From the IMG/VR virus record IMGVR_UViG_3300029286_000059, positions 1-50,459 of that record: a stretch of 50,459 nucleotides of DNA; one strand, written 5' to 3'. This stretch comes from a virus. Shown here one piece after another: positions 1-50,459 of this stretch. How positions within the stretch are numbered: position 1 is the first letter of the stretch; each line of letters begins with the position of its first letter. Under the pieces are notes generated by a model. That model did no database searches. It was not told the DNA's origin and was given only the letters and a program-made list of their open reading frames with translations. A program made the translations under genes and the position numbers.

Positions 1-72
1 GATGCTTGGTTAGACAGATTGAAAAATAAATTTGGAGATCAAGCTTTGAAAGATGAATTAGCCGGTATTTAA
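1..72 (+). CDS. 3' end of an unknown protein (cut by window start)
   Basis: The first 23 codons are open in frame 1, ending LKDELAGI and a TAA at 70-72. The stop lies inside the hairpin of the terminator that follows. Too short to assign a function. Confidence 0.6.
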   Translation, partial: DAWLDRLKNKFGDQALKDELAGI

Positions 73-86
73 TACCGGCTTTTTTA
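61..86 (+). terminator. intrinsic terminator
   Basis: A GC-capped hairpin (GCCGGTATT pairing with AATACCGGC) is followed directly by TTTTTTAT. It ends the partial gene at the window edge and overlaps its last codons. Confidence 0.85.
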
Positions 87-113
87 TATATATCAGAAAA
101 CAAATTAAACGAA

Positions 114-713
114 ATGAAAACCAAATTAGAAGATTTTTTAAATGAAGAAAAACAAACATCACCAAATCCAAAAACATTAACTGATTTGATTTATAAAATA
201 GCAAATACAGATAAAGATGGTGATTTTAAACTTGGTAATATAAAAGGATCTGTTGTAGCAAGAAATTATGGTTACTGGGGATATTTTAATGTAGATTTCT
301 ATTTCAAAAAAGATCATCCTAAATTTGGTGAAACATGGGATCATTTCGCAACTTGGAATCAAGATACAGGTGGTTACGAAAAAGGTCAACTTGAAGTTTT
401 TGATTATGAAGAACTCATACCAGTTTTTAAAGAAGCTGTTAAAAAAGCTGGTTTTACTAGAAGTGAGTTGGAAATAGAAGGACAAGAAGTTCAGGAAGTT
501 CAAGAATCTGTCAAGGAAGATAAAATAAAATACTCTAATGATTGGTCACCGGAAACACCATATTCGATTACTGTTTATATGAAAGGTGGTGATAAAGAAC
601 ATTTATCTTGGTTGGATAAAGAAAATGTGGAAAAATTTAAAAGAAAATATCCGAAAGAAGTTATTTCGGTATCAAAATCCAATGATGGACATTATTTAGA
701 TGATGAAGATTGA
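114..713 (+). CDS. unknown protein, 199 aa, with T4-like capsid-targeting-type N-terminus
   Basis: Not recognised. The N-terminus MKTKLEDFLNEE resembles the short peptide that directs T4 internal proteins into the prohead, a pattern seen repeatedly in this window. The middle (about residues 45-120) is rich in aromatic residues and may be a small globular domain. A second small domain (about 140-185) follows an acidic linker. It sits alone between a terminator and a new promoter. Packaging into the virion is inferred only from the N-terminal pattern. Confidence 0.8.
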   Translation: MKTKLEDFLNEEKQTSPNPKTLTDLIYKIANTDKDGDFKLGNIKGSVVARNYGYWGYFNVDFYFKKDHPKFGETWDHFATWNQDTGGYEKGQLEVFDYEELIPVFKEAVKKAGFTRSELEIEGQEVQEVQESVKEDKIKYSNDWSPETPYSITVYMKGGDKEHLSWLDKENVEKFKRKYPKEVISVSKSNDGHYLDDED

Positions 714-716
714 TAA

Positions 717-748
717 TTTTTTTATTTGAAATAAATTTATTATATTTA
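717..748 (+). promoter_or_regulatory. Bacteroidota-type promoter
   Basis: A TTTTTTTAT tract is followed about 17 nt later by TATATTTA, close to the TAnnTTTG -7 element. It lies just after the 199-aa gene and upstream of the unknown gene cluster starting at 786. Confidence 0.55.
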
Positions 749-785
749 ATTAAACCTTTTTAATCTTTTAACATAAAATAGATAT

Positions 786-1043
786 ATGAAACTAGAAGAT
801 AATAAGATTATTATTGAAAGTGAATGTGGAACTCATTTGCTTCGTTGTGAATATTGTGATGAAAAATTTGACATTTCTTTCTATACATATGGAAATGGTC
901 AAAGTAAAATATGGGGGAGGTTGAAATACGCTTTTCAACATCTTTTCACTGGTCAATTATTTTCTGACCAGATGATTTTCAATGAAAAAGAATCTAAAAA
1001 ATTGGTTGACTTTATTAATTATAAATTAAATGAAAAAACTTAA
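786..1043 (+). CDS. unknown protein, 85 aa
   Basis: Not recognised. Contains a C-E-Y-C pair near residue 22 that could bind metal, but no second pair is obvious. First gene of a compact + strand cluster. Its end overlaps the next gene by 14 nt. Confidence 0.75.
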   Translation: MKLEDNKIIIESECGTHLLRCEYCDEKFDISFYTYGNGQSKIWGRLKYAFQHLFTGQLFSDQMIFNEKESKKLVDFINYKLNEKT

Positions 1044-1200
1044 TTTCTTCCAAAAAGTTCATACCCTTTTATGGATTATATATAGTCCAAAAAGAAATCG
1101 TCTATACCATTATAATTTAAGTATTGGTTTTGGACAAGAAAGTTCATACCTATCCACAAAAAATTCAGATCAGGAATCCGTTGACTTTCTTATAAAATAA
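1030..1200 (+). CDS. small unknown protein, 56 aa
   Basis: ATG at 1030 overlaps the end of the upstream gene. The product MKKLNFFQKVHTLLWIIYS... has a short hydrophobic stretch (residues 12-18) and a polar C-terminal half. Supported mainly by its fit in the run of overlapping genes. Confidence 0.55.
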   Translation: MKKLNFFQKVHTLLWIIYSPKRNRLYHYNLSIGFGQESSYLSTKNSDQESVDFLIK

Positions 1201-1209
1201 TAATAAAAA

Positions 1210-1509
1210 ATGGAAAGAGAATTTAAACATATCAAACCACCAGAAGAATTTTTAAATGAAAGTAGGAGACCAATTGAAGCACATAAGGTTTCCAAACAAA
1301 ATAAAGATATTAAAATTTTTAAAAATAAAATGGATTTTAATGTTCCGGTTAGTGATGAAAACCATATTAGTGTAAAACCCGGAACAACTTTTGTATGTAT
1401 TGAAAATAACGTTTTCGTTAAGAATGAAAAAGAAGATACATATACCAAAGCATTATTCGAAACAGAATTTATTGAAATAAACAAGAAGATTTTTCAAGAG
1501 GAAATATAA
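1210..1509 (+). CDS. unknown protein, 99 aa
   Basis: Not recognised. The start ATG at 1210 follows the previous stop by 9 nt in an A-rich spacer. The product is basic and lacks membrane segments. It is directly followed, 1 nt after the stop, by the next ATG. Confidence 0.7.
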   Translation: MEREFKHIKPPEEFLNESRRPIEAHKVSKQNKDIKIFKNKMDFNVPVSDENHISVKPGTTFVCIENNVFVKNEKEDTYTKALFETEFIEINKKIFQEEI

Positions 1510-1510
1510 A

Positions 1511-1879
1511 ATGGGGGCAGTAAAATTTTTTTCAAGTAGTTCTTATGATAACAAACCAACAACTCAAATAGTTACGGTTGAAGTTACTAAACCTTTGCCA
1601 AATCCGAATCCAAATAATTATAAGATAATTAAACATGAACAAATAGGAAAATATCTTATAATTGAAGTGAAGTATTTGGATTGTACAAATTATGAAGGAT
1701 ATAAAATAATGTTATATGAATGTACTTATGATGATATTTTAAAACAAGTAAGTATAGATCCACATTTTTCAAATAATCCTGAATATTTTTCACCGATTTC
1801 TAGATTTGAACCAACTAAACGTGGTTGGGAAATGGCGAGATTGATTAGTTATGGAATGATTAACATATTAAAAAAATGA
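1511..1879 (+). CDS. unknown protein, 122 aa
   Basis: Not recognised. Soluble, with a Ser-rich start and a proline-rich stretch (PLPNPNP, around residues 29-35) before a small beta-rich region. Its TGA overlaps the ATG of the next gene. Confidence 0.75.
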   Translation: MGAVKFFSSSSYDNKPTTQIVTVEVTKPLPNPNPNNYKIIKHEQIGKYLIIEVKYLDCTNYEGYKIMLYECTYDDILKQVSIDPHFSNNPEYFSPISRFEPTKRGWEMARLISYGMINILKK

Positions 1880-2031
1880 AAACACTTTTTATCATAATTG
1901 ACATCCTTAGTATGTTGGTACTTAGTTTATTTTTGTTACCAGCTTTTATATTCTATTATATATATTTAGGTATATTATGGATATTTTCTTCAAAGAAACA
2001 TGATGATTGTTATTATGGACCTTTAAATTAA
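1876..2031 (+). CDS. small membrane protein, 51 aa
   Basis: Starts at ATG 1876 in an ATGA overlap with the previous stop. Residues 4-37 are almost entirely hydrophobic (MKTLFIIIDILSMLVLSLFL onward), enough for one or two membrane spans, followed by a short charged tail. Function unknown. Codon use and coupling match the neighbours. Confidence 0.65.
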   Translation: MKTLFIIIDILSMLVLSLFLLPAFIFYYIYLGILWIFSSKKHDDCYYGPLN

Positions 2032-2035
2032 AAGT

Positions 2036-2250
2036 ATGAAATACAGAATTAAAGAAACGGATTATAAATTTTATCCTCAAAGAAAAATTTTTATATTTTG
2101 GATTTATTTTGATGGTGAATCATATAGATATTGGGATGAATTCTTTGGTGTATTGGATATAAAAATTTATATTTCAATTCATTGAAAGAAGCTCAAAGTT
2201 TTATAGATGAAGATAAAAAGAAAAGAAAAGTTACTTATCACGAAATTTAA
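2036..2250 (+). pseudogene. small gene with a single-base frameshift
   Basis: From ATG 2036 a 49-aa frame ends at a TGA after ...LDIKIYISIH. If one more A is assumed in the A-run at about 2162-2166, the reading continues ...KNLYFNSLKEAQSFIDEDKK... to TAA at 2250, giving a plausible 71-aa protein that fills the gap before the next gene. Either a true frameshift mutation or a homopolymer sequencing error. Confidence 0.5.
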
Positions 2251-2255
2251 AAATT

Positions 2256-2540
2256 ATGGAAGTATTAGATTTAAAATTTTATTCTAACGATTTGTATAAA
2301 GAAGTTACGATCAGAGAATATTTTTATTGTTTAATGAAAACATTTTGGGAAGAACAAGAAAATTTTAGTGGGAAAAGACCATTGGGTAATTCCGACTGGA
2401 CTATAGACCTTGTTGAATGTCTTATCGAAAATAAACTTGTTAAGGGGAAGAAAAACAAGTATGATGAATGGGATTTTGAATGGAAAGATGTTGATAAATT
2501 TGTAATCAATGAAATTTTTAAACCCTTATTTGGAGTATGA
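2256..2540 (+). CDS. unknown acidic protein, 94 aa
   Basis: Not recognised. Soluble and rich in Trp, Asp and Glu. Ends in an ATGA overlap with the next gene, so probably translationally coupled. Confidence 0.7.
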   Translation: MEVLDLKFYSNDLYKEVTIREYFYCLMKTFWEEQENFSGKRPLGNSDWTIDLVECLIENKLVKGKKNKYDEWDFEWKDVDKFVINEIFKPLFGV

Positions 2541-2803
2541 TAACTAGATATTATTTTATCGTTTATAAATGTAAAATAACCACTTGGTATAATTTATCTG
2601 GTGAATGGAGATTTCAAGATTCACACGAACAAACTTGTCAAAATATTATAGATATACACCCTATACAATTTCAATTAGATTGTAATGAAAAATATGGTGA
2701 TATAATTGAAAATAGTTATAAAAAAAGAAACGAATATTTCATTTTAAATTGGATACAATTAACAAAAGATGATTATGACGAATATAAAGGAAAAGTCGGT
2801 TGA
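2537..2803 (+). CDS. unknown protein, 88 aa
   Basis: Not recognised. Starts MITRYYFIVYKCKI and contains several aromatic residues typical of a small beta fold. Overlaps the upstream stop by 4 nt. The next ATG is at 2805, directly after its TGA. Confidence 0.7.
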   Translation: MITRYYFIVYKCKITTWYNLSGEWRFQDSHEQTCQNIIDIHPIQFQLDCNEKYGDIIENSYKKRNEYFILNWIQLTKDDYDEYKGKVG

Positions 2804-2804
2804 T

Positions 2805-3158
2805 ATGTGGAATGGTTTTTATAAATTAGAATTTAAAACAAATAGAGAAATAAAAAAATTTTTTAAAGAAGCTATTAGTTTAGCCAATAGAGTGAATGTT
2901 GATTGTCTTAAAGATGGATCGTGGAGTAGAACATTGGATTATGATACAACTATAAATGACTATATAAAGAAATATGTTTCTATTCATCAACACAATGTTT
3001 GTATTAATCGTCAAGTTTATAATCAAAACAAATTTGACGATCAGGGTGAAATTGGATCATCAACTTTGGGACCACCATCAAAATATTTATTTATATATCT
3101 TAATATAGAAAATTTAAATAAATTGGTGGAAAAATATAATTTAAAAAAACACATATGA
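2805..3158 (+). CDS. unknown protein, 117 aa
   Basis: The frame is open from an ATG at 2769, but that lies inside the upstream gene. ATG 2805 (MWNGFYKLEF...) directly follows the previous TGA at 2801-2803 and is the likely start. Function not recognised. Its TGA overlaps the next ATG. Confidence 0.7.
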   Translation: MWNGFYKLEFKTNREIKKFFKEAISLANRVNVDCLKDGSWSRTLDYDTTINDYIKKYVSIHQHNVCINRQVYNQNKFDDQGEIGSSTLGPPSKYLFIYLNIENLNKLVEKYNLKKHI

Positions 3159-3277
3159 TAACAATATTAATAATTGTCTATCTTGTTTATACACAAATGA
3201 GAATAGAAGGCGAAAGGGATTGGTTGATGAGAATAAATCATAAAGAATGTAGTGAAAGAGCACAAAGTTTGATGTAA
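3155..3277 (+). CDS. small membrane-anchored peptide, 40 aa
   Basis: ATG 3155 overlaps the previous TGA. An N-terminal hydrophobic segment (MITILIIVYLVYTQM) is followed by a charged tail with one Cys, so a single-span small membrane protein is likely. Last gene of the first cluster, directly before a promoter. Confidence 0.6.
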   Translation: MITILIIVYLVYTQMRIEGERDWLMRINHKECSERAQSLM

Positions 3278-3278
3278 A

Positions 3279-3310
3279 TTTTTTTATTTCAAATATTTTA
3301 CATAATTTTG
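3279..3310 (+). promoter_or_regulatory. Bacteroidota-type promoter upstream of a structured RNA
   Basis: TTTTTTTAT at 3279-3287, about 15 nt, then ATAATTTTG ending at 3310. Transcription would start near 3317, just before the long helix-closed RNA at 3329-3469. Confidence 0.65.
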
Positions 3311-3328
3311 TAATCTTATTGAAAAAGT

Positions 3329-3469
3329 CTGTTGTTTAATTTAACATTGGATTATAGATAAACGACTAAAGTTCACACAAGTTGAGGATATGAACTACAC
3401 ATAATATAAAGACTAAAGTTGAAATGATATACACTTTACTCGACATTGTGGTGTTAAATTAAATGACAG
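3329..3469 (+). ncRNA. structured RNA of unknown type closed by a 16-bp helix
   Basis: No open frame fits here. The 5' segment 3329-3346 (CTGT, then TTTAATTTAACA) pairs perfectly with 3452-3469 (TGTTAAATTAAA, then ACAG), apart from a symmetric two-base step. Inside are a hairpin AGTTCA/TGAACT (3370-3375 with 3391-3396), two copies of GACTAAAGTT (3364, 3411) and a second small hairpin (3415-3419 with 3433-3437). It has its own promoter. It is not a recognisable tRNA, tmRNA, 5S or rRNA piece. Confidence 0.6.
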
Positions 3470-3471
3470 AA

Positions 3472-3536
3472 TTTTTAAACTTTTTGAAAAATAATTGATA
3501 AAATAGAAAAAACAGACTAAAAGTATTTAATATATA
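3472..3536 (+). repeat. 65-bp promoter repeat, copy 1
   Basis: Nearly identical to 6978-7042 (a few differences near the 3' side). Both copies end in TTTAATATATA and both lie 24 nt upstream of the start codon of a leader peptide. The conserved length suggests a complete promoter with flanking control sequence that drives each tRNA array. Confidence 0.85.
3526..3536 (+). promoter_or_regulatory. TTTAATATATA promoter for leader 1 and tRNA array 1
   Basis: The 11-base motif recurs upstream of many genes in the window (7032, 7961, 10140, 25240, 27548, 34507, 40670 and, on the - strand, 20798 and 38713), usually 20-40 nt from a start codon. It is probably a phage-specific promoter element, by analogy with single-box T4 late promoters. 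Confidence 0.65.
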
Positions 3537-3559
3537 AAATTTAAGAAACAATTAAAGTT

Positions 3560-3646
3560 ATGAAAAACATTGTAAATACCAACCTATATTATTTGTATTT
3601 ATACCTCTATCCAAACAGAGACTGGGTTGATATTGCTATGAAATAA
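3560..3646 (+). CDS. attenuator leader peptide 1, 28 aa, Leu/Tyr-rich
   Basis: The peptide begins MKNIVNTNLYYLYLYLYPN and ends at TAA 3644-3646. Codons 9-17 are CTA TAT TAT TTG TAT TTA TAC CTC TAT: nine codons alternating Leu (four different codons) and Tyr (both codons). The tRNAs encoded just downstream carry Leu and Tyr anticodons. The frame lies between a promoter and an intrinsic terminator, the arrangement of trp/his leader peptides. A chance ORF with this composition in this place is very unlikely, though translation is not proven. Confidence 0.85.
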   Translation: MKNIVNTNLYYLYLYLYPNRDWVDIAMK

Positions 3647-3699
3647 TTAAACTTATTTTTACAAATCGGAAACCCGGTCTCAAAAGGATCGGGTTTTTT
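3575..3699 (+). promoter_or_regulatory. transcription attenuator controlling tRNA array 1
   Basis: Three mutually exclusive helices are visible. Region 1 (3575-3584, AATACCAACC) can pair with region 2 (3625-3634, GGTTGATATT) at 9 of 10 positions. Region 2 (3618-3628, GAGACTGGGTT) pairs with region 3 (3671-3681, AACCCGGTCTC) over 11 bp as antiterminator. Region 3 (3671-3679) pairs with region 4 (3687-3695, GATCGGGTT) as terminator before a T-run. A ribosome stalled on the Leu/Tyr codons (3584-3610) would cover region 1 and free region 2 for antitermination. A ribosome reaching the stop covers region 2 and lets the terminator form. Confidence 0.85.
3671..3699 (+). terminator. attenuator terminator 1
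   Basis: Nine-bp hairpin AACCCGGTC/GATCGGGTT with a 7-nt loop followed by TTTTTT. Located between leader peptide 1 and the first tRNA, so it should stop transcription when the leader is translated without stalling. Confidence 0.9.
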
Positions 3700-3702
3700 G
3701 TT

Positions 3703-3715
3703 GTTCTTTAAAATA
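3703..3715 (+). promoter_or_regulatory. boxA-like antitermination element
   Basis: GTTCTTTAAAATA directly after the attenuator terminator resembles bacterial rRNA boxA sequences (G/TTTCTTTRAAAA). Similar elements occur at 4192, 7210 and 7907. Inferred to help RNA polymerase read the long untranslated tRNA array. Confidence 0.5.
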
Positions 3716-3724
3716 TTGAAATAT

Positions 3725-3825
3725 GATCAGGTGGCGGAAATGACAGACGCACCAGACGAAAAACTGGAGTGGATAATGGGATTAGTTGCAACCACCACAA
3801 TACGGGTCAAACCCCGTCCTGATCA
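3725..3825 (+). tRNA. tRNA-Leu-like (class II), degenerate, anticodon uncertain
   Basis: Acceptor GATCAGG pairs with CCTGATC, and the D-arm region TGGCGGAAATGACAGACGC is the typical tRNA-Leu form. The anticodon hairpin CCAG/CTGG has an 8-nt A-rich loop containing GAA. The variable region is unusually long (about 33 nt, GTGG/CCAC stem). The T-arm ACGGG/CCCGT has only a 6-nt loop (TCAAAC). Probably a diverged Leu tRNA, or a tRNA-like RNA that is not charged. Confidence 0.6.
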
Positions 3826-3838
3826 CAAAAAAAAAAAT

Positions 3839-3946
3839 GGGGGTTAATACAGTATCAACTTATCTCAGAAATGTAGTGATGAAAAACTGTTACTTCGTAG
3901 CTGTAAACTATAACAAAGATGTGTGAAAATCCATCAACCCCCACCA
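3839..3946 (+). tRNA. tRNA-like RNA with Tyr (GTA) anticodon and encoded CCA
   Basis: Acceptor GGGGGTT/AACCCCC followed by A and an encoded CCA. A hairpin TAG-CTGTAAA-CTA carries a GTA anticodon with U33. Between the acceptor and that hairpin lie about 50 extra nt (CAGT/ACTG helix), and the T-loop is aberrant (GTGAAAAT). The stretch AAATGTAGT...GTTACTTCGTAGCT is shared with the Ile tRNA at 7689-7821. Non-canonical, so function is uncertain. Confidence 0.5.
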
Positions 3947-3947
3947 T

Positions 3948-4021
3948 GAGATCATTGGACAGTTGGCTGTCTAGCGGCTTGTAACACCGTTCTTTTGTAG
4001 GTTCGAATCCTTCTGGTCTCA
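3948..4021 (+). tRNA. tRNA-Tyr(GTA)-like, class I size
   Basis: Acceptor GAGATCA/TGGTCTC, D-arm hairpin GACAG-TTGG-CTGTC, T-arm with TTCGAAT. The anticodon hairpin GCGG...CCGT holds TTGTAAC with a C-A mismatch closing the loop, giving GTA. A 9-nt loop reading with TGT (Thr) is possible. Tyr is favoured because array 1 and its leader are Leu/Tyr. Confidence 0.65.
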
Positions 4022-4028
4022 CGATAAT

Positions 4029-4100
4029 GGGAATATTGAGTAGTGGTCACTCAGCGGTCTGTAAAACCGTGATCTATAGGTTCGAATCCTATTATTCCCA
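4029..4100 (+). tRNA. tRNA-Tyr(GTA), class I
   Basis: Full cloverleaf: acceptor GGGAATA/TATTCCC, D-stem GAGT/ACTC, anticodon hairpin GCGGT-CTGTAAA-ACCGT, variable loop about 5 nt, T-arm ATAGG-TTCGAAT-CCTAT, A73. Bacterial tRNA-Tyr is normally class II with a long variable arm, so the short variable loop is odd. Confidence 0.8.
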
Positions 4101-4108
4101 CAAAATAA

Positions 4109-4190
4109 GGCTGGATGGCGAAATTGGTAGCCGCGTTGGTCTAAGAAGCCAATGTCGAAAGACGTGGGGGTTCGAGTCCCCCTCCGGTCA
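4109..4190 (+). tRNA. tRNA-Leu(AAG), class II
   Basis: Acceptor GGCTGGA/TCCGGTC, Leu-type D-arm TGGCGAAATTGGTAGCCGC, anticodon hairpin TTGGT-CTAAGAA-GCCAA (AAG), variable arm TGTC-GAAA-GACG, T-arm GGGGG/CCCCC. An A34 Leu tRNA is rare in bacteria. If modified to inosine it would read CUU and CUC. Confidence 0.85.
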
Positions 4191-4191
4191 C

Positions 4192-4205
4192 TTTCTTTGA
4201 AATAA
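4192..4205 (+). promoter_or_regulatory. boxA-like element between tRNAs
   Basis: TTTCTTTGAAATAA lies in the spacer between two tRNAs and matches the elements at 7210 and 7907 except for the first base. Confidence 0.45.
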
Positions 4206-4206
4206 T

Positions 4207-4301
4207 GTGATTGTTTGTCCGAATTCCGGAACGGCGAATATTGGGACACTGGTGGCTGTAACCGCTAGATGTTAATGTGGGTTCAATTCCCATCAATCAC
4301 A
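4207..4301 (+). tRNA. tRNA-Tyr(GTA)-like with an enlarged D-loop
   Basis: Acceptor GTGATTG/CAATCAC and T-arm GTGGG-TTCAATT-CCCAT are sound. The D-stem TGTCC/GGGACA encloses about 22 nt including the self-complementary TTCCGGAA, roughly 15 nt more than usual. The anticodon hairpin CTGGTGG/CCGCTAG closes a CTGTAA loop of only 6 nt containing GTA. Probably a Tyr-related but aberrant tRNA. Confidence 0.6.
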
Positions 4302-4308
4302 CACAAAT

Positions 4309-4393
4309 GGCCTTGTGGCGGAATTGGTAGACGCGACGGACTTAAAATCCGTTGTCCATTACGGGCGTGTGGGTTCGAGTCCCACCTTGGCTA
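4309..4393 (+). tRNA. tRNA-Leu(TAA), class II
   Basis: Leu-type D-arm TGGCGGAATTGGTAGACGC, anticodon hairpin ACGGA-CTTAAAA-TCCGT (TAA), long variable arm, T-arm GTGGG/CCCAC. The acceptor GGCCTTG/CTTGGCT has two T-T mismatches. Confidence 0.85.
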
Positions 4394-4407
4394 CATATTA
4401 AATATTG

Positions 4408-4489
4408 GGGAGTGTTCCAGAGTGGTCAAATGGGGCAGACTGTAAATCTGTTGGCGTAGCCTTCGGAGGTTCGAATCCTTCCACTCCCA
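4408..4489 (+). tRNA. tRNA-Tyr(GTA), class II
   Basis: Canonical bacterial Tyr tRNA: acceptor GGGAGTG/CACTCCC, anticodon hairpin CAGA-CTGTAAA-TCTG, long variable arm around GGCGTAGCCTTC, T-arm GGAGG-TTCGAAT-CCTTC, A73. The best-formed Tyr tRNA of array 1. Confidence 0.92.
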
Positions 4490-4516
4490 CAAATCGGTTG
4501 GTGATGACCGATAAAT

Positions 4517-4600
4517 GCCGAGGTGGCGGAACTGGTAGACGCACCGGTCTCAAAAACCGGTATCAGTAATGATGTGTGGGTTCGACTCCCATCCTCGGTA
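4517..4600 (+). tRNA. tRNA-Leu(CAA), class II
   Basis: Acceptor GCCGAGG/CCTCGGT, D-arm TGGCGGAACTGGTAGACGC, anticodon hairpin CCGGT-CTCAAAA-ACCGG (CAA), variable arm, T-arm with TTCGACT. Canonical class II Leu tRNA reading UUG. Confidence 0.92.
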
Positions 4601-4609
4601 CAACAATTT

Positions 4610-4682
4610 GTCCCTGTAGCCTAACTGGAAGTGGCGTCAGACTTAAACCCTGAATATACCGGTTCGATTCCGGTCGGGGATA
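4610..4682 (+). tRNA. class I tRNA with Leu anticodon TAA
   Basis: Acceptor GTCCCTG/CGGGGAT, TA at 8-9, D-arm GCCTAACTGGAAGTGGC, anticodon hairpin TCAGA-CTTAAAC-CCTGA (one A-C mismatch next to the loop), 5-nt variable loop, T-arm ACCGG/CCGGT. The anticodon reads UUA, but Leu tRNAs are normally class II, so the charged amino acid is open. Confidence 0.8.
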
Positions 4683-4688
4683 CAAATT

Positions 4689-4763
4689 GCCTCTGTGGTC
4701 TAAAGGAAGTGGCGTGAGTTTTAGAAACTCAAAATACGGGTTCGAGTCCCGTCAGGGGCACCA
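4689..4763 (+). tRNA. class I tRNA with Leu anticodon TAG, CCA encoded
   Basis: Acceptor GCCTCTG/CAGGGGC, A73 and encoded CCA. D-arm GGTCTAAAGGAAGTGGC, anticodon hairpin TGAGT-TTTAGAA-ACTCA (TAG, reads CUA), short variable loop, T-arm ACGGG/CCCGT. Same family as the neighbours at 4610 and 4768. The anticodon is not a stop suppressor. Confidence 0.82.
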
Positions 4764-4767
4764 AAAT

Positions 4768-4840
4768 GTCTCCATAGCCTAATTGGAAGTGGCGTTAGTT
4801 TCAAAAACTAAATGTATCGGTTCAATTCCGATTGGGGATA
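4768..4840 (+). tRNA. class I tRNA with Leu anticodon CAA
   Basis: Acceptor GTCTCCA/TGGGGAT, D-arm GCCTAATTGGAAGTGGC, anticodon hairpin TTAGT-TTCAAAA-ACTAA (CAA), 4-5 nt variable loop, T-arm ATCGG/CCGAT. Third member of the class I Leu-anticodon group. Confidence 0.82.
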
Positions 4841-4855
4841 CAAAAATTCAACAAA

Positions 4856-5083
4856 ATGGCAAGAGTAGAAGGAAATAGGATAACAGAAGCAATGGATTTC
4901 GAAAGTGATACAAAAAACTGGAAATTCGATTTTGCACATATGTGTAGATTTTACGGAAAAGATTTCATCGAAAATATTAAAGCTATGTGGTCTGTAAATG
5001 ATGATGTTCAAACAGAAGATGAATTTTGTGAAATGAACGGAATTCCTAAAAGTTTCTTTGAAAAAACAATTAAAGGAAAATAA
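4856..5083 (+). CDS. unknown protein inside tRNA array 1, 75 aa
   Basis: ATG 4856 (MARVEGNRITEAMDF...) follows the tRNA at 4840 by 15 nt. An upstream in-frame ATG at 4832 lies inside the tRNA and is unlikely. The product is soluble and mildly acidic. It ends 1 nt before the next tRNA, so it is co-transcribed with the array. No family recognised. Confidence 0.65.
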   Translation: MARVEGNRITEAMDFESDTKNWKFDFAHMCRFYGKDFIENIKAMWSVNDDVQTEDEFCEMNGIPKSFFEKTIKGK

Positions 5084-5157
5084 GGCTCTGTGCTGAAATT
5101 GGTAAACAGAATTGTTTCAGAATCAATTTATTACGGGTTCGAGTCCCGTCTGGGTCA
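5084..5157 (+). tRNA. class I tRNA with Leu anticodon CAG
   Basis: Acceptor GGCTCTG/CTGGGTC (one mismatch), D-stem CTG/CAG, anticodon hairpin ATTGT-TTCAGAA-TCAAT (CAG), short variable loop TTATT, T-arm ACGGG-TTCGAGT-CCCGT. Last tRNA of array 1. Its start is fused to the stop codon of the preceding gene. Confidence 0.78.
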
Positions 5158-5171
5158 CTAAATTTAAAATT

Positions 5172-5312
5172 ATGAAATCAGAAATTAACATTCAATTTGA
5201 AATTGAAACAACAAAGGATGGTGATTATTTTTCTTGTCACATACCAAAATATGATATTTATTTTAGTACAAAAAGGAAAGTGACATTGAAAAGAAAGGAA
5301 AAATTCTTGTGA
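5172..5312 (+). CDS. small unknown protein, 46 aa
   Basis: ATG 5172 (MKSEINIQFEIETTKDGDYF...) lies 14 nt after the last tRNA. Looks like a short beta-rich, HicB-like fragment (alternating hydrophobics, then GDYFSCHIPKYDIYF), but no partner toxin is visible. Assignment uncertain. Confidence 0.5.
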   Translation: MKSEINIQFEIETTKDGDYFSCHIPKYDIYFSTKRKVTLKRKEKFL

Positions 5313-5363
5313 ATTGTTTTATAAATTATTTTATTGAAAATAATTAAATCACTATCATATTAA

Positions 5364-5396
5364 ATTTTTTTATCAATACAATTTAATGTATCTTTG
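5364..5396 (+). promoter_or_regulatory. Bacteroidota-type promoter for the glycosyltransferase
   Basis: A T-run and TTTTTTTATC are followed by TATCTTTG at 5389-5396, 19 nt upstream of the ATG at 5415. Matches the TAnnTTTG consensus exactly. Confidence 0.8.
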
Positions 5397-5414
5397 TTTT
5401 CTAAATAGAAAAGT

Positions 5415-6743
5415 ATGAATTATACTGAATTAGTAAATGGTATTAAATCCGGAAAAATTAAAATAGATAGTAAAAATCATTTACACAATGATATTTTACC
5501 ATATCTTGAAAGACATCTTCAATACAAACAGGATCATTTGAGGGAACTAATCGAAATGGGTGCCAATTATGTTTGGAAACATGATAAAGAAAAAGGTCCA
5601 ATCGGTGAAAAAACTTCAAAAAGTATGATTGAAATGACTCGTTATGATATTTTAGAACCGTTGACATTTGGACAGTATCTTTTTGATAACGATATTTATT
5701 GTTTTCATTGTGGTGAAAGACTTCATATTGTTCCAATTGATGAAAACACAATTACCCTTGTTAGTTTTAGTATATTTCACGACAATCAGGATAAGAGTGG
5801 TTTGAAATACGAATACTGTATTACAGATGGTGAAATTCCCACTTGTAAGGCTAAAGAACTTTGTGATTCGAAGAAAATGATATCTGAAATAGAAGTTCCA
5901 ACAGGAAAAGTTTTTATAAATCATCCTTGTATTGAAAAATTAATAAAGATAGATCTTCATAATGAGGATTTAATCAAAAACATTCCAGAAGAATATTCAA
6001 ATGAAAAAATTAGATATGTGTTGAGATGTGAAAAAGATAAATTTGGTTATTTGCCATATTGGAATACACTGGATTTAAGACAATATGCAGCATCTCAAAT
6101 TGGTATTACATTAAAAAAAGAAGAGTTGAATTATCATTTCTATCCAAATGATTTTAAATCAATTAAAGAATTACCAGAAAAATACATTGTTATAAATCCT
6201 TCAATTACACAACCTTATAGAACTTGGAATTTAGAAAATTGGCAAAAACTAATTGATATTTTAAACGATAATAATATTAATGTTGTTGCTATTGGAAAGG
6301 ATATATTCAATAAAAGTTTCTATGATGTGAAAATCAAAAAGGGTGTCAATCTTTGTGGTGATGAAAAACAAAATGATTTATCACAAGTATGGCATATTTT
6401 GAATAAATCCGATATGTTCATTACTTTTGATTCTGGTTTGTTTATTTTTGCTGGGTCTACGGATACATTTCTTTTACAAATTGGTAGTTCACTTGATCCG
6501 GAATACCATACACCTTACAGAAATAGTTCCCAAACATATAAATACGAACATGTGGATGGTATTTGTAAGATAAGATGTTTTTCTAATCCCAAATATTCTA
6601 TACAATGGAGTGGTTATTTGGGTAATATAAATGGTAGACAGATGCTTGGTTATTGTTTTAAGGGTTATGTAGAAGGAAATAATTATGATTGTCATCCGAA
6701 ACCAGAAGAAGTAGTGAGAAAAGTATTGGATAATTTGATGTAA
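5415..6743 (+). CDS. glycosyltransferase family 9 (heptosyltransferase-like) protein, 442 aa
   Basis: The C-terminal half (from about residue 250) reads like ADP-heptose:LPS heptosyltransferases: IVINPSITQPYRTWNLENWQ, then a Rossmann strand INVVAIGKD, then LSQVWHILNKSDMFITFDSG followed by a small-residue segment, matching the donor-binding DSG motif of GT9/GT-B enzymes. The N-terminal half has Cys and His residues (CFHCGERLH near residue 96) and is less typical. It may modify host surface glycans or phage DNA/proteins. It has its own promoter and separates the two tRNA arrays. Confidence 0.7.
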   Translation: MNYTELVNGIKSGKIKIDSKNHLHNDILPYLERHLQYKQDHLRELIEMGANYVWKHDKEKGPIGEKTSKSMIEMTRYDILEPLTFGQYLFDNDIYCFHCGERLHIVPIDENTITLVSFSIFHDNQDKSGLKYEYCITDGEIPTCKAKELCDSKKMISEIEVPTGKVFINHPCIEKLIKIDLHNEDLIKNIPEEYSNEKIRYVLRCEKDKFGYLPYWNTLDLRQYAASQIGITLKKEELNYHFYPNDFKSIKELPEKYIVINPSITQPYRTWNLENWQKLIDILNDNNINVVAIGKDIFNKSFYDVKIKKGVNLCGDEKQNDLSQVWHILNKSDMFITFDSGLFIFAGSTDTFLLQIGSSLDPEYHTPYRNSSQTYKYEHVDGICKIRCFSNPKYSIQWSGYLGNINGRQMLGYCFKGYVEGNNYDCHPKPEEVVRKVLDNLM

Positions 6744-6775
6744 TTTTTTTATCTCAGCCATTTTACATACCTTTG
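6744..6775 (+). promoter_or_regulatory. Bacteroidota-type promoter before two tRNA-like genes
   Basis: TTTTTTTAT directly after the stop of the glycosyltransferase, then TACCTTTG at 6768-6775. Near-perfect match to the promoters at 13434 and 17325. Confidence 0.8.
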
Positions 6776-6794
6776 TAATCTGATTGAAATACCC

Positions 6795-6876
6795 GGATAG
6801 GTAATTTAATGTTTAGATCAGTATTCCTGAAATAGTTTGGTAACGCTGGGTGTGGGGTCAAAACCCACTCTATCCA
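6795..6876 (+). tRNA. non-canonical tRNA-like RNA
   Basis: Acceptor GGATAGG/TCTATCC with TA at 8-9 and A73. A 3' hairpin GTGGG-GTCAAAA-CCCAC sits where the T-arm belongs, but its loop lacks TTC and instead looks like an anticodon loop (U33, CAA, two A). A D-arm-like stretch AATAGTTTGGTAACGC lies just before it rather than near the 5' end. Either a T-loop-degenerate tRNA or one with rearranged arms. Confidence 0.5.
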
Positions 6877-6886
6877 CAAAAATGTT

Positions 6887-6966
6887 TATGATGTGGCTGA
6901 ATTGGTAAAGCTAGCTGTTGTAAATCCACTAAGACTGGAGTGTAGGTTCAAATCCTATCATCATAA
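6887..6966 (+). tRNA. tRNA-like RNA, anticodon unclear (GTA or TGT)
   Basis: Acceptor TATGATG/CATCATA is extended by flanking TGTT/AACA, and the T-arm GTAGG-TTCAAAT-CCTAT and the D-arm TGGCTGAATTGGTAAAGC are good. The middle (TGTTGTAAATCC) contains GTA or TGT but no convincing anticodon stem. A CACT/AGTG helix could be a variable arm. Identity left open. Confidence 0.5.
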
Positions 6967-6977
6967 ACATTTTAATT

Positions 6978-7042
6978 TTTTTAAACTTTTTGAAAAATAA
7001 TTGATAAAATAGAAAAAACAGACTAAAAAGATTTAATATATA
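6978..7042 (+). repeat. 65-bp promoter repeat, copy 2
   Basis: Second copy of the element at 3472-3536, again ending in TTTAATATATA (7032-7042) and again 24 nt upstream of a leader-peptide start. The repeat marks both attenuator-controlled tRNA operons. Confidence 0.85.
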
Positions 7043-7065
7043 ATATTCTAAAACAAAAAATTATT

Positions 7066-7128
7066 ATGACACAGAACATCCAAAATATGATTATTAATCA
7101 AATACCGGTAAAAATACCGATTGGATGA
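7066..7128 (+). CDS. attenuator leader peptide 2, 20 aa, Gln/Asn/Ile/Met-rich
   Basis: MTQNIQNMIINQIPVKIPIG, TGA at 7126-7128. Codons 3-13 are CAG AAC ATC CAA AAT ATG ATT ATT AAT CAA ATA: both Gln codons, both Asn codons, all three Ile codons and Met, without any other amino acid. The downstream array encodes tRNAs with Ile, Asn, Gln and CAU anticodons. Same architecture as leader 1 (65-bp repeat, leader, terminator, tRNAs) but a different amino-acid set, which is strong evidence for codon-specific sensing. Confidence 0.87.
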   Translation: MTQNIQNMIINQIPVKIPIG

Positions 7129-7183
7129 ACTTTGTCTATAACGAATATAGAAAAAACCCAATCGGAAACGGTTGGGTTTTTTT
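7105..7183 (+). promoter_or_regulatory. transcription attenuator controlling bL12 and tRNA array 2
   Basis: Region 1 (7106-7110, CGGTA) pairs with region 2 (7115-7119, TACCG) around an AAAA loop. Region 2 (7117-7124, CCGATTGG) pairs perfectly over 8 bp with region 3 (7158-7165, CCAATCGG) as antiterminator. Region 3 (7155-7164) forms the terminator with 7169-7178. Stalling on the Gln/Asn/Ile/Met codons upstream should favour the antiterminator. The stop codon lies right after region 2, so a ribosome finishing the leader masks it. Confidence 0.83.
7155..7183 (+). terminator. attenuator terminator 2
   Basis: Ten-bp hairpin AACCCAATCG-GAAA-CGGTTGGGTT (one G-U pair, GNRA-type loop) followed by a run of seven T. 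Strong intrinsic terminator between leader 2 and bL12. Confidence 0.92.
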
Positions 7184-7194
7184 GTTTTGATCCA

Positions 7195-7261
7195 CCATAG
7201 TTTTAACCAGTTCTTTGAAATAAAAATAAAAATGTTAAAAAAATAAATTATAAAACTATGG
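7195..7261 (+). promoter_or_regulatory. hairpin sequestering the bL12 start codon
   Basis: CCATAGTTTTA (7195-7205) is perfectly complementary to TAAAACTATGG (7251-7261), which contains the bL12 ATG at 7258-7260. The 45-nt loop carries the boxA-like element. The helix would hide the start codon, suggesting translational control of bL12, for instance by a protein or RNA that opens or stabilises it. Confidence 0.65.
7210..7225 (+). promoter_or_regulatory. boxA-like element
   Basis: GTTCTTTGAAATAAAA, repeated exactly at 7907-7922 and closely at 4192 and 3703. Resembles the boxA found in rRNA leaders. It lies just after attenuator terminator 2. Confidence 0.55.
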
Positions 7262-7635
7262 AAAATTTAGAGAAATTGGCGGAAGATTTGAGTAACCTTA
7301 CCGTATTGCAGTGTTACCAACTAGCCAAAATAATGAAAGAAGAATACGGTATAGAACCAAACACGAAAGTTCTTGGTGTAAATGTATCACCTATCCCAAC
7401 TCCAGTAATGGAAATTGAGAAAACAACTTTCGATGTGATTCTGAAATCAGCAGGAAATATTAATAAACTTGGTGTTATCAAATCCATTAAAGAAATGACA
7501 GGACAAAGTTTATTGGAAATTAAAACTCTTGTTGATAACGCACCATCAAAATTGAAAGAAAATATTAGTAAAGACGAAGCATATGCTTTACTAAATACTC
7601 TGAAAGAATTAGGTGCAGAAATTGAAGTTCTTTGA
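7258..7635 (+). CDS. rplL: ribosomal protein bL12 (L7/L12), phage-encoded, 125 aa
   Basis: The C-terminal domain (about residues 54-125) follows bL12 closely: EKTTFDVILKSAGNINKLGV, IKSIKEMTGQSLLEIKTLVD, then SKDEAYALLNTLKELGAEIE, the surface that recruits translation GTPases. The N-terminal 33 residues form the helical dimer/uL10-binding domain, joined by a proline-containing hinge (about 36-54). Full length for the family. Viral bL12 homologues have been described. A phage copy could replace or compete with host bL12 on the stalk. It is the first gene after attenuator 2, so its transcription should follow Gln/Asn/Ile/Met-tRNA status, and its start codon is in a hairpin. Confidence 0.93.
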   Translation: MENLEKLAEDLSNLTVLQCYQLAKIMKEEYGIEPNTKVLGVNVSPIPTPVMEIEKTTFDVILKSAGNINKLGVIKSIKEMTGQSLLEIKTLVDNAPSKLKENISKDEAYALLNTLKELGAEIEVL

Positions 7636-7688
7636 AATGTTGACAAATCTATACTATAAGTATAGTTATGTAAACAAAAATAAACTAA

Positions 7689-7821
7689 AAATGTAGTAGC
7701 GAGTTTAAGTGTTACTTCGTAGCTTAATAGTTAAGCATCAAACTGATAATTTGAAAATTGTGGGTGCGATTCCCATCGAGCCCGAAAGGGTTTAAATCAC
7801 TTAATGATTATCTCTACATTT
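7689..7821 (+). tRNA. tRNA-Ile(GAT) inside an extended acceptor structure
   Basis: The core 7713-7783 has D-arm TAGCTTAATAGTTAAGCA, anticodon hairpin TCAAA-CTGATAA-TTTGA (GAT) and T-arm GTGGG-TGCGATT-CCCAT. The immediate acceptor pairs only CTTCG/CGAG. Outside it, TTAAGTG (7705-7711) pairs with CACTTAA (7798-7804), and AAATGTAG (7689-7696) pairs with CTACATTT (7814-7821), with a CCC-GAAA-GGG hairpin between. Either nested leader/trailer helices that are processed away or a tRNA with inserts in the acceptor arm. Confidence 0.7.
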
Positions 7822-7827
7822 TTAAAA

Positions 7828-7904
7828 CGGATTGTAAACCCTCTGTCTGATAAACAGTTGAAAGGTTAATTGGTTACATGGTGGTTCGATTCCACTCAAT
7901 CCGA
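7828..7904 (+). tRNA. tRNA-Ile(GAT)-like with D segment after the anticodon hairpin
   Basis: Acceptor CGGATTG/CAATCCG, TA at 8-9, T-arm GGTGG-TTCGATT-CCACT, A73. The anticodon hairpin CTGT-CTGATAA-ACAG (GAT) starts at about position 16 of the RNA instead of 27. AACC (7837-7840) pairs with GGTT (7864-7867) and encloses it. A D-loop-like AATTGGTTA then follows, before the T-arm. See also 8889 and 8976. Confidence 0.65.
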
Positions 7905-7906
7905 CA

Positions 7907-7922
7907 GTTCTTTGAAATAAAA
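7907..7922 (+). promoter_or_regulatory. boxA-like element
   Basis: Exact copy of the GTTCTTTGAAATAAAA element at 7210, here between a tRNA and the inserted endonuclease gene. Confidence 0.5.
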
Positions 7923-7960
7923 GGTTGAAAGTTCAAAATGGAAAAATACTACCTTTTGTA

Positions 7961-7971
7961 TTTAATATATA
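7961..7971 (+). promoter_or_regulatory. TTTAATATATA promoter of a homing endonuclease
   Basis: The motif lies 12 nt before ATG 7983 and inside the longer open frame that begins at 7938, which argues that the gene really starts at 7983. Confidence 0.6.
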
Positions 7972-7982
7972 AATATAAAAAG

Positions 7983-8921
7983 ATGGGAAATTTTAAAGAT
8001 AGTGATTATTATAAATCTGGAAGAAGTTTAGAAAATGCTAAAATAGGATCTATAAAAAGTTCTATAAAATCTAAAGAATTAAGATTGGATAGAATAAAAA
8101 AGTATAATGAAAATCCAAAATTGTGTTTAAATTGTTTCAAACCAATAGATTATGATAAAAAATATAATAAATTTTGTTCTACATCTTGTTCAGCTTATTA
8201 TAATAATATAAAAAGAGGTGCCAGAAGTGATGAAACTAAAAATAAAATATCTTCAAGTTTAATGGGAAAAATTGTTAGTGATGTAACAAGAAAAAAAATA
8301 AGTGATGCAAAAAAAAGTGAAAAAAGTAAAAATAAAATTTCTAATTCATTGAAAATTTTTTGGAAAAATAATATTAAAGCTAAAAATAATTTAAGTAAAA
8401 AATTAACAGGTAGAATTGTTTCTACTGAAACCAGAAGTAAACAATCTGAAATAATGAGTAATAAGATAAAAAACGGAACTTTTAAACCAAAATTGAAAAG
8501 TATAAAATGTGAATACAATTTTAAAAATGAAAAAATAAGATGTGATTCTAAGGTAGAATATAGTTGTTTAAATTATTTCGAAAAAAATTATGATGTAATT
8601 GATATAAAAAGATGTGATTTTTTAATAGATTTTGAATATAAAGGTGTTAATAGAAAATACAATCCAGATTTTAAAATAATTACTAAAAATGATATATTTA
8701 TTGTAGAATGTAAAACAATTTTATCAAATAAAGATTTACAAAGAAAATGGGAATATTATTATGATACAATTGAATATAAAAAATTAGCTTTGGATAAATA
8801 TTGTAAAGATAATAATTTTATATCATTTAACTATAATAAATCAATGAATGTAAAATTTTATAATAATTGTAAATATGAAATATTAAATTGTGCCGTACCA
8901 GCGGATCCTGATAAGATCTAG
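7983..8921 (+). CDS. homing endonuclease, NUMOD-type repeats and PD-(D/E)xK-like domain, 312 aa
   Basis: The start at 7983 is chosen because the phage promoter motif sits just upstream. The frame is open from 7938. The N-terminal part has a CxxC...C-C pattern (LCLNCFKPID, KFCSTSCSAYY) and repeated SDVTRKKISDA/STETRSKQSE segments like NUMOD3. The C-terminal part CDSKVEYSC...YNPDFKI...DIFIVECKT fits a PD-(D/E)xK nuclease core (E, D, ExK). Inserted in tRNA array 2. Its last 11 codons and stop lie within the downstream tRNA at 8889. Confidence 0.8.
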   Translation: MGNFKDSDYYKSGRSLENAKIGSIKSSIKSKELRLDRIKKYNENPKLCLNCFKPIDYDKKYNKFCSTSCSAYYNNIKRGARSDETKNKISSSLMGKIVSDVTRKKISDAKKSEKSKNKISNSLKIFWKNNIKAKNNLSKKLTGRIVSTETRSKQSEIMSNKIKNGTFKPKLKSIKCEYNFKNEKIRCDSKVEYSCLNYFEKNYDVIDIKRCDFLIDFEYKGVNRKYNPDFKIITKNDIFIVECKTILSNKDLQRKWEYYYDTIEYKKLALDKYCKDNNFISFNYNKSMNVKFYNNCKYEILNCAVPADPDKI

Positions 8922-8969
8922 AACTGTAATTGGATGTTGAAAATGTGGGTTCGAATCCCACTGGCACAA
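8889..8969 (+). tRNA. tRNA-Ile(GAT)-like with D segment after the anticodon hairpin, overlapped by an endonuclease gene
   Basis: Acceptor TGTGCCG/TGGCACA, TA at 8-9, T-arm GTGGG-TTCGAAT-CCCAC, A73. The anticodon hairpin GGATC-CTGATAA-GATCT (GAT) begins at position 15. CCA (8898-8900) pairs with TGG (8931-8933) around it. The following stretch contains AATTGGATG. The first 33 nt double as the 3' end of the homing endonuclease gene. Confidence 0.65.
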
Positions 8970-8975
8970 CAAAAT

Positions 8976-9054
8976 GGTGGTGTATCCCTCGTGTCTTATA
9001 CACACGCGTTAATCGGGTAACTGGTGTATGGGGGTTCGAATCCCTCCACCACTA
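8976..9054 (+). tRNA. tRNA-Ile(TAT)-like with D segment after the anticodon hairpin
   Basis: Acceptor GGTGGTG/CACCACT, TA at 8-9, T-arm GGGGG-TTCGAAT-CCCTC. A perfect hairpin CGTGT-CTTATAC-ACACG (TAT, reads AUA) starts at position 15. CCC (8986-8988) pairs with GGG (9015-9017), and D-loop-like AATCGGGTAA follows the hairpin. Third example of the same rearranged order, all with Ile anticodons. Confidence 0.65.
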
Positions 9055-9062
9055 CTAAATAT

Positions 9063-9149
9063 GTACAGTTGGCCGAGTGGTCGATGGCACAAGACTGTTA
9101 ATCTTGCGAGATGAAAGTCCCAACATAGGTTCGAATCCTATACTGTACG
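9063..9149 (+). tRNA. class II tRNA with Ser-like body and Asn anticodon (GTT)
   Basis: Acceptor GTACAGT/ACTGTAC with G73, D-arm TGGCCGAGTGGTCGATGGC, long variable arm and T-arm ATAGG-TTCGAAT-CCTAT: all tRNA-Ser features. The anticodon hairpin CAAGA-CTGTTAA-TCTTG carries GTT, which reads Asn codons. One change from GCT (Ser AGY) would give this. SerRS ignores the anticodon, so Ser might be delivered to Asn codons. Confidence 0.75.
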
Positions 9150-9157
9150 CAATAATT

Positions 9158-9228
9158 GGGTTTGTAGTTCAAAGGTAGAACGTCCGGCTGTTAACCGGCT
9201 AATGTTGGTTCGATTCCATCCATTCCCG
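9158..9228 (+). tRNA. tRNA-Asn(GTT)
   Basis: D-arm TAGTTCAAAGGTAGAAC, anticodon hairpin CCGG-CTGTTAA-CCGG (GTT), short variable loop, T-arm with TTCGATT, G73. The acceptor GGGTTTG/CATTCCC has two mismatches. Canonical Asn body. Confidence 0.88.
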
Positions 9229-9233
9229 CTAAT

Positions 9234-9321
9234 GTCGATGTGAGCAGAGTTGGTTATTGCGGAGGTCCCATAAACCTTTCAACTTGAAAGAGTTGCGGTG
9301 GTTCGAATCCACTTATCGATA
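9234..9321 (+). tRNA. class II tRNA with CAT anticodon (Met or lysidine-Ile)
   Basis: Acceptor GTCGATG/TATCGAT, D-stem GCA/TGC, anticodon hairpin GAGGT-CCCATAA-ACCTT (CAT, with C instead of U at position 33), long variable arm CAACT...AGTTG, T-arm GGTGG-TTCGAAT-CCACT. CAT tRNAs are normally class I. Could read AUG, or AUA after lysidine modification. Both codons occur in leader 2. Confidence 0.65.
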
Positions 9322-9322
9322 C

Positions 9323-9394
9323 AGTTCTATGGTGTAACGCGTAGCATGACTCCCCTTGAAGGAGATGGTCAAGGTTCGAATCCTTGTAGGACTG
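9323..9394 (+). tRNA. tRNA-Gln(TTG)
   Basis: Acceptor AGTTCTA/TAGGACT with G73, anticodon hairpin CTCC-CCTTGAA-GGAG (TTG, C at position 33), T-arm CAAGG-TTCGAAT-CCTTG. The D-arm is atypical (TGGTGTAACGCGTAGCATG). Confidence 0.78.
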
Positions 9395-9399
9395 CAAAA

Positions 9400-9548
9400 G
9401 GAAAAGTAGCTCAGGATACAAATGGGAGACTGTTCGATTAGATAGATAAAAGTGTACATTCATTTCTATTGAAAGATTAGGAAACTGTACAGGTCAGAGC
9501 ACCAAGCCGATGTCTTGGTTGTCGGTGGTTCGAATCCACCCTTTTCCA
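9400..9548 (+). tRNA. tRNA-Ile(GAT)-like with a 75-nt insertion in the D-loop
   Basis: Acceptor GGAAAAG/CTTTTCC, D-stem TAGCTC (9407-9412) and GAGC (9497-9500), anticodon hairpin CCAAG-CCGATGT-CTTGG (GAT, with C33), T-arm GGTGG-TTCGAAT-CCACC. Between TAGCTCAGG and AGGTCAGAGC there are about 75 extra nt (9416-9490) without an ORF. Removing them restores a normal D-loop, so it may be an intron-like or tolerated insertion. The anticodon assignment is provisional. Confidence 0.7.
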
Positions 9549-9553
9549 CACAT

Positions 9554-9625
9554 TGTTTTGTCGTATAATGGGAGTACAACACCCTCTGAAGGTGCATGGT
9601 ATGGGTTCGAATCCTATCAAAACAA
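9554..9625 (+). tRNA. tRNA-Gln(CTG)
   Basis: Acceptor TGTTTTG/CAAAACA, anticodon hairpin CACC-CTCTGAA-GGTG (CTG with U33), T-arm ATGGG-TTCGAAT-CCTAT. With the TTG tRNA it covers both Gln codons present in leader 2. Confidence 0.85.
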
Positions 9626-9627
9626 CT

Positions 9628-9701
9628 ATGATTATTATAATACTCATAAGTTTAAAAATAAGTATGTGATGATTACTATGATAATCATTGTAATAACATG
9701 A
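9628..9701 (+). CDS. two overlapping Ile-rich upstream ORFs (13 and 10 codons)
   Basis: ATG 9628 encodes MIIIILISLKISM and stops at TGA 9667-9669. ATG 9669 overlaps that stop and encodes MITMIIIVIT, stopping at TGA 9699-9701, which overlaps the HNH gene start at 9698. Together they hold ATT, ATC and ATA Ile codons and sit right after the Ile/Gln tRNAs. They may couple translation of the downstream gene to Ile-tRNA supply. Translation is not proven. Confidence 0.45.
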
Positions 9702-10015
9702 AAAAGGAAATAAGAAAAATATTTCGTCAGGAAGTATTCAGTAGGGACAAATATACTTGTAAGGGGTGTGGGAAAAAATTTGATGAATCTGAATTGGATG
9801 CACATCATATTACTGATAGGAACGAAATGCCTAATGGTGGATATATAAAGGAAAACGGAATAACTCTTTGTAAAGATGAATGTCATATGAAAGCTGAAAG
9901 GTATCATATTACAGATGGCAAAGAATTTGTTCCGGGTTTCCATCCTGACGAATTATATGAAAAGATTGATTCATCCAAAGGGAAAGCTTTTTATTTTTCA
10001 CAACTTTTGGAATAA
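9698..10015 (+). CDS. HNH endonuclease, 105 aa
   Basis: Short free-standing HNH protein: FSRDKYTCKGCGKKF gives the first CxxC pair, LDAHHITDR the central DxHH, and GITLCKDECHMKAE the C-terminal part. Probably a homing-type nuclease in the tRNA array. Its ATG overlaps the stop of an Ile-rich upstream ORF, suggesting coupled translation. Confidence 0.8.
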   Translation: MKKEIRKIFRQEVFSRDKYTCKGCGKKFDESELDAHHITDRNEMPNGGYIKENGITLCKDECHMKAERYHITDGKEFVPGFHPDELYEKIDSSKGKAFYFSQLLE

Positions 10016-10038
10016 AAATTACTATATATAAGGATAAT

Positions 10039-10111
10039 TGTCCAATAGCGCAATTGGTAGAGCATCAGAATTTGGGTCTGGCGGTTAAAGGTTCGAGTCC
10101 TTTTTGGACAA
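10039..10111 (+). tRNA. tRNA-Gln(TTG) or tRNA-Pro(TGG)
   Basis: Acceptor TGTCCAA/TTGGACA, D-arm TAGCGCAATTGGTAGAGC, T-arm AAAGG-TTCGAGT-CCTTT. The best anticodon hairpin TCAGA-ATTTGGG-TCTGG puts TTG at 34-36, followed by GG. A shifted reading would give TGG (Pro) but breaks the stem. Last tRNA of array 2. Confidence 0.75.
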
Positions 10112-10139
10112 CAAAGTGTAGTGTTTTTTCATTTTATAA

Positions 10140-10150
10140 ATTTAATATAT
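10140..10150 (+). promoter_or_regulatory. TTTAATATATA promoter before an HNH endonuclease
   Basis: Motif 22 nt upstream of the ATG at 10172 and directly after array 2, so the endonuclease has its own late-type promoter, as homing genes of T4 do. Confidence 0.6.
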
Positions 10151-10171
10151 AGATGAAAAAACGCTATATTT

Positions 10172-11008
10172 ATGGACAAAATTTTAAAACAATTCGGTTT
10201 CGATAAAATTAAAGAAACTGTTAATTTTTCTAATTCTTTCGTTGAAGTTACTAAAAAATTGGGATATGACCCTAATGTTGGTCATATCAAAAAAAATATA
10301 GAAAGAACAATAAAAAGATTAGACATTTCAACTGAACATTTTGAAAGTATTAAAAGAATTAAAGATTCTAAAACGAGATACATAAAAGAAAGGTTAGAAG
10401 AATTGGTAAATAAATGTAAAACATATAAAGAAATATTAGAAGAATTGGATTTATTACCGGTGACAACAAATTACAACAGATTAAAATCATATCTTAATAA
10501 ATTTCAAATAGATTATACTAAATTAAAAAATAATAGAATTCAACCAATTAAAAATATTTGGTTGAAAGATAATCTTGAAAAAATTATAAAAGAATCGAAT
10601 ACACAAAAAGATGTATTAGATAAAATGGGAATCAGAAGTGCTGGTGGAAATTTTGGAACTTTAAGAAAGTATATTAAATTGTATAATTTAGATACATCAC
10701 ATTTCATAAAAAATTATTATGTTATGGCTGAATTTGGACATAAACAGATGATTCCTTTAAATGATATATTAATTGAGAATTCTAAATATAGTAGAACAAA
10801 GTTAAAGAAAAGATTATATGATGAAGGTTTAAAAGAAAGAAAATGTGAATTATGTGGTCAGGATGAAAATTGGAATGGTAAAAAAATGAGTCTTATATTA
10901 GATCATAAAAACGGAATTCCTAATGATAACAGGATCGAAAATCTTCAAATTGTTTGTCCAAATTGTAACGCAACATTACCAACACATTGTAGGGGAAAGA
11001 AAAATTAA
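10172..11008 (+). CDS. HNH homing endonuclease with repeated helical DNA-binding units, 278 aa
   Basis: The C-terminal about 50 residues are a classic HNH: RKCELCGQDENWNGKKM, LILDHKNGIPNDNRIENLQI, VCPNCNATLPTH. The first about 190 residues hold three loosely repeated units (for example SFVEVTKKLGYDPNVGHIKK, QKDVLDKMGIRSAGGNFGTL) like the helix-turn-helix repeats found ahead of HNH domains in phage homing enzymes. Free-standing, between the tRNA array and an HTH gene. Confidence 0.85.
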   Translation: MDKILKQFGFDKIKETVNFSNSFVEVTKKLGYDPNVGHIKKNIERTIKRLDISTEHFESIKRIKDSKTRYIKERLEELVNKCKTYKEILEELDLLPVTTNYNRLKSYLNKFQIDYTKLKNNRIQPIKNIWLKDNLEKIIKESNTQKDVLDKMGIRSAGGNFGTLRKYIKLYNLDTSHFIKNYYVMAEFGHKQMIPLNDILIENSKYSRTKLKKRLYDEGLKERKCELCGQDENWNGKKMSLILDHKNGIPNDNRIENLQIVCPNCNATLPTHCRGKKN

Positions 11009-11019
11009 TAATCAAAATT

Positions 11020-11232
11020 ATGAGTATTGTAGAACAAAGATTAAAGGAAGAAAATGATATCCTGAAAGTAATTAGAAGGGGTATTTTGAAAAGTGCAAAG
11101 AAAGGTGATTTACATTTTTACTGGGAAACAACCGGTTTGAGTGATTCTATGATCAGAAGTATAGTAAGTCAATTGGAATCGGAAGGGAAAATGATAAAGA
11201 ATAAGGGAAATTGTAAAATTATCAGGTGGTAA
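11020..11232 (+). CDS. small winged-helix/HTH-like protein, 70 aa
   Basis: DLHFYWETTGLSDSMIRSIV has the spacing of a helix-turn-helix (a recognition helix after TTGLS), followed by SQLESEGKMIKNKGNCKI, like the wing of a winged helix. Possible phage transcription regulator. Follows the HNH gene by 11 nt. Confidence 0.6.
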   Translation: MSIVEQRLKEENDILKVIRRGILKSAKKGDLHFYWETTGLSDSMIRSIVSQLESEGKMIKNKGNCKIIRW

Positions 11233-11233
11233 T

Positions 11234-11743
11234 TCATAAGAATTTTCCTAATTTAATATTTTTTCTTTTACAGAAATCAATCATTTCTGTATAAGGATCC
11301 CCTTGTATTTCCAGTCTTAAAGAATCTGATATAGGAACATTTTCATAAACTCTTATTTCGTATTCATTACCATAAAAGGGTATTTGTTGTTTTTGTAAAT
11401 CGTCTATGTCACCATATTTACTATAATAAATTTCTTCGGCTTCTTTATTTGCATCAAAATTTTTTAAATCATATTTATTATTCATATATTCTTTATCAAA
11501 TACGAATCTACAATCTGTATCAACACCATGTGATTCACAATGAAAGTCATCATTTTCGGTAAAGGAAATATAACCATAATCATGTTCATAATCGGGATTT
11601 ATTAAATTTTTTGATTTTATTTTTAAAAAACCATCTTGAATAATTTTGATAGCTTTTTCATGACCAGTATAATGATAGATGTATTTATCATCATCAAATT
11701 CCCATTTGGTTATTTTCTCAAATATTTTGAATTTGGTAATCAT
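11234..11743 (-). CDS. putative capsid-packaged ADP-ribosyltransferase-like protein, 169 aa
   Basis: Begins MITKFKIFEK, the recurring capsid-targeting-type signature. Then YIYHYTGHEKAIKIIQDGFL, YGYISFTEND and EYEIRVYENVPI follow the order (Y-H/R-x-T, a strand ending IS-F/T, then an E near the end) of the ADP-ribosyltransferase/RES-like fold. T4 Alt is the model for a packaged transferase. The fold assignment is from motif order only. Confidence 0.55.
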   Translation of the reverse strand: MITKFKIFEKITKWEFDDDKYIYHYTGHEKAIKIIQDGFLKIKSKNLINPDYEHDYGYISFTENDDFHCESHGVDTDCRFVFDKEYMNNKYDLKNFDANKEAEEIYYSKYGDIDDLQKQQIPFYGNEYEIRVYENVPISDSLRLEIQGDPYTEMIDFCKRKNIKLGKFL

Positions 11744-11783
11744 AAATTTATATATTATATTTTTTTGTTACAATTATTTGTAG

Positions 11784-11791
11784 TATTTTTG
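11784..11791 (+). promoter_or_regulatory. Bacteroidota-type -7 element before the HAD gene
   Basis: A TTTTTTTG tract (11760-11767) and TATTTTTG at 11784-11791 precede the ATG at 11796 by 4 nt, so the mRNA would have a very short leader or start at a slightly later position. Confidence 0.45.
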
Positions 11792-11795
11792 TTTT

Positions 11796-12134
11796 ATGAA
11801 GATATCTTTTGATTTCGATGGTGTATTTGAATATAAACCAATTCAATATTTAGTTAGAAAATTAATTGAAAGTGGGTTTGATGTACATATTGTAACCGGA
11901 AGATCATCTGATACAAACAACAATGATTTATTTTCAATATCTGATAAATTTATCAGAAGAGAAAACGTTCATTTTACGAATGAATCATCAAAATTTCTTT
12001 TTTTTAAAGATAAGGATTTCGTATTTCATTTGGATGATGATGAATTGGAAGTTAGAGAAATAAACGAAAATACAAGTGTTAAGGGAATTTTTTACGATAA
12101 TGATTTTGAAAGAAATATTTTTAAAATTATATGA
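11796..12134 (+). CDS. HAD-superfamily hydrolase-like protein, 112 aa
   Basis: The N-terminus MKISFDFDGVFEYKP contains the DxDGV nucleophile motif, and IVTGRSS gives the motif II Ser/Thr. LDDDELEV near residue 89 could supply motif IV acids. Short for the family, so a minimal phosphatase or 5'-nucleotidase-like enzyme of unknown substrate. Its TGA overlaps the next ATG. Confidence 0.7.
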   Translation: MKISFDFDGVFEYKPIQYLVRKLIESGFDVHIVTGRSSDTNNNDLFSISDKFIRRENVHFTNESSKFLFFKDKDFVFHLDDDELEVREINENTSVKGIFYDNDFERNIFKII

Positions 12135-12310
12135 AAGATAAATTACATATCATATTTTTTATTATACTTATCATTATATATGGTTATTGTACTTATATGG
12201 AATCAACAACGAAAAGTGATTTGTGGGGATGGTTTTGTGCTTTATTAGTTGCTTTTATTTCCGTATATGGGTTGAAAATATTTTTAAAATCACAAAAAAA
12301 GGAGGATTAA
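12131..12310 (+). CDS. small membrane protein, 59 aa
   Basis: MKDKLHIIFFIILIIIYGYC forms one span and LWGWFCALLVAFISVYGLKI a second, ending in a lysine-rich tail. ATGA overlap with the HAD gene and its TAA abuts the next ATG. Function unknown. Confidence 0.65.
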   Translation: MKDKLHIIFFIILIIIYGYCTYMESTTKSDLWGWFCALLVAFISVYGLKIFLKSQKKED

Positions 12311-12619
12311 ATGGATTTATTTCCTAAATTTATTATTGAAGATGGTAACTTAATTTTAAGTAAGGTAATTAAACACAAACACCTTGTCACAAATAAAGAA
12401 AAGGTAAAAGGGGGTGGATGGTTTAGATTCAATAGTGAAACCAATACATTCATATTTTATGAATCTTCTGTTGATTTTGGAAAAGCTACATTTGAAGATA
12501 TATCAAATTGTGTTAAGAATAAAAAAGTGTTCACCAATGTATCGTTGATACACAATATTTCAGAAAAACACAATTTTTGTTATGATACTGGTAGTGAAAT
12601 AATTAACATTGAAAAATAA
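12311..12619 (+). CDS. unknown protein, 102 aa
   Basis: Not recognised. Soluble, mixed alpha/beta composition. Preceded by AAAAAAAGGAGGATTA, one of the few clear purine-rich ribosome-binding sequences here. Ends directly before the RNase P RNA gene, with which it is probably co-transcribed. Confidence 0.7.
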   Translation: MDLFPKFIIEDGNLILSKVIKHKHLVTNKEKVKGGGWFRFNSETNTFIFYESSVDFGKATFEDISNCVKNKKVFTNVSLIHNISEKHNFCYDTGSEIINIEK

Positions 12620-12846
12620 CTAATATCGGACTCTACGCTGGTCGAAAGATTAGAGGAAGTTCGCGACTACAAAACCTAACGAGGGAGATCTAAACAATCG
12701 TTAAACCTCGGAAGTAGCAAGCCAAACAGATTGAGGGTGTCGGTTTCCCTTTGAGATCGGGTTGGTGCACCTTTCATTGGAAAGGAAATCCGAAAGGGTT
12801 TAGATAAATGTAGAGATAGAACAGAATCGCGGCTATTCGTTATTAG
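12620..12846 (+). ncRNA. rnpB: RNase P RNA, compact phage-encoded version
   Basis: No ORF fits. Conserved parts appear in the right order: AGAGGAAGTTCGCGAC at about 12652 (CR-I, P4 5' strand; family GAGGAAAGTCC), TTAAACCTCGGAAGTAGCAA followed by GCCAAACAG (family AAACTCC...GGAGCAAGGCCAAATAG), GGTTTAGATAAATG (family CTAGATGAATG), and ACAGAATCGCGGCTAT at 12821-12836 (CR-V, P4 3' strand; family ACAGAACCCGGCTTAT). The ends CTAATA (12620) and TATTAG (12841) form P1. At about 227 nt it is much shorter than the usual 350-400 nt, so peripheral helices are missing. It would supply the catalytic RNA that matures the 5' ends of the phage tRNAs. Confidence 0.88.
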
Positions 12847-12860
12847 TTTTTTATATTTTA
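12847..12860 (+). terminator. T-run after RNase P RNA
   Basis: TTTTTTATATTTTA directly follows the P1 3' strand, so P1 may serve as terminator stem. The next gene starts at 12864. Confidence 0.4.
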
Positions 12861-12863
12861 TTT

Positions 12864-13025
12864 ATGAAATATTTATTGATTGGTGTAATTTTTTTGATTT
12901 TGATTTTGTATATGTTTAGTAACAGGAATGTTAAAACCAAATATATAAAAGTAAAACATGATAGTATTTCGGTTCCATTAATGGCACAACCGGGTACATG
13001 TGGTGTAACAGTAACAATTAATTGA
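12864..13025 (+). CDS. small membrane-anchored protein, 53 aa
   Basis: N-terminal hydrophobic segment MKYLLIGVIFLILILYMFSN (membrane anchor or signal), then a short basic and polar tail with one Cys. Function unknown. Confidence 0.6.
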   Translation: MKYLLIGVIFLILILYMFSNRNVKTKYIKVKHDSISVPLMAQPGTCGVTVTIN

Positions 13026-13026
13026 T

Positions 13027-13200
13027 ATGGAAAAATATAAGATAGGACAAATCATCATTGATTTGGATGGAAAAGAATGTACCATTGTAGATATGACTTC
13101 AAATTCAATTTGTGTACATATAAAAAAGAAGAAAGAAGGTGGTATAAATTGTAATAATTGGTTTACTTTTACCGATTTTGAAAAAAGATTTAAAATATGA
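13027..13200 (+). CDS. small unknown protein, 57 aa
   Basis: ATG 13027 is 1 nt after the previous stop. MEKYKIGQIIIDLDGKECTI resembles a small beta-barrel (KOW/SH3-like) with a basic loop. TGA overlaps the next ATG. Confidence 0.6.
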   Translation: MEKYKIGQIIIDLDGKECTIVDMTSNSICVHIKKKKEGGINCNNWFTFTDFEKRFKI

Positions 13201-13433
13201 GAATAGAAAGAAGAAAATGGACCAATGGTCAAATAGGATTGAAATCATCTGGTGGTATTACAGATTTATTCGATAACGCAATAAAAGGTAATTTGAGAAT
13301 AAATGATGAAGAATATGACTTTATTTGTGAAAATATGACAGATGAAGAGATGGATTTAATATGTAAGGAAGAATTATCAATTTCCGAAAAAAGGAAACTA
13401 TTGATAACATTAGAAAAATATCTTAAAAAGTAA
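13197..13433 (+). CDS. unknown protein, 78 aa
   Basis: Not recognised. Basic N-terminus (MRIERRKW) and an acidic helical C-terminal half. ATGA overlap with the preceding gene. Confidence 0.7.
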   Translation: MRIERRKWTNGQIGLKSSGGITDLFDNAIKGNLRINDEEYDFICENMTDEEMDLICKEELSISEKRKLLITLEKYLKK

Positions 13434-13465
13434 TTTTTTTATATTGGAAACATTTCATACCTTTG
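13434..13465 (+). promoter_or_regulatory. Bacteroidota-type promoter for the VWA/metallopeptidase gene
   Basis: TTTTTTTAT, 15 nt, TACCTTTG at 13458-13465, 22 nt upstream of ATG 13488. Confidence 0.82.
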
Positions 13466-13487
13466 TATTGAAAAATAATATCCATCT

Positions 13488-15020
13488 ATGAAAACTGGAA
13501 TACACCCAAAACTAGTAAAATGTATTGATGAGATGATGTCCGATATGACACTCTTATTATACTATTACGGTGAATTTTGTCAATTCGTTGTATTTGAAGA
13601 AACTGAAAGAGTTCCACGATGTGCAGTGAATGTTATCCCAAGTGGGATGGTATTTTATTGGAATAAGAAATTTCTTGATATAACACCACAGAGACATGTT
13701 AATTTTATTGTGGTTCATGAAATTTTCCATTTGATTTTGGACCATCCAAAAAGAATTCGTAAAGGTGGGTTTGATATGAAATTATCAAATATCGCTACTG
13801 ATATGATTATCAATACCGCAATCAAATCGGATTTTATTGATACGGATGCACCGACAAAAAACTTTATTGAAGTACCGACTGAAAAGGTTAAATATTTCAA
13901 AGATGGTAAAGTAGTTGAAGATGACCACGTTTGGGTTGTTGTAGTACCACAGGAATACAAAGGTGAACATGTTTTTGAAGAAATTTATGAATGGTTAAAA
14001 GAAGAAAAACAGAAATTTGATGAGTGGAAAAAGGATCAGGTAGAAGATTTTTTCAAAAATAATACTTGGGAACCACCCGATGATGATGGTGATGGAATAG
14101 ATGGTGATGATGGTATGGGTGGTGATATGGATGATATGGATGGTAGTGGAAGTGGTAAGGATGATAAAGATGGTAAGAAAAAGGATAAGAAAGATGGTAA
14201 GGGTAAAGATGGGAAAGATGATGATGGTGAAACAAAGGAATTAAAACCATCACCAAATAACGGTAAAAAATCGGGTGGGTGTCCGGTGAGTGATTACCTT
14301 AAAGGACTTTTTGAAGGAATGGATAATGGTATAGAAGATTGGTTGGATAGTCATTTACCATCAGAAGTACCAGATGAAATTAGGAAAAGTATTGTTGAAG
14401 ATGTTAAGGAACATTTGAGACAAAGGGGTTTCGAAAAGGGTAAAATTAAGAAAACTCTTGATAAATTAGTAAAATCTAAAAAGGACTATTTAAGGGAAAT
14501 AAAGACGGCGATTTCATCAATAAGGGGTTTTTTTAAAGTAAAAACCATAACGAAAAGGAATCGTAGATCAATTCCGGGTATCAAAGGTAAAAGAAAAGAA
14601 GGTTTTGGTTTGAATGTTATATTAGATACATCAGGTTCAATGACCGGTTATCATCAAAGAGCATTATCATACATTTTCCAAAGTAATATCACAATAAATC
14701 TTATTTTATGTGATGCTGAAGTTCAGGAACAATATGGTCGTTCTTACCTTACTATTCAAAGTAAATCGGAATTCAAAAAGGTTAATCTTTCTGGTTTCGG
14801 TGGAACTACCTTACAACCGGGGATTGATTTAATTAACAATACAAAAGAATTAAGAGGTTTAAATACACTTATTCTTACCGATGGTGCAACAGATAGGTTG
14901 GATGTAACAAAGCTTCGTAAATGTCTTATTTTGTCTGTGGGCACACCTTGTCCAATCAAAGCAGGTAATCCTAGACAGATTGTTGTAGAAGATGATGTAA
15001 AACCAGAAAAAAATTGGTAA
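13488..15020 (+). CDS. putative metallopeptidase with C-terminal VWA-like domain (DUF2201 type), 510 aa
   Basis: The N-terminal domain has a zinc-protease motif VVHEIFHLILDH (HExxH, about residues 76-85). A long Asp/Gly/Lys-rich linker (about 198-250) follows. The C-terminal domain contains DTSGSM (residue 380 on) and later TDGATDR, matching the MIDAS motif of VWA-like domains. Proteins of this layout (DUF2201) pair with MoxR-type AAA+ ATPases, and one is encoded at 17382. Role in the phage unknown; possibly a metal-dependent remodelling or maturation complex. Confidence 0.82.
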   Translation: MKTGIHPKLVKCIDEMMSDMTLLLYYYGEFCQFVVFEETERVPRCAVNVIPSGMVFYWNKKFLDITPQRHVNFIVVHEIFHLILDHPKRIRKGGFDMKLSNIATDMIINTAIKSDFIDTDAPTKNFIEVPTEKVKYFKDGKVVEDDHVWVVVVPQEYKGEHVFEEIYEWLKEEKQKFDEWKKDQVEDFFKNNTWEPPDDDGDGIDGDDGMGGDMDDMDGSGSGKDDKDGKKKDKKDGKGKDGKDDDGETKELKPSPNNGKKSGGCPVSDYLKGLFEGMDNGIEDWLDSHLPSEVPDEIRKSIVEDVKEHLRQRGFEKGKIKKTLDKLVKSKKDYLREIKTAISSIRGFFKVKTITKRNRRSIPGIKGKRKEGFGLNVILDTSGSMTGYHQRALSYIFQSNITINLILCDAEVQEQYGRSYLTIQSKSEFKKVNLSGFGGTTLQPGIDLINNTKELRGLNTLILTDGATDRLDVTKLRKCLILSVGTPCPIKAGNPRQIVVEDDVKPEKNW

Positions 15021-15021
15021 A

Positions 15022-15414
15022 ATGAATGTTACTTATATAGAAGAAAATGGTATCAAATATAATTACCTAAATATAAGTTTTGAAAAAACTAATAAGTTAA
15101 CCGAAACCAAAATTCAAAATATTTGGAAGAAATTTGTTAAAGATAAAGAATATTCAAAAATTGTAATTGAGAGAAAAAATAATGAAATAATTAATGAAAT
15201 AATGTATTTCAAAAATGGAAAATTACATAACGAATTCAATTTCGCTCTCGAAAGATTTCATACTACAATGGTAGAAAGAATTTTTTATTTGAATGGGAAA
15301 CAAATAGATGTTGATGATGAATCAACTTGGATTGAATTTGTTATTAATTGGAAAAGATTTAATAGATTGGAATACATATTAAAAAACGATTTTGCAGAAT
15401 TTGAAAATATATAA
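15022..15414 (+). CDS. paralogous LHN/GPA-repeat protein A, 130 aa
   Basis: Contains MYFKNGKLHNEFNFALERF followed by FYLNGKQID: a K-x-H-N-x-[FY]-G/N-x-A strand pair then a Y-x-N/D-G turn. The same pattern recurs in the next two genes and at 18771 (-). Function unknown. First of three tandem copies. Confidence 0.7.
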   Translation: MNVTYIEENGIKYNYLNISFEKTNKLTETKIQNIWKKFVKDKEYSKIVIERKNNEIINEIMYFKNGKLHNEFNFALERFHTTMVERIFYLNGKQIDVDDESTWIEFVINWKRFNRLEYILKNDFAEFENI

Positions 15415-15712
15415 AGAAACAATATATAAAATTGAATATGATGTAATCGAATTGGAAGAAGGTAAATATTCAAAATCCGAATTATCCAAATTTACGAATG
15501 AACATACATATACTTTATTCAGAAGAACAAAAGATGGTAAAACTGTCAAAGAAATGTTTTTCAAAGATGGTAAAATTCACAATGAATATGGAATGGCATT
15601 GGTGGATTTTAGAAAATCAAAATTTTTGTTTTATTTAAATGGAATTCGTTTTGATGAAGAAGAAGAATTCATGAATGAATTGAGAAAGATACGATTAGAT
15701 GAAATCATATAA
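15392..15712 (+). CDS. paralogous LHN/GPA-repeat protein B, 106 aa
   Basis: No ATG is available upstream. TTG at 15392 or 15401 is the likely start, the latter giving MKIYKETIYKIEYDV, similar to paralogue C. Contains FFKDGKIHNEYGMALVDF and FYLNGIRFDEE. Overlaps both neighbours, so coupled translation is likely. Confidence 0.6.
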   Translation: MQNLKIYKETIYKIEYDVIELEEGKYSKSELSKFTNEHTYTLFRRTKDGKTVKEMFFKDGKIHNEYGMALVDFRKSKFLFYLNGIRFDEEEEFMNELRKIRLDEII

Positions 15713-16064
15713 AATTGAAAAGGAACACGGTGTTGATTATGTTGTCATTCGATTAGGTGAAGATGATATGATGATTTGGAAAAAGATAATAAAACAAAAT
15801 TTTGATTTTCTTAAAAATCCAAATTTCAAATTTATCATATCGAGTGTTGGTGTTGGTGATTGGTTAATTGTTTATATGTATAAGTATAAAATACATAATC
15901 CATTTGGACCAGCTTTTATACTGATTGGTAACGAAGATGATACTAATTGGTATATTGATGGTGATAAATTACCATTTGAAGATTATGTAAATAAAATTAG
16001 AAAAGGTATATTAGATAAAATTTTAGGTGATGAATCATTTAAATCTCCAGACGAAACCATGTGA
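15699..16064 (+). CDS. paralogous LHN/GPA-repeat protein C, 121 aa
   Basis: MKSYKIEKEHGVDYVVIRLG, then YKYKIHNPFGPAFILIG and WYIDGDKLPFEDYV. Same repeat family as the two upstream genes. Its 3' end overlaps the opposite-strand homing endonuclease at 16035. Confidence 0.7.
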   Translation: MKSYKIEKEHGVDYVVIRLGEDDMMIWKKIIKQNFDFLKNPNFKFIISSVGVGDWLIVYMYKYKIHNPFGPAFILIGNEDDTNWYIDGDKLPFEDYVNKIRKGILDKILGDESFKSPDETM

Positions 16065-16724
16065 TTTTTTATATCTGCCCATACAACATTGTGATATTAA
16101 TTTTGAATTAAACCCATTTTCTTTTAAAGAATATAAATCTTTCCATTCTTTTATAAAATTCATAGTTAAATCAAATTGTAATATTGGAGTTGGATTATAA
16201 TTTGAATTGTTTCTACCTTTTGATTTTTCTTTCATTCTTTCACTCAATTTTTTAATTAATTCCGGATTTTCTTTATAACATTTTTTAGTGTTGATTGACA
16301 TTTTTTTCTTCGATTCTTCACTATGTTTTTTTCCAAACATAGGATTTTTTTCACCACTAATATCGGCGTGATTTTCCGAAATTTTATATTTTATTTTATT
16401 GATTGCTTTAGTTGTTTTCTCAATTATTTCAGATCTAAATGGATGATTTGTTAAAGTATCACCACCGTCACCACCACTACTTATATTATAACCTATATCT
16501 GAATTTTGAGATTTTAATTTCTTAATCCAAATTTTTTCTTTTAAATTTAGTTCTTCTTCCGTATTACAATATTCCAAAGTTTCTTTTTTAAAATTTTGAA
16601 TTCCATATTTTTTTATTGACTTTTTCAAAATACACCCACTACCAAAATATTTTGGGTTGTTATATTTGTCTTTACCAACATATATTTTATTATTAATTAA
16701 ATTTGTTATCTTATAAATTATCAT
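16035..16724 (-). CDS. GIY-YIG homing endonuclease, 229 aa
   Basis: The start at 16724 (MIIYKITNLINNKIYVGKDK) places the GIY-YIG motif (YKITN...YVGK) at the N-terminus. The frame is open further upstream, but that part does not fit. ELNLKEKIWIKKLKS supplies the conserved Glu. NUMOD3-like GEKNPMFGKKHSEESKKKMS and a C-terminal NUMOD1-like ILQFDLTMNFIKEW...CCMGRYKKSHGFVW follow. Inserted antisense between the paralogue cluster and the HD gene. Confidence 0.88.
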   Translation of the reverse strand: MIIYKITNLINNKIYVGKDKYNNPKYFGSGCILKKSIKKYGIQNFKKETLEYCNTEEELNLKEKIWIKKLKSQNSDIGYNISSGGDGGDTLTNHPFRSEIIEKTTKAINKIKYKISENHADISGEKNPMFGKKHSEESKKKMSINTKKCYKENPELIKKLSERMKEKSKGRNNSNYNPTPILQFDLTMNFIKEWKDLYSLKENGFNSKLISQCCMGRYKKSHGFVWRFK

Positions 16725-16780
16725 AAACACTTTTTCTTTTATTTTTATATATAAAAATTCAATCCTCAAATATGTCATAA

Positions 16781-16812
16781 TTTTTTTTATAATAAAATTT
16801 TCAGTAAATTTG
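16781..16812 (+). promoter_or_regulatory. Bacteroidota-type promoter for the HD hydrolase
   Basis: TTTTTTTTAT at 16781-16790 and TAAATTTG at 16805-16812, 4 nt before ATG 16817, implying a nearly leaderless mRNA or a slightly downstream start. Confidence 0.6.
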
Positions 16813-16816
16813 TAAT

Positions 16817-17323
16817 ATGATAGAAAAAACAAAAAAATATGCTTTTGATTGTCACCAATCAATAAATCAATTATACGATGGAAAACCATATTCTTTTCAT
16901 TTGGAAATGGTAGTGGAAATTGCAAATAATTTCATTTTTTATATTCCTGAAAAGGATAGAGATATTGTTATATCAGGTTGTTATATACATGATTGTATTG
17001 AGGATACGGGTGTTGATTGGAATGATGTGATGATTCATACAAATGTTAAAATAGCAAACTTGTCAAATGTGTTAGCTACAAAATCAAAAGGAACCCGTAA
17101 AGAAAGGTTTTCAGATGAATATTACAAAGGTATAAGGAAAGAAAAATATGCAATCTTTGTAAAACTCTGTGACAGAATAGCTAACGTAAAACAAGGTTTA
17201 GTTAACGGGAAACCCATTTTAGATATGTATAAAAAAGAACATAAACATTTTAAAGAAATGTTATATGATAATTACGAATATCAAAAAATGTGGGATTATC
17301 TTGATTTTTTAATTTCCAAATAA
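16817..17323 (+). CDS. RSH-type HD hydrolase ((p)ppGpp hydrolase-like), 168 aa
   Basis: His28 (PYSFHLEMV), GCYIHDCIEDTG (HDxxED at 58-63, the hallmark of the RelA/SpoT hydrolase domain) and KLCDRIANV (Asp119) appear in the family order. No synthetase domain or TGS is present, so it resembles small alarmone hydrolases such as Mesh1. Hydrolysing (p)ppGpp would release host transcription and translation from the stringent response, which fits the translation genes nearby. The substrate is inferred. Confidence 0.8.
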   Translation: MIEKTKKYAFDCHQSINQLYDGKPYSFHLEMVVEIANNFIFYIPEKDRDIVISGCYIHDCIEDTGVDWNDVMIHTNVKIANLSNVLATKSKGTRKERFSDEYYKGIRKEKYAIFVKLCDRIANVKQGLVNGKPILDMYKKEHKHFKEMLYDNYEYQKMWDYLDFLISK

Positions 17324-17324
17324 T

Positions 17325-17355
17325 TTTTTTATTGTTTGGACTTTTCTTACCTTTG
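17325..17355 (+). promoter_or_regulatory. Bacteroidota-type promoter for the MoxR-type ATPase
   Basis: TTTTTTTATTG after the HD gene stop, then TACCTTTG at 17348-17355, 27 nt upstream of ATG 17382. One of the clearest examples in the window. Confidence 0.85.
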
Positions 17356-17381
17356 TAATCGAAACCAAAAATAAACCCATT

Positions 17382-18755
17382 ATGGCTCTCTTAAAAACAA
17401 AAAGAACTAAACTGAAATTCGATTTATCGAAATTGTCAAAAACCGAAAAACGATATTTCAAAATTATGATTTCTGGTACTCCTTGTTATATCAGGGGTGT
17501 TCCCGGTAACGCGAAATCAGCTATCGGTCGTAGTATTTGTGATAAAGTTATTTGGTGGTATCAGGATACACCAGAAGAAAAAAGTGTCGGTCTCAATTAT
17601 ATTGACTTACGTTTGTCTGATAAGGATGAAACCGACTTGGGTAGTTATCCTGTTACAAAGAACCCAATTGAACAGTTACTTAGGTTTACCGAACTTTTCG
17701 AAAAAGGTTATTTGAATATTGATGATTTCAATAAGATTAAGGACAAGTATGTAAAGGTTATTCTCAGTTGTGATGATGTTACCAGTCTTTCTTTCGCGGT
17801 ACCCGATTGGGCACTTGAAGCAAATGTTAGACCCACCGTTATTCACGTCGAGGAATTAAATCGTTGTGATTCGAGGGTTCGTAATGCCGCTCTTCAGTTA
17901 TTGAATGAAAAACAAATTGGTAACTTCAAATTTAATTCTAATGTTTTCTGGATGGCTTCTGGAAACTTGGGTGAAACAGATAGAACAGAAGTTGATGAAA
18001 TGGACCTCGCTCTTTCCAATCGTCTTTGTATCCTTGATCACGATTTGACAGTTATTGAATGGGCTGAAAATTTCGGTTATGAAAATTGTTGGAATATGAT
18101 GGTTGATTATCTTATCGCAAATCCAGTTCAATTTTCCAATGTAAAACCAGCCCCTGATGAAGTCCGTTACGCTACACCGAGAAGTTGGACTAACTTATCA
18201 AATTACATTCTTATTAATTATGGTGACGATCCAGATCCAAAAGAAGTTTCAGATTCGGAAGAAATGGCAATTGTAGGGTTGGGTTTCGTTGGTTCATCTT
18301 GGCATGGTTTCGCTCGTTATCTTACCGAAACAAGTAAAATAAGTATCAATGATATTGTGAATCGTTGGGATGATGTTAAGAGTGAAGTAAAAAACCTTAA
18401 CAGGGCACGTACAATGGAATTGATGAGTAATCTTAGGACTTGTGGAACGAATGGTTCTTATACATTCTTACAGGATAAAAACAAGGAACAAATCACAAAT
18501 ATCATCAGTTTCTTGAAAGTTTTATCACCTGATAAAGATGATAACAATAAGAGTACCAAAGCACATTCAAATGATGATGAGGTAACAAGTTATATCCTTT
18601 TCCTTGTTGATAAGATGGATCCGGCAAATGAAAGGTATCATAAGTATGTAATTAAATTCTTCGCTGATAAAGCAAAAATCATTCACAAGTGGGTTGATAG
18701 TGGCCGACACAAGAAAGCTGACGGTACACCTGACTTAACCGGTCTTAACGATTAA
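17382..18755 (+). CDS. MoxR-type AAA+ ATPase, 457 aa
   Basis: Walker A GVPGNAKSAIG (about residues 38-48), Walker B VIHVEELNRCDSRVRN (about 153-168), sensor-1 region FWMASGNLGETDRTEVDEMD with a following LSNRL arginine-finger-like segment. This matches MoxR/RavA AAA+ proteins, which act with VWA partners. The VWA/metallopeptidase at 13488 is the probable partner, under a promoter of the same type. The codon usage is noticeably less AT-extreme than in its neighbours. Confidence 0.85.
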   Translation: MALLKTKRTKLKFDLSKLSKTEKRYFKIMISGTPCYIRGVPGNAKSAIGRSICDKVIWWYQDTPEEKSVGLNYIDLRLSDKDETDLGSYPVTKNPIEQLLRFTELFEKGYLNIDDFNKIKDKYVKVILSCDDVTSLSFAVPDWALEANVRPTVIHVEELNRCDSRVRNAALQLLNEKQIGNFKFNSNVFWMASGNLGETDRTEVDEMDLALSNRLCILDHDLTVIEWAENFGYENCWNMMVDYLIANPVQFSNVKPAPDEVRYATPRSWTNLSNYILINYGDDPDPKEVSDSEEMAIVGLGFVGSSWHGFARYLTETSKISINDIVNRWDDVKSEVKNLNRARTMELMSNLRTCGTNGSYTFLQDKNKEQITNIISFLKVLSPDKDDNNKSTKAHSNDDEVTSYILFLVDKMDPANERYHKYVIKFFADKAKIIHKWVDSGRHKKADGTPDLTGLND

Positions 18756-18770
18756 AAATAGTTTTTGGTT

Positions 18771-19097
18771 TCATTTGGTTTGACAAGAAGAAGAAACGGG
18801 TTCCGACTCGTTTCTTTCTTCTTTTATTTCCTTTAAGATTCCATCAATAACGATATATCTATGATTGTTGACATGATATTCCCAACTAACCTTTTCACCT
18901 TCCAAGAAATATCCACCCGGAGTACCATCAAATTTTTCAATTGCTGGTCCATTAAATCGGTGTAATTTATTGTTCAATTTATATTGATAACATTTATCTT
19001 TTTCGAAACGTATCTTTTGAAATTTATTTTCATCGTATAACCATTCAAGAACACCAATTTCATTAACATAATGGTCTCTGTTTAATTCTTTACTCAT
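18771..19097 (-). CDS. LHR/GPA-repeat protein D, 108 aa
   Basis: Contains YQYKLNNKLHRFNGPAIEKF and GYFLEGEKVSWEYHV, the same repeat pattern as the three genes at 15022-16064. The start at 19097 overlaps the upstream gene by 8 nt. Function unknown. Confidence 0.7.
   Translation of the reverse strand: MSKELNRDHYVNEIGVLEWLYDENKFQKIRFEKDKCYQYKLNNKLHRFNGPAIEKFDGTPGGYFLEGEKVSWEYHVNNHRYIVIDGILKEIKEERNESEPVSSSCQTK
18785..18823. terminator. bidirectional terminator
   Basis: AAGAAGAAGAAACG (18785-18798) pairs with CGTTTCTTTCTTCTT (18809-18823) with one bulge. The stem has A-rich and T-rich ends, so it can stop the + strand ATPase transcript and the - strand transcript. It overlaps the 3' end of the - strand gene. 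Confidence 0.65.
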
Positions 19098-19308
19098 CTT
19101 CAGATATATCTTCTTTCTTTTTTTTGTGTTTCACATTTCTATTATATTTTTCATGTGAACATGTATGACAACTACAATTTTTACCTTGATTTTTATAACA
19201 GTACTGTTTTTCTGTCGGTTCTCCACTTTTTTCCAAAATACCCATTTTTCTTAGTCTATTCAAAAATTTTATTTTGGTTTTTCTGTTTCTTTCACCTTTG
19301 TTCGTCAT
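19090..19308 (-). CDS. small Cys-rich basic protein, 72 aa
   Basis: MTNKGERNRKTKIKFLNRLR is strongly basic. QYCYKNQGKNCSCHTCSHEK has four Cys and two His in 20 residues, a likely zinc-binding knuckle. A lysine and acidic tail follows. Might bind nucleic acid. Family not recognised. Confidence 0.65.
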   Translation of the reverse strand: MTNKGERNRKTKIKFLNRLRKMGILEKSGEPTEKQYCYKNQGKNCSCHTCSHEKYNRNVKHKKKKEDISEDE

Positions 19309-19972
19309 TGTTATTTTTTAATTTTTTCCAAGATAATTTTCTACTTTCACCAATTTTTTTCTTAGTTTCTTCTGAATGTATTTTTCCTTTTTTAGATTCA
19401 CTTATTTTTTTATTATGAAATTCACTATTCTTTTTTCCGGTATGTGATTGACTCATTTTCTTTTTTGATTCTTCTGAATGGTTGATTCCTAAATTCCAAG
19501 GGATTCTACCTTTCATAGAATCACTAATTTTCTTTTTGAAATCATCAGAATATGTTTTTCCGGAATGATAAACACTTAATTTCATTTTAGTTTCAATTGT
19601 ATGTGTTTTTCCAAAAAAAGGATTATTTTCACCTTTTACATTAATGTGATTTTCACTTATTTTTTGTTTTGTTTTTTCAGATAATTTATATCCAAATGAT
19701 CCCCCGCCCCCACTTGATAAATTATATCCTATATTTAGATCATTACTTTTAAATAAATTAATATAATATATTTCCTTTTCATTCATTTCAGATTTTGAGA
19801 AACATTCAGATAAAATTTCAACGGTGAAATTGTTTTTATTATACTTTTTTAAGGATTCTTTTATTATAATTCCTGAACCGAAATAATTCTTTTTGAATTT
19901 ATTACTTTTAGTTTGACCTATATAGATTTTTTTATTTATTAAATTTGTGGTTTTATAAATATACCCAATCAT
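19292..19972 (-). CDS. GIY-YIG homing endonuclease, 226 aa
   Basis: IGYIYKTTNLINKKIYIGQT is the GIY-YIG motif (YIYK...YIGQ) and EMNEKEIYYINLFKSN carries the catalytic Glu. Several NUMOD3 repeats follow (GENNPFFGKTHTIETKMKLS; HSEESKKKMSQSHTGKKNSE; HSEETKKKIGESRK). Relative of the enzyme at 16035 but lacking the C-terminal NUMOD1 unit. Overlaps the next gene downstream by 17 nt. Confidence 0.88.
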   Translation of the reverse strand: MIGYIYKTTNLINKKIYIGQTKSNKFKKNYFGSGIIIKESLKKYNKNNFTVEILSECFSKSEMNEKEIYYINLFKSNDLNIGYNLSSGGGGSFGYKLSEKTKQKISENHINVKGENNPFFGKTHTIETKMKLSVYHSGKTYSDDFKKKISDSMKGRIPWNLGINHSEESKKKMSQSHTGKKNSEFHNKKISESKKGKIHSEETKKKIGESRKLSWKKLKNNNDEQR

Positions 19973-19979
19973 TCCATTT

Positions 19980-20279
19980 TCAAATTGTTTTGACGATATG
20001 TATTATTGTTCCGAAGAAATCCTTTATCCAAGTACCGATCATCGATCCTGACCAAACTGGAAAGATAATAATCAATAGTATAAAGATAAAAAGAATAATC
20101 CATTTTATCATCTTACGATTTCTTTGGTAAAATAAAATTAATTTAAAAGTGGGTCTTTCAAATTTGTTTGTATTTCTGGAATCATGTATTTTCAATGATG
20201 GTGGTTTTCTAAAACCAACATTTTGAATCAATGGTTTCTGTTGTTCCTTTTTTTCTTTTCTAGAATCGTGTATTTCCAT
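19980..20279 (-). CDS. membrane protein with cytoplasmic N-terminus, 99 aa
   Basis: Starts MEIHDSRKEKKEQQKP and contains two IHDSR(K/N) copies (residues 3-8 and 31-36). A basic stretch leads to one long hydrophobic span (MIKWIILFIFILLIIIFPVW, about residues 58-77). Function unknown. Confidence 0.65.
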   Translation of the reverse strand: MEIHDSRKEKKEQQKPLIQNVGFRKPPSLKIHDSRNTNKFERPTFKLILFYQRNRKMIKWIILFIFILLIIIFPVWSGSMIGTWIKDFFGTIIHIVKTI

Positions 20280-20281
20280 AA

Positions 20282-20770
20282 TTAAAATAATGTTATAAAA
20301 TCAAGAAAACATTGTTTATTTACAACCTGACATATTGTAAATAAACATTTTCTTCCATTCAATTCAATAAGTGAGCCAGAAAAGAGACCTTTAAATTTTT
20401 TACCTCTTAAAGGTTTTACGATAGAGAAATAATTTTTAAATTTATTTGTTTCAGATATTTCTTTCAAAATGACTTCTTTATCTTTTCTTTTAATGATTTT
20501 CAATCCTTTTTCTGTTATATCTTTTCCGATAACTTCCAATTTTGATGTTAATCCTATAACTTTCACAAAAGCATCATTAACATCAATAATTATATTTTCG
20601 TTAATATCACTTATAGCCATTGGACAAGGATTCAAATCAAAAACTTTGTAAAATTTATCCTCAGCTAATCTCAATTCGTCAGATAACAATTTAATTTGTT
20701 CATCGTTACTTGAACTAGATTCGAAAAGATCTACATTATTTATATCTTCCTCTTTGTTTATTAATTTCAT
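20282..20770 (-). CDS. PAS-domain protein, 162 aa
   Basis: After an N-terminal region with VDLFESSSS (possible capsid-targeting-like peptide), EDKFYKVFDLNPCPMAISDI, IIIDVNDAFVKVIGLTSKLE, VIGKDITEKGL form a PAS domain in standard order. No kinase or effector domain is attached. Might sense a ligand or bind a partner protein. A phage promoter motif lies 28 nt upstream. Confidence 0.75.
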   Translation of the reverse strand: MKLINKEEDINNVDLFESSSSNDEQIKLLSDELRLAEDKFYKVFDLNPCPMAISDINENIIIDVNDAFVKVIGLTSKLEVIGKDITEKGLKIIKRKDKEVILKEISETNKFKNYFSIVKPLRGKKFKGLFSGSLIELNGRKCLFTICQVVNKQCFLDFITLF

Positions 20771-20797
20771 TATGAAATATGTCTTTTTAGCTATGTA

Positions 20798-20808
20798 TAT
20801 ATATTAAA
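20798..20808 (-). promoter_or_regulatory. TTTAATATATA promoter of the PAS gene
   Basis: Exact motif on the - strand, 28 nt upstream of ATG 20770. Confidence 0.65.
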
Positions 20809-20824
20809 TTTAATTTCTGATGTT

Positions 20825-21109
20825 TTATAAATCATTTGATTCATTTAATATTTCATTTAGTATTTTTGATAATTTATCATATCTTTCCTGATTAATCTTT
20901 TCCTCTTCAAATAAAATATTGTATATTTCTGGATTCATTATAATGTAATTGGCTTTTTTTGATTGATCCGATTTTCGACCAACCAAAATATTATTCTTAT
21001 CAGAATATGGATCTATATAAATGGGTATACCATTTATTGAACTACCTTGTGATATTTCATTTGATGCTTTGTTAATTCTATTAACTAAATTCTTTGTTAA
21101 ATCTTCCAT
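20825..21109 (-). CDS. unknown protein, 94 aa
   Basis: Not recognised. Mostly helical at both ends, with a central IPIYIDPYSDKNNILVGRKS segment. Part of the - strand cluster downstream of the SbcCD-like gene. Confidence 0.65.
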   Translation of the reverse strand: MEDLTKNLVNRINKASNEISQGSSINGIPIYIDPYSDKNNILVGRKSDQSKKANYIIMNPEIYNILFEEEKINQERYDKLSKILNEILNESNDL

Positions 21110-21166
21110 CTACTATATTTTTTTTAAGTATTGTGGTTTGTAAAACAACAGTTTCACCATCTTTAT

Positions 21167-21316
21167 TCACAGTAACATAGTATTATTTGAATCATCACAA
21201 ACATTTTTATAATCATAAATCAATTTACCATTTAAAAAGAATTCACAAATTTTATCCAATCCCTTTTTTATTTCTTCACGAAATTCTTCTGTATTATTTT
21301 CAAAATTGTAATTCAT
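21167..21316 (-). pseudogene. small gene with probable frameshift
   Basis: ATG 21316 gives MNYNFENNTEEFREEIKKGL... and stops after 49 codons at 21167. In the neighbouring frame the sequence continues YVTVNKDGETVVLQTTILKK into the next gene, suggesting a one-base indel near 21175. True mutation or sequencing error. Confidence 0.4.
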
Positions 21317-21371
21317 TAAAAAATTTTAATGTTTTTAAAATATTTTCTTCCATAATCATTTTTATTATTTT

Positions 21372-24300
21372 TTATATTATTTCAAAACTGGATACACCAT
21401 TTTTATCCTTATTAACATCAATAATCATATCAGCCATAATTTCATTATCATGTTCGATAATAACTATTTTATTTATTTTTTCCTTTATTGTATTAAGTAA
21501 TTCAACGAATTTTATAACACTATCACCAACTAAACGATTGATAACTTCATCCAAAAATATAAAATTTGGTTTCGATTTAAAATTGATAGTTCTCAAAACA
21601 GTTTTTAAAACAATAGCGGCGAAAGTTCTTTCCATTCCAGAACTTTCAATTGCGTTGATAACACCCGGTAATCCATTATGTTCAAGTTTATAATTCAAAT
21701 CTTCATCAAAGAACATATTGAAATTGGTATTTGATAACAATGTAGATAATTCACCATTGAGAAGATCTGCATTCTTTTTCAACAAATATGTTGGTAATCC
21801 GGTTCTACTCATTATGGTTATATATGTACCCCATAATTGTTCTCTACGAAGTTGTTCTTCATATTTTTTCATTCTTTCCTTTAAATCACTAATAGTTTTC
21901 TTATGAAGAGTAATAGAGTTATTTATAACAATTTTCTGATTAATAAATTCATTTTTATTATCATTTAATTGTTTCATAATTACTTTCGATTGTTCGATTT
22001 TATTATTTGTATCCTTATTTTCTTCTATCTTTTTAAGATTTTTATTATATTCTTTTATTAATGACTCATTCTTTAAAATGATTTTTTCTAAATCATTGTT
22101 AGTAGATGATAAATTATTCATCTTTATAATGTAATCCTTTCTCTTTTCAATTCCCTTTTTGGTTACATTCTTTTCGACTATAATTTTTTCTAGTTCATCA
22201 ATATCCTTTTTAAGTTTCTTTACAAGATTCGTATTACTATCAATATTCTTTTGTAATTCCTTATTTTCCTTTTCTGCTTTATCTTTATTTTTAGTAATGG
22301 TATCTATTTCATCTTTTATTTCGAATATATCGAAATTTGATATTTGTTCTTCTATCTTTTTTATTTGTTCATTGATACTCTTAATGTTTTCCAACACCAA
22401 TTTAATTTCAATTGATTCATTGATATTTTTCTTTGAATTATTCAAAGTTTCAATTTCTGATTGTATTTCCTTTTTCCTAGCCAACTTTGGTTTAGCTTCA
22501 TCAGAAACAATTTTTAATTCCATTTGTTTTTCCAATATCAATTTACCTAGATGATTTTCATCACAATTTGACATAGACTGACCACAGGTTGGACAATTTG
22601 ATTTTTCACCATCACGTGCCGATTCATAAGATTTCAACTCACTGGTAAACTTTATACCATTCTGTTTTAGTTGTATTAGTTCATTATCTAATTTACCAAT
22701 TTCATTATATAACTTGGTAATTGTTTTATCTAAATCTCTTTCCTTTTCGTTAGTAATTCTAGAAATTTTGTTTTTATCATTATTAATAGAATTGTTTAAT
22801 TCATCAATTTGATTTTTCTTACGATTAATTGCCTTCTTCTTTGACATTTCAATTTCAGTATCGACATTTTCAATTTTGAAATTGTTTTCATCCATTTTTC
22901 TTTCCCATTCAACTATTTCTAATTCTTTTTTATGGGAATCTTTTTCAAATTTTGATTTATTTTCTATTTCATCATTGAATTTTCTATAATCGAATTCACT
23001 GGGTAAACCATCTATAATTTCTTTATATTCTGTTATAGTTGATTGATTTTCAGATACTTTATTAGTATCTGTTTCGATATCATATGTTACCTTATCAAGA
23101 TTTAAGTTCATAATATCATCATCAATTTTATGAACTTTGAGAGTGAGTTTTTCTTGAACAGCTAAACCCTTTGATATTTTTTCATCAATATCTATGATAG
23201 AATTATTTGTTTCACTTTCTTCAATTATTAATCCGTTTATCTTTTCTTGATTTTCATTTATTGTTTCTTCAACAGAAAGTGGATTAAGGACAATTTTTTC
23301 AAAATTTTGTTCCTTTTTATAATCTTTGAATTCTTCTAATTTCAATTCAAAAATTTCATAACCAGCATCTTTAATAATACTATCAATAAATTCTGAACGT
23401 ATCATTGACAACAGTTGATTTAAATTATCACCATTTGTTAAAGCCAAACGAATGAAGTCTTTAAAATCACCTAAAACATCAGAAATCATCTTTTGTGTTT
23501 TTGTTCCTCTTTCACCGGTCATTTTATTTTCTTCGACCATTTCTTCACCATAGTAATAATCAACTATTGTTGGACAACTTGTAATTTCACCATGTTTATT
23601 TAATTCTCTATCTGTTCTTCTGTAAATGACAAATTTTTCACCATTTATATCCAGAATAACACCAGCATCACAATAATTTAGATCCCTTTTGTTGTTTATA
23701 TAACGATTATCACCATGTTTAGGTTTACCACCCATTGTTGCTATTGTCTTTCCATATAGAACATAACAAATAGCATCCAAGATGGTAGTTTTACCGAATT
23801 GATTTATTCCATTTATTTGAATTATTCCATCGGTTCTCAAATCCAATACATTATCATCACCATATGATTTAAAGTTGTTGAACCAAACTTTGTCAATATC
23901 CCATACGATGTTTACAACATCAGATTTTTCTAATCTATCATATATAGTATCATCAATTTCAATAATTTGTTTTATGAAATCTTCATCATATTCATTGTTT
24001 TTTAAATATTCTCTGATAACATCTTGTTGTACTTGTTTATCATTAATATTTATTACTTCAGATATAAGTTTTGAATCTTCTATTTTTGTATGGAATGGAA
24101 ATTTTTGGAAACGAATATCATCAACTTTGTATTTTTCTTTTAAATGTCTTTTTATTTTCAATTCGTTTTCACGATTAACATTCGCAGCATAATCTGACCA
24201 TATTACTCTAAATTTGTTGTGGTCAACAACATATTTAGACGATAATTGTAGATTATCATAATCATCTGGTGATTTGAGTTCAAAATTAACTAAAGCATAA

Positions 24301-25013
24301 TTATTTTTTAATTCAATGAATTCGAATGATTTGTTCGGTATATCCCATAGTGTATAACCATGACCTTCTGGTGACTCACCGAAATTCTGTTGAATCATTG
24401 ATGATGTGTAAGCTTTAGTACCTTTCATGAAACTTTGATGTAAATGAATATCACTTAACATTGAAATATCACCTTTAAGGTCTTTTATATCTGGTACATT
24501 CTTTTTCTTAAAACCATAACCATTACATAACATTACATTCTGTACTGGATTATGATAAAGGTCAATATATGTAAATTTTGGATCCCTTTTTATTGGAAAT
24601 ACTTTCCAAGGATTTATTTTATCCAAATAATCCCACACAACCCAAATCACGTTTTCATCTTCATAAAAACCTGACTTTTTATAATAGATGATGTTTGGAT
24701 TATTTAAAAGTGTAACTGCTGTTTCAATCGTATCGATACGATTACGATTTTTCTTACGAACATCATGATTCCCTTTTATAATAATTACTTTTGATATAGT
24801 GGATAGGTTGGTTAAGAATTCACCAACTAGGATTAATGGTTCTCCCTCTATGTCAATATAGTCGTTATAAACATCCCCGGTTATAACTATTCTATCGGGT
24901 TTTTGTTCTTTTAATTTTTGATAAAATTTATCAAAGACTTCTCTATATTCTATATGTCTTTCGAGTTTTTTCGGTATGTGGATGTCACCGCAATTAGCTA
25001 CTTTGTTTATCAT
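21372..25013 (-). CDS. SbcD-SbcC (gp47-gp46/Mre11-Rad50) fusion protein, 1213 aa
   Basis: Residues 1 to about 330 are a metallophosphoesterase: NCGDIHIP, ITGDVYND, IIKGNHDVRK and LSDIHLH are Mre11/SbcD motifs. From about 370 comes a Rad50/SbcC ATPase: FNNFKSYG, Walker A INGINQFGKTTILDAI (about 398-413), long coiled coils around a zinc hook CPTCGQSM (about 806), then the signature SSGMERTFAAIVLKTV, Walker B NFIFLDEV and D-loop, and IVIIEHD. In T4 and E. coli these are two genes. Here they form one chain in SbcD-SbcC order. Role: DNA end resection and recombination-dependent replication. Confidence 0.92.
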   Translation of the reverse strand: MINKVANCGDIHIPKKLERHIEYREVFDKFYQKLKEQKPDRIVITGDVYNDYIDIEGEPLILVGEFLTNLSTISKVIIIKGNHDVRKKNRNRIDTIETAVTLLNNPNIIYYKKSGFYEDENVIWVVWDYLDKINPWKVFPIKRDPKFTYIDLYHNPVQNVMLCNGYGFKKKNVPDIKDLKGDISMLSDIHLHQSFMKGTKAYTSSMIQQNFGESPEGHGYTLWDIPNKSFEFIELKNNYALVNFELKSPDDYDNLQLSSKYVVDHNKFRVIWSDYAANVNRENELKIKRHLKEKYKVDDIRFQKFPFHTKIEDSKLISEVININDKQVQQDVIREYLKNNEYDEDFIKQIIEIDDTIYDRLEKSDVVNIVWDIDKVWFNNFKSYGDDNVLDLRTDGIIQINGINQFGKTTILDAICYVLYGKTIATMGGKPKHGDNRYINNKRDLNYCDAGVILDINGEKFVIYRRTDRELNKHGEITSCPTIVDYYYGEEMVEENKMTGERGTKTQKMISDVLGDFKDFIRLALTNGDNLNQLLSMIRSEFIDSIIKDAGYEIFELKLEEFKDYKKEQNFEKIVLNPLSVEETINENQEKINGLIIEESETNNSIIDIDEKISKGLAVQEKLTLKVHKIDDDIMNLNLDKVTYDIETDTNKVSENQSTITEYKEIIDGLPSEFDYRKFNDEIENKSKFEKDSHKKELEIVEWERKMDENNFKIENVDTEIEMSKKKAINRKKNQIDELNNSINNDKNKISRITNEKERDLDKTITKLYNEIGKLDNELIQLKQNGIKFTSELKSYESARDGEKSNCPTCGQSMSNCDENHLGKLILEKQMELKIVSDEAKPKLARKKEIQSEIETLNNSKKNINESIEIKLVLENIKSINEQIKKIEEQISNFDIFEIKDEIDTITKNKDKAEKENKELQKNIDSNTNLVKKLKKDIDELEKIIVEKNVTKKGIEKRKDYIIKMNNLSSTNNDLEKIILKNESLIKEYNKNLKKIEENKDTNNKIEQSKVIMKQLNDNKNEFINQKIVINNSITLHKKTISDLKERMKKYEEQLRREQLWGTYITIMSRTGLPTYLLKKNADLLNGELSTLLSNTNFNMFFDEDLNYKLEHNGLPGVINAIESSGMERTFAAIVLKTVLRTINFKSKPNFIFLDEVINRLVGDSVIKFVELLNTIKEKINKIVIIEHDNEIMADMIIDVNKDKNGVSSFEII

Positions 25014-25023
25014 TCATAGGCAA

Positions 25024-25164
25024 TTATTTTTTAAAGTGTTCTTTAATAACTGTTTCAATAAATTTAGATTTTTTAATTTTTTTTTCTTTACAGTATTTTT
25101 CAACCATTTTTAAAATATCTGGATGTAATGAAATACTAATATTATCTTTCTTTTCTTTTTCCAT
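25024..25164 (-). CDS. ribbon-helix-helix (CopG/Arc-like) protein, 46 aa
   Basis: MEKEKKDNISISLHPDILKM has the beta strand (ISISLH) and helix A of a ribbon-helix-helix DNA-binding protein, and KKIKKSKFIETVIKEHF supplies helix B with the KSKFIE turn. First gene upstream of the SbcCD fusion on the same strand, so it could regulate that operon. Faces the similar gene at 25264. Confidence 0.7.
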   Translation of the reverse strand: MEKEKKDNISISLHPDILKMVEKYCKEKKIKKSKFIETVIKEHFKK

Positions 25165-25239
25165 GTTTCCTTATATTATGAAAATTTTCATAAGTTTTTT
25201 AAAAATAATAGTAAAAAATACTATTTTGACCCTAATTTA

Positions 25240-25250
25240 TTTAATATATA
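25240..25250 (+). promoter_or_regulatory. TTTAATATATA promoter of the RHH/endonuclease operon
   Basis: Motif 14 nt upstream of ATG 25264 in the 99-bp region between the two divergent ribbon-helix-helix genes. Confidence 0.65.
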
Positions 25251-25263
25251 AATAGAAAAACAT

Positions 25264-25434
25264 ATGAAGAAAGTTTATGATAATATTAAAAGAAAAAAAT
25301 TATCAATGACAATTGATCCTGAAATTATTAATATCATTGATGAAAAAACATCTAATAGATCAGCATTAATAAATTGGATATTGAAGGAATATTTTAATTC
25401 TATTGGTGAAAATGTATCAAAAATAAAATTATAA
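25264..25434 (+). CDS. ribbon-helix-helix protein, 56 aa
   Basis: RKKLSMTIDPEIINIIDEKT followed by SNRSALINWILKEYF is a clear RHH fold (strand, helix, turn NRSALI, helix). Its stop is 2 nt before the start of the endonuclease gene, so the pair is probably one operon and the RHH protein may repress it. Resembles the divergent gene at 25024. Confidence 0.75.
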   Translation: MKKVYDNIKRKKLSMTIDPEIINIIDEKTSNRSALINWILKEYFNSIGENVSKIKL

Positions 25435-25436
25435 TA

Positions 25437-26363
25437 ATGGGTAAAACAAGTAAGAAATCAATTTATGAATTTATAGAATTAAGTAAAAAAATTCATGGTG
25501 ATGAGTATGATTATTCATTAGTAAATTATCAAGGTGCAAAAATAAAAGTAAAAATAATTTGTAAAAAACATGGTATATTTGAAACAACACCATACTCACA
25601 TTATGGATTAAAATCTAAATGTCCAAAATGTCAAATAGATAAAAGAATTTTAGATACTAATAAATTTATTGAAGAATGTAAAAAGGTACATGGTGATGAA
25701 TATGATTATTCATTATCTAATTATAAATGTTGGACCGAAAAAACAAAAATAATATGCAAGAAACATGGTATTTTTAAACAAAGTCCAAACTCACATATTT
25801 CTAATAAACAGGGGTGTCCAAAATGTAGATTAATCAAATTGAAAAATAGGTTATCTGATTTGAAATTATCACAAGATGAATTTATAGAAAAATGTAAATT
25901 GATTCATGGTGATAAATATGATTATTCTTTGGTTGATTATAAATTGGTTATCAATAAAGTGAAAATTATTTGTCCGAAACATGGTATTTTTGAACAAATG
26001 GCCGGTTGTCATTATATTCAAAAACAAGGATGTCCAAAATGTAAATCATCTAAAGGTGAAACAAAAATAGAACAATTTTTGATAAAAAATTTCATTAGAT
26101 ATGAAAGACAAAAAAAGTTCAAAGATTGTAAAAATAAAAGATATTTACCTTTTGATTTTTATTTATCTGAATTGAATACATGTATTGAATACAACGGAAA
26201 ACAACATTATATAGAAACAGAATATTGGAATCATAATAAATTAGAAAAAACTATGGAACATGATTCAATTAAAAAAAAATATTGTAATGAAAATAATATT
26301 AGATTATTGATAATAAAATATACGGATTATAAAAATATTGATAAAATATTATCTGACATTTAG
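25437..26363 (+). CDS. homing-type endonuclease with three zinc-ribbon repeats and a C-terminal nuclease fold, 308 aa
   Basis: Three tandem units of about 65 residues each carry HGDEYDYSLVNYQGAKIKVK, IICKKHGIFETTP and CPKC, like DNA-binding modules of phage EDxHD/VSR-like homing enzymes. The C-terminal part GETKIEQFL...LPFDFYLSELNTCIEYNGKQHY...HDSIKKKYC matches the D/E...E-x-N-G-x-x-H-Y pattern of PD-(D/E)xK/VSR-like nucleases. Free-standing. Confidence 0.8.
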   Translation: MGKTSKKSIYEFIELSKKIHGDEYDYSLVNYQGAKIKVKIICKKHGIFETTPYSHYGLKSKCPKCQIDKRILDTNKFIEECKKVHGDEYDYSLSNYKCWTEKTKIICKKHGIFKQSPNSHISNKQGCPKCRLIKLKNRLSDLKLSQDEFIEKCKLIHGDKYDYSLVDYKLVINKVKIICPKHGIFEQMAGCHYIQKQGCPKCKSSKGETKIEQFLIKNFIRYERQKKFKDCKNKRYLPFDFYLSELNTCIEYNGKQHYIETEYWNHNKLEKTMEHDSIKKKYCNENNIRLLIIKYTDYKNIDKILSDI

Positions 26364-26381
26364 TTTGTTTAAAAATAAAAA

Positions 26382-26408
26382 GGTGATTGAAATTCAACCA
26401 CCCTTTTA
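26382..26408. terminator. likely bidirectional terminator
   Basis: GGTGATTGAA pairs with TTCAACCACC (one mismatch), flanked by an A-run on the left and CTTTTA on the right, between a + strand gene and - strand genes. Confidence 0.6.
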
Positions 26409-26449
26409 CAACAATTTAAAACTAAAAATGAAAAATCAGACTCCATAAA

Positions 26450-26671
26450 TTATAAATTTTTAATCATTATATAACATTCAAATATGTGTACGTTTTCGGT
26501 ATACACAACCGAAACAGGAATAGTATCAACCCTCTGTTCACCCATAATTTTAGTAAACCTGATGAATTTTGGTTCGGATTGACATTGTTTTATATCGTAA
26601 TCTGGATATATTACCTTTAATTTGGTAATTATGTCTGAAATTTCTTCTGATGTGAATTTTCTTGAAATCAT
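26450..26671 (-). CDS. unknown protein, 73 aa
   Basis: Not recognised. N-terminal helix (FTSEEISDIITKLK) then a small beta-rich part. Second gene of a - strand pair. Confidence 0.65.
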   Translation of the reverse strand: MISRKFTSEEISDIITKLKVIYPDYDIKQCQSEPKFIRFTKIMGEQRVDTIPVSVVYTENVHIFECYIMIKNL

Positions 26672-26710
26672 ATTACTTTACTTTTTATTTGATTACACAT
26701 TAGTTGATAT

Positions 26711-26965
26711 TTAAAGAGTAAACCAAATATCAGTTTCAAAATCTCTGTCTAAAAGTTCTTCAAATCTTCCGTTCTTTTTCTCTGTTTCCATCAATTTCAT
26801 TAACTTATTTATTTTTTCAAAGATAATGTCAATATCTGGATCATCCATAAAATGATGATAAACGGTATTTTCATTAATAGTAAAAGTATCATCTTTTTCT
26901 GCGTAAATATTATAAATCAAAAAACTTACTTTTTCTACTAAAGGTTTATTTAATAAATCTGTCAT
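26711..26965 (-). CDS. unknown acidic protein, 84 aa
   Basis: Not recognised. Acidic and largely helical. Preceded on the - strand by a Bacteroidota-type promoter at about 26985. Confidence 0.65.
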   Translation of the reverse strand: MTDLLNKPLVEKVSFLIYNIYAEKDDTFTINENTVYHHFMDDPDIDIIFEKINKLMKLMETEKKNGRFEELLDRDFETDIWFTL

Positions 26966-26984
26966 ATTGTTGAATTTTATAATA

Positions 26985-27016
26985 CAAAGATACGGCTATA
27001 TTATGATATAAAAAAA
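26985..27016 (-). promoter_or_regulatory. Bacteroidota-type promoter, - strand
   Basis: Read on the - strand: T-run followed by TATCTTTG (complement of 26985-26992), 20 nt before ATG 26965. Confidence 0.7.
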
Positions 27017-27018
27017 TT

Positions 27019-27522
27019 TTATACATTGAAATAACTATCGTCTATATTTATCATTTTATAGTATCTATAATCTTGTAAAGTTGAATAATTATGAATTGTA
27101 ATAACATAAGAATGGTATGGTATCTTTCTTCCATACTTTATAAAATAACCATCTATTAAAGCATTTGGATCTATTTCAATAATTATATAAAATTTATTTT
27201 CCAAAAGATTTAAAACATAACAACCTTTTTTATCGATTTCTTTGAATTTTGACGGTATAATTTGTTTAATTGTTTTTTCCATCATACTATTAAATTCCGA
27301 AATACTTTTCAAATGAGTTCTTTCTTTAATTTTATTATAAATACTATGATCCGGTCGATCATTATAGTCAAATCTTAATTCTTCCACATATCCACCACCT
27401 GTGGGTATATAAATTTTTGTAATTAATTTTTCATCAAAAAATTTTTCGGGGGATTGAACGTAAGAATTTGGAGATGTTAAATCTCTAAGTTGGAATTCAA
27501 ATAATTTAAAATCTGTTATCAT
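27019..27522 (-). CDS. unknown protein with capsid-targeting-type N-terminus, 167 aa
   Basis: Begins MITDFKLFEFQLRDLTSPNS, matching the M-I-T-x-F-K-x-F-E signature shared by several genes here. The rest (VQSPEKFFDEKLITKIYIPT...) is soluble alpha/beta without a recognised family. Inferred to be packaged with the virion. Confidence 0.65.
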   Translation of the reverse strand: MITDFKLFEFQLRDLTSPNSYVQSPEKFFDEKLITKIYIPTGGGYVEELRFDYNDRPDHSIYNKIKERTHLKSISEFNSMMEKTIKQIIPSKFKEIDKKGCYVLNLLENKFYIIIEIDPNALIDGYFIKYGRKIPYHSYVITIHNYSTLQDYRYYKMINIDDSYFNV

Positions 27523-27547
27523 ACATACCTATATATTGTTTTCAGAA

Positions 27548-27558
27548 TTTAATATATA
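27548..27558 (+). promoter_or_regulatory. TTTAATATATA promoter of the 27581-32526 gene run
   Basis: Motif 23 nt upstream of ATG 27581. The following six genes are closely spaced or overlapping, so they are probably one operon. Confidence 0.65.
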
Positions 27559-27580
27559 AGAAAAAACAACCCTAAAAAGA

Positions 27581-27811
27581 ATGGAAAAATTTAGTGAAGT
27601 TGCAAATGAATCATACATTCAAAAATATGACACAACAGGTAGTATTACCGTCAATTTCGAATTTAGGAATAGTGAATGTAATTCACCTACTATTTTAAAA
27701 GATTATGTAATGTCAATATTGGAACAACACTTAAATAAAAGTGGACAAACATATGAATTATTTTTAGATAACGAAAGTCTTAAAATAAATATATCAAAAA
27801 GTAAAAGATAA
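27581..27811 (+). CDS. unknown protein, 76 aa
   Basis: Not recognised. Starts MEKFSEVANESYIQKYD, similar to the start of the Nudix-like gene at 40702 (MEKFSKVKSE). May carry a packaging-type N-terminus. First gene of the operon. Confidence 0.65.
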   Translation: MEKFSEVANESYIQKYDTTGSITVNFEFRNSECNSPTILKDYVMSILEQHLNKSGQTYELFLDNESLKINISKSKR

Positions 27812-27815
27812 CTAA

Positions 27816-28412
27816 ATGATTAAAAATTTTAGGGACTGGTTAATGGAAAGTAGTGGTGATATTTTTAAACCAAAAAGGGGTGTACCTATTACTTTTGATG
27901 CTCAGAAATATCCGGAATTAGCAAATGAATTCTTCGGACTTATTTCCACCGCTTATCATGAAATTGGTGGTCATTCTAAAATTAAAGAACCAAAAGATAT
28001 TTTTTCAGATCCAGATTGGACTTTTTGGGAAGGTATAGATATACACGGAACAGAAGATTTTGACATCATTATGTTTGGTCAAAAAACAAGATATGGTATA
28101 AAATTTTCTGGTTTGGGTCATGATGGTGAAAAAGATTCAAAATCTACTTTTTTCAATAGATATGGTGAACAATTAAAAACATTGGGTTTTTACGCTGAAA
28201 CATCAGGTAAAGTGGCTGAAATTTTACTTCGTAAATATAATTGTCCAGAAGTTAATAATAAAGAAGATGTGGAAAAGGTTTTAGGGAAAACAGTTGATTG
28301 GAAAGGGAAAAATCCTTATGATGACAATGCCGCTGGTAATTCTTGGTATGTAAGAATGATAGCTGGTAAACCTCATATAAAAATACTTATTGGTGAACCA
28401 AAGAATATATGA
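27816..28412 (+). CDS. unknown protein with capsid-targeting-type N-terminus, 198 aa
   Basis: Begins MIKNFRDWLMESSGDIFKPK, again of the M-x-x-F-x-x-[FW]-[LM]-x-E type. The body has a conserved-looking central block (TAYHEIGGHSKIKEP, WEGIDIHGTEDFDIIMFGQK) and a C-terminal VRMIAGKPHIKILIGEP. Possibly an enzyme, but no family is recognised. TGA overlaps the next ATG. Confidence 0.7.
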   Translation: MIKNFRDWLMESSGDIFKPKRGVPITFDAQKYPELANEFFGLISTAYHEIGGHSKIKEPKDIFSDPDWTFWEGIDIHGTEDFDIIMFGQKTRYGIKFSGLGHDGEKDSKSTFFNRYGEQLKTLGFYAETSGKVAEILLRKYNCPEVNNKEDVEKVLGKTVDWKGKNPYDDNAAGNSWYVRMIAGKPHIKILIGEPKNI

Positions 28413-30091
28413 TAACAAAATTTGATACATTTTTAAATGAAACGAATATAACCGATGTTGTATATCATAGAACATACATCGGTTCCCTATATAATATTCT
28501 TAAAACAGGGAAAATATTATTAAGTACTTCAATGGGGACGGGTGCTGATATGTATAGTAAAAAACCATATTTTTTATCATTAGGTAGAACCAAAAATCTT
28601 AAATTGGGATATTCAAAAAATTCTAATGTTACTATTGAATTTGATGGTAAAGCATTGAAAACGAAATATAAAGGGAAATCAATAGATTATTGGCAATGGG
28701 ATTTTAGTAAAGATGAAAAAGAAAAGGGTCCGGGTTATTCTTCAAAAAGAAGAACTGAATCAGATGAATATGAAGATAGAATTTTTAGTAATGATCCATA
28801 TATGTCAAATTTAGATAAATATATTAAATGGATTGATATTATGATTCCAGATGTAGATAAAGATAAATGGAATGAATCATATAATAATACTTTGAAAGTA
28901 CATGTCGTTGAAATGAAAAAAATTAATTCTCCATTACTTAAAAAAGTTAGAATATTTGAATCAGTAAAAGATTTTAATTTGGGTAAAAAATGGATATCAA
29001 TTTTTGATTATAATCCATCTTATGAACCAGATAAAGATTTTGGTAATGATACATATTTTGAACAATTAGATTTTCGTTTATTGAATAGAGTTATAACCGT
29101 ATTATTAATGGGTGATAAAGTAAATGATAAAGAATATTTGAGAAAAGAGATTCAAAAATATTATGATAAATTTATAAAACTAGGTGCGGAAAAATTAAAA
29201 AATATTACAGAAGATGAAATAAATTCATTAATATGGAGTATTCAACAAAAATCAGAGTGGGATGATAGAGAATTTGTTTATGTTTTTAATTCAGATATAC
29301 ATGGACTTGGTAAATCATCAAGAAAATCCGAAATAAATTATGAAATTTTGAAACTTCTTTCTGATGAAATGATTAAATATAAAGTAACCAATATTAAGGA
29401 TTTAATTGATGTTAAAATGGGGAAAGGTAAAAAATCCGATACAAAAACAATAGATTATTCCAAAATATACGGATTTGTTTATAAAAGATATGATGATAGA
29501 TATGAATTGGTTGATAATAATTCACAAAATACATATTTTTTAAAGTGGACACATTTAAAAAAGGATGATTTAGATAAAATCTATGATTTAGCTTATAAAG
29601 ATGGATATGGATATGATGTAAGAATTAAAAATATAATTAATTTCATTTTTAATACTTACAATGAAAGTAAAGCCAAGGATATTTTATCAAAGATTGTCGA
29701 TACTGAATATAAATTAATTGATTTAAGAGATAAATTAGTTTATAAAGAAATAACTGAAAAAGATTATATTGCTGATGATATTGGTCATAGAAGTTGTTGG
29801 ATGTATGTAGATAATGGTAATTGGGTTTTGTTTATACAAAATAATGTATCTGAAGAAAAATTTAAAGAAATTTATCCAAAAGTGAGAAAATTAACTGAAG
29901 ATAAAGAAGTAAAGATTAGATTTATATGGGCTATCACAGAAAGATTATTAGGTGAAGAAAAAACACTCAATTTCTTTGATGAAAATAATTTAATCCCTTT
30001 GATGGATGATAATCATTTGAAGAATGATAAATACGGAAAAAGATATCTTATTAACATAGGTGAGAAAAAAGAGAAAGAAGTATATGCTTAA
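28409..30091 (+). CDS. large protein with ADP-ribosyltransferase-like N-terminal domain, 560 aa
   Basis: Capsid-targeting-type start MITKFDTFLNETN, then DVVYHRTYIGSLYNILKTGK and YFLSLGRTKNLK: the Y-H-R-T motif and the following strand resemble the NAD-binding part of ART-like enzymes and the proteins at 11234 and 31139. The remaining about 380 residues are unknown, acidic and basic alternating. Inferred to be an injected effector. Catalytic activity is unproven. Confidence 0.6.
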   Translation: MITKFDTFLNETNITDVVYHRTYIGSLYNILKTGKILLSTSMGTGADMYSKKPYFLSLGRTKNLKLGYSKNSNVTIEFDGKALKTKYKGKSIDYWQWDFSKDEKEKGPGYSSKRRTESDEYEDRIFSNDPYMSNLDKYIKWIDIMIPDVDKDKWNESYNNTLKVHVVEMKKINSPLLKKVRIFESVKDFNLGKKWISIFDYNPSYEPDKDFGNDTYFEQLDFRLLNRVITVLLMGDKVNDKEYLRKEIQKYYDKFIKLGAEKLKNITEDEINSLIWSIQQKSEWDDREFVYVFNSDIHGLGKSSRKSEINYEILKLLSDEMIKYKVTNIKDLIDVKMGKGKKSDTKTIDYSKIYGFVYKRYDDRYELVDNNSQNTYFLKWTHLKKDDLDKIYDLAYKDGYGYDVRIKNIINFIFNTYNESKAKDILSKIVDTEYKLIDLRDKLVYKEITEKDYIADDIGHRSCWMYVDNGNWVLFIQNNVSEEKFKEIYPKVRKLTEDKEVKIRFIWAITERLLGEEKTLNFFDENNLIPLMDDNHLKNDKYGKRYLINIGEKKEKEVYA

Positions 30092-31139
30092 CGAAAATGT
30101 TATACCAGATAAAAATAGGAAAGTATTATTCGTTGATGAACATGGTAAAAATATAGTCTATGAATATGATGATTATAGAATTGCTGTTAATAATCCAAAA
30201 GACGCTGAATATATTACACTATGGTATAAGGAAAAAGAAAATAAATGGAAAAAATGTGGATATTTACAAACATCTACAATAAATAATAGTGGAAAGAAAT
30301 TTTTAAAAATAGATATTATTCACATCGATCCATCACATAGAGGAAAAGGATATGGTAATAAATTATATCAAGCTTTAATTGATTTTTCCAATGAAGATAT
30401 TAGTGGTATTTATTCTTATTTACCAAACAGATCAAATCATAAACAAGTTCCAAAAATATATAAAAAATATGGTGCAAAAACTGTTGATGGTGATCATCAA
30501 TTTATATATTTTAAAGAAAACAAAATGATAACTGAATTTAAATTGTTTGAATCTACTTTAATCAACGAATCTTCATTTTATGATGGTTCATCTAATATTT
30601 TAAATAATGAATTCATGAAAAAATTTAAAAAAGAAGATTGTGTTGATAATTATTTAGATGATTATATTGAAAGAAATAATTTAAACGATGATGATAGGGA
30701 TGAAATTGAAAAAAGTGAAGAATTTGAGGAATATTTAAAAGATATTCTAAAAGAAAATTTCGATGAATTTTATAATAATCTATATTTCGAAAAAAATGGT
30801 AAAATAGCAATTTATAGAGCAATGACTGTTGATGATAATTGGTTGAATCATCTAAAAACACAAGGTAAGAGATTGGGAATATATTGGAGTTGGGAATATG
30901 GTTCAGCGGAAACACATTGGGGGGATTATGATAAAAAGAACATAGTAAGAATAGAATCAGAAGTGAATGAAAACCATGTCAACTGGGATGATACAATTTA
31001 TCAAAATATACACCCCAATTACTCAGAAGAAAAAGAAATTCGTTTATTTAAAAATACTCCATTAACAATAATATCAATAGAAATAAATGATCAAAATATA
31101 GATATATCAGATATTAAAAATAAAGTGTTTTACGCATAA
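30084..31139 (+). CDS. GNAT acetyltransferase fused to an ADP-ribosyltransferase-like domain, 351 aa
   Basis: The likely start is ATG 30084 (MLNENVIPDKNRKVLF), overlapping the upstream gene by 8 nt. Residues 1 to about 147 form a GNAT domain: DIIHIDPSHRGKGYGNKLYQ is the acetyl-CoA loop. Then, in frame, comes a capsid-targeting-type sequence MITEFKLFESTLINES (ATG about 30525) and an ART-like domain: IAIYRAMTV (R), IYWSWEYGSA (S-x-S-like), and SEEKEIRLFKNT (E-x-E). The internal signature suggests two ancestral genes fused by stop loss, or an internal start producing a separate packaged ART. Confidence 0.7.
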   Translation: MLNENVIPDKNRKVLFVDEHGKNIVYEYDDYRIAVNNPKDAEYITLWYKEKENKWKKCGYLQTSTINNSGKKFLKIDIIHIDPSHRGKGYGNKLYQALIDFSNEDISGIYSYLPNRSNHKQVPKIYKKYGAKTVDGDHQFIYFKENKMITEFKLFESTLINESSFYDGSSNILNNEFMKKFKKEDCVDNYLDDYIERNNLNDDDRDEIEKSEEFEEYLKDILKENFDEFYNNLYFEKNGKIAIYRAMTVDDNWLNHLKTQGKRLGIYWSWEYGSAETHWGDYDKKNIVRIESEVNENHVNWDDTIYQNIHPNYSEEKEIRLFKNTPLTIISIEINDQNIDISDIKNKVFYA

Positions 31140-31597
31140 TGATAACCGAATATAAAATATTTGAAGCTAAACAAGTTGGTATCCTATATCATTGGACAAA
31201 CTTTTATTCATTGGGAAAAATTTTAGAACAAGATAGAATGTGGTCAGCTATGGGTTATATTTCTTTTTCTAGAAACAAAAGATTGAATTATGCTAATAGA
31301 ACAATACTTATTATTTTCGATGGTAATAAAATGAGTGATAAATTTAAATTCGAACCCTTTTTATATAGTCAATATTATAAAAAAGAAGCCGAAGAAAGAA
31401 TTGAATGTAATTTTAAATCAGAAAAAGATAGTTTGGATGATTGTATTTTCGGTATCAAGAAATATATAATAGGAATTCAAATTGTAAATTACGATAGACT
31501 AGTTCAAGAAGAACATGAAGGTAGAAAATATATTTTTGATAAAATAAAAAAATTAAATAAATTAATACCCAATATAAAAATAGAAATAATAAAATGA
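31139..31597 (+). CDS. ADP-ribosyltransferase/RES-like packaged protein, 152 aa
   Basis: Begins MITEYKIFEAKQVGILYHWT: the packaging-type signature is immediately followed by Y-H-W-T and a helix (FYSLGKILEQDR), then GYISFSRNKRLNYANRTILI, as in the genes at 11234 and 28409. TAATG overlap with the upstream stop and ATGA overlap with the next gene. Confidence 0.6.
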   Translation: MITEYKIFEAKQVGILYHWTNFYSLGKILEQDRMWSAMGYISFSRNKRLNYANRTILIIFDGNKMSDKFKFEPFLYSQYYKKEAEERIECNFKSEKDSLDDCIFGIKKYIIGIQIVNYDRLVQEEHEGRKYIFDKIKKLNKLIPNIKIEIIK

Positions 31598-32526
31598 TAA
31601 CTAAACTTAAAATATTTGAAGATACACAAACACAAAAGTTTGAAATCCCAGAACAAATCAGGAAATATTATGTCATTGAAGGTGATATGTCTAATACAAA
31701 GAATTGGAGATCAACTAAATATTTCAATAAATTTACTTTATATGATCAATACAAAGAAAGTGCATTGGGGATTAGATATGTACTAATATCTTTGGATTCA
31801 AATCATATCATACCAATAAACATGAATGATGAACATCGTAGAGGATATGAAGTTTTATATGATGTATTTTATGACAAATATAAAGTACCAAGAGAAAAAT
31901 ACATTTCAGTTTGCACTTGGGGTAATCATTATATTTATGAAATGGAAAGTGAAAAGGAACGTGAAGAACAAGTATTATCAATTAAAAAATTTCTTGAATA
32001 TGGTGGAAATCCAAAATTACAATTAAATTGTGATGGTGGAAAGGAATCTGGTTATAAAAAGTATTTGATGACAGCTGAACAATTTGTATTAACAGATGGT
32101 CGTTATGAAACATATAAGAAAAAATTAGTAGGTGGTCCAGAAATATCAATGGTTGGAAAAGGATTTATCGAACTTCTTAAAGAATTTAATAGACTATGGT
32201 TGAAATATATTGATATTAAAGATAATGTTGGTAGGACCGAATATGTTGAAAAAGAGATAAATGAAGTTATAGATACATTTCAAACTTTCTTATTTACAAA
32301 TCATTATACTTATAAATTGGTTGAAGATGTTTTATATCCATTTTTTAATAAATTATCAAAAGCTGAAAATAATATAGAGGAAATTGGAAGAATAATGTTA
32401 TCACATAATGGTATCAAAAATACTGTCCATATTTTATTAAAAGATCCAAAGAATCAAGAATGTAAAGATTTCTTCTGGAATGTTAAAAAAGCTAGAATGG
32501 AATTTGATAGATTATCATCCATGTAA
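31594..32526 (+). CDS. unknown protein with capsid-targeting-type N-terminus, 310 aa
   Basis: Begins MITKLKIFEDTQTQKFEIPE. The body is mixed alpha/beta with a C-terminal helical half (about residues 200-300). No family recognised. Last gene of the run and directly followed by a new promoter. Confidence 0.65.
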   Translation: MITKLKIFEDTQTQKFEIPEQIRKYYVIEGDMSNTKNWRSTKYFNKFTLYDQYKESALGIRYVLISLDSNHIIPINMNDEHRRGYEVLYDVFYDKYKVPREKYISVCTWGNHYIYEMESEKEREEQVLSIKKFLEYGGNPKLQLNCDGGKESGYKKYLMTAEQFVLTDGRYETYKKKLVGGPEISMVGKGFIELLKEFNRLWLKYIDIKDNVGRTEYVEKEINEVIDTFQTFLFTNHYTYKLVEDVLYPFFNKLSKAENNIEEIGRIMLSHNGIKNTVHILLKDPKNQECKDFFWNVKKARMEFDRLSSM

Positions 32527-32527
32527 T

Positions 32528-32558
32528 TTTTTTATTTTCATAATATTTCATACCTTTA
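32528..32558 (+). promoter_or_regulatory. Bacteroidota-type promoter
   Basis: TTTTTTTATT then TACCTTTA at 32551-32558, only 4 nt before ATG 32563, so the mRNA may be almost leaderless. Confidence 0.7.
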
Positions 32559-32562
32559 CTTT

Positions 32563-33045
32563 ATGAGTGAAAAGATTAATCTTAAAATAATTCCGTTATT
32601 GACTTATTTTAATAGGAATTTAGTTGAAAAAGATATAGAATATATTTATCTTTTTACTGATAATTCCGGAAGAACATCTGGTAAAATTCCCATTCAAGAT
32701 GGTTGGTATAAAAATAAATATGGGAAAAATAAAATATTGAAACATCCTACAATGACACAAGCGGTTATTAGAGGTTTGGAAAATTCTTATCCAATAACAA
32801 CTACGGTTGATGATAAACGAACCCAGTGGAAAGATTCTATGTTTGATGAATATAAATCAATTATAGATGATGAAATCAATCAAATTATAAATGTTCTAAA
32901 GACTGGTAAATATAAAGGTATTAAATATTCATCATTGATGCCTTTCGGGAAAGGGAAAATATCTAATATGAAAGAAACTTCTCCTTTATGTTGGAATTAT
33001 TTGAATACTAAACTGATAAAAATCAAAATAGATAATTATGAATGA
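32563..33045 (+). CDS. unknown protein, 160 aa
   Basis: Not recognised. Contains YLFTDNSGRTSGKIPIQDGW and PTMTQAVIRGLENSYPITTT, the look of a small enzyme. Overlaps the next gene by 8 nt. First of a five-gene run. Confidence 0.7.
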   Translation: MSEKINLKIIPLLTYFNRNLVEKDIEYIYLFTDNSGRTSGKIPIQDGWYKNKYGKNKILKHPTMTQAVIRGLENSYPITTTVDDKRTQWKDSMFDEYKSIIDDEINQIINVLKTGKYKGIKYSSLMPFGKGKISNMKETSPLCWNYLNTKLIKIKIDNYE

Positions 33046-33376
33046 ATTACCAGTAAAATTTACAGATGAATATTTAAAAGATGAATTCAATTCGTCTTAT
33101 CGTGGATATGATTATGATTATGAAATAGATTCCAATTCACATTTTGATAAAAGATATGTTGAACATTTTTTCCAATTAAACGATTGGTTAAAACTTTCAT
33201 TCAGATATTATACTAAAAGTAAAACAGTATCAAACATTTATATCATGGATGATGAATCAGATGATACTTGGGTAAAATTTTATAAGTTTAAGATACTCAA
33301 TGACTTAATAAGTGAATTTGATATTGAAAAAAATAGATTTAATTGGAATTTTAATTTTGAAAATTACGAAATATGA
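33038..33376 (+). CDS. unknown protein, 112 aa
   Basis: Not recognised. Rich in Tyr, Asp and Asn, soluble. ATGA overlap with the following Nudix gene. Confidence 0.65.
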   Translation: MNELPVKFTDEYLKDEFNSSYRGYDYDYEIDSNSHFDKRYVEHFFQLNDWLKLSFRYYTKSKTVSNIYIMDDESDDTWVKFYKFKILNDLISEFDIEKNRFNWNFNFENYEI

Positions 33377-33897
33377 AAATATTAGAAAAAGAAAATTTAT
33401 ACAAAGGTTATTTTGAAGTTAATAGACTTCATATAGAAAACAAAGGTAAAACATACACAAGGGATTGGTTGGAAGGTAAGGATGCTGTTGCCGCATTAGT
33501 TTATAATACAGAAACACATAAATATATTTTTGTGAAACAGTTCAGACCCGGTCCCCGAAAGGATGTAATTGAATTGGTTGCGGGACTACTTGATGATAAC
33601 GGTTTAACACCAATGGAAACAATGGTTAAAGAGATTGGTGAAGAAATTGGTTATGAAGTGGATCATTTAGTTGATATATGTGATCCATTTTATACAACAC
33701 CCGGTAAAACAAATGAAAAGATACATTTGTTCTTTGCTTCTGTTTCTAAAAAAATATCTAATGGTGGTGGTGTAGAAACTGAAAATGAAGATATTGAAGT
33801 AATTGAAGTTGAAAAAAGTGATATTCAAAATATTGGTATTGAAGATGGTAAAACCCTTTTGGCTTTAGCTTTATATAATATAAAATCTCGAATATAA
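33373..33897 (+). CDS. Nudix hydrolase (ADP-ribose pyrophosphatase-like), 174 aa
   Basis: The Nudix box GLLDDNGLTPMETMVKEIGE, then EIGYEV, fits G-x5-E-x7-R-E-U-x-E-E-x-G-U except that K replaces R. Upstream FVKQFRPGPRKDVIELVAG and downstream TTPGKTNEKIHLFFA are typical of ADP-ribose pyrophosphatases. Could recycle ADP-ribose produced by the ART-like proteins. The substrate is inferred. Confidence 0.82.
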   Translation: MKILEKENLYKGYFEVNRLHIENKGKTYTRDWLEGKDAVAALVYNTETHKYIFVKQFRPGPRKDVIELVAGLLDDNGLTPMETMVKEIGEEIGYEVDHLVDICDPFYTTPGKTNEKIHLFFASVSKKISNGGGVETENEDIEVIEVEKSDIQNIGIEDGKTLLALALYNIKSRI

Positions 33898-34169
33898 TGG
33901 AAAATAAATTTAACGAAAGTAAAAAAATTGTTCTGGTTTTTGATCAGGATAATAATTTTGATTCTGTTTCAGAAAAACATGGAAAAACAGATGCTGATGT
34001 GATTAAAAATGTCAGATGGTTTATAGGTTGTGCACTTCAATCCATAGAGGATTCTTATGAAACGGGTTCACCTAGATTAATAGAAATGGATAAATTGTAT
34101 TCTAATTTAATGAATCAATTGGAAAGTCAATTAACAAAAGATGAAATTGAAAATATTTTGAATACATGA
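33897..34169 (+). CDS. unknown protein, 90 aa
   Basis: Not recognised. Soluble and helical. Starts MENKFNESKKIVLVFDQD. TAATG overlap with the Nudix gene and ATGA overlap with the next. Confidence 0.65.
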   Translation: MENKFNESKKIVLVFDQDNNFDSVSEKHGKTDADVIKNVRWFIGCALQSIEDSYETGSPRLIEMDKLYSNLMNQLESQLTKDEIENILNT

Positions 34170-34498
34170 CATTAGAAGAATTAAATAAACTTATTGACAT
34201 TGAATTACAATGGTTATATTATTATAGTACAAGAGAATCAAAAGAGAAATTAAATATTAACTCTAACATTTACAATGATTTGGTATCAATCGGATATACA
34301 AAAAGACCGATGAAATTAGATTTTAGATGTTGTCCGTGTATAATAACATCAGATGAAATAATAACTGAAAATTTTGATATATCCAAATTAAAAAAAGATT
34401 CGAATTTAAGGGGTGATAATAGATATTCACCAATAGAAGCATTTATAATAATATTTCCAAATAATAAAATGGATATTTTAGAAAAATTGAAAAGGTAG
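34166..34498 (+). CDS. unknown protein, 110 aa
   Basis: Not recognised. N-terminal helix (LEELNKLIDIELQWLYYYS) and a CCPC stretch (residues 52-55). Ends the operon that began at 32563. Confidence 0.65.
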   Translation: MTLEELNKLIDIELQWLYYYSTRESKEKLNINSNIYNDLVSIGYTKRPMKLDFRCCPCIITSDEIITENFDISKLKKDSNLRGDNRYSPIEAFIIIFPNNKMDILEKLKR

Positions 34499-34506
34499 AA
34501 TTGGTT

Positions 34507-34517
34507 TTTAATATATA
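34507..34517 (+). promoter_or_regulatory. TTTAATATATA promoter
   Basis: Motif 20 nt upstream of ATG 34537. Confidence 0.65.
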
Positions 34518-34536
34518 GAAGAAATTAAACTTCTAT

Positions 34537-34974
34537 ATGAAAAAATTCAAACACTTACTTACATTTAATCTTTTCGAAACAGCAGACTATACCAATGATA
34601 GATATCCAGTTGATATGGTGACACAAGACATCACCCAATATGACAGATCAACAAAGGATGGTAAAGAAAAAGAAAACAATTTTCAACTAGTTCAAAATGC
34701 TTTTCAAGAAAAGATTTTACCATTATTGAAGAAGGTAAGTGATAATTATGAATTAGAAGATGCTGTTAAAGTAGCTGATAAATTTTTTGGAAAAACAAAA
34801 ACTATCAAATCTACAATTGATAAAAATAATGGTGATATTCAAAAGACTGTAGATGAACTTATATCAAAACATGGTGATATTCTTGTACAGAATTATATTA
34901 AACCATTGGACCGTTTAAATAACCCCGGAAAAGCGGTGAATCAAAACAATGGTGAAGATTTCCAACCAGAATAA
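34537..34974 (+). CDS. unknown helical protein, possibly packaged, 145 aa
   Basis: The start MKKFKHLLTFNLFETADYTN resembles the packaging-type peptides. The rest is mostly charged helices. Under a late-type promoter and followed 2 nt later by a GIY-YIG gene. Confidence 0.65.
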   Translation: MKKFKHLLTFNLFETADYTNDRYPVDMVTQDITQYDRSTKDGKEKENNFQLVQNAFQEKILPLLKKVSDNYELEDAVKVADKFFGKTKTIKSTIDKNNGDIQKTVDELISKHGDILVQNYIKPLDRLNNPGKAVNQNNGEDFQPE

Positions 34975-34976
34975 TC

Positions 34977-35663
34977 ATGAATAAAAATGTTAACATATAT
35001 GCTTTGTATGATCCAATATCAGACACACCAAAATATATTGGGAAAACTATAAATAGTTTAGAATTCAGATTAAGAAAACATATAGAAGTATCTATTAGAA
35101 ATAGGAAAACAATAAAAGATTGTTGGATTGTTTCTTTGATTAATAAGGGATTAAAACCAAAAATAGAAATAATAGATATTGTACCACAAGATAAATGGCA
35201 ATTTTGGGAAAAACATTATATTTGTCTATATAAATCTTGGGGATTTAAATTAAAAAATGGAACGGAAGGTGGTGACGGAACTGGAAAATCATATAGACAT
35301 ACACAAGAAACATTAAATAAAATATTGTTAAAAACAAGTGGTGATAATCATTGGATGAAAAAGGGACTAACTATTAAATTTTTACAACATTTAGAAAATT
35401 TACATAAAAAAACAAAAGGGTGTCATAGTAATAAAAAAGATAAAACATTTAATGAAATGTATGGGCGTGAAAAATCATCGAAAATTAAAAAGTTATTATA
35501 TAAACCCATATTGCAATTTACTATAGATGGAATATTTATTAAAGAGTGGGACTGTGCAAAAACAGTTGAAATAGAATTGAATATTAAAAGATCAAATATT
35601 TGTCATGTTTTAAAGGGTAATCGAAAACAATCCGGTGGATTTATTTGGAAATATAAAAACTAA
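34977..35663 (+). CDS. GIY-YIG homing endonuclease, 228 aa
   Basis: NVNIYALYDPISDTPKYIGK is a GIY-YIG variant (IYALYD...YIGKT), with WQFWEKHYICLYKSWGF supplying the conserved Glu. C-terminal ILQFTIDGIFIKEWDCAKTV and VLKGNRKQSGGFIW form a NUMOD1-type unit. The middle part NHWMKKG is a NUMOD3 remnant. Inserted between two unrelated genes. Confidence 0.85.
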   Translation: MNKNVNIYALYDPISDTPKYIGKTINSLEFRLRKHIEVSIRNRKTIKDCWIVSLINKGLKPKIEIIDIVPQDKWQFWEKHYICLYKSWGFKLKNGTEGGDGTGKSYRHTQETLNKILLKTSGDNHWMKKGLTIKFLQHLENLHKKTKGCHSNKKDKTFNEMYGREKSSKIKKLLYKPILQFTIDGIFIKEWDCAKTVEIELNIKRSNICHVLKGNRKQSGGFIWKYKN

Positions 35664-35717
35664 AACCATTTTCATTATTTACTCTATAATAAATGTAATT
35701 AATTTGAAAATTAAAAT

Positions 35718-36332
35718 ATGAAAAAAATTAAATTATTATTAATATTCTTATTTATTCCTTTCATTCTTTTATCACAACAAACAAAAGGTGGATTTTTTGA
35801 TAGTAGGGATAATAACAATTATAAATGGGTCAAGATTGGTGAACAAATTTGGATGTCTGAAAATTTAAAATACAAAACAGATAAAGGTTCACAATATTTT
35901 AGTTCAGATTCTACACGTGGTTTATTGTATAATTATGAATCTTTATTAAATGGTATGAAACCAGATTCTAATTTTCAAGGGGTCTGTCCTAATGGTTGGC
36001 ATGTACCAACAGTTGATGAGTGGGGTAAATTGTTTCTAACAGTTGGTAGAAGTTTTTGTGGACAAAAGTTGAAGTCACAAAAATTTAAAGGTGGTGATGA
36101 TAGTTATGGTTTCAATATTTTACCAAATGGAAAATTTTATACTGAAACATTAACAAGAAATAAAGTTACCGAATTTGAGAATAAAGATACCCATGCATAT
36201 TTTTGGTCATGTACAGAAAGAGATCAATATACTACTTGGGGATTTTTCTTTTATTCAGAAGTATCAACAGTAGGAAAAATTGATGTTGATAAAACATCAG
36301 GATTGAGTGTTCGTTGTATTAAAAATAAGTGA
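35718..36332 (+). CDS. secreted FISUMP-domain protein, 204 aa
   Basis: Residues 1-19 (MKKIKLLLIFLFIPFILLSQ) are a signal peptide. The mature part KIGEQIWMSENLKY, NYESLLNG, CPNGWHVPTVDEWGKLF and a C-terminal SGLSVRCIKNK are the FISUMP (Fibrobacter succinogenes major paralogous) domain, common in Bacteroidota lipoproteins and surface proteins. Likely acquired from the host and may alter the cell surface. Confidence 0.85.
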   Translation: MKKIKLLLIFLFIPFILLSQQTKGGFFDSRDNNNYKWVKIGEQIWMSENLKYKTDKGSQYFSSDSTRGLLYNYESLLNGMKPDSNFQGVCPNGWHVPTVDEWGKLFLTVGRSFCGQKLKSQKFKGGDDSYGFNILPNGKFYTETLTRNKVTEFENKDTHAYFWSCTERDQYTTWGFFFYSEVSTVGKIDVDKTSGLSVRCIKNK

Positions 36333-36396
36333 GATTAGATTAAACTTATAATCGTTTTTGATATACAAAACATATCTAAAAAATAAGTTACTATGA

Positions 36397-37539
36397 ATGG
36401 AATTGCTATTATCAAAAGAAGAAACATTATACTTGGTTAATCGTCTTAACGATTTTTACGGTGATATAAACTCAATCCAAGATTATTTCATAAAAAGAAA
36501 AAAAGAAAAAGTAAGGGGAATAGATCCAAATAAATATAAAGACTATATTTTTGATGACTACTCAATGCAACCAAAAGATATGTCTTTTTCTTGCCAAATA
36601 TTGGATGGTGATTTCTTTCAAGAATTTTGTCAAGTTATCACATCACTTCCATTAGAATCTCAAATTGGTCGAAGAATAAATGTTGGTATTAAAGAAAATC
36701 ATACAGGTAAGTATGTAGCTTTGGTTCGTATTTCTTCTCCAGTATTAAATGTAAAACCTAGAAATGAAATATTCGGTAGGACACTTCGTAATACCGATGT
36801 GAATGATTATATGATGAATGGATCAATAATCGTTCCTGTGCAACCATTTGGGTATAATTACTTAGGTGGTAAGTTAGGTGCACTATTTTGTGTGTCAAAT
36901 GAATCAGTTGATTTGATTCATCAAAAATATTCAAAGAAATATTGTTTCTTTGAAACTACATCTCTTTATGGTAATATTAAAAGTTCCAGTCAATATGATG
37001 GTTTGGAACCAATGATTAAATATCATGGTCTAACAAATTCTGATTTGTTCCTAACACCAAATAAAGATGTATATTTTGAAGTTAGAGATGTCGTAAGAAA
37101 ATATTACGGTAAACCGGAGTGGGGTAATTCATTAGTAGATCCTATCCCATCAGGTCCAAAAATGAGGGAACTTACAAAAATGATTAGTATCCTTACCAAT
37201 CATTTAAAAGAATATGATCCTGAAAAACATAAGGAATTTGTAACCTTTCAGAAAGAAAAAATGAAAGCTAAAACACAAAAAAGATATTACTATTCCACTT
37301 TTGGTCACAAGAAAGAAAATATTATACAACATATAACTAGTGGTGGTTCAGTACCTTTGGTTAGAGATGAACCAGAAAGATACGACTTTCATAATTTAAT
37401 TGAATGGTGGAAAGTTAAAGCTCAGAAGAGATACGAAAAATTAGAGTTTCTTGGTGATATTAGAAAAGATATTGAAATCTACACCGAAGAAAAACTAAAT
37501 AAGAAATTGGAAGAATTACATGGTGATATGATTAGATAA
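36397..37539 (+). CDS. DUF4338/DruA-like protein, 380 aa
   Basis: The block YNYLGGKLGALFCVSNESVD, then YCFFETTSLYGNIKSSSQYD and YHGLTNSDLF, follows the LLGGKLLAL...T-T-S-x-x-G-x-S-S-Q-Y pattern of DUF4338 proteins, which include DruA of the Druantia defence system and phage proteins. N-terminal region unknown; the C-terminus is basic and helical. Function uncertain. A nuclease-like role has been suggested for the family. Confidence 0.55.
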   Translation: MELLLSKEETLYLVNRLNDFYGDINSIQDYFIKRKKEKVRGIDPNKYKDYIFDDYSMQPKDMSFSCQILDGDFFQEFCQVITSLPLESQIGRRINVGIKENHTGKYVALVRISSPVLNVKPRNEIFGRTLRNTDVNDYMMNGSIIVPVQPFGYNYLGGKLGALFCVSNESVDLIHQKYSKKYCFFETTSLYGNIKSSSQYDGLEPMIKYHGLTNSDLFLTPNKDVYFEVRDVVRKYYGKPEWGNSLVDPIPSGPKMRELTKMISILTNHLKEYDPEKHKEFVTFQKEKMKAKTQKRYYYSTFGHKKENIIQHITSGGSVPLVRDEPERYDFHNLIEWWKVKAQKRYEKLEFLGDIRKDIEIYTEEKLNKKLEELHGDMIR

Positions 37540-37828
37540 GTGAATCTGTATTATATCCATCCACAAAAGCCCAATATGCTATGTCATAAAAATCGGATTG
37601 GATATTATCATTCACTTTTTCTCTACCATATTCAATTGATCTCTTCCATAAAAGATCATCATCATAATCGGATAAACATTTTTGTAAGAAACCCGCGTAA
37701 TAAGAATCTCTTAATAACGTTGATATATTTTCATCAGAAAATTCAACACCTTTATCTTTATATAGTTGTGAAATTCTTTTGGAAAAATCGACAACTCTGT
37801 GTTTGATATAATTTGAAAGAGGTTTCAT
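37532..37828 (-). CDS. unknown helical protein, 98 aa
   Basis: Not recognised. Helical and charged. Overlaps the 3' end of the opposite-strand gene by 8 nt and is coupled by ATGA to the gene upstream of it on the - strand. Confidence 0.65.
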   Translation of the reverse strand: MKPLSNYIKHRVVDFSKRISQLYKDKGVEFSDENISTLLRDSYYAGFLQKCLSDYDDDLLWKRSIEYGREKVNDNIQSDFYDIAYWAFVDGYNTDSLI

Positions 37829-38034
37829 AAGATATTATAATTTTTCAAATAATTATCAAAATCTTGAACATTTATTTTTCTACTTTTTGTCAATCCACTT
37901 GCAATCACACCAAAAATATGTACATATTTGGTTGTTATTGTGGTTATTTCGAAATAATTAAAAACCATAGGTTGATTACTACCAACACCCATTTGGTTTA
38001 ATCTTTTGTATTTTTGACCAACAAAATATTTCAT
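37825..38034 (-). CDS. small unknown protein, 69 aa
   Basis: Not recognised. MKYFVGQKYKRLNQMGVGSN followed by beta-rich sequence, the look of a small SH3-like barrel. Ends in an ATGA overlap. Confidence 0.65.
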   Translation of the reverse strand: MKYFVGQKYKRLNQMGVGSNQPMVFNYFEITTITTKYVHIFGVIASGLTKSRKINVQDFDNYLKNYNIL

Positions 38035-38062
38035 AGTTTTGAATTATAAAACGAAATTACAA

Positions 38063-38094
38063 TTTTTATTTGAATTAAAAAAATCGTATATTTG
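38063..38094 (+). promoter_or_regulatory. Bacteroidota-type promoter for the rRNA-mimic RNA
   Basis: TTTTTATTTG (38063-38072) and TATATTTG at 38087-38094 with about 17 nt between them. The transcript would begin near 38100 and contain the 23S-like element at 38169. Confidence 0.75.
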
Positions 38095-38140
38095 GTTAAA
38101 ACAAATAGTATAATGTAAATATATAATATAAACGGGGTGA

Positions 38141-38240
38141 AACTCAACATTGTATCATCAGAATAAAGATATTGGAATATTGGCTTGGAAGCAGCCATCT
38201 ATCTAAGGAGTGCGTAACTGCTCACCAATATTGGATGACA
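38141..38240 (+). ncRNA. RNA mimicking the 23S rRNA GTPase-associated centre (uL11-binding domain)
   Basis: The core 38169-38231 aligns with E. coli 23S 1051-1108. Conserved blocks are GGCTTGGAAGCAGCCATC (E. coli GGCUUAGAAGCAGCCAUC) and GAGTGCGTAACTGCTCA (many bacteria GAGUGCGUAAUAGCUCA), enclosed by ATATTGG/CCAATAT in place of CCAGG/CUGG. The base at the A1067 position is G (38187). Outside it, ATTGT(AT)CATC pairs with GATGACAAT, leaving an asymmetric AGAATAAAG bulge where helix 42 carries the uL10-binding kink-turn. No ORF covers it. It should fold like the 58-nt domain that binds uL11 and the translation GTPases. Role inferred: decoy, sensor or leader. Confidence 0.9.
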
Positions 38241-38300
38241 ATCAGGAGTACACTTGAAAAAGTGGGTGGCTCGTAACCTCTTCACTCCACTAAAGATTAA
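38241..38300 (+). ncRNA. second hairpin element of the same transcript
   Basis: GGAGT (38245-38249) pairs with ACTCC (38284-38288) and encloses a CACTT-GAAA-AAGTG hairpin and a GGT...ACC element. It may belong to the same structured RNA as the rRNA mimic. Identity unknown. Confidence 0.4.
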
Positions 38301-38343
38301 ACTTTTCGATATATTCTTATTACAAGAAAAAAACACATTTGAT

Positions 38344-38616
38344 ATGAAATATACATTATACACTTTGATTTACATTATAAAGGATTGGAATCTTTCAATG
38401 GAAGAATTTAAACCCATTGGAAAATTTTTATTTTGGGTTCCAAATTTCTTAAATAATATTCTAAGAGTGTTATTTAGAACAACCTTATTTCCTTTAATTT
38501 GGTTGTGGTTTTATATCTATGAAAAACACAATAAATTAATTTTAAGATTTTTTGTTTATTGGAAAGAATCTATTCAATTTTTTATAAAGAAAACTTATTG
38601 GGAGACCAATGAATAG
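38344..38616 (+). CDS. putative membrane-associated protein, 90 aa
   Basis: The frame is open from a TTG at 38254, but that lies inside the structured RNA. ATG 38344 (MKYTLYTLIYIIKDWNLSME) is the likelier start. Hydrophobic, Trp- and Phe-rich segments (VLFRTTLFPLIWLWFYIYEK) suggest one or two spans. Would be co-transcribed with the rRNA mimic. Confidence 0.5.
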   Translation: MKYTLYTLIYIIKDWNLSMEEFKPIGKFLFWVPNFLNNILRVLFRTTLFPLIWLWFYIYEKHNKLILRFFVYWKESIQFFIKKTYWETNE

Positions 38617-38697
38617 GAATATATAAAAAAAAGTATAGAAAACAAGACCTATCATAAAAAGAAACATCATCCAAAATAGAAACAATATGTTTTTCAT
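38542..38697 (-). CDS. small membrane peptide antisense to the previous gene, 51 aa
   Basis: MKNILFLFWMMFLFMIGLVF continues hydrophobic to residue 37, then a basic tail. A perfect TTTAATATATA promoter lies on the - strand at 38713-38723, 16 nt upstream. It overlaps the 3' part of the + strand gene at 38344, so one of the two may not be real. Confidence 0.45.
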   Translation of the reverse strand: MKNILFLFWMMFLFMIGLVFYTFFYIFLFIGLPISFLYKKLNRFFPINKKS

Positions 38698-38712
38698 AAG
38701 TGTTTTATTTTC

Positions 38713-38723
38713 TATATATTAAA
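38713..38723 (-). promoter_or_regulatory. TTTAATATATA promoter, - strand
   Basis: Exact motif on the - strand between the small membrane peptide and dnaJ. Confidence 0.55.
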
Positions 38724-38736
38724 AACTATTGTTAAT

Positions 38737-39756
38737 ATGGATTTAAATAAAGATTATTATAAAATACTTGGAATTACAGATAAAAATTGTGTATCTGATA
38801 ATATAAAATCCACTTATCGTAAACTAGCGAAAACACATCATCCAGATAAACAGGCAAATAAAGATGATACTATTTTCAAATCCATAACAGAAGCTTATGA
38901 AGTCCTTGGTGATGAAACATCAAGAAAACAATATGATACCACAAGTAGGTTTGGAAATAGTTATAATCCGATGGCTGGTAATCCATTTAGTTTTTTTGGT
39001 AACTTCGGAAACTTTGCTGATATAAACTTTGCGGAACAAGCTGGAACTTGGGGTGACTTCATTACAAATATTCATGAATTTGGAAGAAGAGAAGAATTTC
39101 ACGAAAATCTTAATATTGGGTTTCTTTTGAATGTTTCTTTGAAAGATATTTATAACAATGAACAAATAAAGATAAAGTTTACAAGAAATGTTAAATGTGA
39201 TACATGTGATTGGACAGGATTCGATTTAACTGGTCCATCATATGAATGTGAAGCTTGTGATGGTAAAGGCCATTACAGAGGTAGGACATGTGAATATTGT
39301 AGGGGTACGGGGATAATACATACTGGTGTATGTGGTAATTGTTCCGGTGATAAAGTTGTGAAGAAAGAAGAAGAATTTGTTTTATCTAATGCATATACCA
39401 TAACGGGTAGTTTTCAGAAACCGTTAAGAAATTATGGACATCAATCCAAACATTACAGAAATAAAGTGGGAAGTTTGGTTGTTGATATTGCATATAATCA
39501 TGATAATAGATACCAAATTGTAAATAAAGATTTGATTTACAAGGTGGATTTACATTATCAGCTCGCTATTGATGGTTATGATTTGGAATATGAACATTTG
39601 GATGGGAAAAAGTATAAGATTAAAATCCCAGAAAAAACCAAAGATGGTGATATGTTAAAGATTGATGGTAAGGGGCTTATGATTGATGAATCTTCAAAAA
39701 GGGGTGACTTGTTATTTAAAATTAACATCATAATCGATTATTCTTTGTTACCTTGA
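38737..39756 (+). CDS. dnaJ: DnaJ/Hsp40 co-chaperone, 339 aa
   Basis: J domain at residues 1 to about 68 with LAKTHHPDKQ (HPD at 35-37). Four zinc-finger CxxC motifs (CDTC, CEAC, CEYC, CGNC) at about 150-205, then the C-terminal substrate-binding domain (VDIAYNHDNRYQIVNKDLIY...LKIDGKGLMIDE). Type I DnaJ without the usual long G/F linker. Probably recruits host DnaK during phage replication or assembly. No phage DnaK is in the window. Confidence 0.92.
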   Translation: MDLNKDYYKILGITDKNCVSDNIKSTYRKLAKTHHPDKQANKDDTIFKSITEAYEVLGDETSRKQYDTTSRFGNSYNPMAGNPFSFFGNFGNFADINFAEQAGTWGDFITNIHEFGRREEFHENLNIGFLLNVSLKDIYNNEQIKIKFTRNVKCDTCDWTGFDLTGPSYECEACDGKGHYRGRTCEYCRGTGIIHTGVCGNCSGDKVVKKEEEFVLSNAYTITGSFQKPLRNYGHQSKHYRNKVGSLVVDIAYNHDNRYQIVNKDLIYKVDLHYQLAIDGYDLEYEHLDGKKYKIKIPEKTKDGDMLKIDGKGLMIDESSKRGDLLFKINIIIDYSLLP

Positions 39757-39788
39757 TTTTTTTATGATGGTAAATGTCTGTATATTTG
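39757..39788 (+). promoter_or_regulatory. Bacteroidota-type promoter
   Basis: TTTTTTTATG directly after dnaJ and TATATTTG at 39781-39788. If used, transcription starts inside the first codons of the frame at 39774. Confidence 0.6.
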
Positions 39789-40079
39789 TTGTTGAAAAAT
39801 ATTTTAAGTGTGGAAAATATCAAAACCAAATTAGTAATCTTAATTTTAAAAATCTTTATCTTTATTCATACAGAATTATTTTGGTTTTTCCTTCATGGTT
39901 TTTGTATTATAGGTGCAGGTACATTAATTTTGTTTCTAACAGGTTTAAAAACGTATTTAATCGTTGGGATAATTTTATTTCCAATATATCATTATTACTA
40001 TTATAAATATATTGTAAATGATGACCAATGGAAAGAAACTGGTAATTGGTTTAGAAAACAGTTGAAAGAAATAAATTAA
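39774..40079 (+). CDS. small membrane protein, up to 101 aa
   Basis: Two hydrophobic spans (KLVILILKIFIFIHTELFWF; GAGTLILFLTGLKTYLIVGI) and a charged C-terminus. The ATG at 39774 overlaps the promoter's -7 element, so translation may start at TTG 39792 or GTG 39810. Function unknown. Confidence 0.6.
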   Translation: MSVYLLLKNILSVENIKTKLVILILKIFIFIHTELFWFFLHGFCIIGAGTLILFLTGLKTYLIVGIILFPIYHYYYYKYIVNDDQWKETGNWFRKQLKEIN

Positions 40080-40603
40080 GCTTGTTTAGCTTTAACTATA
40101 GCACCAACTAACATAAGTATAACGCCAGCCCCAAAAGCGGCACCTTCAGCACCACCCATTTTATCCAGAACTTCTTGACTAATATTAACCGCATTAGATT
40201 GTATTAGTATAGTTTGAATAAAATATCCAAGAGCTCCAACTACAGCAACTGCATCACCGATTCCGGATATAACTTTACCCGCAGATCCTGTAATACTTGA
40301 TTTTAATTTATTCCAATCTATTGATTCACCAACTGGTGTTGGGTTAACTGTAGGTGTATTTGTTGTTGCTGTTCCAGAAGATAATGATTTTGATGTTTCT
40401 ATAACATCTTGAACAGTCTTACAATTTTTAAACGGTTCTAATTTTTTAACCAATTTATCTTTTATATTTGAATTTTTATTTAACCAATTCATTATACCTT
40501 GTAAATTGGATTGGAAATTCTTTTTAAGTTCTTCGAAGTTAAATCCTTCATTTATAATGTAATTTTCGTTTACAAACAATTCGTAATTTTTCAAATGTTT
40601 CAT
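40076..40603 (-). CDS. membrane protein with capsid-targeting-type N-terminus, 175 aa
   Basis: Starts MKHLKNYELFVNENYIINEG, with a possible cleavage-type NE. A helical region, a Ser/Thr/Pro linker (about 92-112) and two Gly/Ala-rich hydrophobic segments follow (GDAVAVVGALGYFIQTILIQ; GAAFGAGVILMLVGAIVKAK). Could be a virion protein inserted in the host membrane on injection. This is inference. Confidence 0.6.
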   Translation of the reverse strand: MKHLKNYELFVNENYIINEGFNFEELKKNFQSNLQGIMNWLNKNSNIKDKLVKKLEPFKNCKTVQDVIETSKSLSSGTATTNTPTVNPTPVGESIDWNKLKSSITGSAGKVISGIGDAVAVVGALGYFIQTILIQSNAVNISQEVLDKMGGAEGAAFGAGVILMLVGAIVKAKQA

Positions 40604-40669
40604 ATCTAAATTGGGTTTATTTTTATTGTATATATTTAATTTAAAAACTCATTTTTTTTAATCAATGAA

Positions 40670-40680
40670 TTTAATATATA
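40670..40680 (+). promoter_or_regulatory. TTTAATATATA promoter
   Basis: Motif 21 nt before ATG 40702. A related TTAAATATATA lies on the opposite strand (about 40632-40642) for the divergent gene at 40603. Confidence 0.65.
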
Positions 40681-40701
40681 AAGAAAAAGATTTTTTGTAA
40701 A

Positions 40702-41274
40702 ATGGAAAAATTCTCAAAGGTGAAATCAGAAAAAAAGACGGGTACAGATAAAAATGAATCTAAATATAAGAACGACAATTTTTCTGTTATAACATATAAT
40801 GATATTGATGTGATATCAAGTACTGATACAATGGTAATACTACCATATTTGAGAGATGATGGATTTATTCTAATGAAATATCAAAAATTTCCAGCTTTTA
40901 GTTATAGATACAAAGATAATTCAACCTATAAAAACGAACAATTCTTTGTTACATGTATTAAAGGGAAAATGATTGAAAAAGATAATAATATACAAAACGT
41001 TAGAAGAATATTACATGAAGAAACAGGATTGGTTTTAAGTACCAATGCAAGTATTGAAGTGGATAAAATCGTTTTTAAAAATGATTATGATTCAGGACAA
41101 TATCATTTCTGTTTATTACCATTATCATATAATGACTATAAACAAATATCCTTAAAAACGGATGAATCCAATAGAACCATCAAAATTAGTTTAGGTGATT
41201 TGGATGAACTTAAAAGTTATGATTTAGCAACAGATTATATGTTGTTAAAATTCAAATACGAAACTAACATTTAA
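40702..41274 (+). CDS. Nudix-domain protein, 190 aa
   Basis: FVTCIKGKMIEKDNNIQNVR followed by RILHEETGLVLS matches the Nudix box (G-x5-E... R-x-L-x-E-E-T-G). The upstream strand VILPYLRDDGFILMKYQKFP is typical. The N-terminal 35 residues are Lys-rich and begin MEKFSKVKSE. Substrate unknown. Confidence 0.75.
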   Translation: MEKFSKVKSEKKTGTDKNESKYKNDNFSVITYNDIDVISSTDTMVILPYLRDDGFILMKYQKFPAFSYRYKDNSTYKNEQFFVTCIKGKMIEKDNNIQNVRRILHEETGLVLSTNASIEVDKIVFKNDYDSGQYHFCLLPLSYNDYKQISLKTDESNRTIKISLGDLDELKSYDLATDYMLLKFKYETNI

Positions 41275-41305
41275 TTTCCCTATTTTTTAAAACATTTTTA
41301 CAATT

Positions 41306-41313
41306 TATCTTTA
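41306..41313 (+). promoter_or_regulatory. promoter-like -7 element
   Basis: TATCTTTA after a T-run (41283-41288), 22 nt before ATG 41335. Confidence 0.5.
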
Positions 41314-41334
41314 TAAAAAGAAAAACGTACCGTT

Positions 41335-41655
41335 ATGCCTAAAGATTTCAAAAAAATGTTCCTTGAAGAACAAAATAAGAATTTGAAAATAGAAAAGGAA
41401 CTCAACGAAATGAAGAAATCCGTTGATGAATTGAAGAAAAATCAAAGTGTTATGAATAATTTTTCTCCACAAAATTCACAAAATATACAACAACCTATTC
41501 CACAAATAAGTAAATCATTTGAAAATGATGTAAGATATATTGTTGAATTATCAGAAAGAATGACAAAAATATTAAGAGAATGCAGGAGATATATGTTACC
41601 CATGGAACTAGGTAAGAAAATAGATACCATTCTTAGGGAAATGGATAGAATGTAA
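41335..41655 (+). CDS. coiled-coil protein, 106 aa
   Basis: Residues 5-42 show heptad spacing (FLEEQNKNLKIEKELNEMKK), then a Gln/Ser/Pro linker (about 46-62), then a second charged helix to the C-terminus. Likely oligomeric. Function unknown. Confidence 0.65.
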   Translation: MPKDFKKMFLEEQNKNLKIEKELNEMKKSVDELKKNQSVMNNFSPQNSQNIQQPIPQISKSFENDVRYIVELSERMTKILRECRRYMLPMELGKKIDTILREMDRM

Positions 41656-41668
41656 AACAAATTAAATT

Positions 41669-41899
41669 ATGAAAAAATATAAAAATGGTGATGTTGCCAA
41701 ATGTATAAAATCTTGGAGGGGTGAAGGCGATTATATTTGGGGTGGAACTGCAGCTTACAAAAAAGATGAAGAATATACAATAAAATGGGTTTACGAAAAT
41801 AAAGACGGTACATGTATGTTTGCGGTTGAAAATAGTTATGGTTCTCCAGATTTACTTTATTCTGATAGAGATCCTAAATTTTCTGAATATTTCAGATAA
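41669..41899 (+). CDS. unknown protein, 76 aa
   Basis: Not recognised. MKKYKNGDVAKCIKSWRGEG then a Gly/Trp/Tyr-rich beta region, resembling small SH3-like phage proteins. Between the coiled-coil gene and thymidine kinase. Confidence 0.65.
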   Translation: MKKYKNGDVAKCIKSWRGEGDYIWGGTAAYKKDEEYTIKWVYENKDGTCMFAVENSYGSPDLLYSDRDPKFSEYFR

Positions 41900-41914
41900 A
41901 AATAATCATTCATT

Positions 41915-42496
41915 ATGGCCAAATTATTTTTTAGATACAGTTCAATGGGAGCTGGTAAGAGTTTAGATTTATTGAAAACTTGTTATAATTATGAAGAAAG
42001 AGGGAAAAAGGTTGTTGTATTTACATCAATAAAAGATAATCGTTATGGTGATAATGTCGTAAAATCCAGAACTGGACTTCAGAAAGAAGCGATAGGTGTA
42101 AATGATTTCTTTGACATGTATAATCATATTGATAAATTATTTGTGAAACCCGATTGTGTACTGGTTGATGAAATTCAATTTTTCAAAAAACATCATATAC
42201 TTCAATTGACAGATATTGTTGATAAATTGAATATCCCTGTTATTGGTTATGGTTTACGTTCAGACTTTAAACTAGAACCTTTCGAAGGTTCCACTTATAT
42301 GTTAATACTAGCTGATCACATTGAAGAACTAAGGACCCTTTGTCATTGTTGTGATAAGAAAGCAATATTAAATATTAGATTTGTGGATGGTAAAGTGGTA
42401 ACACATGGAAAACAAATTCAGATCGGTGGAAATGAAACTTACATTTCTTTATGTAGGAAATGTTATAAAAAAATGTTAAACGATGAAAGCAAGTGA
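41915..42496 (+). CDS. tdk: thymidine kinase, 193 aa
   Basis: P-loop YSSMGAGKSLDLL (residues 8-20), Walker B VLVDEIQFF (about 81-89), GYGLRSDFKLEPFEGS lasso-type region, zinc site CHCC...CRKC, and GGNETYISLC near the C-terminus: a complete type II thymidine kinase. Supplies dTMP for phage DNA synthesis. Overlaps the next gene by 14 nt. Confidence 0.93.
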   Translation: MAKLFFRYSSMGAGKSLDLLKTCYNYEERGKKVVVFTSIKDNRYGDNVVKSRTGLQKEAIGVNDFFDMYNHIDKLFVKPDCVLVDEIQFFKKHHILQLTDIVDKLNIPVIGYGLRSDFKLEPFEGSTYMLILADHIEELRTLCHCCDKKAILNIRFVDGKVVTHGKQIQIGGNETYISLCRKCYKKMLNDESK

Positions 42497-42929
42497 AATA
42501 ATTAGACGAAATTATACAGATGAAGAATTCAACAAATTGAAGAATTCAAATAATACTGTAAGAAAAAGTTTGGGTTGGCATACACCACCAGTTGGTCGTA
42601 GGGAAAATGATCCAATAGTGGAAATACCAAAACAAGAAGATTATGTTTCATTGAGAAATACATATAATTTATCAAATAAAAAAAATTACTGGACTTATAA
42701 AAATTCAATTGGATGTTTTGGTTTTGTAAATACATATGTGGGTGAAGAATTAGAAGAATTGGTTGAAGTGAATCCATTATCTAATAAAGATGAACATTCA
42801 TTATGGACAGAATTATCTGATTCTTTTTACCAAACAGCACAAGATTATAAAGATGGTAAAATAGATTATAGATTTATTTGGAAATGGTTTCAAGAACAAC
42901 AAAATAATTATATATTAGAAAGAAAATAG
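42483..42929 (+). CDS. unknown protein, 148 aa
   Basis: Not recognised. Soluble, Trp-rich, with WTELSDSFYQTAQDYKDGKI near the end. Starts inside the tdk 3' end. The next gene starts with GTG right after its stop. Confidence 0.65.
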   Translation: MKASEIIRRNYTDEEFNKLKNSNNTVRKSLGWHTPPVGRRENDPIVEIPKQEDYVSLRNTYNLSNKKNYWTYKNSIGCFGFVNTYVGEELEELVEVNPLSNKDEHSLWTELSDSFYQTAQDYKDGKIDYRFIWKWFQEQQNNYILERK

Positions 42930-43343
42930 GTGTATACAAGAATTGGAATCTTTGGTGTAAATGAAATTTTAGATTTCGTTGGTCCTGTTATTAGAAAATC
43001 CGGAATTAGTAAAAAAGGAAATCCATTCACATATTCTTATCCCAGTTATCGTAAAGAGTACATGGGAAAATCAATTAAAATGGGTTCACAAAGATATGTT
43101 CTTTTTAAGTTAAAGGGTGTGGATTGTATCGAATGTGGATTAAAAGGAAAATTCTTCGCATTGGAATCAAATTATCCAGATAAAGATGTTTGGCATATGA
43201 ATCTTTATGGTTATGATAAAGATGGTAATGAAGTAATGATGACAAAAGATCACATAATTGCAAAAAGTAAAAAAGGTAAGAATAATTTAGACAATTATCA
43301 ACCAATGTGTTATAATTGTAATCAAGAAAAATCAAATAAATAA
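42930..43343 (+). CDS. HNH endonuclease, 137 aa
   Basis: Starts with GTG at 42930, immediately after the upstream TAG. CIECGLKGKFF, MTKDHIIAKSKKGKNNLDNY and QPMCYNCNQEKSNK form a complete HNH/McrA-type nuclease with two CxxC pairs. May be a homing-type enzyme or a phage-specific nuclease. Confidence 0.82.
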   Translation: MYTRIGIFGVNEILDFVGPVIRKSGISKKGNPFTYSYPSYRKEYMGKSIKMGSQRYVLFKLKGVDCIECGLKGKFFALESNYPDKDVWHMNLYGYDKDGNEVMMTKDHIIAKSKKGKNNLDNYQPMCYNCNQEKSNK

Positions 43344-43385
43344 AAGTTATGAAAATGGTGAATGTCATTTTATGACACATAATTT

Positions 43386-43396
43386 TTTATATATAG
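43386..43396 (+). promoter_or_regulatory. TTTATATATAG promoter variant
   Basis: A variant of the TTTAATATATA motif 15-25 nt before ATG 43412, consistent with a separate promoter for the homing endonuclease. Confidence 0.45.
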
Positions 43397-43411
43397 AAAA
43401 TAAACTATAAT

Positions 43412-44362
43412 ATGGAAAATTTATTTGAATATTTCACAACAGATAATGTTTCTGGTAAAAAGTGTACAGAAAAATGGTTATTCAAAAATAATGAAGAATT
43501 ACATAATATTATTATAAATTGGTGTGATAATTACAAACAATTAAAATATATTGAGTTTAAGAAAAAAATATTTCATTATATAAATAATTTAATTGAAATC
43601 CCAAAATGTCTAACTTGTAATAAAGATGTTAAATTTCTTAATATTAAATTGGGTTATCAAAAATATTGTAGTAATAAATGTGTAAAAAATTCAAAGGAAT
43701 ATTATAATAAATGGTTACATTCTTTTCAAGAAAATGATTCTGGCAAAAATGGAATAATTAAAAGAAGATACACTTGTATAGATAAATATGGTTCTTTAGA
43801 AAATTACAATATAATATTAAAAAACAAAAGAAAATTATTATTACAAAAAGATTTTGGTGTAGATAATGTTTTTCAATTAGATTATGTAAAAAACAAATCA
43901 AAAAAAACCAAAACAGATAAATATGGTGATGAATATTGGAATAATAAAGATAAAACAAGAGAAATAAGAATACGAAATGGAACACAAATAGATGATACCT
44001 TAATTGAATCATTTCTGAATTATAAAAAAATAATTGTAAATAGATCGACCACTATTTATAGAAATAATGTAAACGATATAAATCCAATGAATTTAAAAAG
44101 AGGAATTAAAAAGTTTCATATTGATCATAAATATTCTATAAAACAGGGATTTTTGAATAATGTACCAATTGAAATAATATCACATCCTTGTAATTTGACT
44201 ATGATATGGTGGAAAGATAATTTGGAAAAACAAGATAAATGTAATATTACATTAAACGAACTAATATCAAATATTTTAAAATATGAAAATAAAAATATAA
44301 TTAAACAATCAAAATTAAATGAACTATATCAAAAAGAAAATATTCAAAAATTAATAAAATAA
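43412..44362 (+). CDS. His-Me-finger/HNH-like homing endonuclease, 316 aa
   Basis: The N-terminal part has zinc-type pairs (IPKCLTCNKDVKFL; QKYCSNKCVKNSKE). The middle has FGVDNVFQLDYVKNKSKKTK, a DNA-binding repeat common in phage homing enzymes. The C-terminal HIDHKYSIKQGFLNNVPIEI followed by HPCNLTMIWWKDNLEK is the DHxxS...N nuclease motif. Free-standing, between the HNH and M16 genes. Confidence 0.8.
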   Translation: MENLFEYFTTDNVSGKKCTEKWLFKNNEELHNIIINWCDNYKQLKYIEFKKKIFHYINNLIEIPKCLTCNKDVKFLNIKLGYQKYCSNKCVKNSKEYYNKWLHSFQENDSGKNGIIKRRYTCIDKYGSLENYNIILKNKRKLLLQKDFGVDNVFQLDYVKNKSKKTKTDKYGDEYWNNKDKTREIRIRNGTQIDDTLIESFLNYKKIIVNRSTTIYRNNVNDINPMNLKRGIKKFHIDHKYSIKQGFLNNVPIEIISHPCNLTMIWWKDNLEKQDKCNITLNELISNILKYENKNIIKQSKLNELYQKENIQKLIK

Positions 44363-44363
44363 A

Positions 44364-45494
44364 ATGAAAAATTACATAAAAGTAAAAAGCAAAACAGAAA
44401 TGAGTGGATTTTTTATTATATATTATGGATCGACTTTAAATGAGTATCCGGGAATATTCGGTATAAGTCATTTTTTAGAACATTTGGTATGTAAGGGAAT
44501 ATATCATTTGATGGAAGATTTAGAAAAAGATGGTATCAGTTGGAATGCATACACTTCTGATAAAGAAATAGTTTTTTATTTGACAGGTTTAGATGAATAT
44601 GTAAATAAATGGAAAAAACCATTTTATGAAAATATATTGAATTTCAATATAACAGAAGAACAATTTCAAAATGAAAAGAAAATAGTTTTAGCTGAATATG
44701 AAAGAGCATTTAATTCTCAAGATGAATCCCATTCATTAAATCTTTACAGAAAATTATTTGATAATTATGGTCCAATAGGATTAAAACAGGATTTGGAAAA
44801 TCTAACATTACAAGATTGTAAAGATTATTTTCAATTACAATATACCAAACCAAATAAAATAATTGATGTTTCTAAACACAAACATATTGAAGATGAATAT
44901 TTTACGACCATTGAATATTCTAATGTTAATCTTTTGAATAAGAAAATAAAATATGTAAACAATGATGATTTCATTTATGAAAAAGGTAATGAATATAAAA
45001 AAGAAGCATCAATTCTTATCGTATCACCAATAATAGAAAAAGATTACCCTGTTATTGAATTCATTTGTAAAATGTTAAGTGGTGGTTTAAAATCACCATT
45101 GGTTTACGAGGTAAGAGAAAAATTGGGATTAGTTTATACTATTGGAAGTTATATACATAAGATAACAAATAAGTCAAGTATATTCGTAATATCAACAGAA
45201 ACACCCACAAAGAATAAAGATAAGGTTGTAGAAACGATATCTAAAATAATGTCAAATCCAGAAAAATATTTGACTAAGGAAAGATTTGATATTGTGAAAC
45301 AGAATTTTGATATAAAATTTAGAAAAGAAAAAGAAAACCAATATCTTAACGTTAATAAATGGATTGATAATAAACATTTTTTATTAGAAAATATTTTAGA
45401 TGAATTGACATATGAAATGGTATTAGATGTTTTCCGTAAACATTTAACTTGGGAAGGACTATATAAATCAATAGATATAAATGAATTTAAATAA
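44364..45494 (+). CDS. M16-family zinc metallopeptidase (pitrilysin-like), 376 aa
   Basis: GISHFLEHLVCKG contains the inverted zinc motif HxxEH (residues 36-40). EKKIVLAEYERAFNSQDE about 75 residues later supplies the third ligand Glu. The second half (YEVREKLGLVYTIGSYIHKI) is the characteristic M16 R/Y region. About half the usual length of long M16 proteins and similar to single-repeat forms. Substrate unknown; possibly processing of virion or host proteins. Confidence 0.88.
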   Translation: MKNYIKVKSKTEMSGFFIIYYGSTLNEYPGIFGISHFLEHLVCKGIYHLMEDLEKDGISWNAYTSDKEIVFYLTGLDEYVNKWKKPFYENILNFNITEEQFQNEKKIVLAEYERAFNSQDESHSLNLYRKLFDNYGPIGLKQDLENLTLQDCKDYFQLQYTKPNKIIDVSKHKHIEDEYFTTIEYSNVNLLNKKIKYVNNDDFIYEKGNEYKKEASILIVSPIIEKDYPVIEFICKMLSGGLKSPLVYEVREKLGLVYTIGSYIHKITNKSSIFVISTETPTKNKDKVVETISKIMSNPEKYLTKERFDIVKQNFDIKFRKEKENQYLNVNKWIDNKHFLLENILDELTYEMVLDVFRKHLTWEGLYKSIDINEFK

Positions 45495-45495
45495 T

Positions 45496-45954
45496 ATGAA
45501 AAGGAAAATTAAATTTGGTGATACAATAGAATTTGATGAAATATTTTCACACGTGTTATACATCAAAGATAAAAATCTTTATGATGTTAAACTAATTGAT
45601 GTAAATGAATCGGATATAAATGTGAATAAACCCATTAAGGATGGTTTATTACATAAAAAAGAAAAATATCCTGCTGGATATAGAAAAATAATATTTAGTA
45701 AATATATTGGAAATGGTATTGTAATTGGACAAACAATGAAAAAAGAAGGTCATTATTGGCCGGGATATGGTCCATCTGCCCCTGATTGGGATGCAGAACC
45801 ACCATCATTTGATACTAAAAAGGTATATTCATTTTGGATAGTTGCTATTGGATTGAATCAAAAAGTATTAGTTCCGAAAATAAAAGAAGAAACACCACAG
45901 AAAAAATATAAATCAAATAGATACTCTGGTCATTATGGTAGTCAGGGTGATTAG
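45496..45954 (+). CDS. unknown protein, 152 aa
   Basis: The frame is open from an ATG at 45481, but ATG 45496 (MKRKIKFGDTIEFDEIFSHV) immediately follows the M16 stop and is preferred. GHYWPGYGPSAPDWDAEPPS is a proline/Trp-rich stretch; the C-terminus is basic. Family not recognised. Confidence 0.65.
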   Translation: MKRKIKFGDTIEFDEIFSHVLYIKDKNLYDVKLIDVNESDINVNKPIKDGLLHKKEKYPAGYRKIIFSKYIGNGIVIGQTMKKEGHYWPGYGPSAPDWDAEPPSFDTKKVYSFWIVAIGLNQKVLVPKIKEETPQKKYKSNRYSGHYGSQGD

Positions 45955-45959
45955 GAATT

Positions 45960-46778
45960 ATGAAAAGATCTTTCGTTCAATATATTGTAGATACTTATAA
46001 TAAGAAGAAAAAAATTCAAATTCAAAAACCAAAAGAGGTTCCAGAATTTATGAAATCTATTCTTGTACATATTGATTATAGATTAAGATCCAATGATATA
46101 AATTTTGAGATACCTTTCGTTTATAAAAATAAAAAGGATTTCGATCATATAAAGGTTATAGTACCAAATTATCTGACACCAGAACAACTTTGTGACATCA
46201 TACAGTTAGATGAATACAAAATAAACAAAGAATTTGTAGAAGTCGTTTATAAGGATTTTAAGATAGTATTTATATTAACACCCGAAAATGATATACCAAT
46301 AACATTTTGGTATTATAGTTGGGATATATTACCCACTTTAATGAATGTGTTATTTCTAAAATTTGGATTAAATCTAACTAAGGATGGATTAAAATATAAG
46401 GAAAGGGGTAATCATTTACTATCAAGTAAAATAAATGAAATAGTTGAATTTTTGGGATTAAATTTCAAACAATATAGAGATGGATTTTTTTCATTGGAAA
46501 ATGAAGTTCATTTTTTAATGAATAGTCCAAGTTTTAATGCTGATTTGTTTTTTGAATTTGAATTGGATCCGAAAGATTATTTTTATAAAGAAAAACAAGA
46601 ACAATATAAAAAATGTTTAGAAATTTTAGAACCATTAAAAGATGCACCGGGAAACTTCAAATTTTCTGAAAACAAAGATGATTACTTAACTTTTATAGTA
46701 GAATATTTTCACGAATCTGGTATAATGGAAAAATTATTCGGTCGTAAAAATAAATATATACGAGAAAGTAAGAACTAA
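45960..46778 (+). CDS. unknown protein, 272 aa
   Basis: Not recognised. Soluble, mixed alpha/beta, with PEDIPITFWYYSWDIL-like aromatic core (about residues 103-118) and a basic C-terminal tail. Co-directional with neighbours, 5 nt after the previous stop. Confidence 0.7.
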   Translation: MKRSFVQYIVDTYNKKKKIQIQKPKEVPEFMKSILVHIDYRLRSNDINFEIPFVYKNKKDFDHIKVIVPNYLTPEQLCDIIQLDEYKINKEFVEVVYKDFKIVFILTPENDIPITFWYYSWDILPTLMNVLFLKFGLNLTKDGLKYKERGNHLLSSKINEIVEFLGLNFKQYRDGFFSLENEVHFLMNSPSFNADLFFEFELDPKDYFYKEKQEQYKKCLEILEPLKDAPGNFKFSENKDDYLTFIVEYFHESGIMEKLFGRKNKYIRESKN

Positions 46779-46782
46779 TTTG

Positions 46783-47274
46783 ATGTCAACATCCCTGATT
46801 GAACAAATGAATATTTATTTTTCCAAACATTCAGACAAATATAGTTATTCAACTTTAGAATATGGTAGATGGATGATACTATCACTTGTTGAAAACGGTG
46901 GAACAATCTTTGATTTTTTTATTGAAAAGAATATACCTATAACAAGATTCCTTGATGAACTTTTACCGTTATCCGAATATAAATTAAAAAGAACAGGTAA
47001 TGGGAAAATTACTGTAGATGATTTTGAAGAAATAATAAATTTTTTATCTATTGAACATGATATAAATAGTCTTGTTGAAGATGAACATATAGATACTTAT
47101 ATAATGGATGATAATGGGGAACAAATATACATTCCTGATCAATATACAGTAGATTTCTTCAAAGAAAGATATGATATCGAATTAGAACCATATGAAGCTT
47201 TTGATTTCAATATTTTTTATGAAGAAAAATCGCCAAATGATTTGACAAATTTAGATAATATTTGTTGGAATTAA
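46783..47274 (+). CDS. unknown acidic protein, 163 aa
   Basis: ATG 46783 (MSTSLIEQMNIYFSKHSDKY) is preferred over the in-frame TTG just before it. Acidic, no membrane segments. Meets the convergent - strand gene at 47271 with a 4-nt overlap. Confidence 0.7.
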   Translation: MSTSLIEQMNIYFSKHSDKYSYSTLEYGRWMILSLVENGGTIFDFFIEKNIPITRFLDELLPLSEYKLKRTGNGKITVDDFEEIINFLSIEHDINSLVEDEHIDTYIMDDNGEQIYIPDQYTVDFFKERYDIELEPYEAFDFNIFYEEKSPNDLTNLDNICWN

Positions 47275-47660
47275 TTAAAAATAATATTTTTTATTTCTGG
47301 ATATTCTAACTTTTTTCCTGATTTGTTTTCAATTAAAATAGATATATTTGTTCCAGCATCCACTATAATATGACCCCCGTCAATTCTACGAAATTTAAAA
47401 GAATGTGAATCGTAATTACCATCCGTTGATATTTCAATTAAAAATTTTTTTACATAAAAAATTCGTATCTGATTTTCACCATTTAAGTTTAAATACATTT
47501 TTACTTTTTTATTTACATAATGTTTGTGAATATAGTTTATCATTTTATACATTTTCAGATCATCCAACCCACCGAATTGTTTAATGATATCTCCAAATTT
47601 AACAAAATCGGTTTCTACATCACTCGATAACTGTTCTAAATAAATTTCTTCATCTTTCAT
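47271..47660 (-). CDS. unknown protein, 129 aa
   Basis: The start at 47660 (MKDEEIYLEQLSSDVETDFV) is preferred to one at 47687, which would overlap the upstream gene more. Mixed alpha/beta. Not recognised. Confidence 0.65.
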   Translation of the reverse strand: MKDEEIYLEQLSSDVETDFVKFGDIIKQFGGLDDLKMYKMINYIHKHYVNKKVKMYLNLNGENQIRIFYVKKFLIEISTDGNYDSHSFKFRRIDGGHIIVDAGTNISILIENKSGKKLEYPEIKNIIFN

Positions 47661-48114
47661 ATTTATAAATATATAATGTGAAACCATTTTTTATATTCCC
47701 ATTAGGATATAATACAAACATAACATTATCATCTTTCCATTTTAATTCATTTTCTGTTTTGATGAAATAAGCATTGAAACAATCTATTAAATCATAATAG
47801 TTATCAAAATTCGAATAATCCCAAACATAACTTACACATTTCGATGTTTTTAGATCGAATGTCGTTGATAATTTATCATTATTATCAAAATAAAACAAAT
47901 ACGAATAATAATTATCTGATAATGTCCATTTAGATGACGAATCAACAACCACCCATAATTTATCGGATATTTCAAAATCGTATTTTCTTAATTTTAAATC
48001 ATTTATTATTTCACGTTTGGATGAATCAATATAATTATTAGTGAATGAAAAATTGGGTCCACTAAATAATAATGGTATAAATAAAAATGGTAACAAAAGT
48101 AATATTCTTTTCAT
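47650..48114 (-). CDS. secreted or periplasmic protein, 154 aa
   Basis: Signal peptide MKRILLLLPFLFIPLLFSGP (residues 1-20), then a Tyr/Asp/Asn-rich mature domain with two Cys. Unknown family. Part of a - strand run of small genes ending at the lysozyme-like gene's operon. Confidence 0.7.
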   Translation of the reverse strand: MKRILLLLPFLFIPLLFSGPNFSFTNNYIDSSKREIINDLKLRKYDFEISDKLWVVVDSSSKWTLSDNYYSYLFYFDNNDKLSTTFDLKTSKCVSYVWDYSNFDNYYDLIDCFNAYFIKTENELKWKDDNVMFVLYPNGNIKNGFTLYIYKYER

Positions 48115-48117
48115 ATT

Positions 48118-48357
48118 CTAATAATCGAGCACATCAGTACTAATGTTAAGTTCATAACATATTCTTTTTTTATCTTCCAATGAAATATCAGATTCTATAA
48201 AAACTGAACGTTTATTTGTTATAATCCAATCTACTAATTTTTTGAAAGATTCAAGTTTTTCATCTTTCGAATAACCAAATTTTTCTCTGATCCAATCAGA
48301 GTCATCAAAGTATTCCATATATTCAATTAATTTTTCTTTTCCAAATAATAAAACCAT
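48118..48357 (-). CDS. unknown protein, 79 aa
   Basis: Overlaps the upstream gene by 35 nt if started at 48357. A start at the internal Met14 is possible. Helical and acidic. Not recognised. Confidence 0.55.
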   Translation of the reverse strand: MVLLFGKEKLIEYMEYFDDSDWIREKFGYSKDEKLESFKKLVDWIITNKRSVFIESDISLEDKKRICYELNISTDVLDY

Positions 48358-48586
48358 TAAAATCCCTTTGAACCATCTCCCACCCCTCTTTACCTCTTAT
48401 ATTCCATTCATCGGTATTGTTTCCAGTCGTTTCCCATTTTTCATATAAATATTCATATTCATCGAATTTCTTCGTTGGTGGATCTGGTGAGTATTCAAAA
48501 TCCGGTATTTTGTGTATAGTATAATCTAATCCACCAAATAGAGTTGATAAATTGTCAATGATTCTAGAAAAAATTGGTTTATCCAT
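48323..48586 (-). CDS. unknown protein, 87 aa
   Basis: MDKPIFSRIIDNLSTLFGGL then an acidic Tyr-rich centre and WNIRGKEGWEMVQRDFNGFI, which resembles the DUF4177-like W-x-x-N-x-x-G-x-x-G-W-E motif of small phage proteins. Low-certainty family hint. Confidence 0.6.
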   Translation of the reverse strand: MDKPIFSRIIDNLSTLFGGLDYTIHKIPDFEYSPDPPTKKFDEYEYLYEKWETTGNNTDEWNIRGKEGWEMVQRDFNGFIIWKRKIN

Positions 48587-48627
48587 GATAAGTTTTATTT
48601 TTTATATTGAAAAAACTTATCGGTGTT

Positions 48628-48876
48628 TTAATTATTTTGTATTGAAACACCAGAATGATAATCTATCGGCTGTTGATGATAAAAATGATAATAAGTTTTT
48701 AGTGAATCATATTCTTCTTCGATTATTTCTTCCCACTTTATAAGTTTAAATTGATTAAACTTATATTTGGATTCGACATATTCTATCCATTCATGTGGCT
48801 TCATATTAATCACATCATGCCATATATTTTTACCAATAAACGTATAGGATATAAAATAAAATTTGTTTTCTATCAT
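48628..48876 (-). CDS. unknown protein, 82 aa
   Basis: Not recognised. Aromatic- and charged-rich. ATGA overlap with the lysozyme-like gene upstream, so probably coupled to it. Confidence 0.65.
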   Translation of the reverse strand: MIENKFYFISYTFIGKNIWHDVINMKPHEWIEYVESKYKFNQFKLIKWEEIIEEEYDSLKTYYHFYHQQPIDYHSGVSIQNN

Positions 48877-49751
48877 TTTTCTAATGATGACAAATCATAA
48901 TTACCAAGAATTAAAAACCTGTCAGATGGTCCATTACCATCACGCGGAACAATTGAACAATTACTATTTAAAAATTTTAAAACAGCATCAGGACCAACAT
49001 TATGTGCCATAGCAATTAATCCACTTTTTGTTAAATGGTATCCCCTAATAATTTTATTATCATATTTCTTCAAATATGATTTCAAAAATTCATAATTATA
49101 TTTGAGATAAAGAATGACAGCAGCATCTTGGATTTCTGGTGTATTTAAAAATTTATCATAACTTATACTTCCAAAACCGATGGTTCTTCTCGCACCATCA
49201 CTCATTTGCCATCTTCCCAAATATTCCGAACCAGCTCTTCTCGATTTATAATTATTTCCAGATTCTATTTGTCCTAATCGTTCTAGAAATTTTTTCAATG
49301 TCTTTGTACTATCAACAGTATATACAGTAATAAATTCAAATTTTTGTAATATTTGAGATTCATTTAATCCAGTTTGTGACATAAATTTTTTCTGATAAAT
49401 TTTCATCTCAATAGTATCTGGAACATAAATAGATGTTACTATATTTTCTTTTTCTTTTTGAAACCAACCAAATTCGGTATTTAAATAATTTTTAATAGAT
49501 TTAATACCAAAACTTCCACTATAATAAATTGTTCCAACTATAAAAAATCCAATTAGAAATCTTTTTAGTGTTGTTAATTTTTTATATTTTAAGAAATAAA
49601 TAAATTTATCTTTTAAAAGGGGAAGTGATTGTTTTGTCAAAGTATTCAAAATATACAGATATGTATCCCATCTTTGTTTTAAATTATCATCTTTATGATA
49701 ACCTTCCTTATCTTTGAGTAGATAATGTAAAAATCTTAATTTCATCATCAT
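48873..49751 (-). CDS. membrane-anchored lysozyme/transglycosylase-like protein, 292 aa
   Basis: A cytoplasmic N-terminal part, one transmembrane span (about residues 61-80, RFLIGFFIVGTIYYSGSFGI), then an outer domain: LERLGQIESGNNYKSRRAGS with a catalytic-type Glu in QIESGNNY, EYLGRWQMSDGARRTIGFG and SGLIAMAHNVGPDAVLKFLN, matching the E-S-x...G-x-x-Q...A-Y-N/H-x-G pattern of goose-type/SLT lysozymes. Probably degrades peptidoglycan at lysis or entry. Has its own promoter. Confidence 0.75.
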   Translation of the reverse strand: MMMKLRFLHYLLKDKEGYHKDDNLKQRWDTYLYILNTLTKQSLPLLKDKFIYFLKYKKLTTLKRFLIGFFIVGTIYYSGSFGIKSIKNYLNTEFGWFQKEKENIVTSIYVPDTIEMKIYQKKFMSQTGLNESQILQKFEFITVYTVDSTKTLKKFLERLGQIESGNNYKSRRAGSEYLGRWQMSDGARRTIGFGSISYDKFLNTPEIQDAAVILYLKYNYEFLKSYLKKYDNKIIRGYHLTKSGLIAMAHNVGPDAVLKFLNSNCSIVPRDGNGPSDRFLILGNYDLSSLEK

Positions 49752-49767
49752 ATTTCATTTATTTTAA

Positions 49768-49790
49768 CAAAGGTAATAAAAAAAATTAAA
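49768..49790 (-). promoter_or_regulatory. Bacteroidota-type promoter, - strand
   Basis: On the - strand, a T-run with TTTTTTTTAT leads closely into TACCTTTG (complement of 49768-49775), 17 nt before the lysozyme-like gene's ATG. Confidence 0.65.
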
Positions 49791-49825
49791 GAAAAAAATA
49801 TAAAACACTTAAATTGTATTTAACT

Positions 49826-49859
49826 ATGAACTACTACTACACTAAAGATGTTGTAGTTT
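49826..49859 (+). repeat. hairpin repeat, copy 1
   Basis: A 34-nt stretch beginning ATGAACTAC and containing CACTAAAGATG. It differs from copy 2 (50334-50367) at only about three positions. Its arms AACTACTACTACA and TGTTGTAGTTT fold into a hairpin around CTAAAGA. One difference between copies (T-A versus C-G) keeps the pairing. Confidence 0.65.
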
Positions 49860-49880
49860 ATAAAATAAAAAGATAAAAAA

Positions 49881-50420
49881 ATGGAATTGAAAGAACTCTT
49901 GGAATTGTCTCATCAATCTTACAAAGATAATGGTTTTTGGGATGATTATGATCAAATTAAGGACATAATGAAAAGTAATTCAAATATTTTTTCTAAAGAA
50001 CAAGTGGAACAAGTAAAATATGCTTTTATTAGTCAAAAATTATCTCTCATACAAAAAGAGATAAGTGATTCTCTAAATTCTCTTAGAATAGGGAAAAATT
50101 ATAAAGGTGGAAAGGAAAATCTTGATAAATTATATGATTTATTTAAAAACCCATTACAAGAAAGTTCGGATCCATATATGTATTTCAGAGGAGCTTATAT
50201 GACACATGTTAAAGATACTTTCGAAGATGAAATAGCAACTGCATTTATAAAACTTTGTGATCTATGTGAAAAAATAGACCTCGATGTAGAAAAATTTATT
50301 AAATTGAAACTTCAATTCAATAAAACTCGTAACATGAACTACCACTACACTAAAGATGTAGTGGTTTCTGGGTCTTTTAACCCGTCTTTTTTAACGTTTC
50401 ACAGACAAGATGCTTCTTAG
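49881..50420 (+). CDS. MazG-like nucleotide pyrophosphohydrolase, 3' end apparently replaced, 179 aa
   Basis: A helical protein: FEDEIATAFIKLCDLCEKID, LDVEKFIKLKLQFNKTR fits the E-E-x-A-D/A...D...K-x-x-x-N-x-T-R ending of phage MazG-like/dNTP pyrophosphohydrolases. After NKTR (residue 150) the frame runs into a different, GC-richer segment encoding MNYHYTKDVVVSGS... instead of the usual K-H-G-K tail, so the native C-terminus has probably been displaced by the element at 50334. Confidence 0.6.
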   Translation: MELKELLELSHQSYKDNGFWDDYDQIKDIMKSNSNIFSKEQVEQVKYAFISQKLSLIQKEISDSLNSLRIGKNYKGGKENLDKLYDLFKNPLQESSDPYMYFRGAYMTHVKDTFEDEIATAFIKLCDLCEKIDLDVEKFIKLKLQFNKTRNMNYHYTKDVVVSGSFNPSFLTFHRQDAS

Positions 50421-50459
50421 GTTTCATCGAAATGAAACGGTCGTCCACAGAGCCGGCCT
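50334..50459 (+). mobile_element. possible left end of an inserted element (hairpin plus GC-rich structured segment), cut by window end
   Basis: Hairpin copy 2 (ACCACTACA/TGTAGTGGT, 9 bp, 50341-50365) is followed by GGGTCTTTTAACCC and GGTTTCATCGAAATGAAAC hairpins and a GC-rich end. The composition differs from the phage. Hairpin ends plus structured RNA-like sequence are features of IS200/IS605, TnpB or IscB elements, but no transposase or nuclease gene is in view. Confidence 0.4.

Follow-up and report, generated by a model that had tools for sequence, protein, structure and literature searches.

A phage bL12 gene at the head of a putatively codon-sensing tRNA operon, with a GAC-like RNA encoded separately

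The window analysed here is a 50,459-base IMG/VR virus record, possibly a fragment, so that absences reported for it apply to the window and not necessarily to the whole genome. It carries a bL12 gene between a transcription attenuator and a set of tRNA genes, a second attenuator ahead of a Tyr/Leu tRNA array, and a structured RNA that encloses a domain resembling the GAC of 23S rRNA (Table 1). The Ile tRNAs were assigned by reading the anticodon loop in Rfam matches that ARAGORN left uncalled. We compared the locus with three relatives: G001 (locus L002), a 211-kb contig; G012 (L022), a 104-kb contig that is a fragment; and W01 (L003), the 735-kb phage LR756501. These four bL12 genomes form two close pairs and therefore amount to few independent cases, and three of the four records may be fragments.

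Table 1. Features of the window, by position.
Feature	Positions	Strand	Details
Second leader peptide, MKNIVNTNLYYLYLYLYPNRDWVDIAMK to stop	3560-3646	+	Leu, Tyr rich
Second attenuator	3618-3698	+	antiterminator 3618-3628 x 3671-3681, 11 bp, -21.9 kcal/mol; terminator 3668-3698, -16.8 kcal/mol
Tyr/Leu tRNA array after second attenuator	3948-5158	+	ARAGORN, Rfam
Promoter-like motif GAAAAAACAGAC..TTTAATATATA	7012-7042	+	near-identical copy at 3506, upstream of the Leu/Tyr leader
Leader peptide, MTQNIQNMIINQIPVKIPIG to stop	7066-7128	+	20 codons; Asn, Gln, Ile, Met rich
Antiterminator 5' arm CCGATTGG (region 2)	7117-7124	+	pairs with 7158-7165, 8 bp, -14.1 kcal/mol
Intrinsic terminator and T run (regions 3/4)	7151-7185	+	14-bp stem 7151-7164/7169-7182, -18.1 kcal/mol; region 3 includes 7158-7165
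bL12, 125 aa	7258-7635	+	ATG to TGA; Pfam PF00542, PF16320
tRNA-Ile (GAT), from anticodon-loop reading	7717-7779	+	Rfam tRNA 49.3 bits
tRNA-like gene with an odd arm	7828-7904	+	Rfam tRNA 30.0 bits
Endonuclease-like ORF with NUMOD3 motif, within the array	7938-8921	+	E 7.5e-4, just below cut-off; missing from L002
tRNA, probably Ile (TAT)	8976-9054	+	Rfam tRNA 33.0 bits
tRNA-Asn, tRNA-Asn, tRNA-Met, tRNA-Gln	9063-9395	+	ARAGORN, Rfam
tRNA-Gln (CTG)	9554-9626	+	ARAGORN, Rfam
HNH endonuclease	9698-10015	+	E 9.3e-7; relative near array end in L002, L003, L022
tRNA-Gln (TTG)	10039-10112	+	ARAGORN, Rfam
Structured RNA enclosing the GAC domain	38134-38288	+	P1 38134-38141/38281-38288
GAC-like core (23S H42-H44)	38171-38229	+	Rfam LSU_rRNA_bacteria positions 1092-1149, E 7.1e-12

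The original prediction described a full-length bL12 with both domains, and our analysis bears this out. The C-terminal factor-binding domain (Ribosomal_L12, E 1.3e-20) and the N-terminal dimerisation and uL10-binding domain (Ribosomal_L12_N, E 1.5e-8) both score above their curated Pfam cut-offs, and nearly the whole of the solved E. coli bL12 can be aligned, to phage residues 6-124 (E 1.2e-20); the Pfam matches leave no doubt about the fold. Among the phage proteins the N-terminal core (alignment columns 13-34) is 86-95% identical, as compared to 61-87% for the C-terminal domain. The equivalents of E. coli K65, K70, L80, E82, and K84 are invariant, while that of R73 is K and that of G79, which we take to be a conserved position in the E. 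coli protein, is S or T. The dN/dS ratio (NG86) is 0.13 between the window and its nearest relative and 0.19 between the two more distant relatives, values of purifying selection, which indicate that the gene is maintained.

Identity to the window protein is 85% for G001 and 67% for W01. When the four phage proteins were placed in a tree among 81 further bL12 sequences, they grouped as a single clade (100/100) with a long stem, next to Bacteroidota; the finer forks of this tree carry little meaning because the alignment has few columns. The nearest cellular matches are likewise from Bacteroidota, at about 50% identity. Taken together, the single clade and its cellular neighbours suggest one old acquisition and a host from Bacteroidota. 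Protein scans of viral contigs returned two bL12 relatives only. Further bL12 matches in “phage” records from human faeces, Salmonella, Listeria, and Staphylococcus were rejected, as they look like host DNA: the bL12 of MT836236 groups with Prevotella in the tree, and the remaining suspect records were judged host-like from their low identity to the window protein and from rRNA in the same record sets. Contamination of this kind in virus collections (L005 and L165 hold plain host 23S rRNA, and L004 holds a Prevotella-like bL12) could skew counts of viral bL12 and rRNA.

The order attenuator-bL12-tRNAs is common to the window, G001, W01, and G012, so that the predicted placement of bL12 behind a codon-sensing attenuator with tRNAs is kept in four related phages. 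Leaders lie at the equivalent place in all three relatives and are preceded by a similar promoter-like motif, which in the bL12 operon of G001 is found farther upstream, ahead of an insertion of about 75 nt. The terminator stands before the first structural gene, bL12, and shares an arm with the antiterminator. The antiterminator arms read CCGATTGG/CCAATCGG in the window and CTGATTGG/CCAATCAG in W01 and G012, a compensatory change that retains the pairing. In G001 the leader (L002 9757-9850) carries a one-C difference relative to the window leader and reads through the terminator, which reflects either a sequence error or an attenuator that works differently there. A DNA pattern derived from the attenuator was rejected as a search tool, since it matched mostly unrelated coding sequence. 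Just 5' of the bL12 attenuator, W01 (L003 11475-11721) and G012 (L022 7292-7579) have a small, very basic conserved protein (MSKKAKLNNREKRLQEKRNRKAANKAKY...).

It could be argued that bL12 is a passenger whose insertion behind the attenuator and ahead of the tRNAs was accidental and whose control by tRNA supply has no consequence, and the tRNA arrays of these phages do gather HNH/NUMOD-type inserts. However, bL12 has kept its position in the four genomes despite tRNA turnover, and both the low dN/dS and a tree that fits one old acquisition speak against this explanation, which we consider very unlikely.

The codons of the leaders correspond to the tRNAs downstream. In the window, N, Q, I, and M codons abound in the bL12 leader, and Ile, Asn, Met, and Gln tRNAs follow. 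The bL12 leaders of W01 (MKNMVRKYNDYCINDKLKMLIG) and G012 (MKNMVYNINDCIYNDKRKMLIG) are instead rich in N, D, I, C, and Y codons, and their tRNAs include Ile/Cys/Asp/Asn/Tyr. Leaders thus differ along with the tRNA sets, indicating that leader codons follow tRNA content. We scanned the other tRNA clusters of these genomes for short ORFs accompanied by a terminator and an antiterminator that competes with it. All multi-tRNA arrays examined have a leader that spells their own amino acids (two of them recognised by eye), while for clusters of one or two scattered tRNAs (L145, L149, L152, L154) the scan gave no leader. For example, NLYYLYLYLY precedes a Tyr/Leu array (Leu/Tyr arrays have this leader or NLLNLLLLL), KHSKHFSSSSKWF a His/Phe/Ser/Lys/Trp array, MIQEQMQQ a Glu/Met/Gln/Ile array, GMDCGRDDR a Gly/Met/Asp/Cys/Arg array, and TPAPAVAFRRGTGTGTGT an Arg/Thr/Val/Ala/Gly/Pro array. 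The Leu operons of W01 and G012 also contain a leucyl-tRNA synthetase gene, directly after the Leu tRNAs with their Leu-rich leader (L003 6853-8379; L022 5006-6565). Two tRNAs of W01 with a CTA anticodon (L154, at 2586 and 2664) are possible amber suppressors in this 735-kb phage.

Sixteen leaders were permuted exactly against the tRNA arrays found in the same genome; of 691,200 pairings the true one was the single best, the cases being partly non-independent because the genomes form two close pairs. The leaders recognised by eye were those of L143 and L153 and the bL12 leaders of the window, W01, and G001; with automatically found leaders alone (W01, G012, G001), the true pairing ranked 1 of 864. 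At the level of sequence, this matching of leaders to arrays is strong evidence for codon sensing. The alternative is that the leaders are not sensors, their codons merely making use of the phage tRNAs while the terminators just set the dosage of the arrays. Within a genome, however, each leader fits its own array more closely than it fits the remaining arrays, and the antiterminator pairing is kept with a compensatory change; we regard this reading as highly improbable.

In trp-type attenuation, stalling of a ribosome on the leader for lack of a charged tRNA allows formation of the antiterminator and hence transcription of the operon. By this mechanism the phage bL12 would be produced whenever Asn, Gln, Ile, or Met codons are decoded slowly. 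Charged tRNAs for these amino acids could be scarce when host tRNAs are depleted, cleaved, or mismatched to the codon usage of the phage; a ribosome would then stall on the leader, region 2 would pair with region 3, the terminator would be blocked, and the polymerase would continue into bL12 and the tRNAs. The protein would presumably bind host uL10 by way of its N-terminal helix, which is highly conserved, and sustain or enlarge the supply of stalks available for recruiting EF-Tu and EF-G. A plausible purpose of the arrangement is that tRNA supply and factor recruitment would rise together. In W01 and G012, an EF-G gene lies about 3-5 kb downstream of bL12 in the same direction (L003 15224-17251; L022 13180-15207).

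Neither uL10 nor uL11 was detected in any of the four bL12 genomes, three of whose records may be fragments, and the phage bL12 would therefore have to use host uL10. A near-invariant uL10-binding helix, the absence of a detectable phage uL10 or uL11, and the kept factor-binding residues are consistent with incorporation into ribosomes. In one published study, 70S ribosomes of E. coli were found to contain another phage bL12 expressed there, although a tagged phage bL12 could not be used for ribosome purification (PMC6375957), so that docking may be weak. The originally proposed swap of the ribosomal stalk is plausible as a hypothesis. A bL12 that acts off the ribosome, titrating host uL10 or the translation GTPases and so damping host translation, would also have kept both interaction surfaces, and the strong divergence from host bL12 (about 50% identity, long tree stem) would fit it. 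We nevertheless find this unlikely, because additional bL12 that retains the two surfaces should in principle be built into stalks, and because a setting among tRNAs, with LeuRS and EF-G nearby in relatives, favours support of translation. Our preferred reading, which we hold to be probable, is that bL12 is the first gene of an attenuator-controlled tRNA operon, that it docks on host uL10 and boosts the stalks, and that the GAC-like RNA is encoded by a separate gene.

The original prediction also paired bL12 with a GAC-like RNA elsewhere in the genome; the RNA proved real and GAC-like, while its link to bL12 is weak. The 59-nt core in the window breaks none of the pairs of the Rfam LSU model, and a 21-base match to 23S H44 at 38205 has an expectation of 0.00 in shuffled sequence; the RNA of G001 also matches the LSU model (E 2.8e-9). 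Rather than being embedded in 23S rRNA, the GAC domain of the window is free-standing: outside model positions 1092-1149 the flanks are not rRNA, and BLAST against 23S records covers this patch alone. Between the window and G001 (L155), the 8-bp P1 shows five double compensatory changes, and a pair in H44 is compensated as well between these two short-form RNAs. The position equivalent to A1067 is G in the window. It is also observed that the short-form RNA (window 38134-38288; L155 2228-2391) has, in our interpretation, ends like a tRNA T-arm and acceptor inside P1, clearest in G001, where GTGGTTCGAAACCAC is followed by AATCTTCCACA (also given as AATCTTCCA), with the GAC apparently carried on a long helix in place of the anticodon arm; tRNA and tmRNA models gave no match to this tRNA-like end.

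Both bL12 and the GAC RNA are present in two of the four bL12 phages, the window and G001. No GAC RNA was detectable in the other two, W01 (LR756501) and the fragment G012, and no full-length bL12 was found in 35 carriers of the RNA outside the bL12 clade, many of which are fragments. G016 (L179 8502-8945), a carrier of the long form, has an unrelated N-terminus fused to a bL12 C-terminal domain, an independent protein whose gene ends 24 nt 5' of a tRNA-Val, and bL12 matches in three further carriers are short and partial. The expected co-occurrence in relatives was seen in G001 and not in W01, G012, and the 35 other carriers, in part contradicting the predicted pairing. As bL12 occurs where no GAC RNA is detectable and the RNA where no full-length bL12 was found, the two are separable.

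These distributions bear on the idea that bL12 and the GAC RNA jointly mimic the stalk and so capture translation factors or uL10/uL11. The window and G001 do have both, and both short-form RNAs so far come from bL12 phages, but W01 has bL12 without detectable GAC RNA, no full-length bL12 was found in the 35 other carriers, and in the window the two lie 31 kb apart, each with its own promoter-like sequence (that of the RNA, TAAATATATAA, which precedes it, resembles the one ahead of the leaders). A joint mimic of this kind is in our view quite unlikely. On its own, the GAC-like RNA is probably a trans-acting mimic of the stalk base that is not obligately tied to bL12.

The RNA belongs to a family with two conserved 23S GAC halves and a variable insert, present in more than 100 virus contigs and in cultivated jumbo phages (L009-L018, L023-L124, L164, L166-L174). 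The exact 5' block occurs in 10 contigs and the 3' block TTTGGCGTAAYAGCACACC in 106 stretches, of which 92 have a recognisable 5' block 57-655 nt upstream. Outer stems vary in sequence and, by eye, retain their pairing. Among 32 distinct sequences, H43 has 21 cells changed on both sides, a count reached by 0 of 500 shuffles, inflated by related sequences, and set against 0-6 for slid versions of the helix. The A1067-equivalent base is A in 76, G in 13, and C in 2. The cultivated carriers include Cronobacter GAP32, Pectobacterium CBB, Serratia BF, Xanthomonas XacN1, Pseudomonas pf16, Aeromonas 4_4572, and others, where the copies are intergenic and mostly unannotated. In Rfam 15, no family covers it except for the weak LSU match. 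A strict tie to tRNA arrays was rejected, with 45 of 106 copies within 500 nt of a detected tRNA as compared to 29% of positions drawn at random from those loci, although in 62 of 62 cases the RNA shares its strand with the nearest tRNA. Our first strict GAC pattern was discarded, its sole match being a 23S rRNA chimaera (L005), as were GAC model matches in W01 (E 0.04 and above), two of which, on inspection, were AT-rich and without the conserved core.

The L10 leader, the rplJ autoregulatory site, is a non-ribosomal RNA thought to imitate the stalk site, and the phage RNA is like it in this respect, while resembling rRNA itself. The L10 leader model (RF00557) gave no match in the window at the gathering score or at E<=10 in an Rfam covariance search. 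As compared to the 23S GAC (H42-H44), to the whole of which the 59-nt core aligns and whose H43 pairs covary in the phage RNAs, the phage RNA is free-standing; in its short form the domain is part of a longer helix whose ends are tRNA-like, and its long form has the spacing given above between the starts of the two conserved blocks. Attenuators of the trp/his/thr type classically govern biosynthesis operons in cells. Those of the phages share with them a leader peptide with regulatory codons and mutually exclusive antiterminator and terminator, but they occur as several distinct units before tRNA arrays, LeuRS, and bL12, and most span several amino acids.

As the original prediction stated, viral bL12 genes are already known: published work describes phage-encoded bL12 (Mizuno et al. 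2019, PMC6375957) and, in huge phages, rpL7/L12 together with EF-G (Al-Shayeb et al. 2020, PMC7162821), and the window resembles these cases in having such a gene. In the portions of the literature available, bL12 of cultivated phages is mostly a domain in larger proteins, in phages of <80 kb, with no mention of an attenuator, whereas the window protein has two domains, resembles those of Bacteroidota, and is encoded at the head of an attenuated tRNA operon. Neither codon-matched attenuators on phage tRNA operons nor a free-standing GAC RNA was found described in the open-licence literature searched, an absence that counts as weak evidence.

Why phages carry tRNAs is a long-standing question, and codon-matched attenuators would mean that the phages studied here gauge tRNA supply in the course of infection and respond operon by operon, a prediction directly testable by reporters. 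A stalk protein in the same circuit would tie tRNA supply to factor recruitment. We give about an even chance to a broader scheme of feedback in large phages, one amino acid at a time, in which a set of leaders covering most amino acids would each switch on the matching tRNAs together with translation genes such as bL12 and LeuRS, and in which, separately, the GAC RNA would act in trans on uL11, the stalk, or the GTPases in many unrelated phages. The GAC-like RNA, present in workable cultivated phages, offers a way to ask whether phages decoy part of the ribosome.

Elsewhere in the window, an Rfam match to RNase P class A at 12619-12851 was rejected, as it reached 37.7 bits (gathering score 100) and a second search did not reproduce it. 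The phage protein at 36397-37539 has a Pfam match to DruA of the Druantia defence system (E 4e-12).
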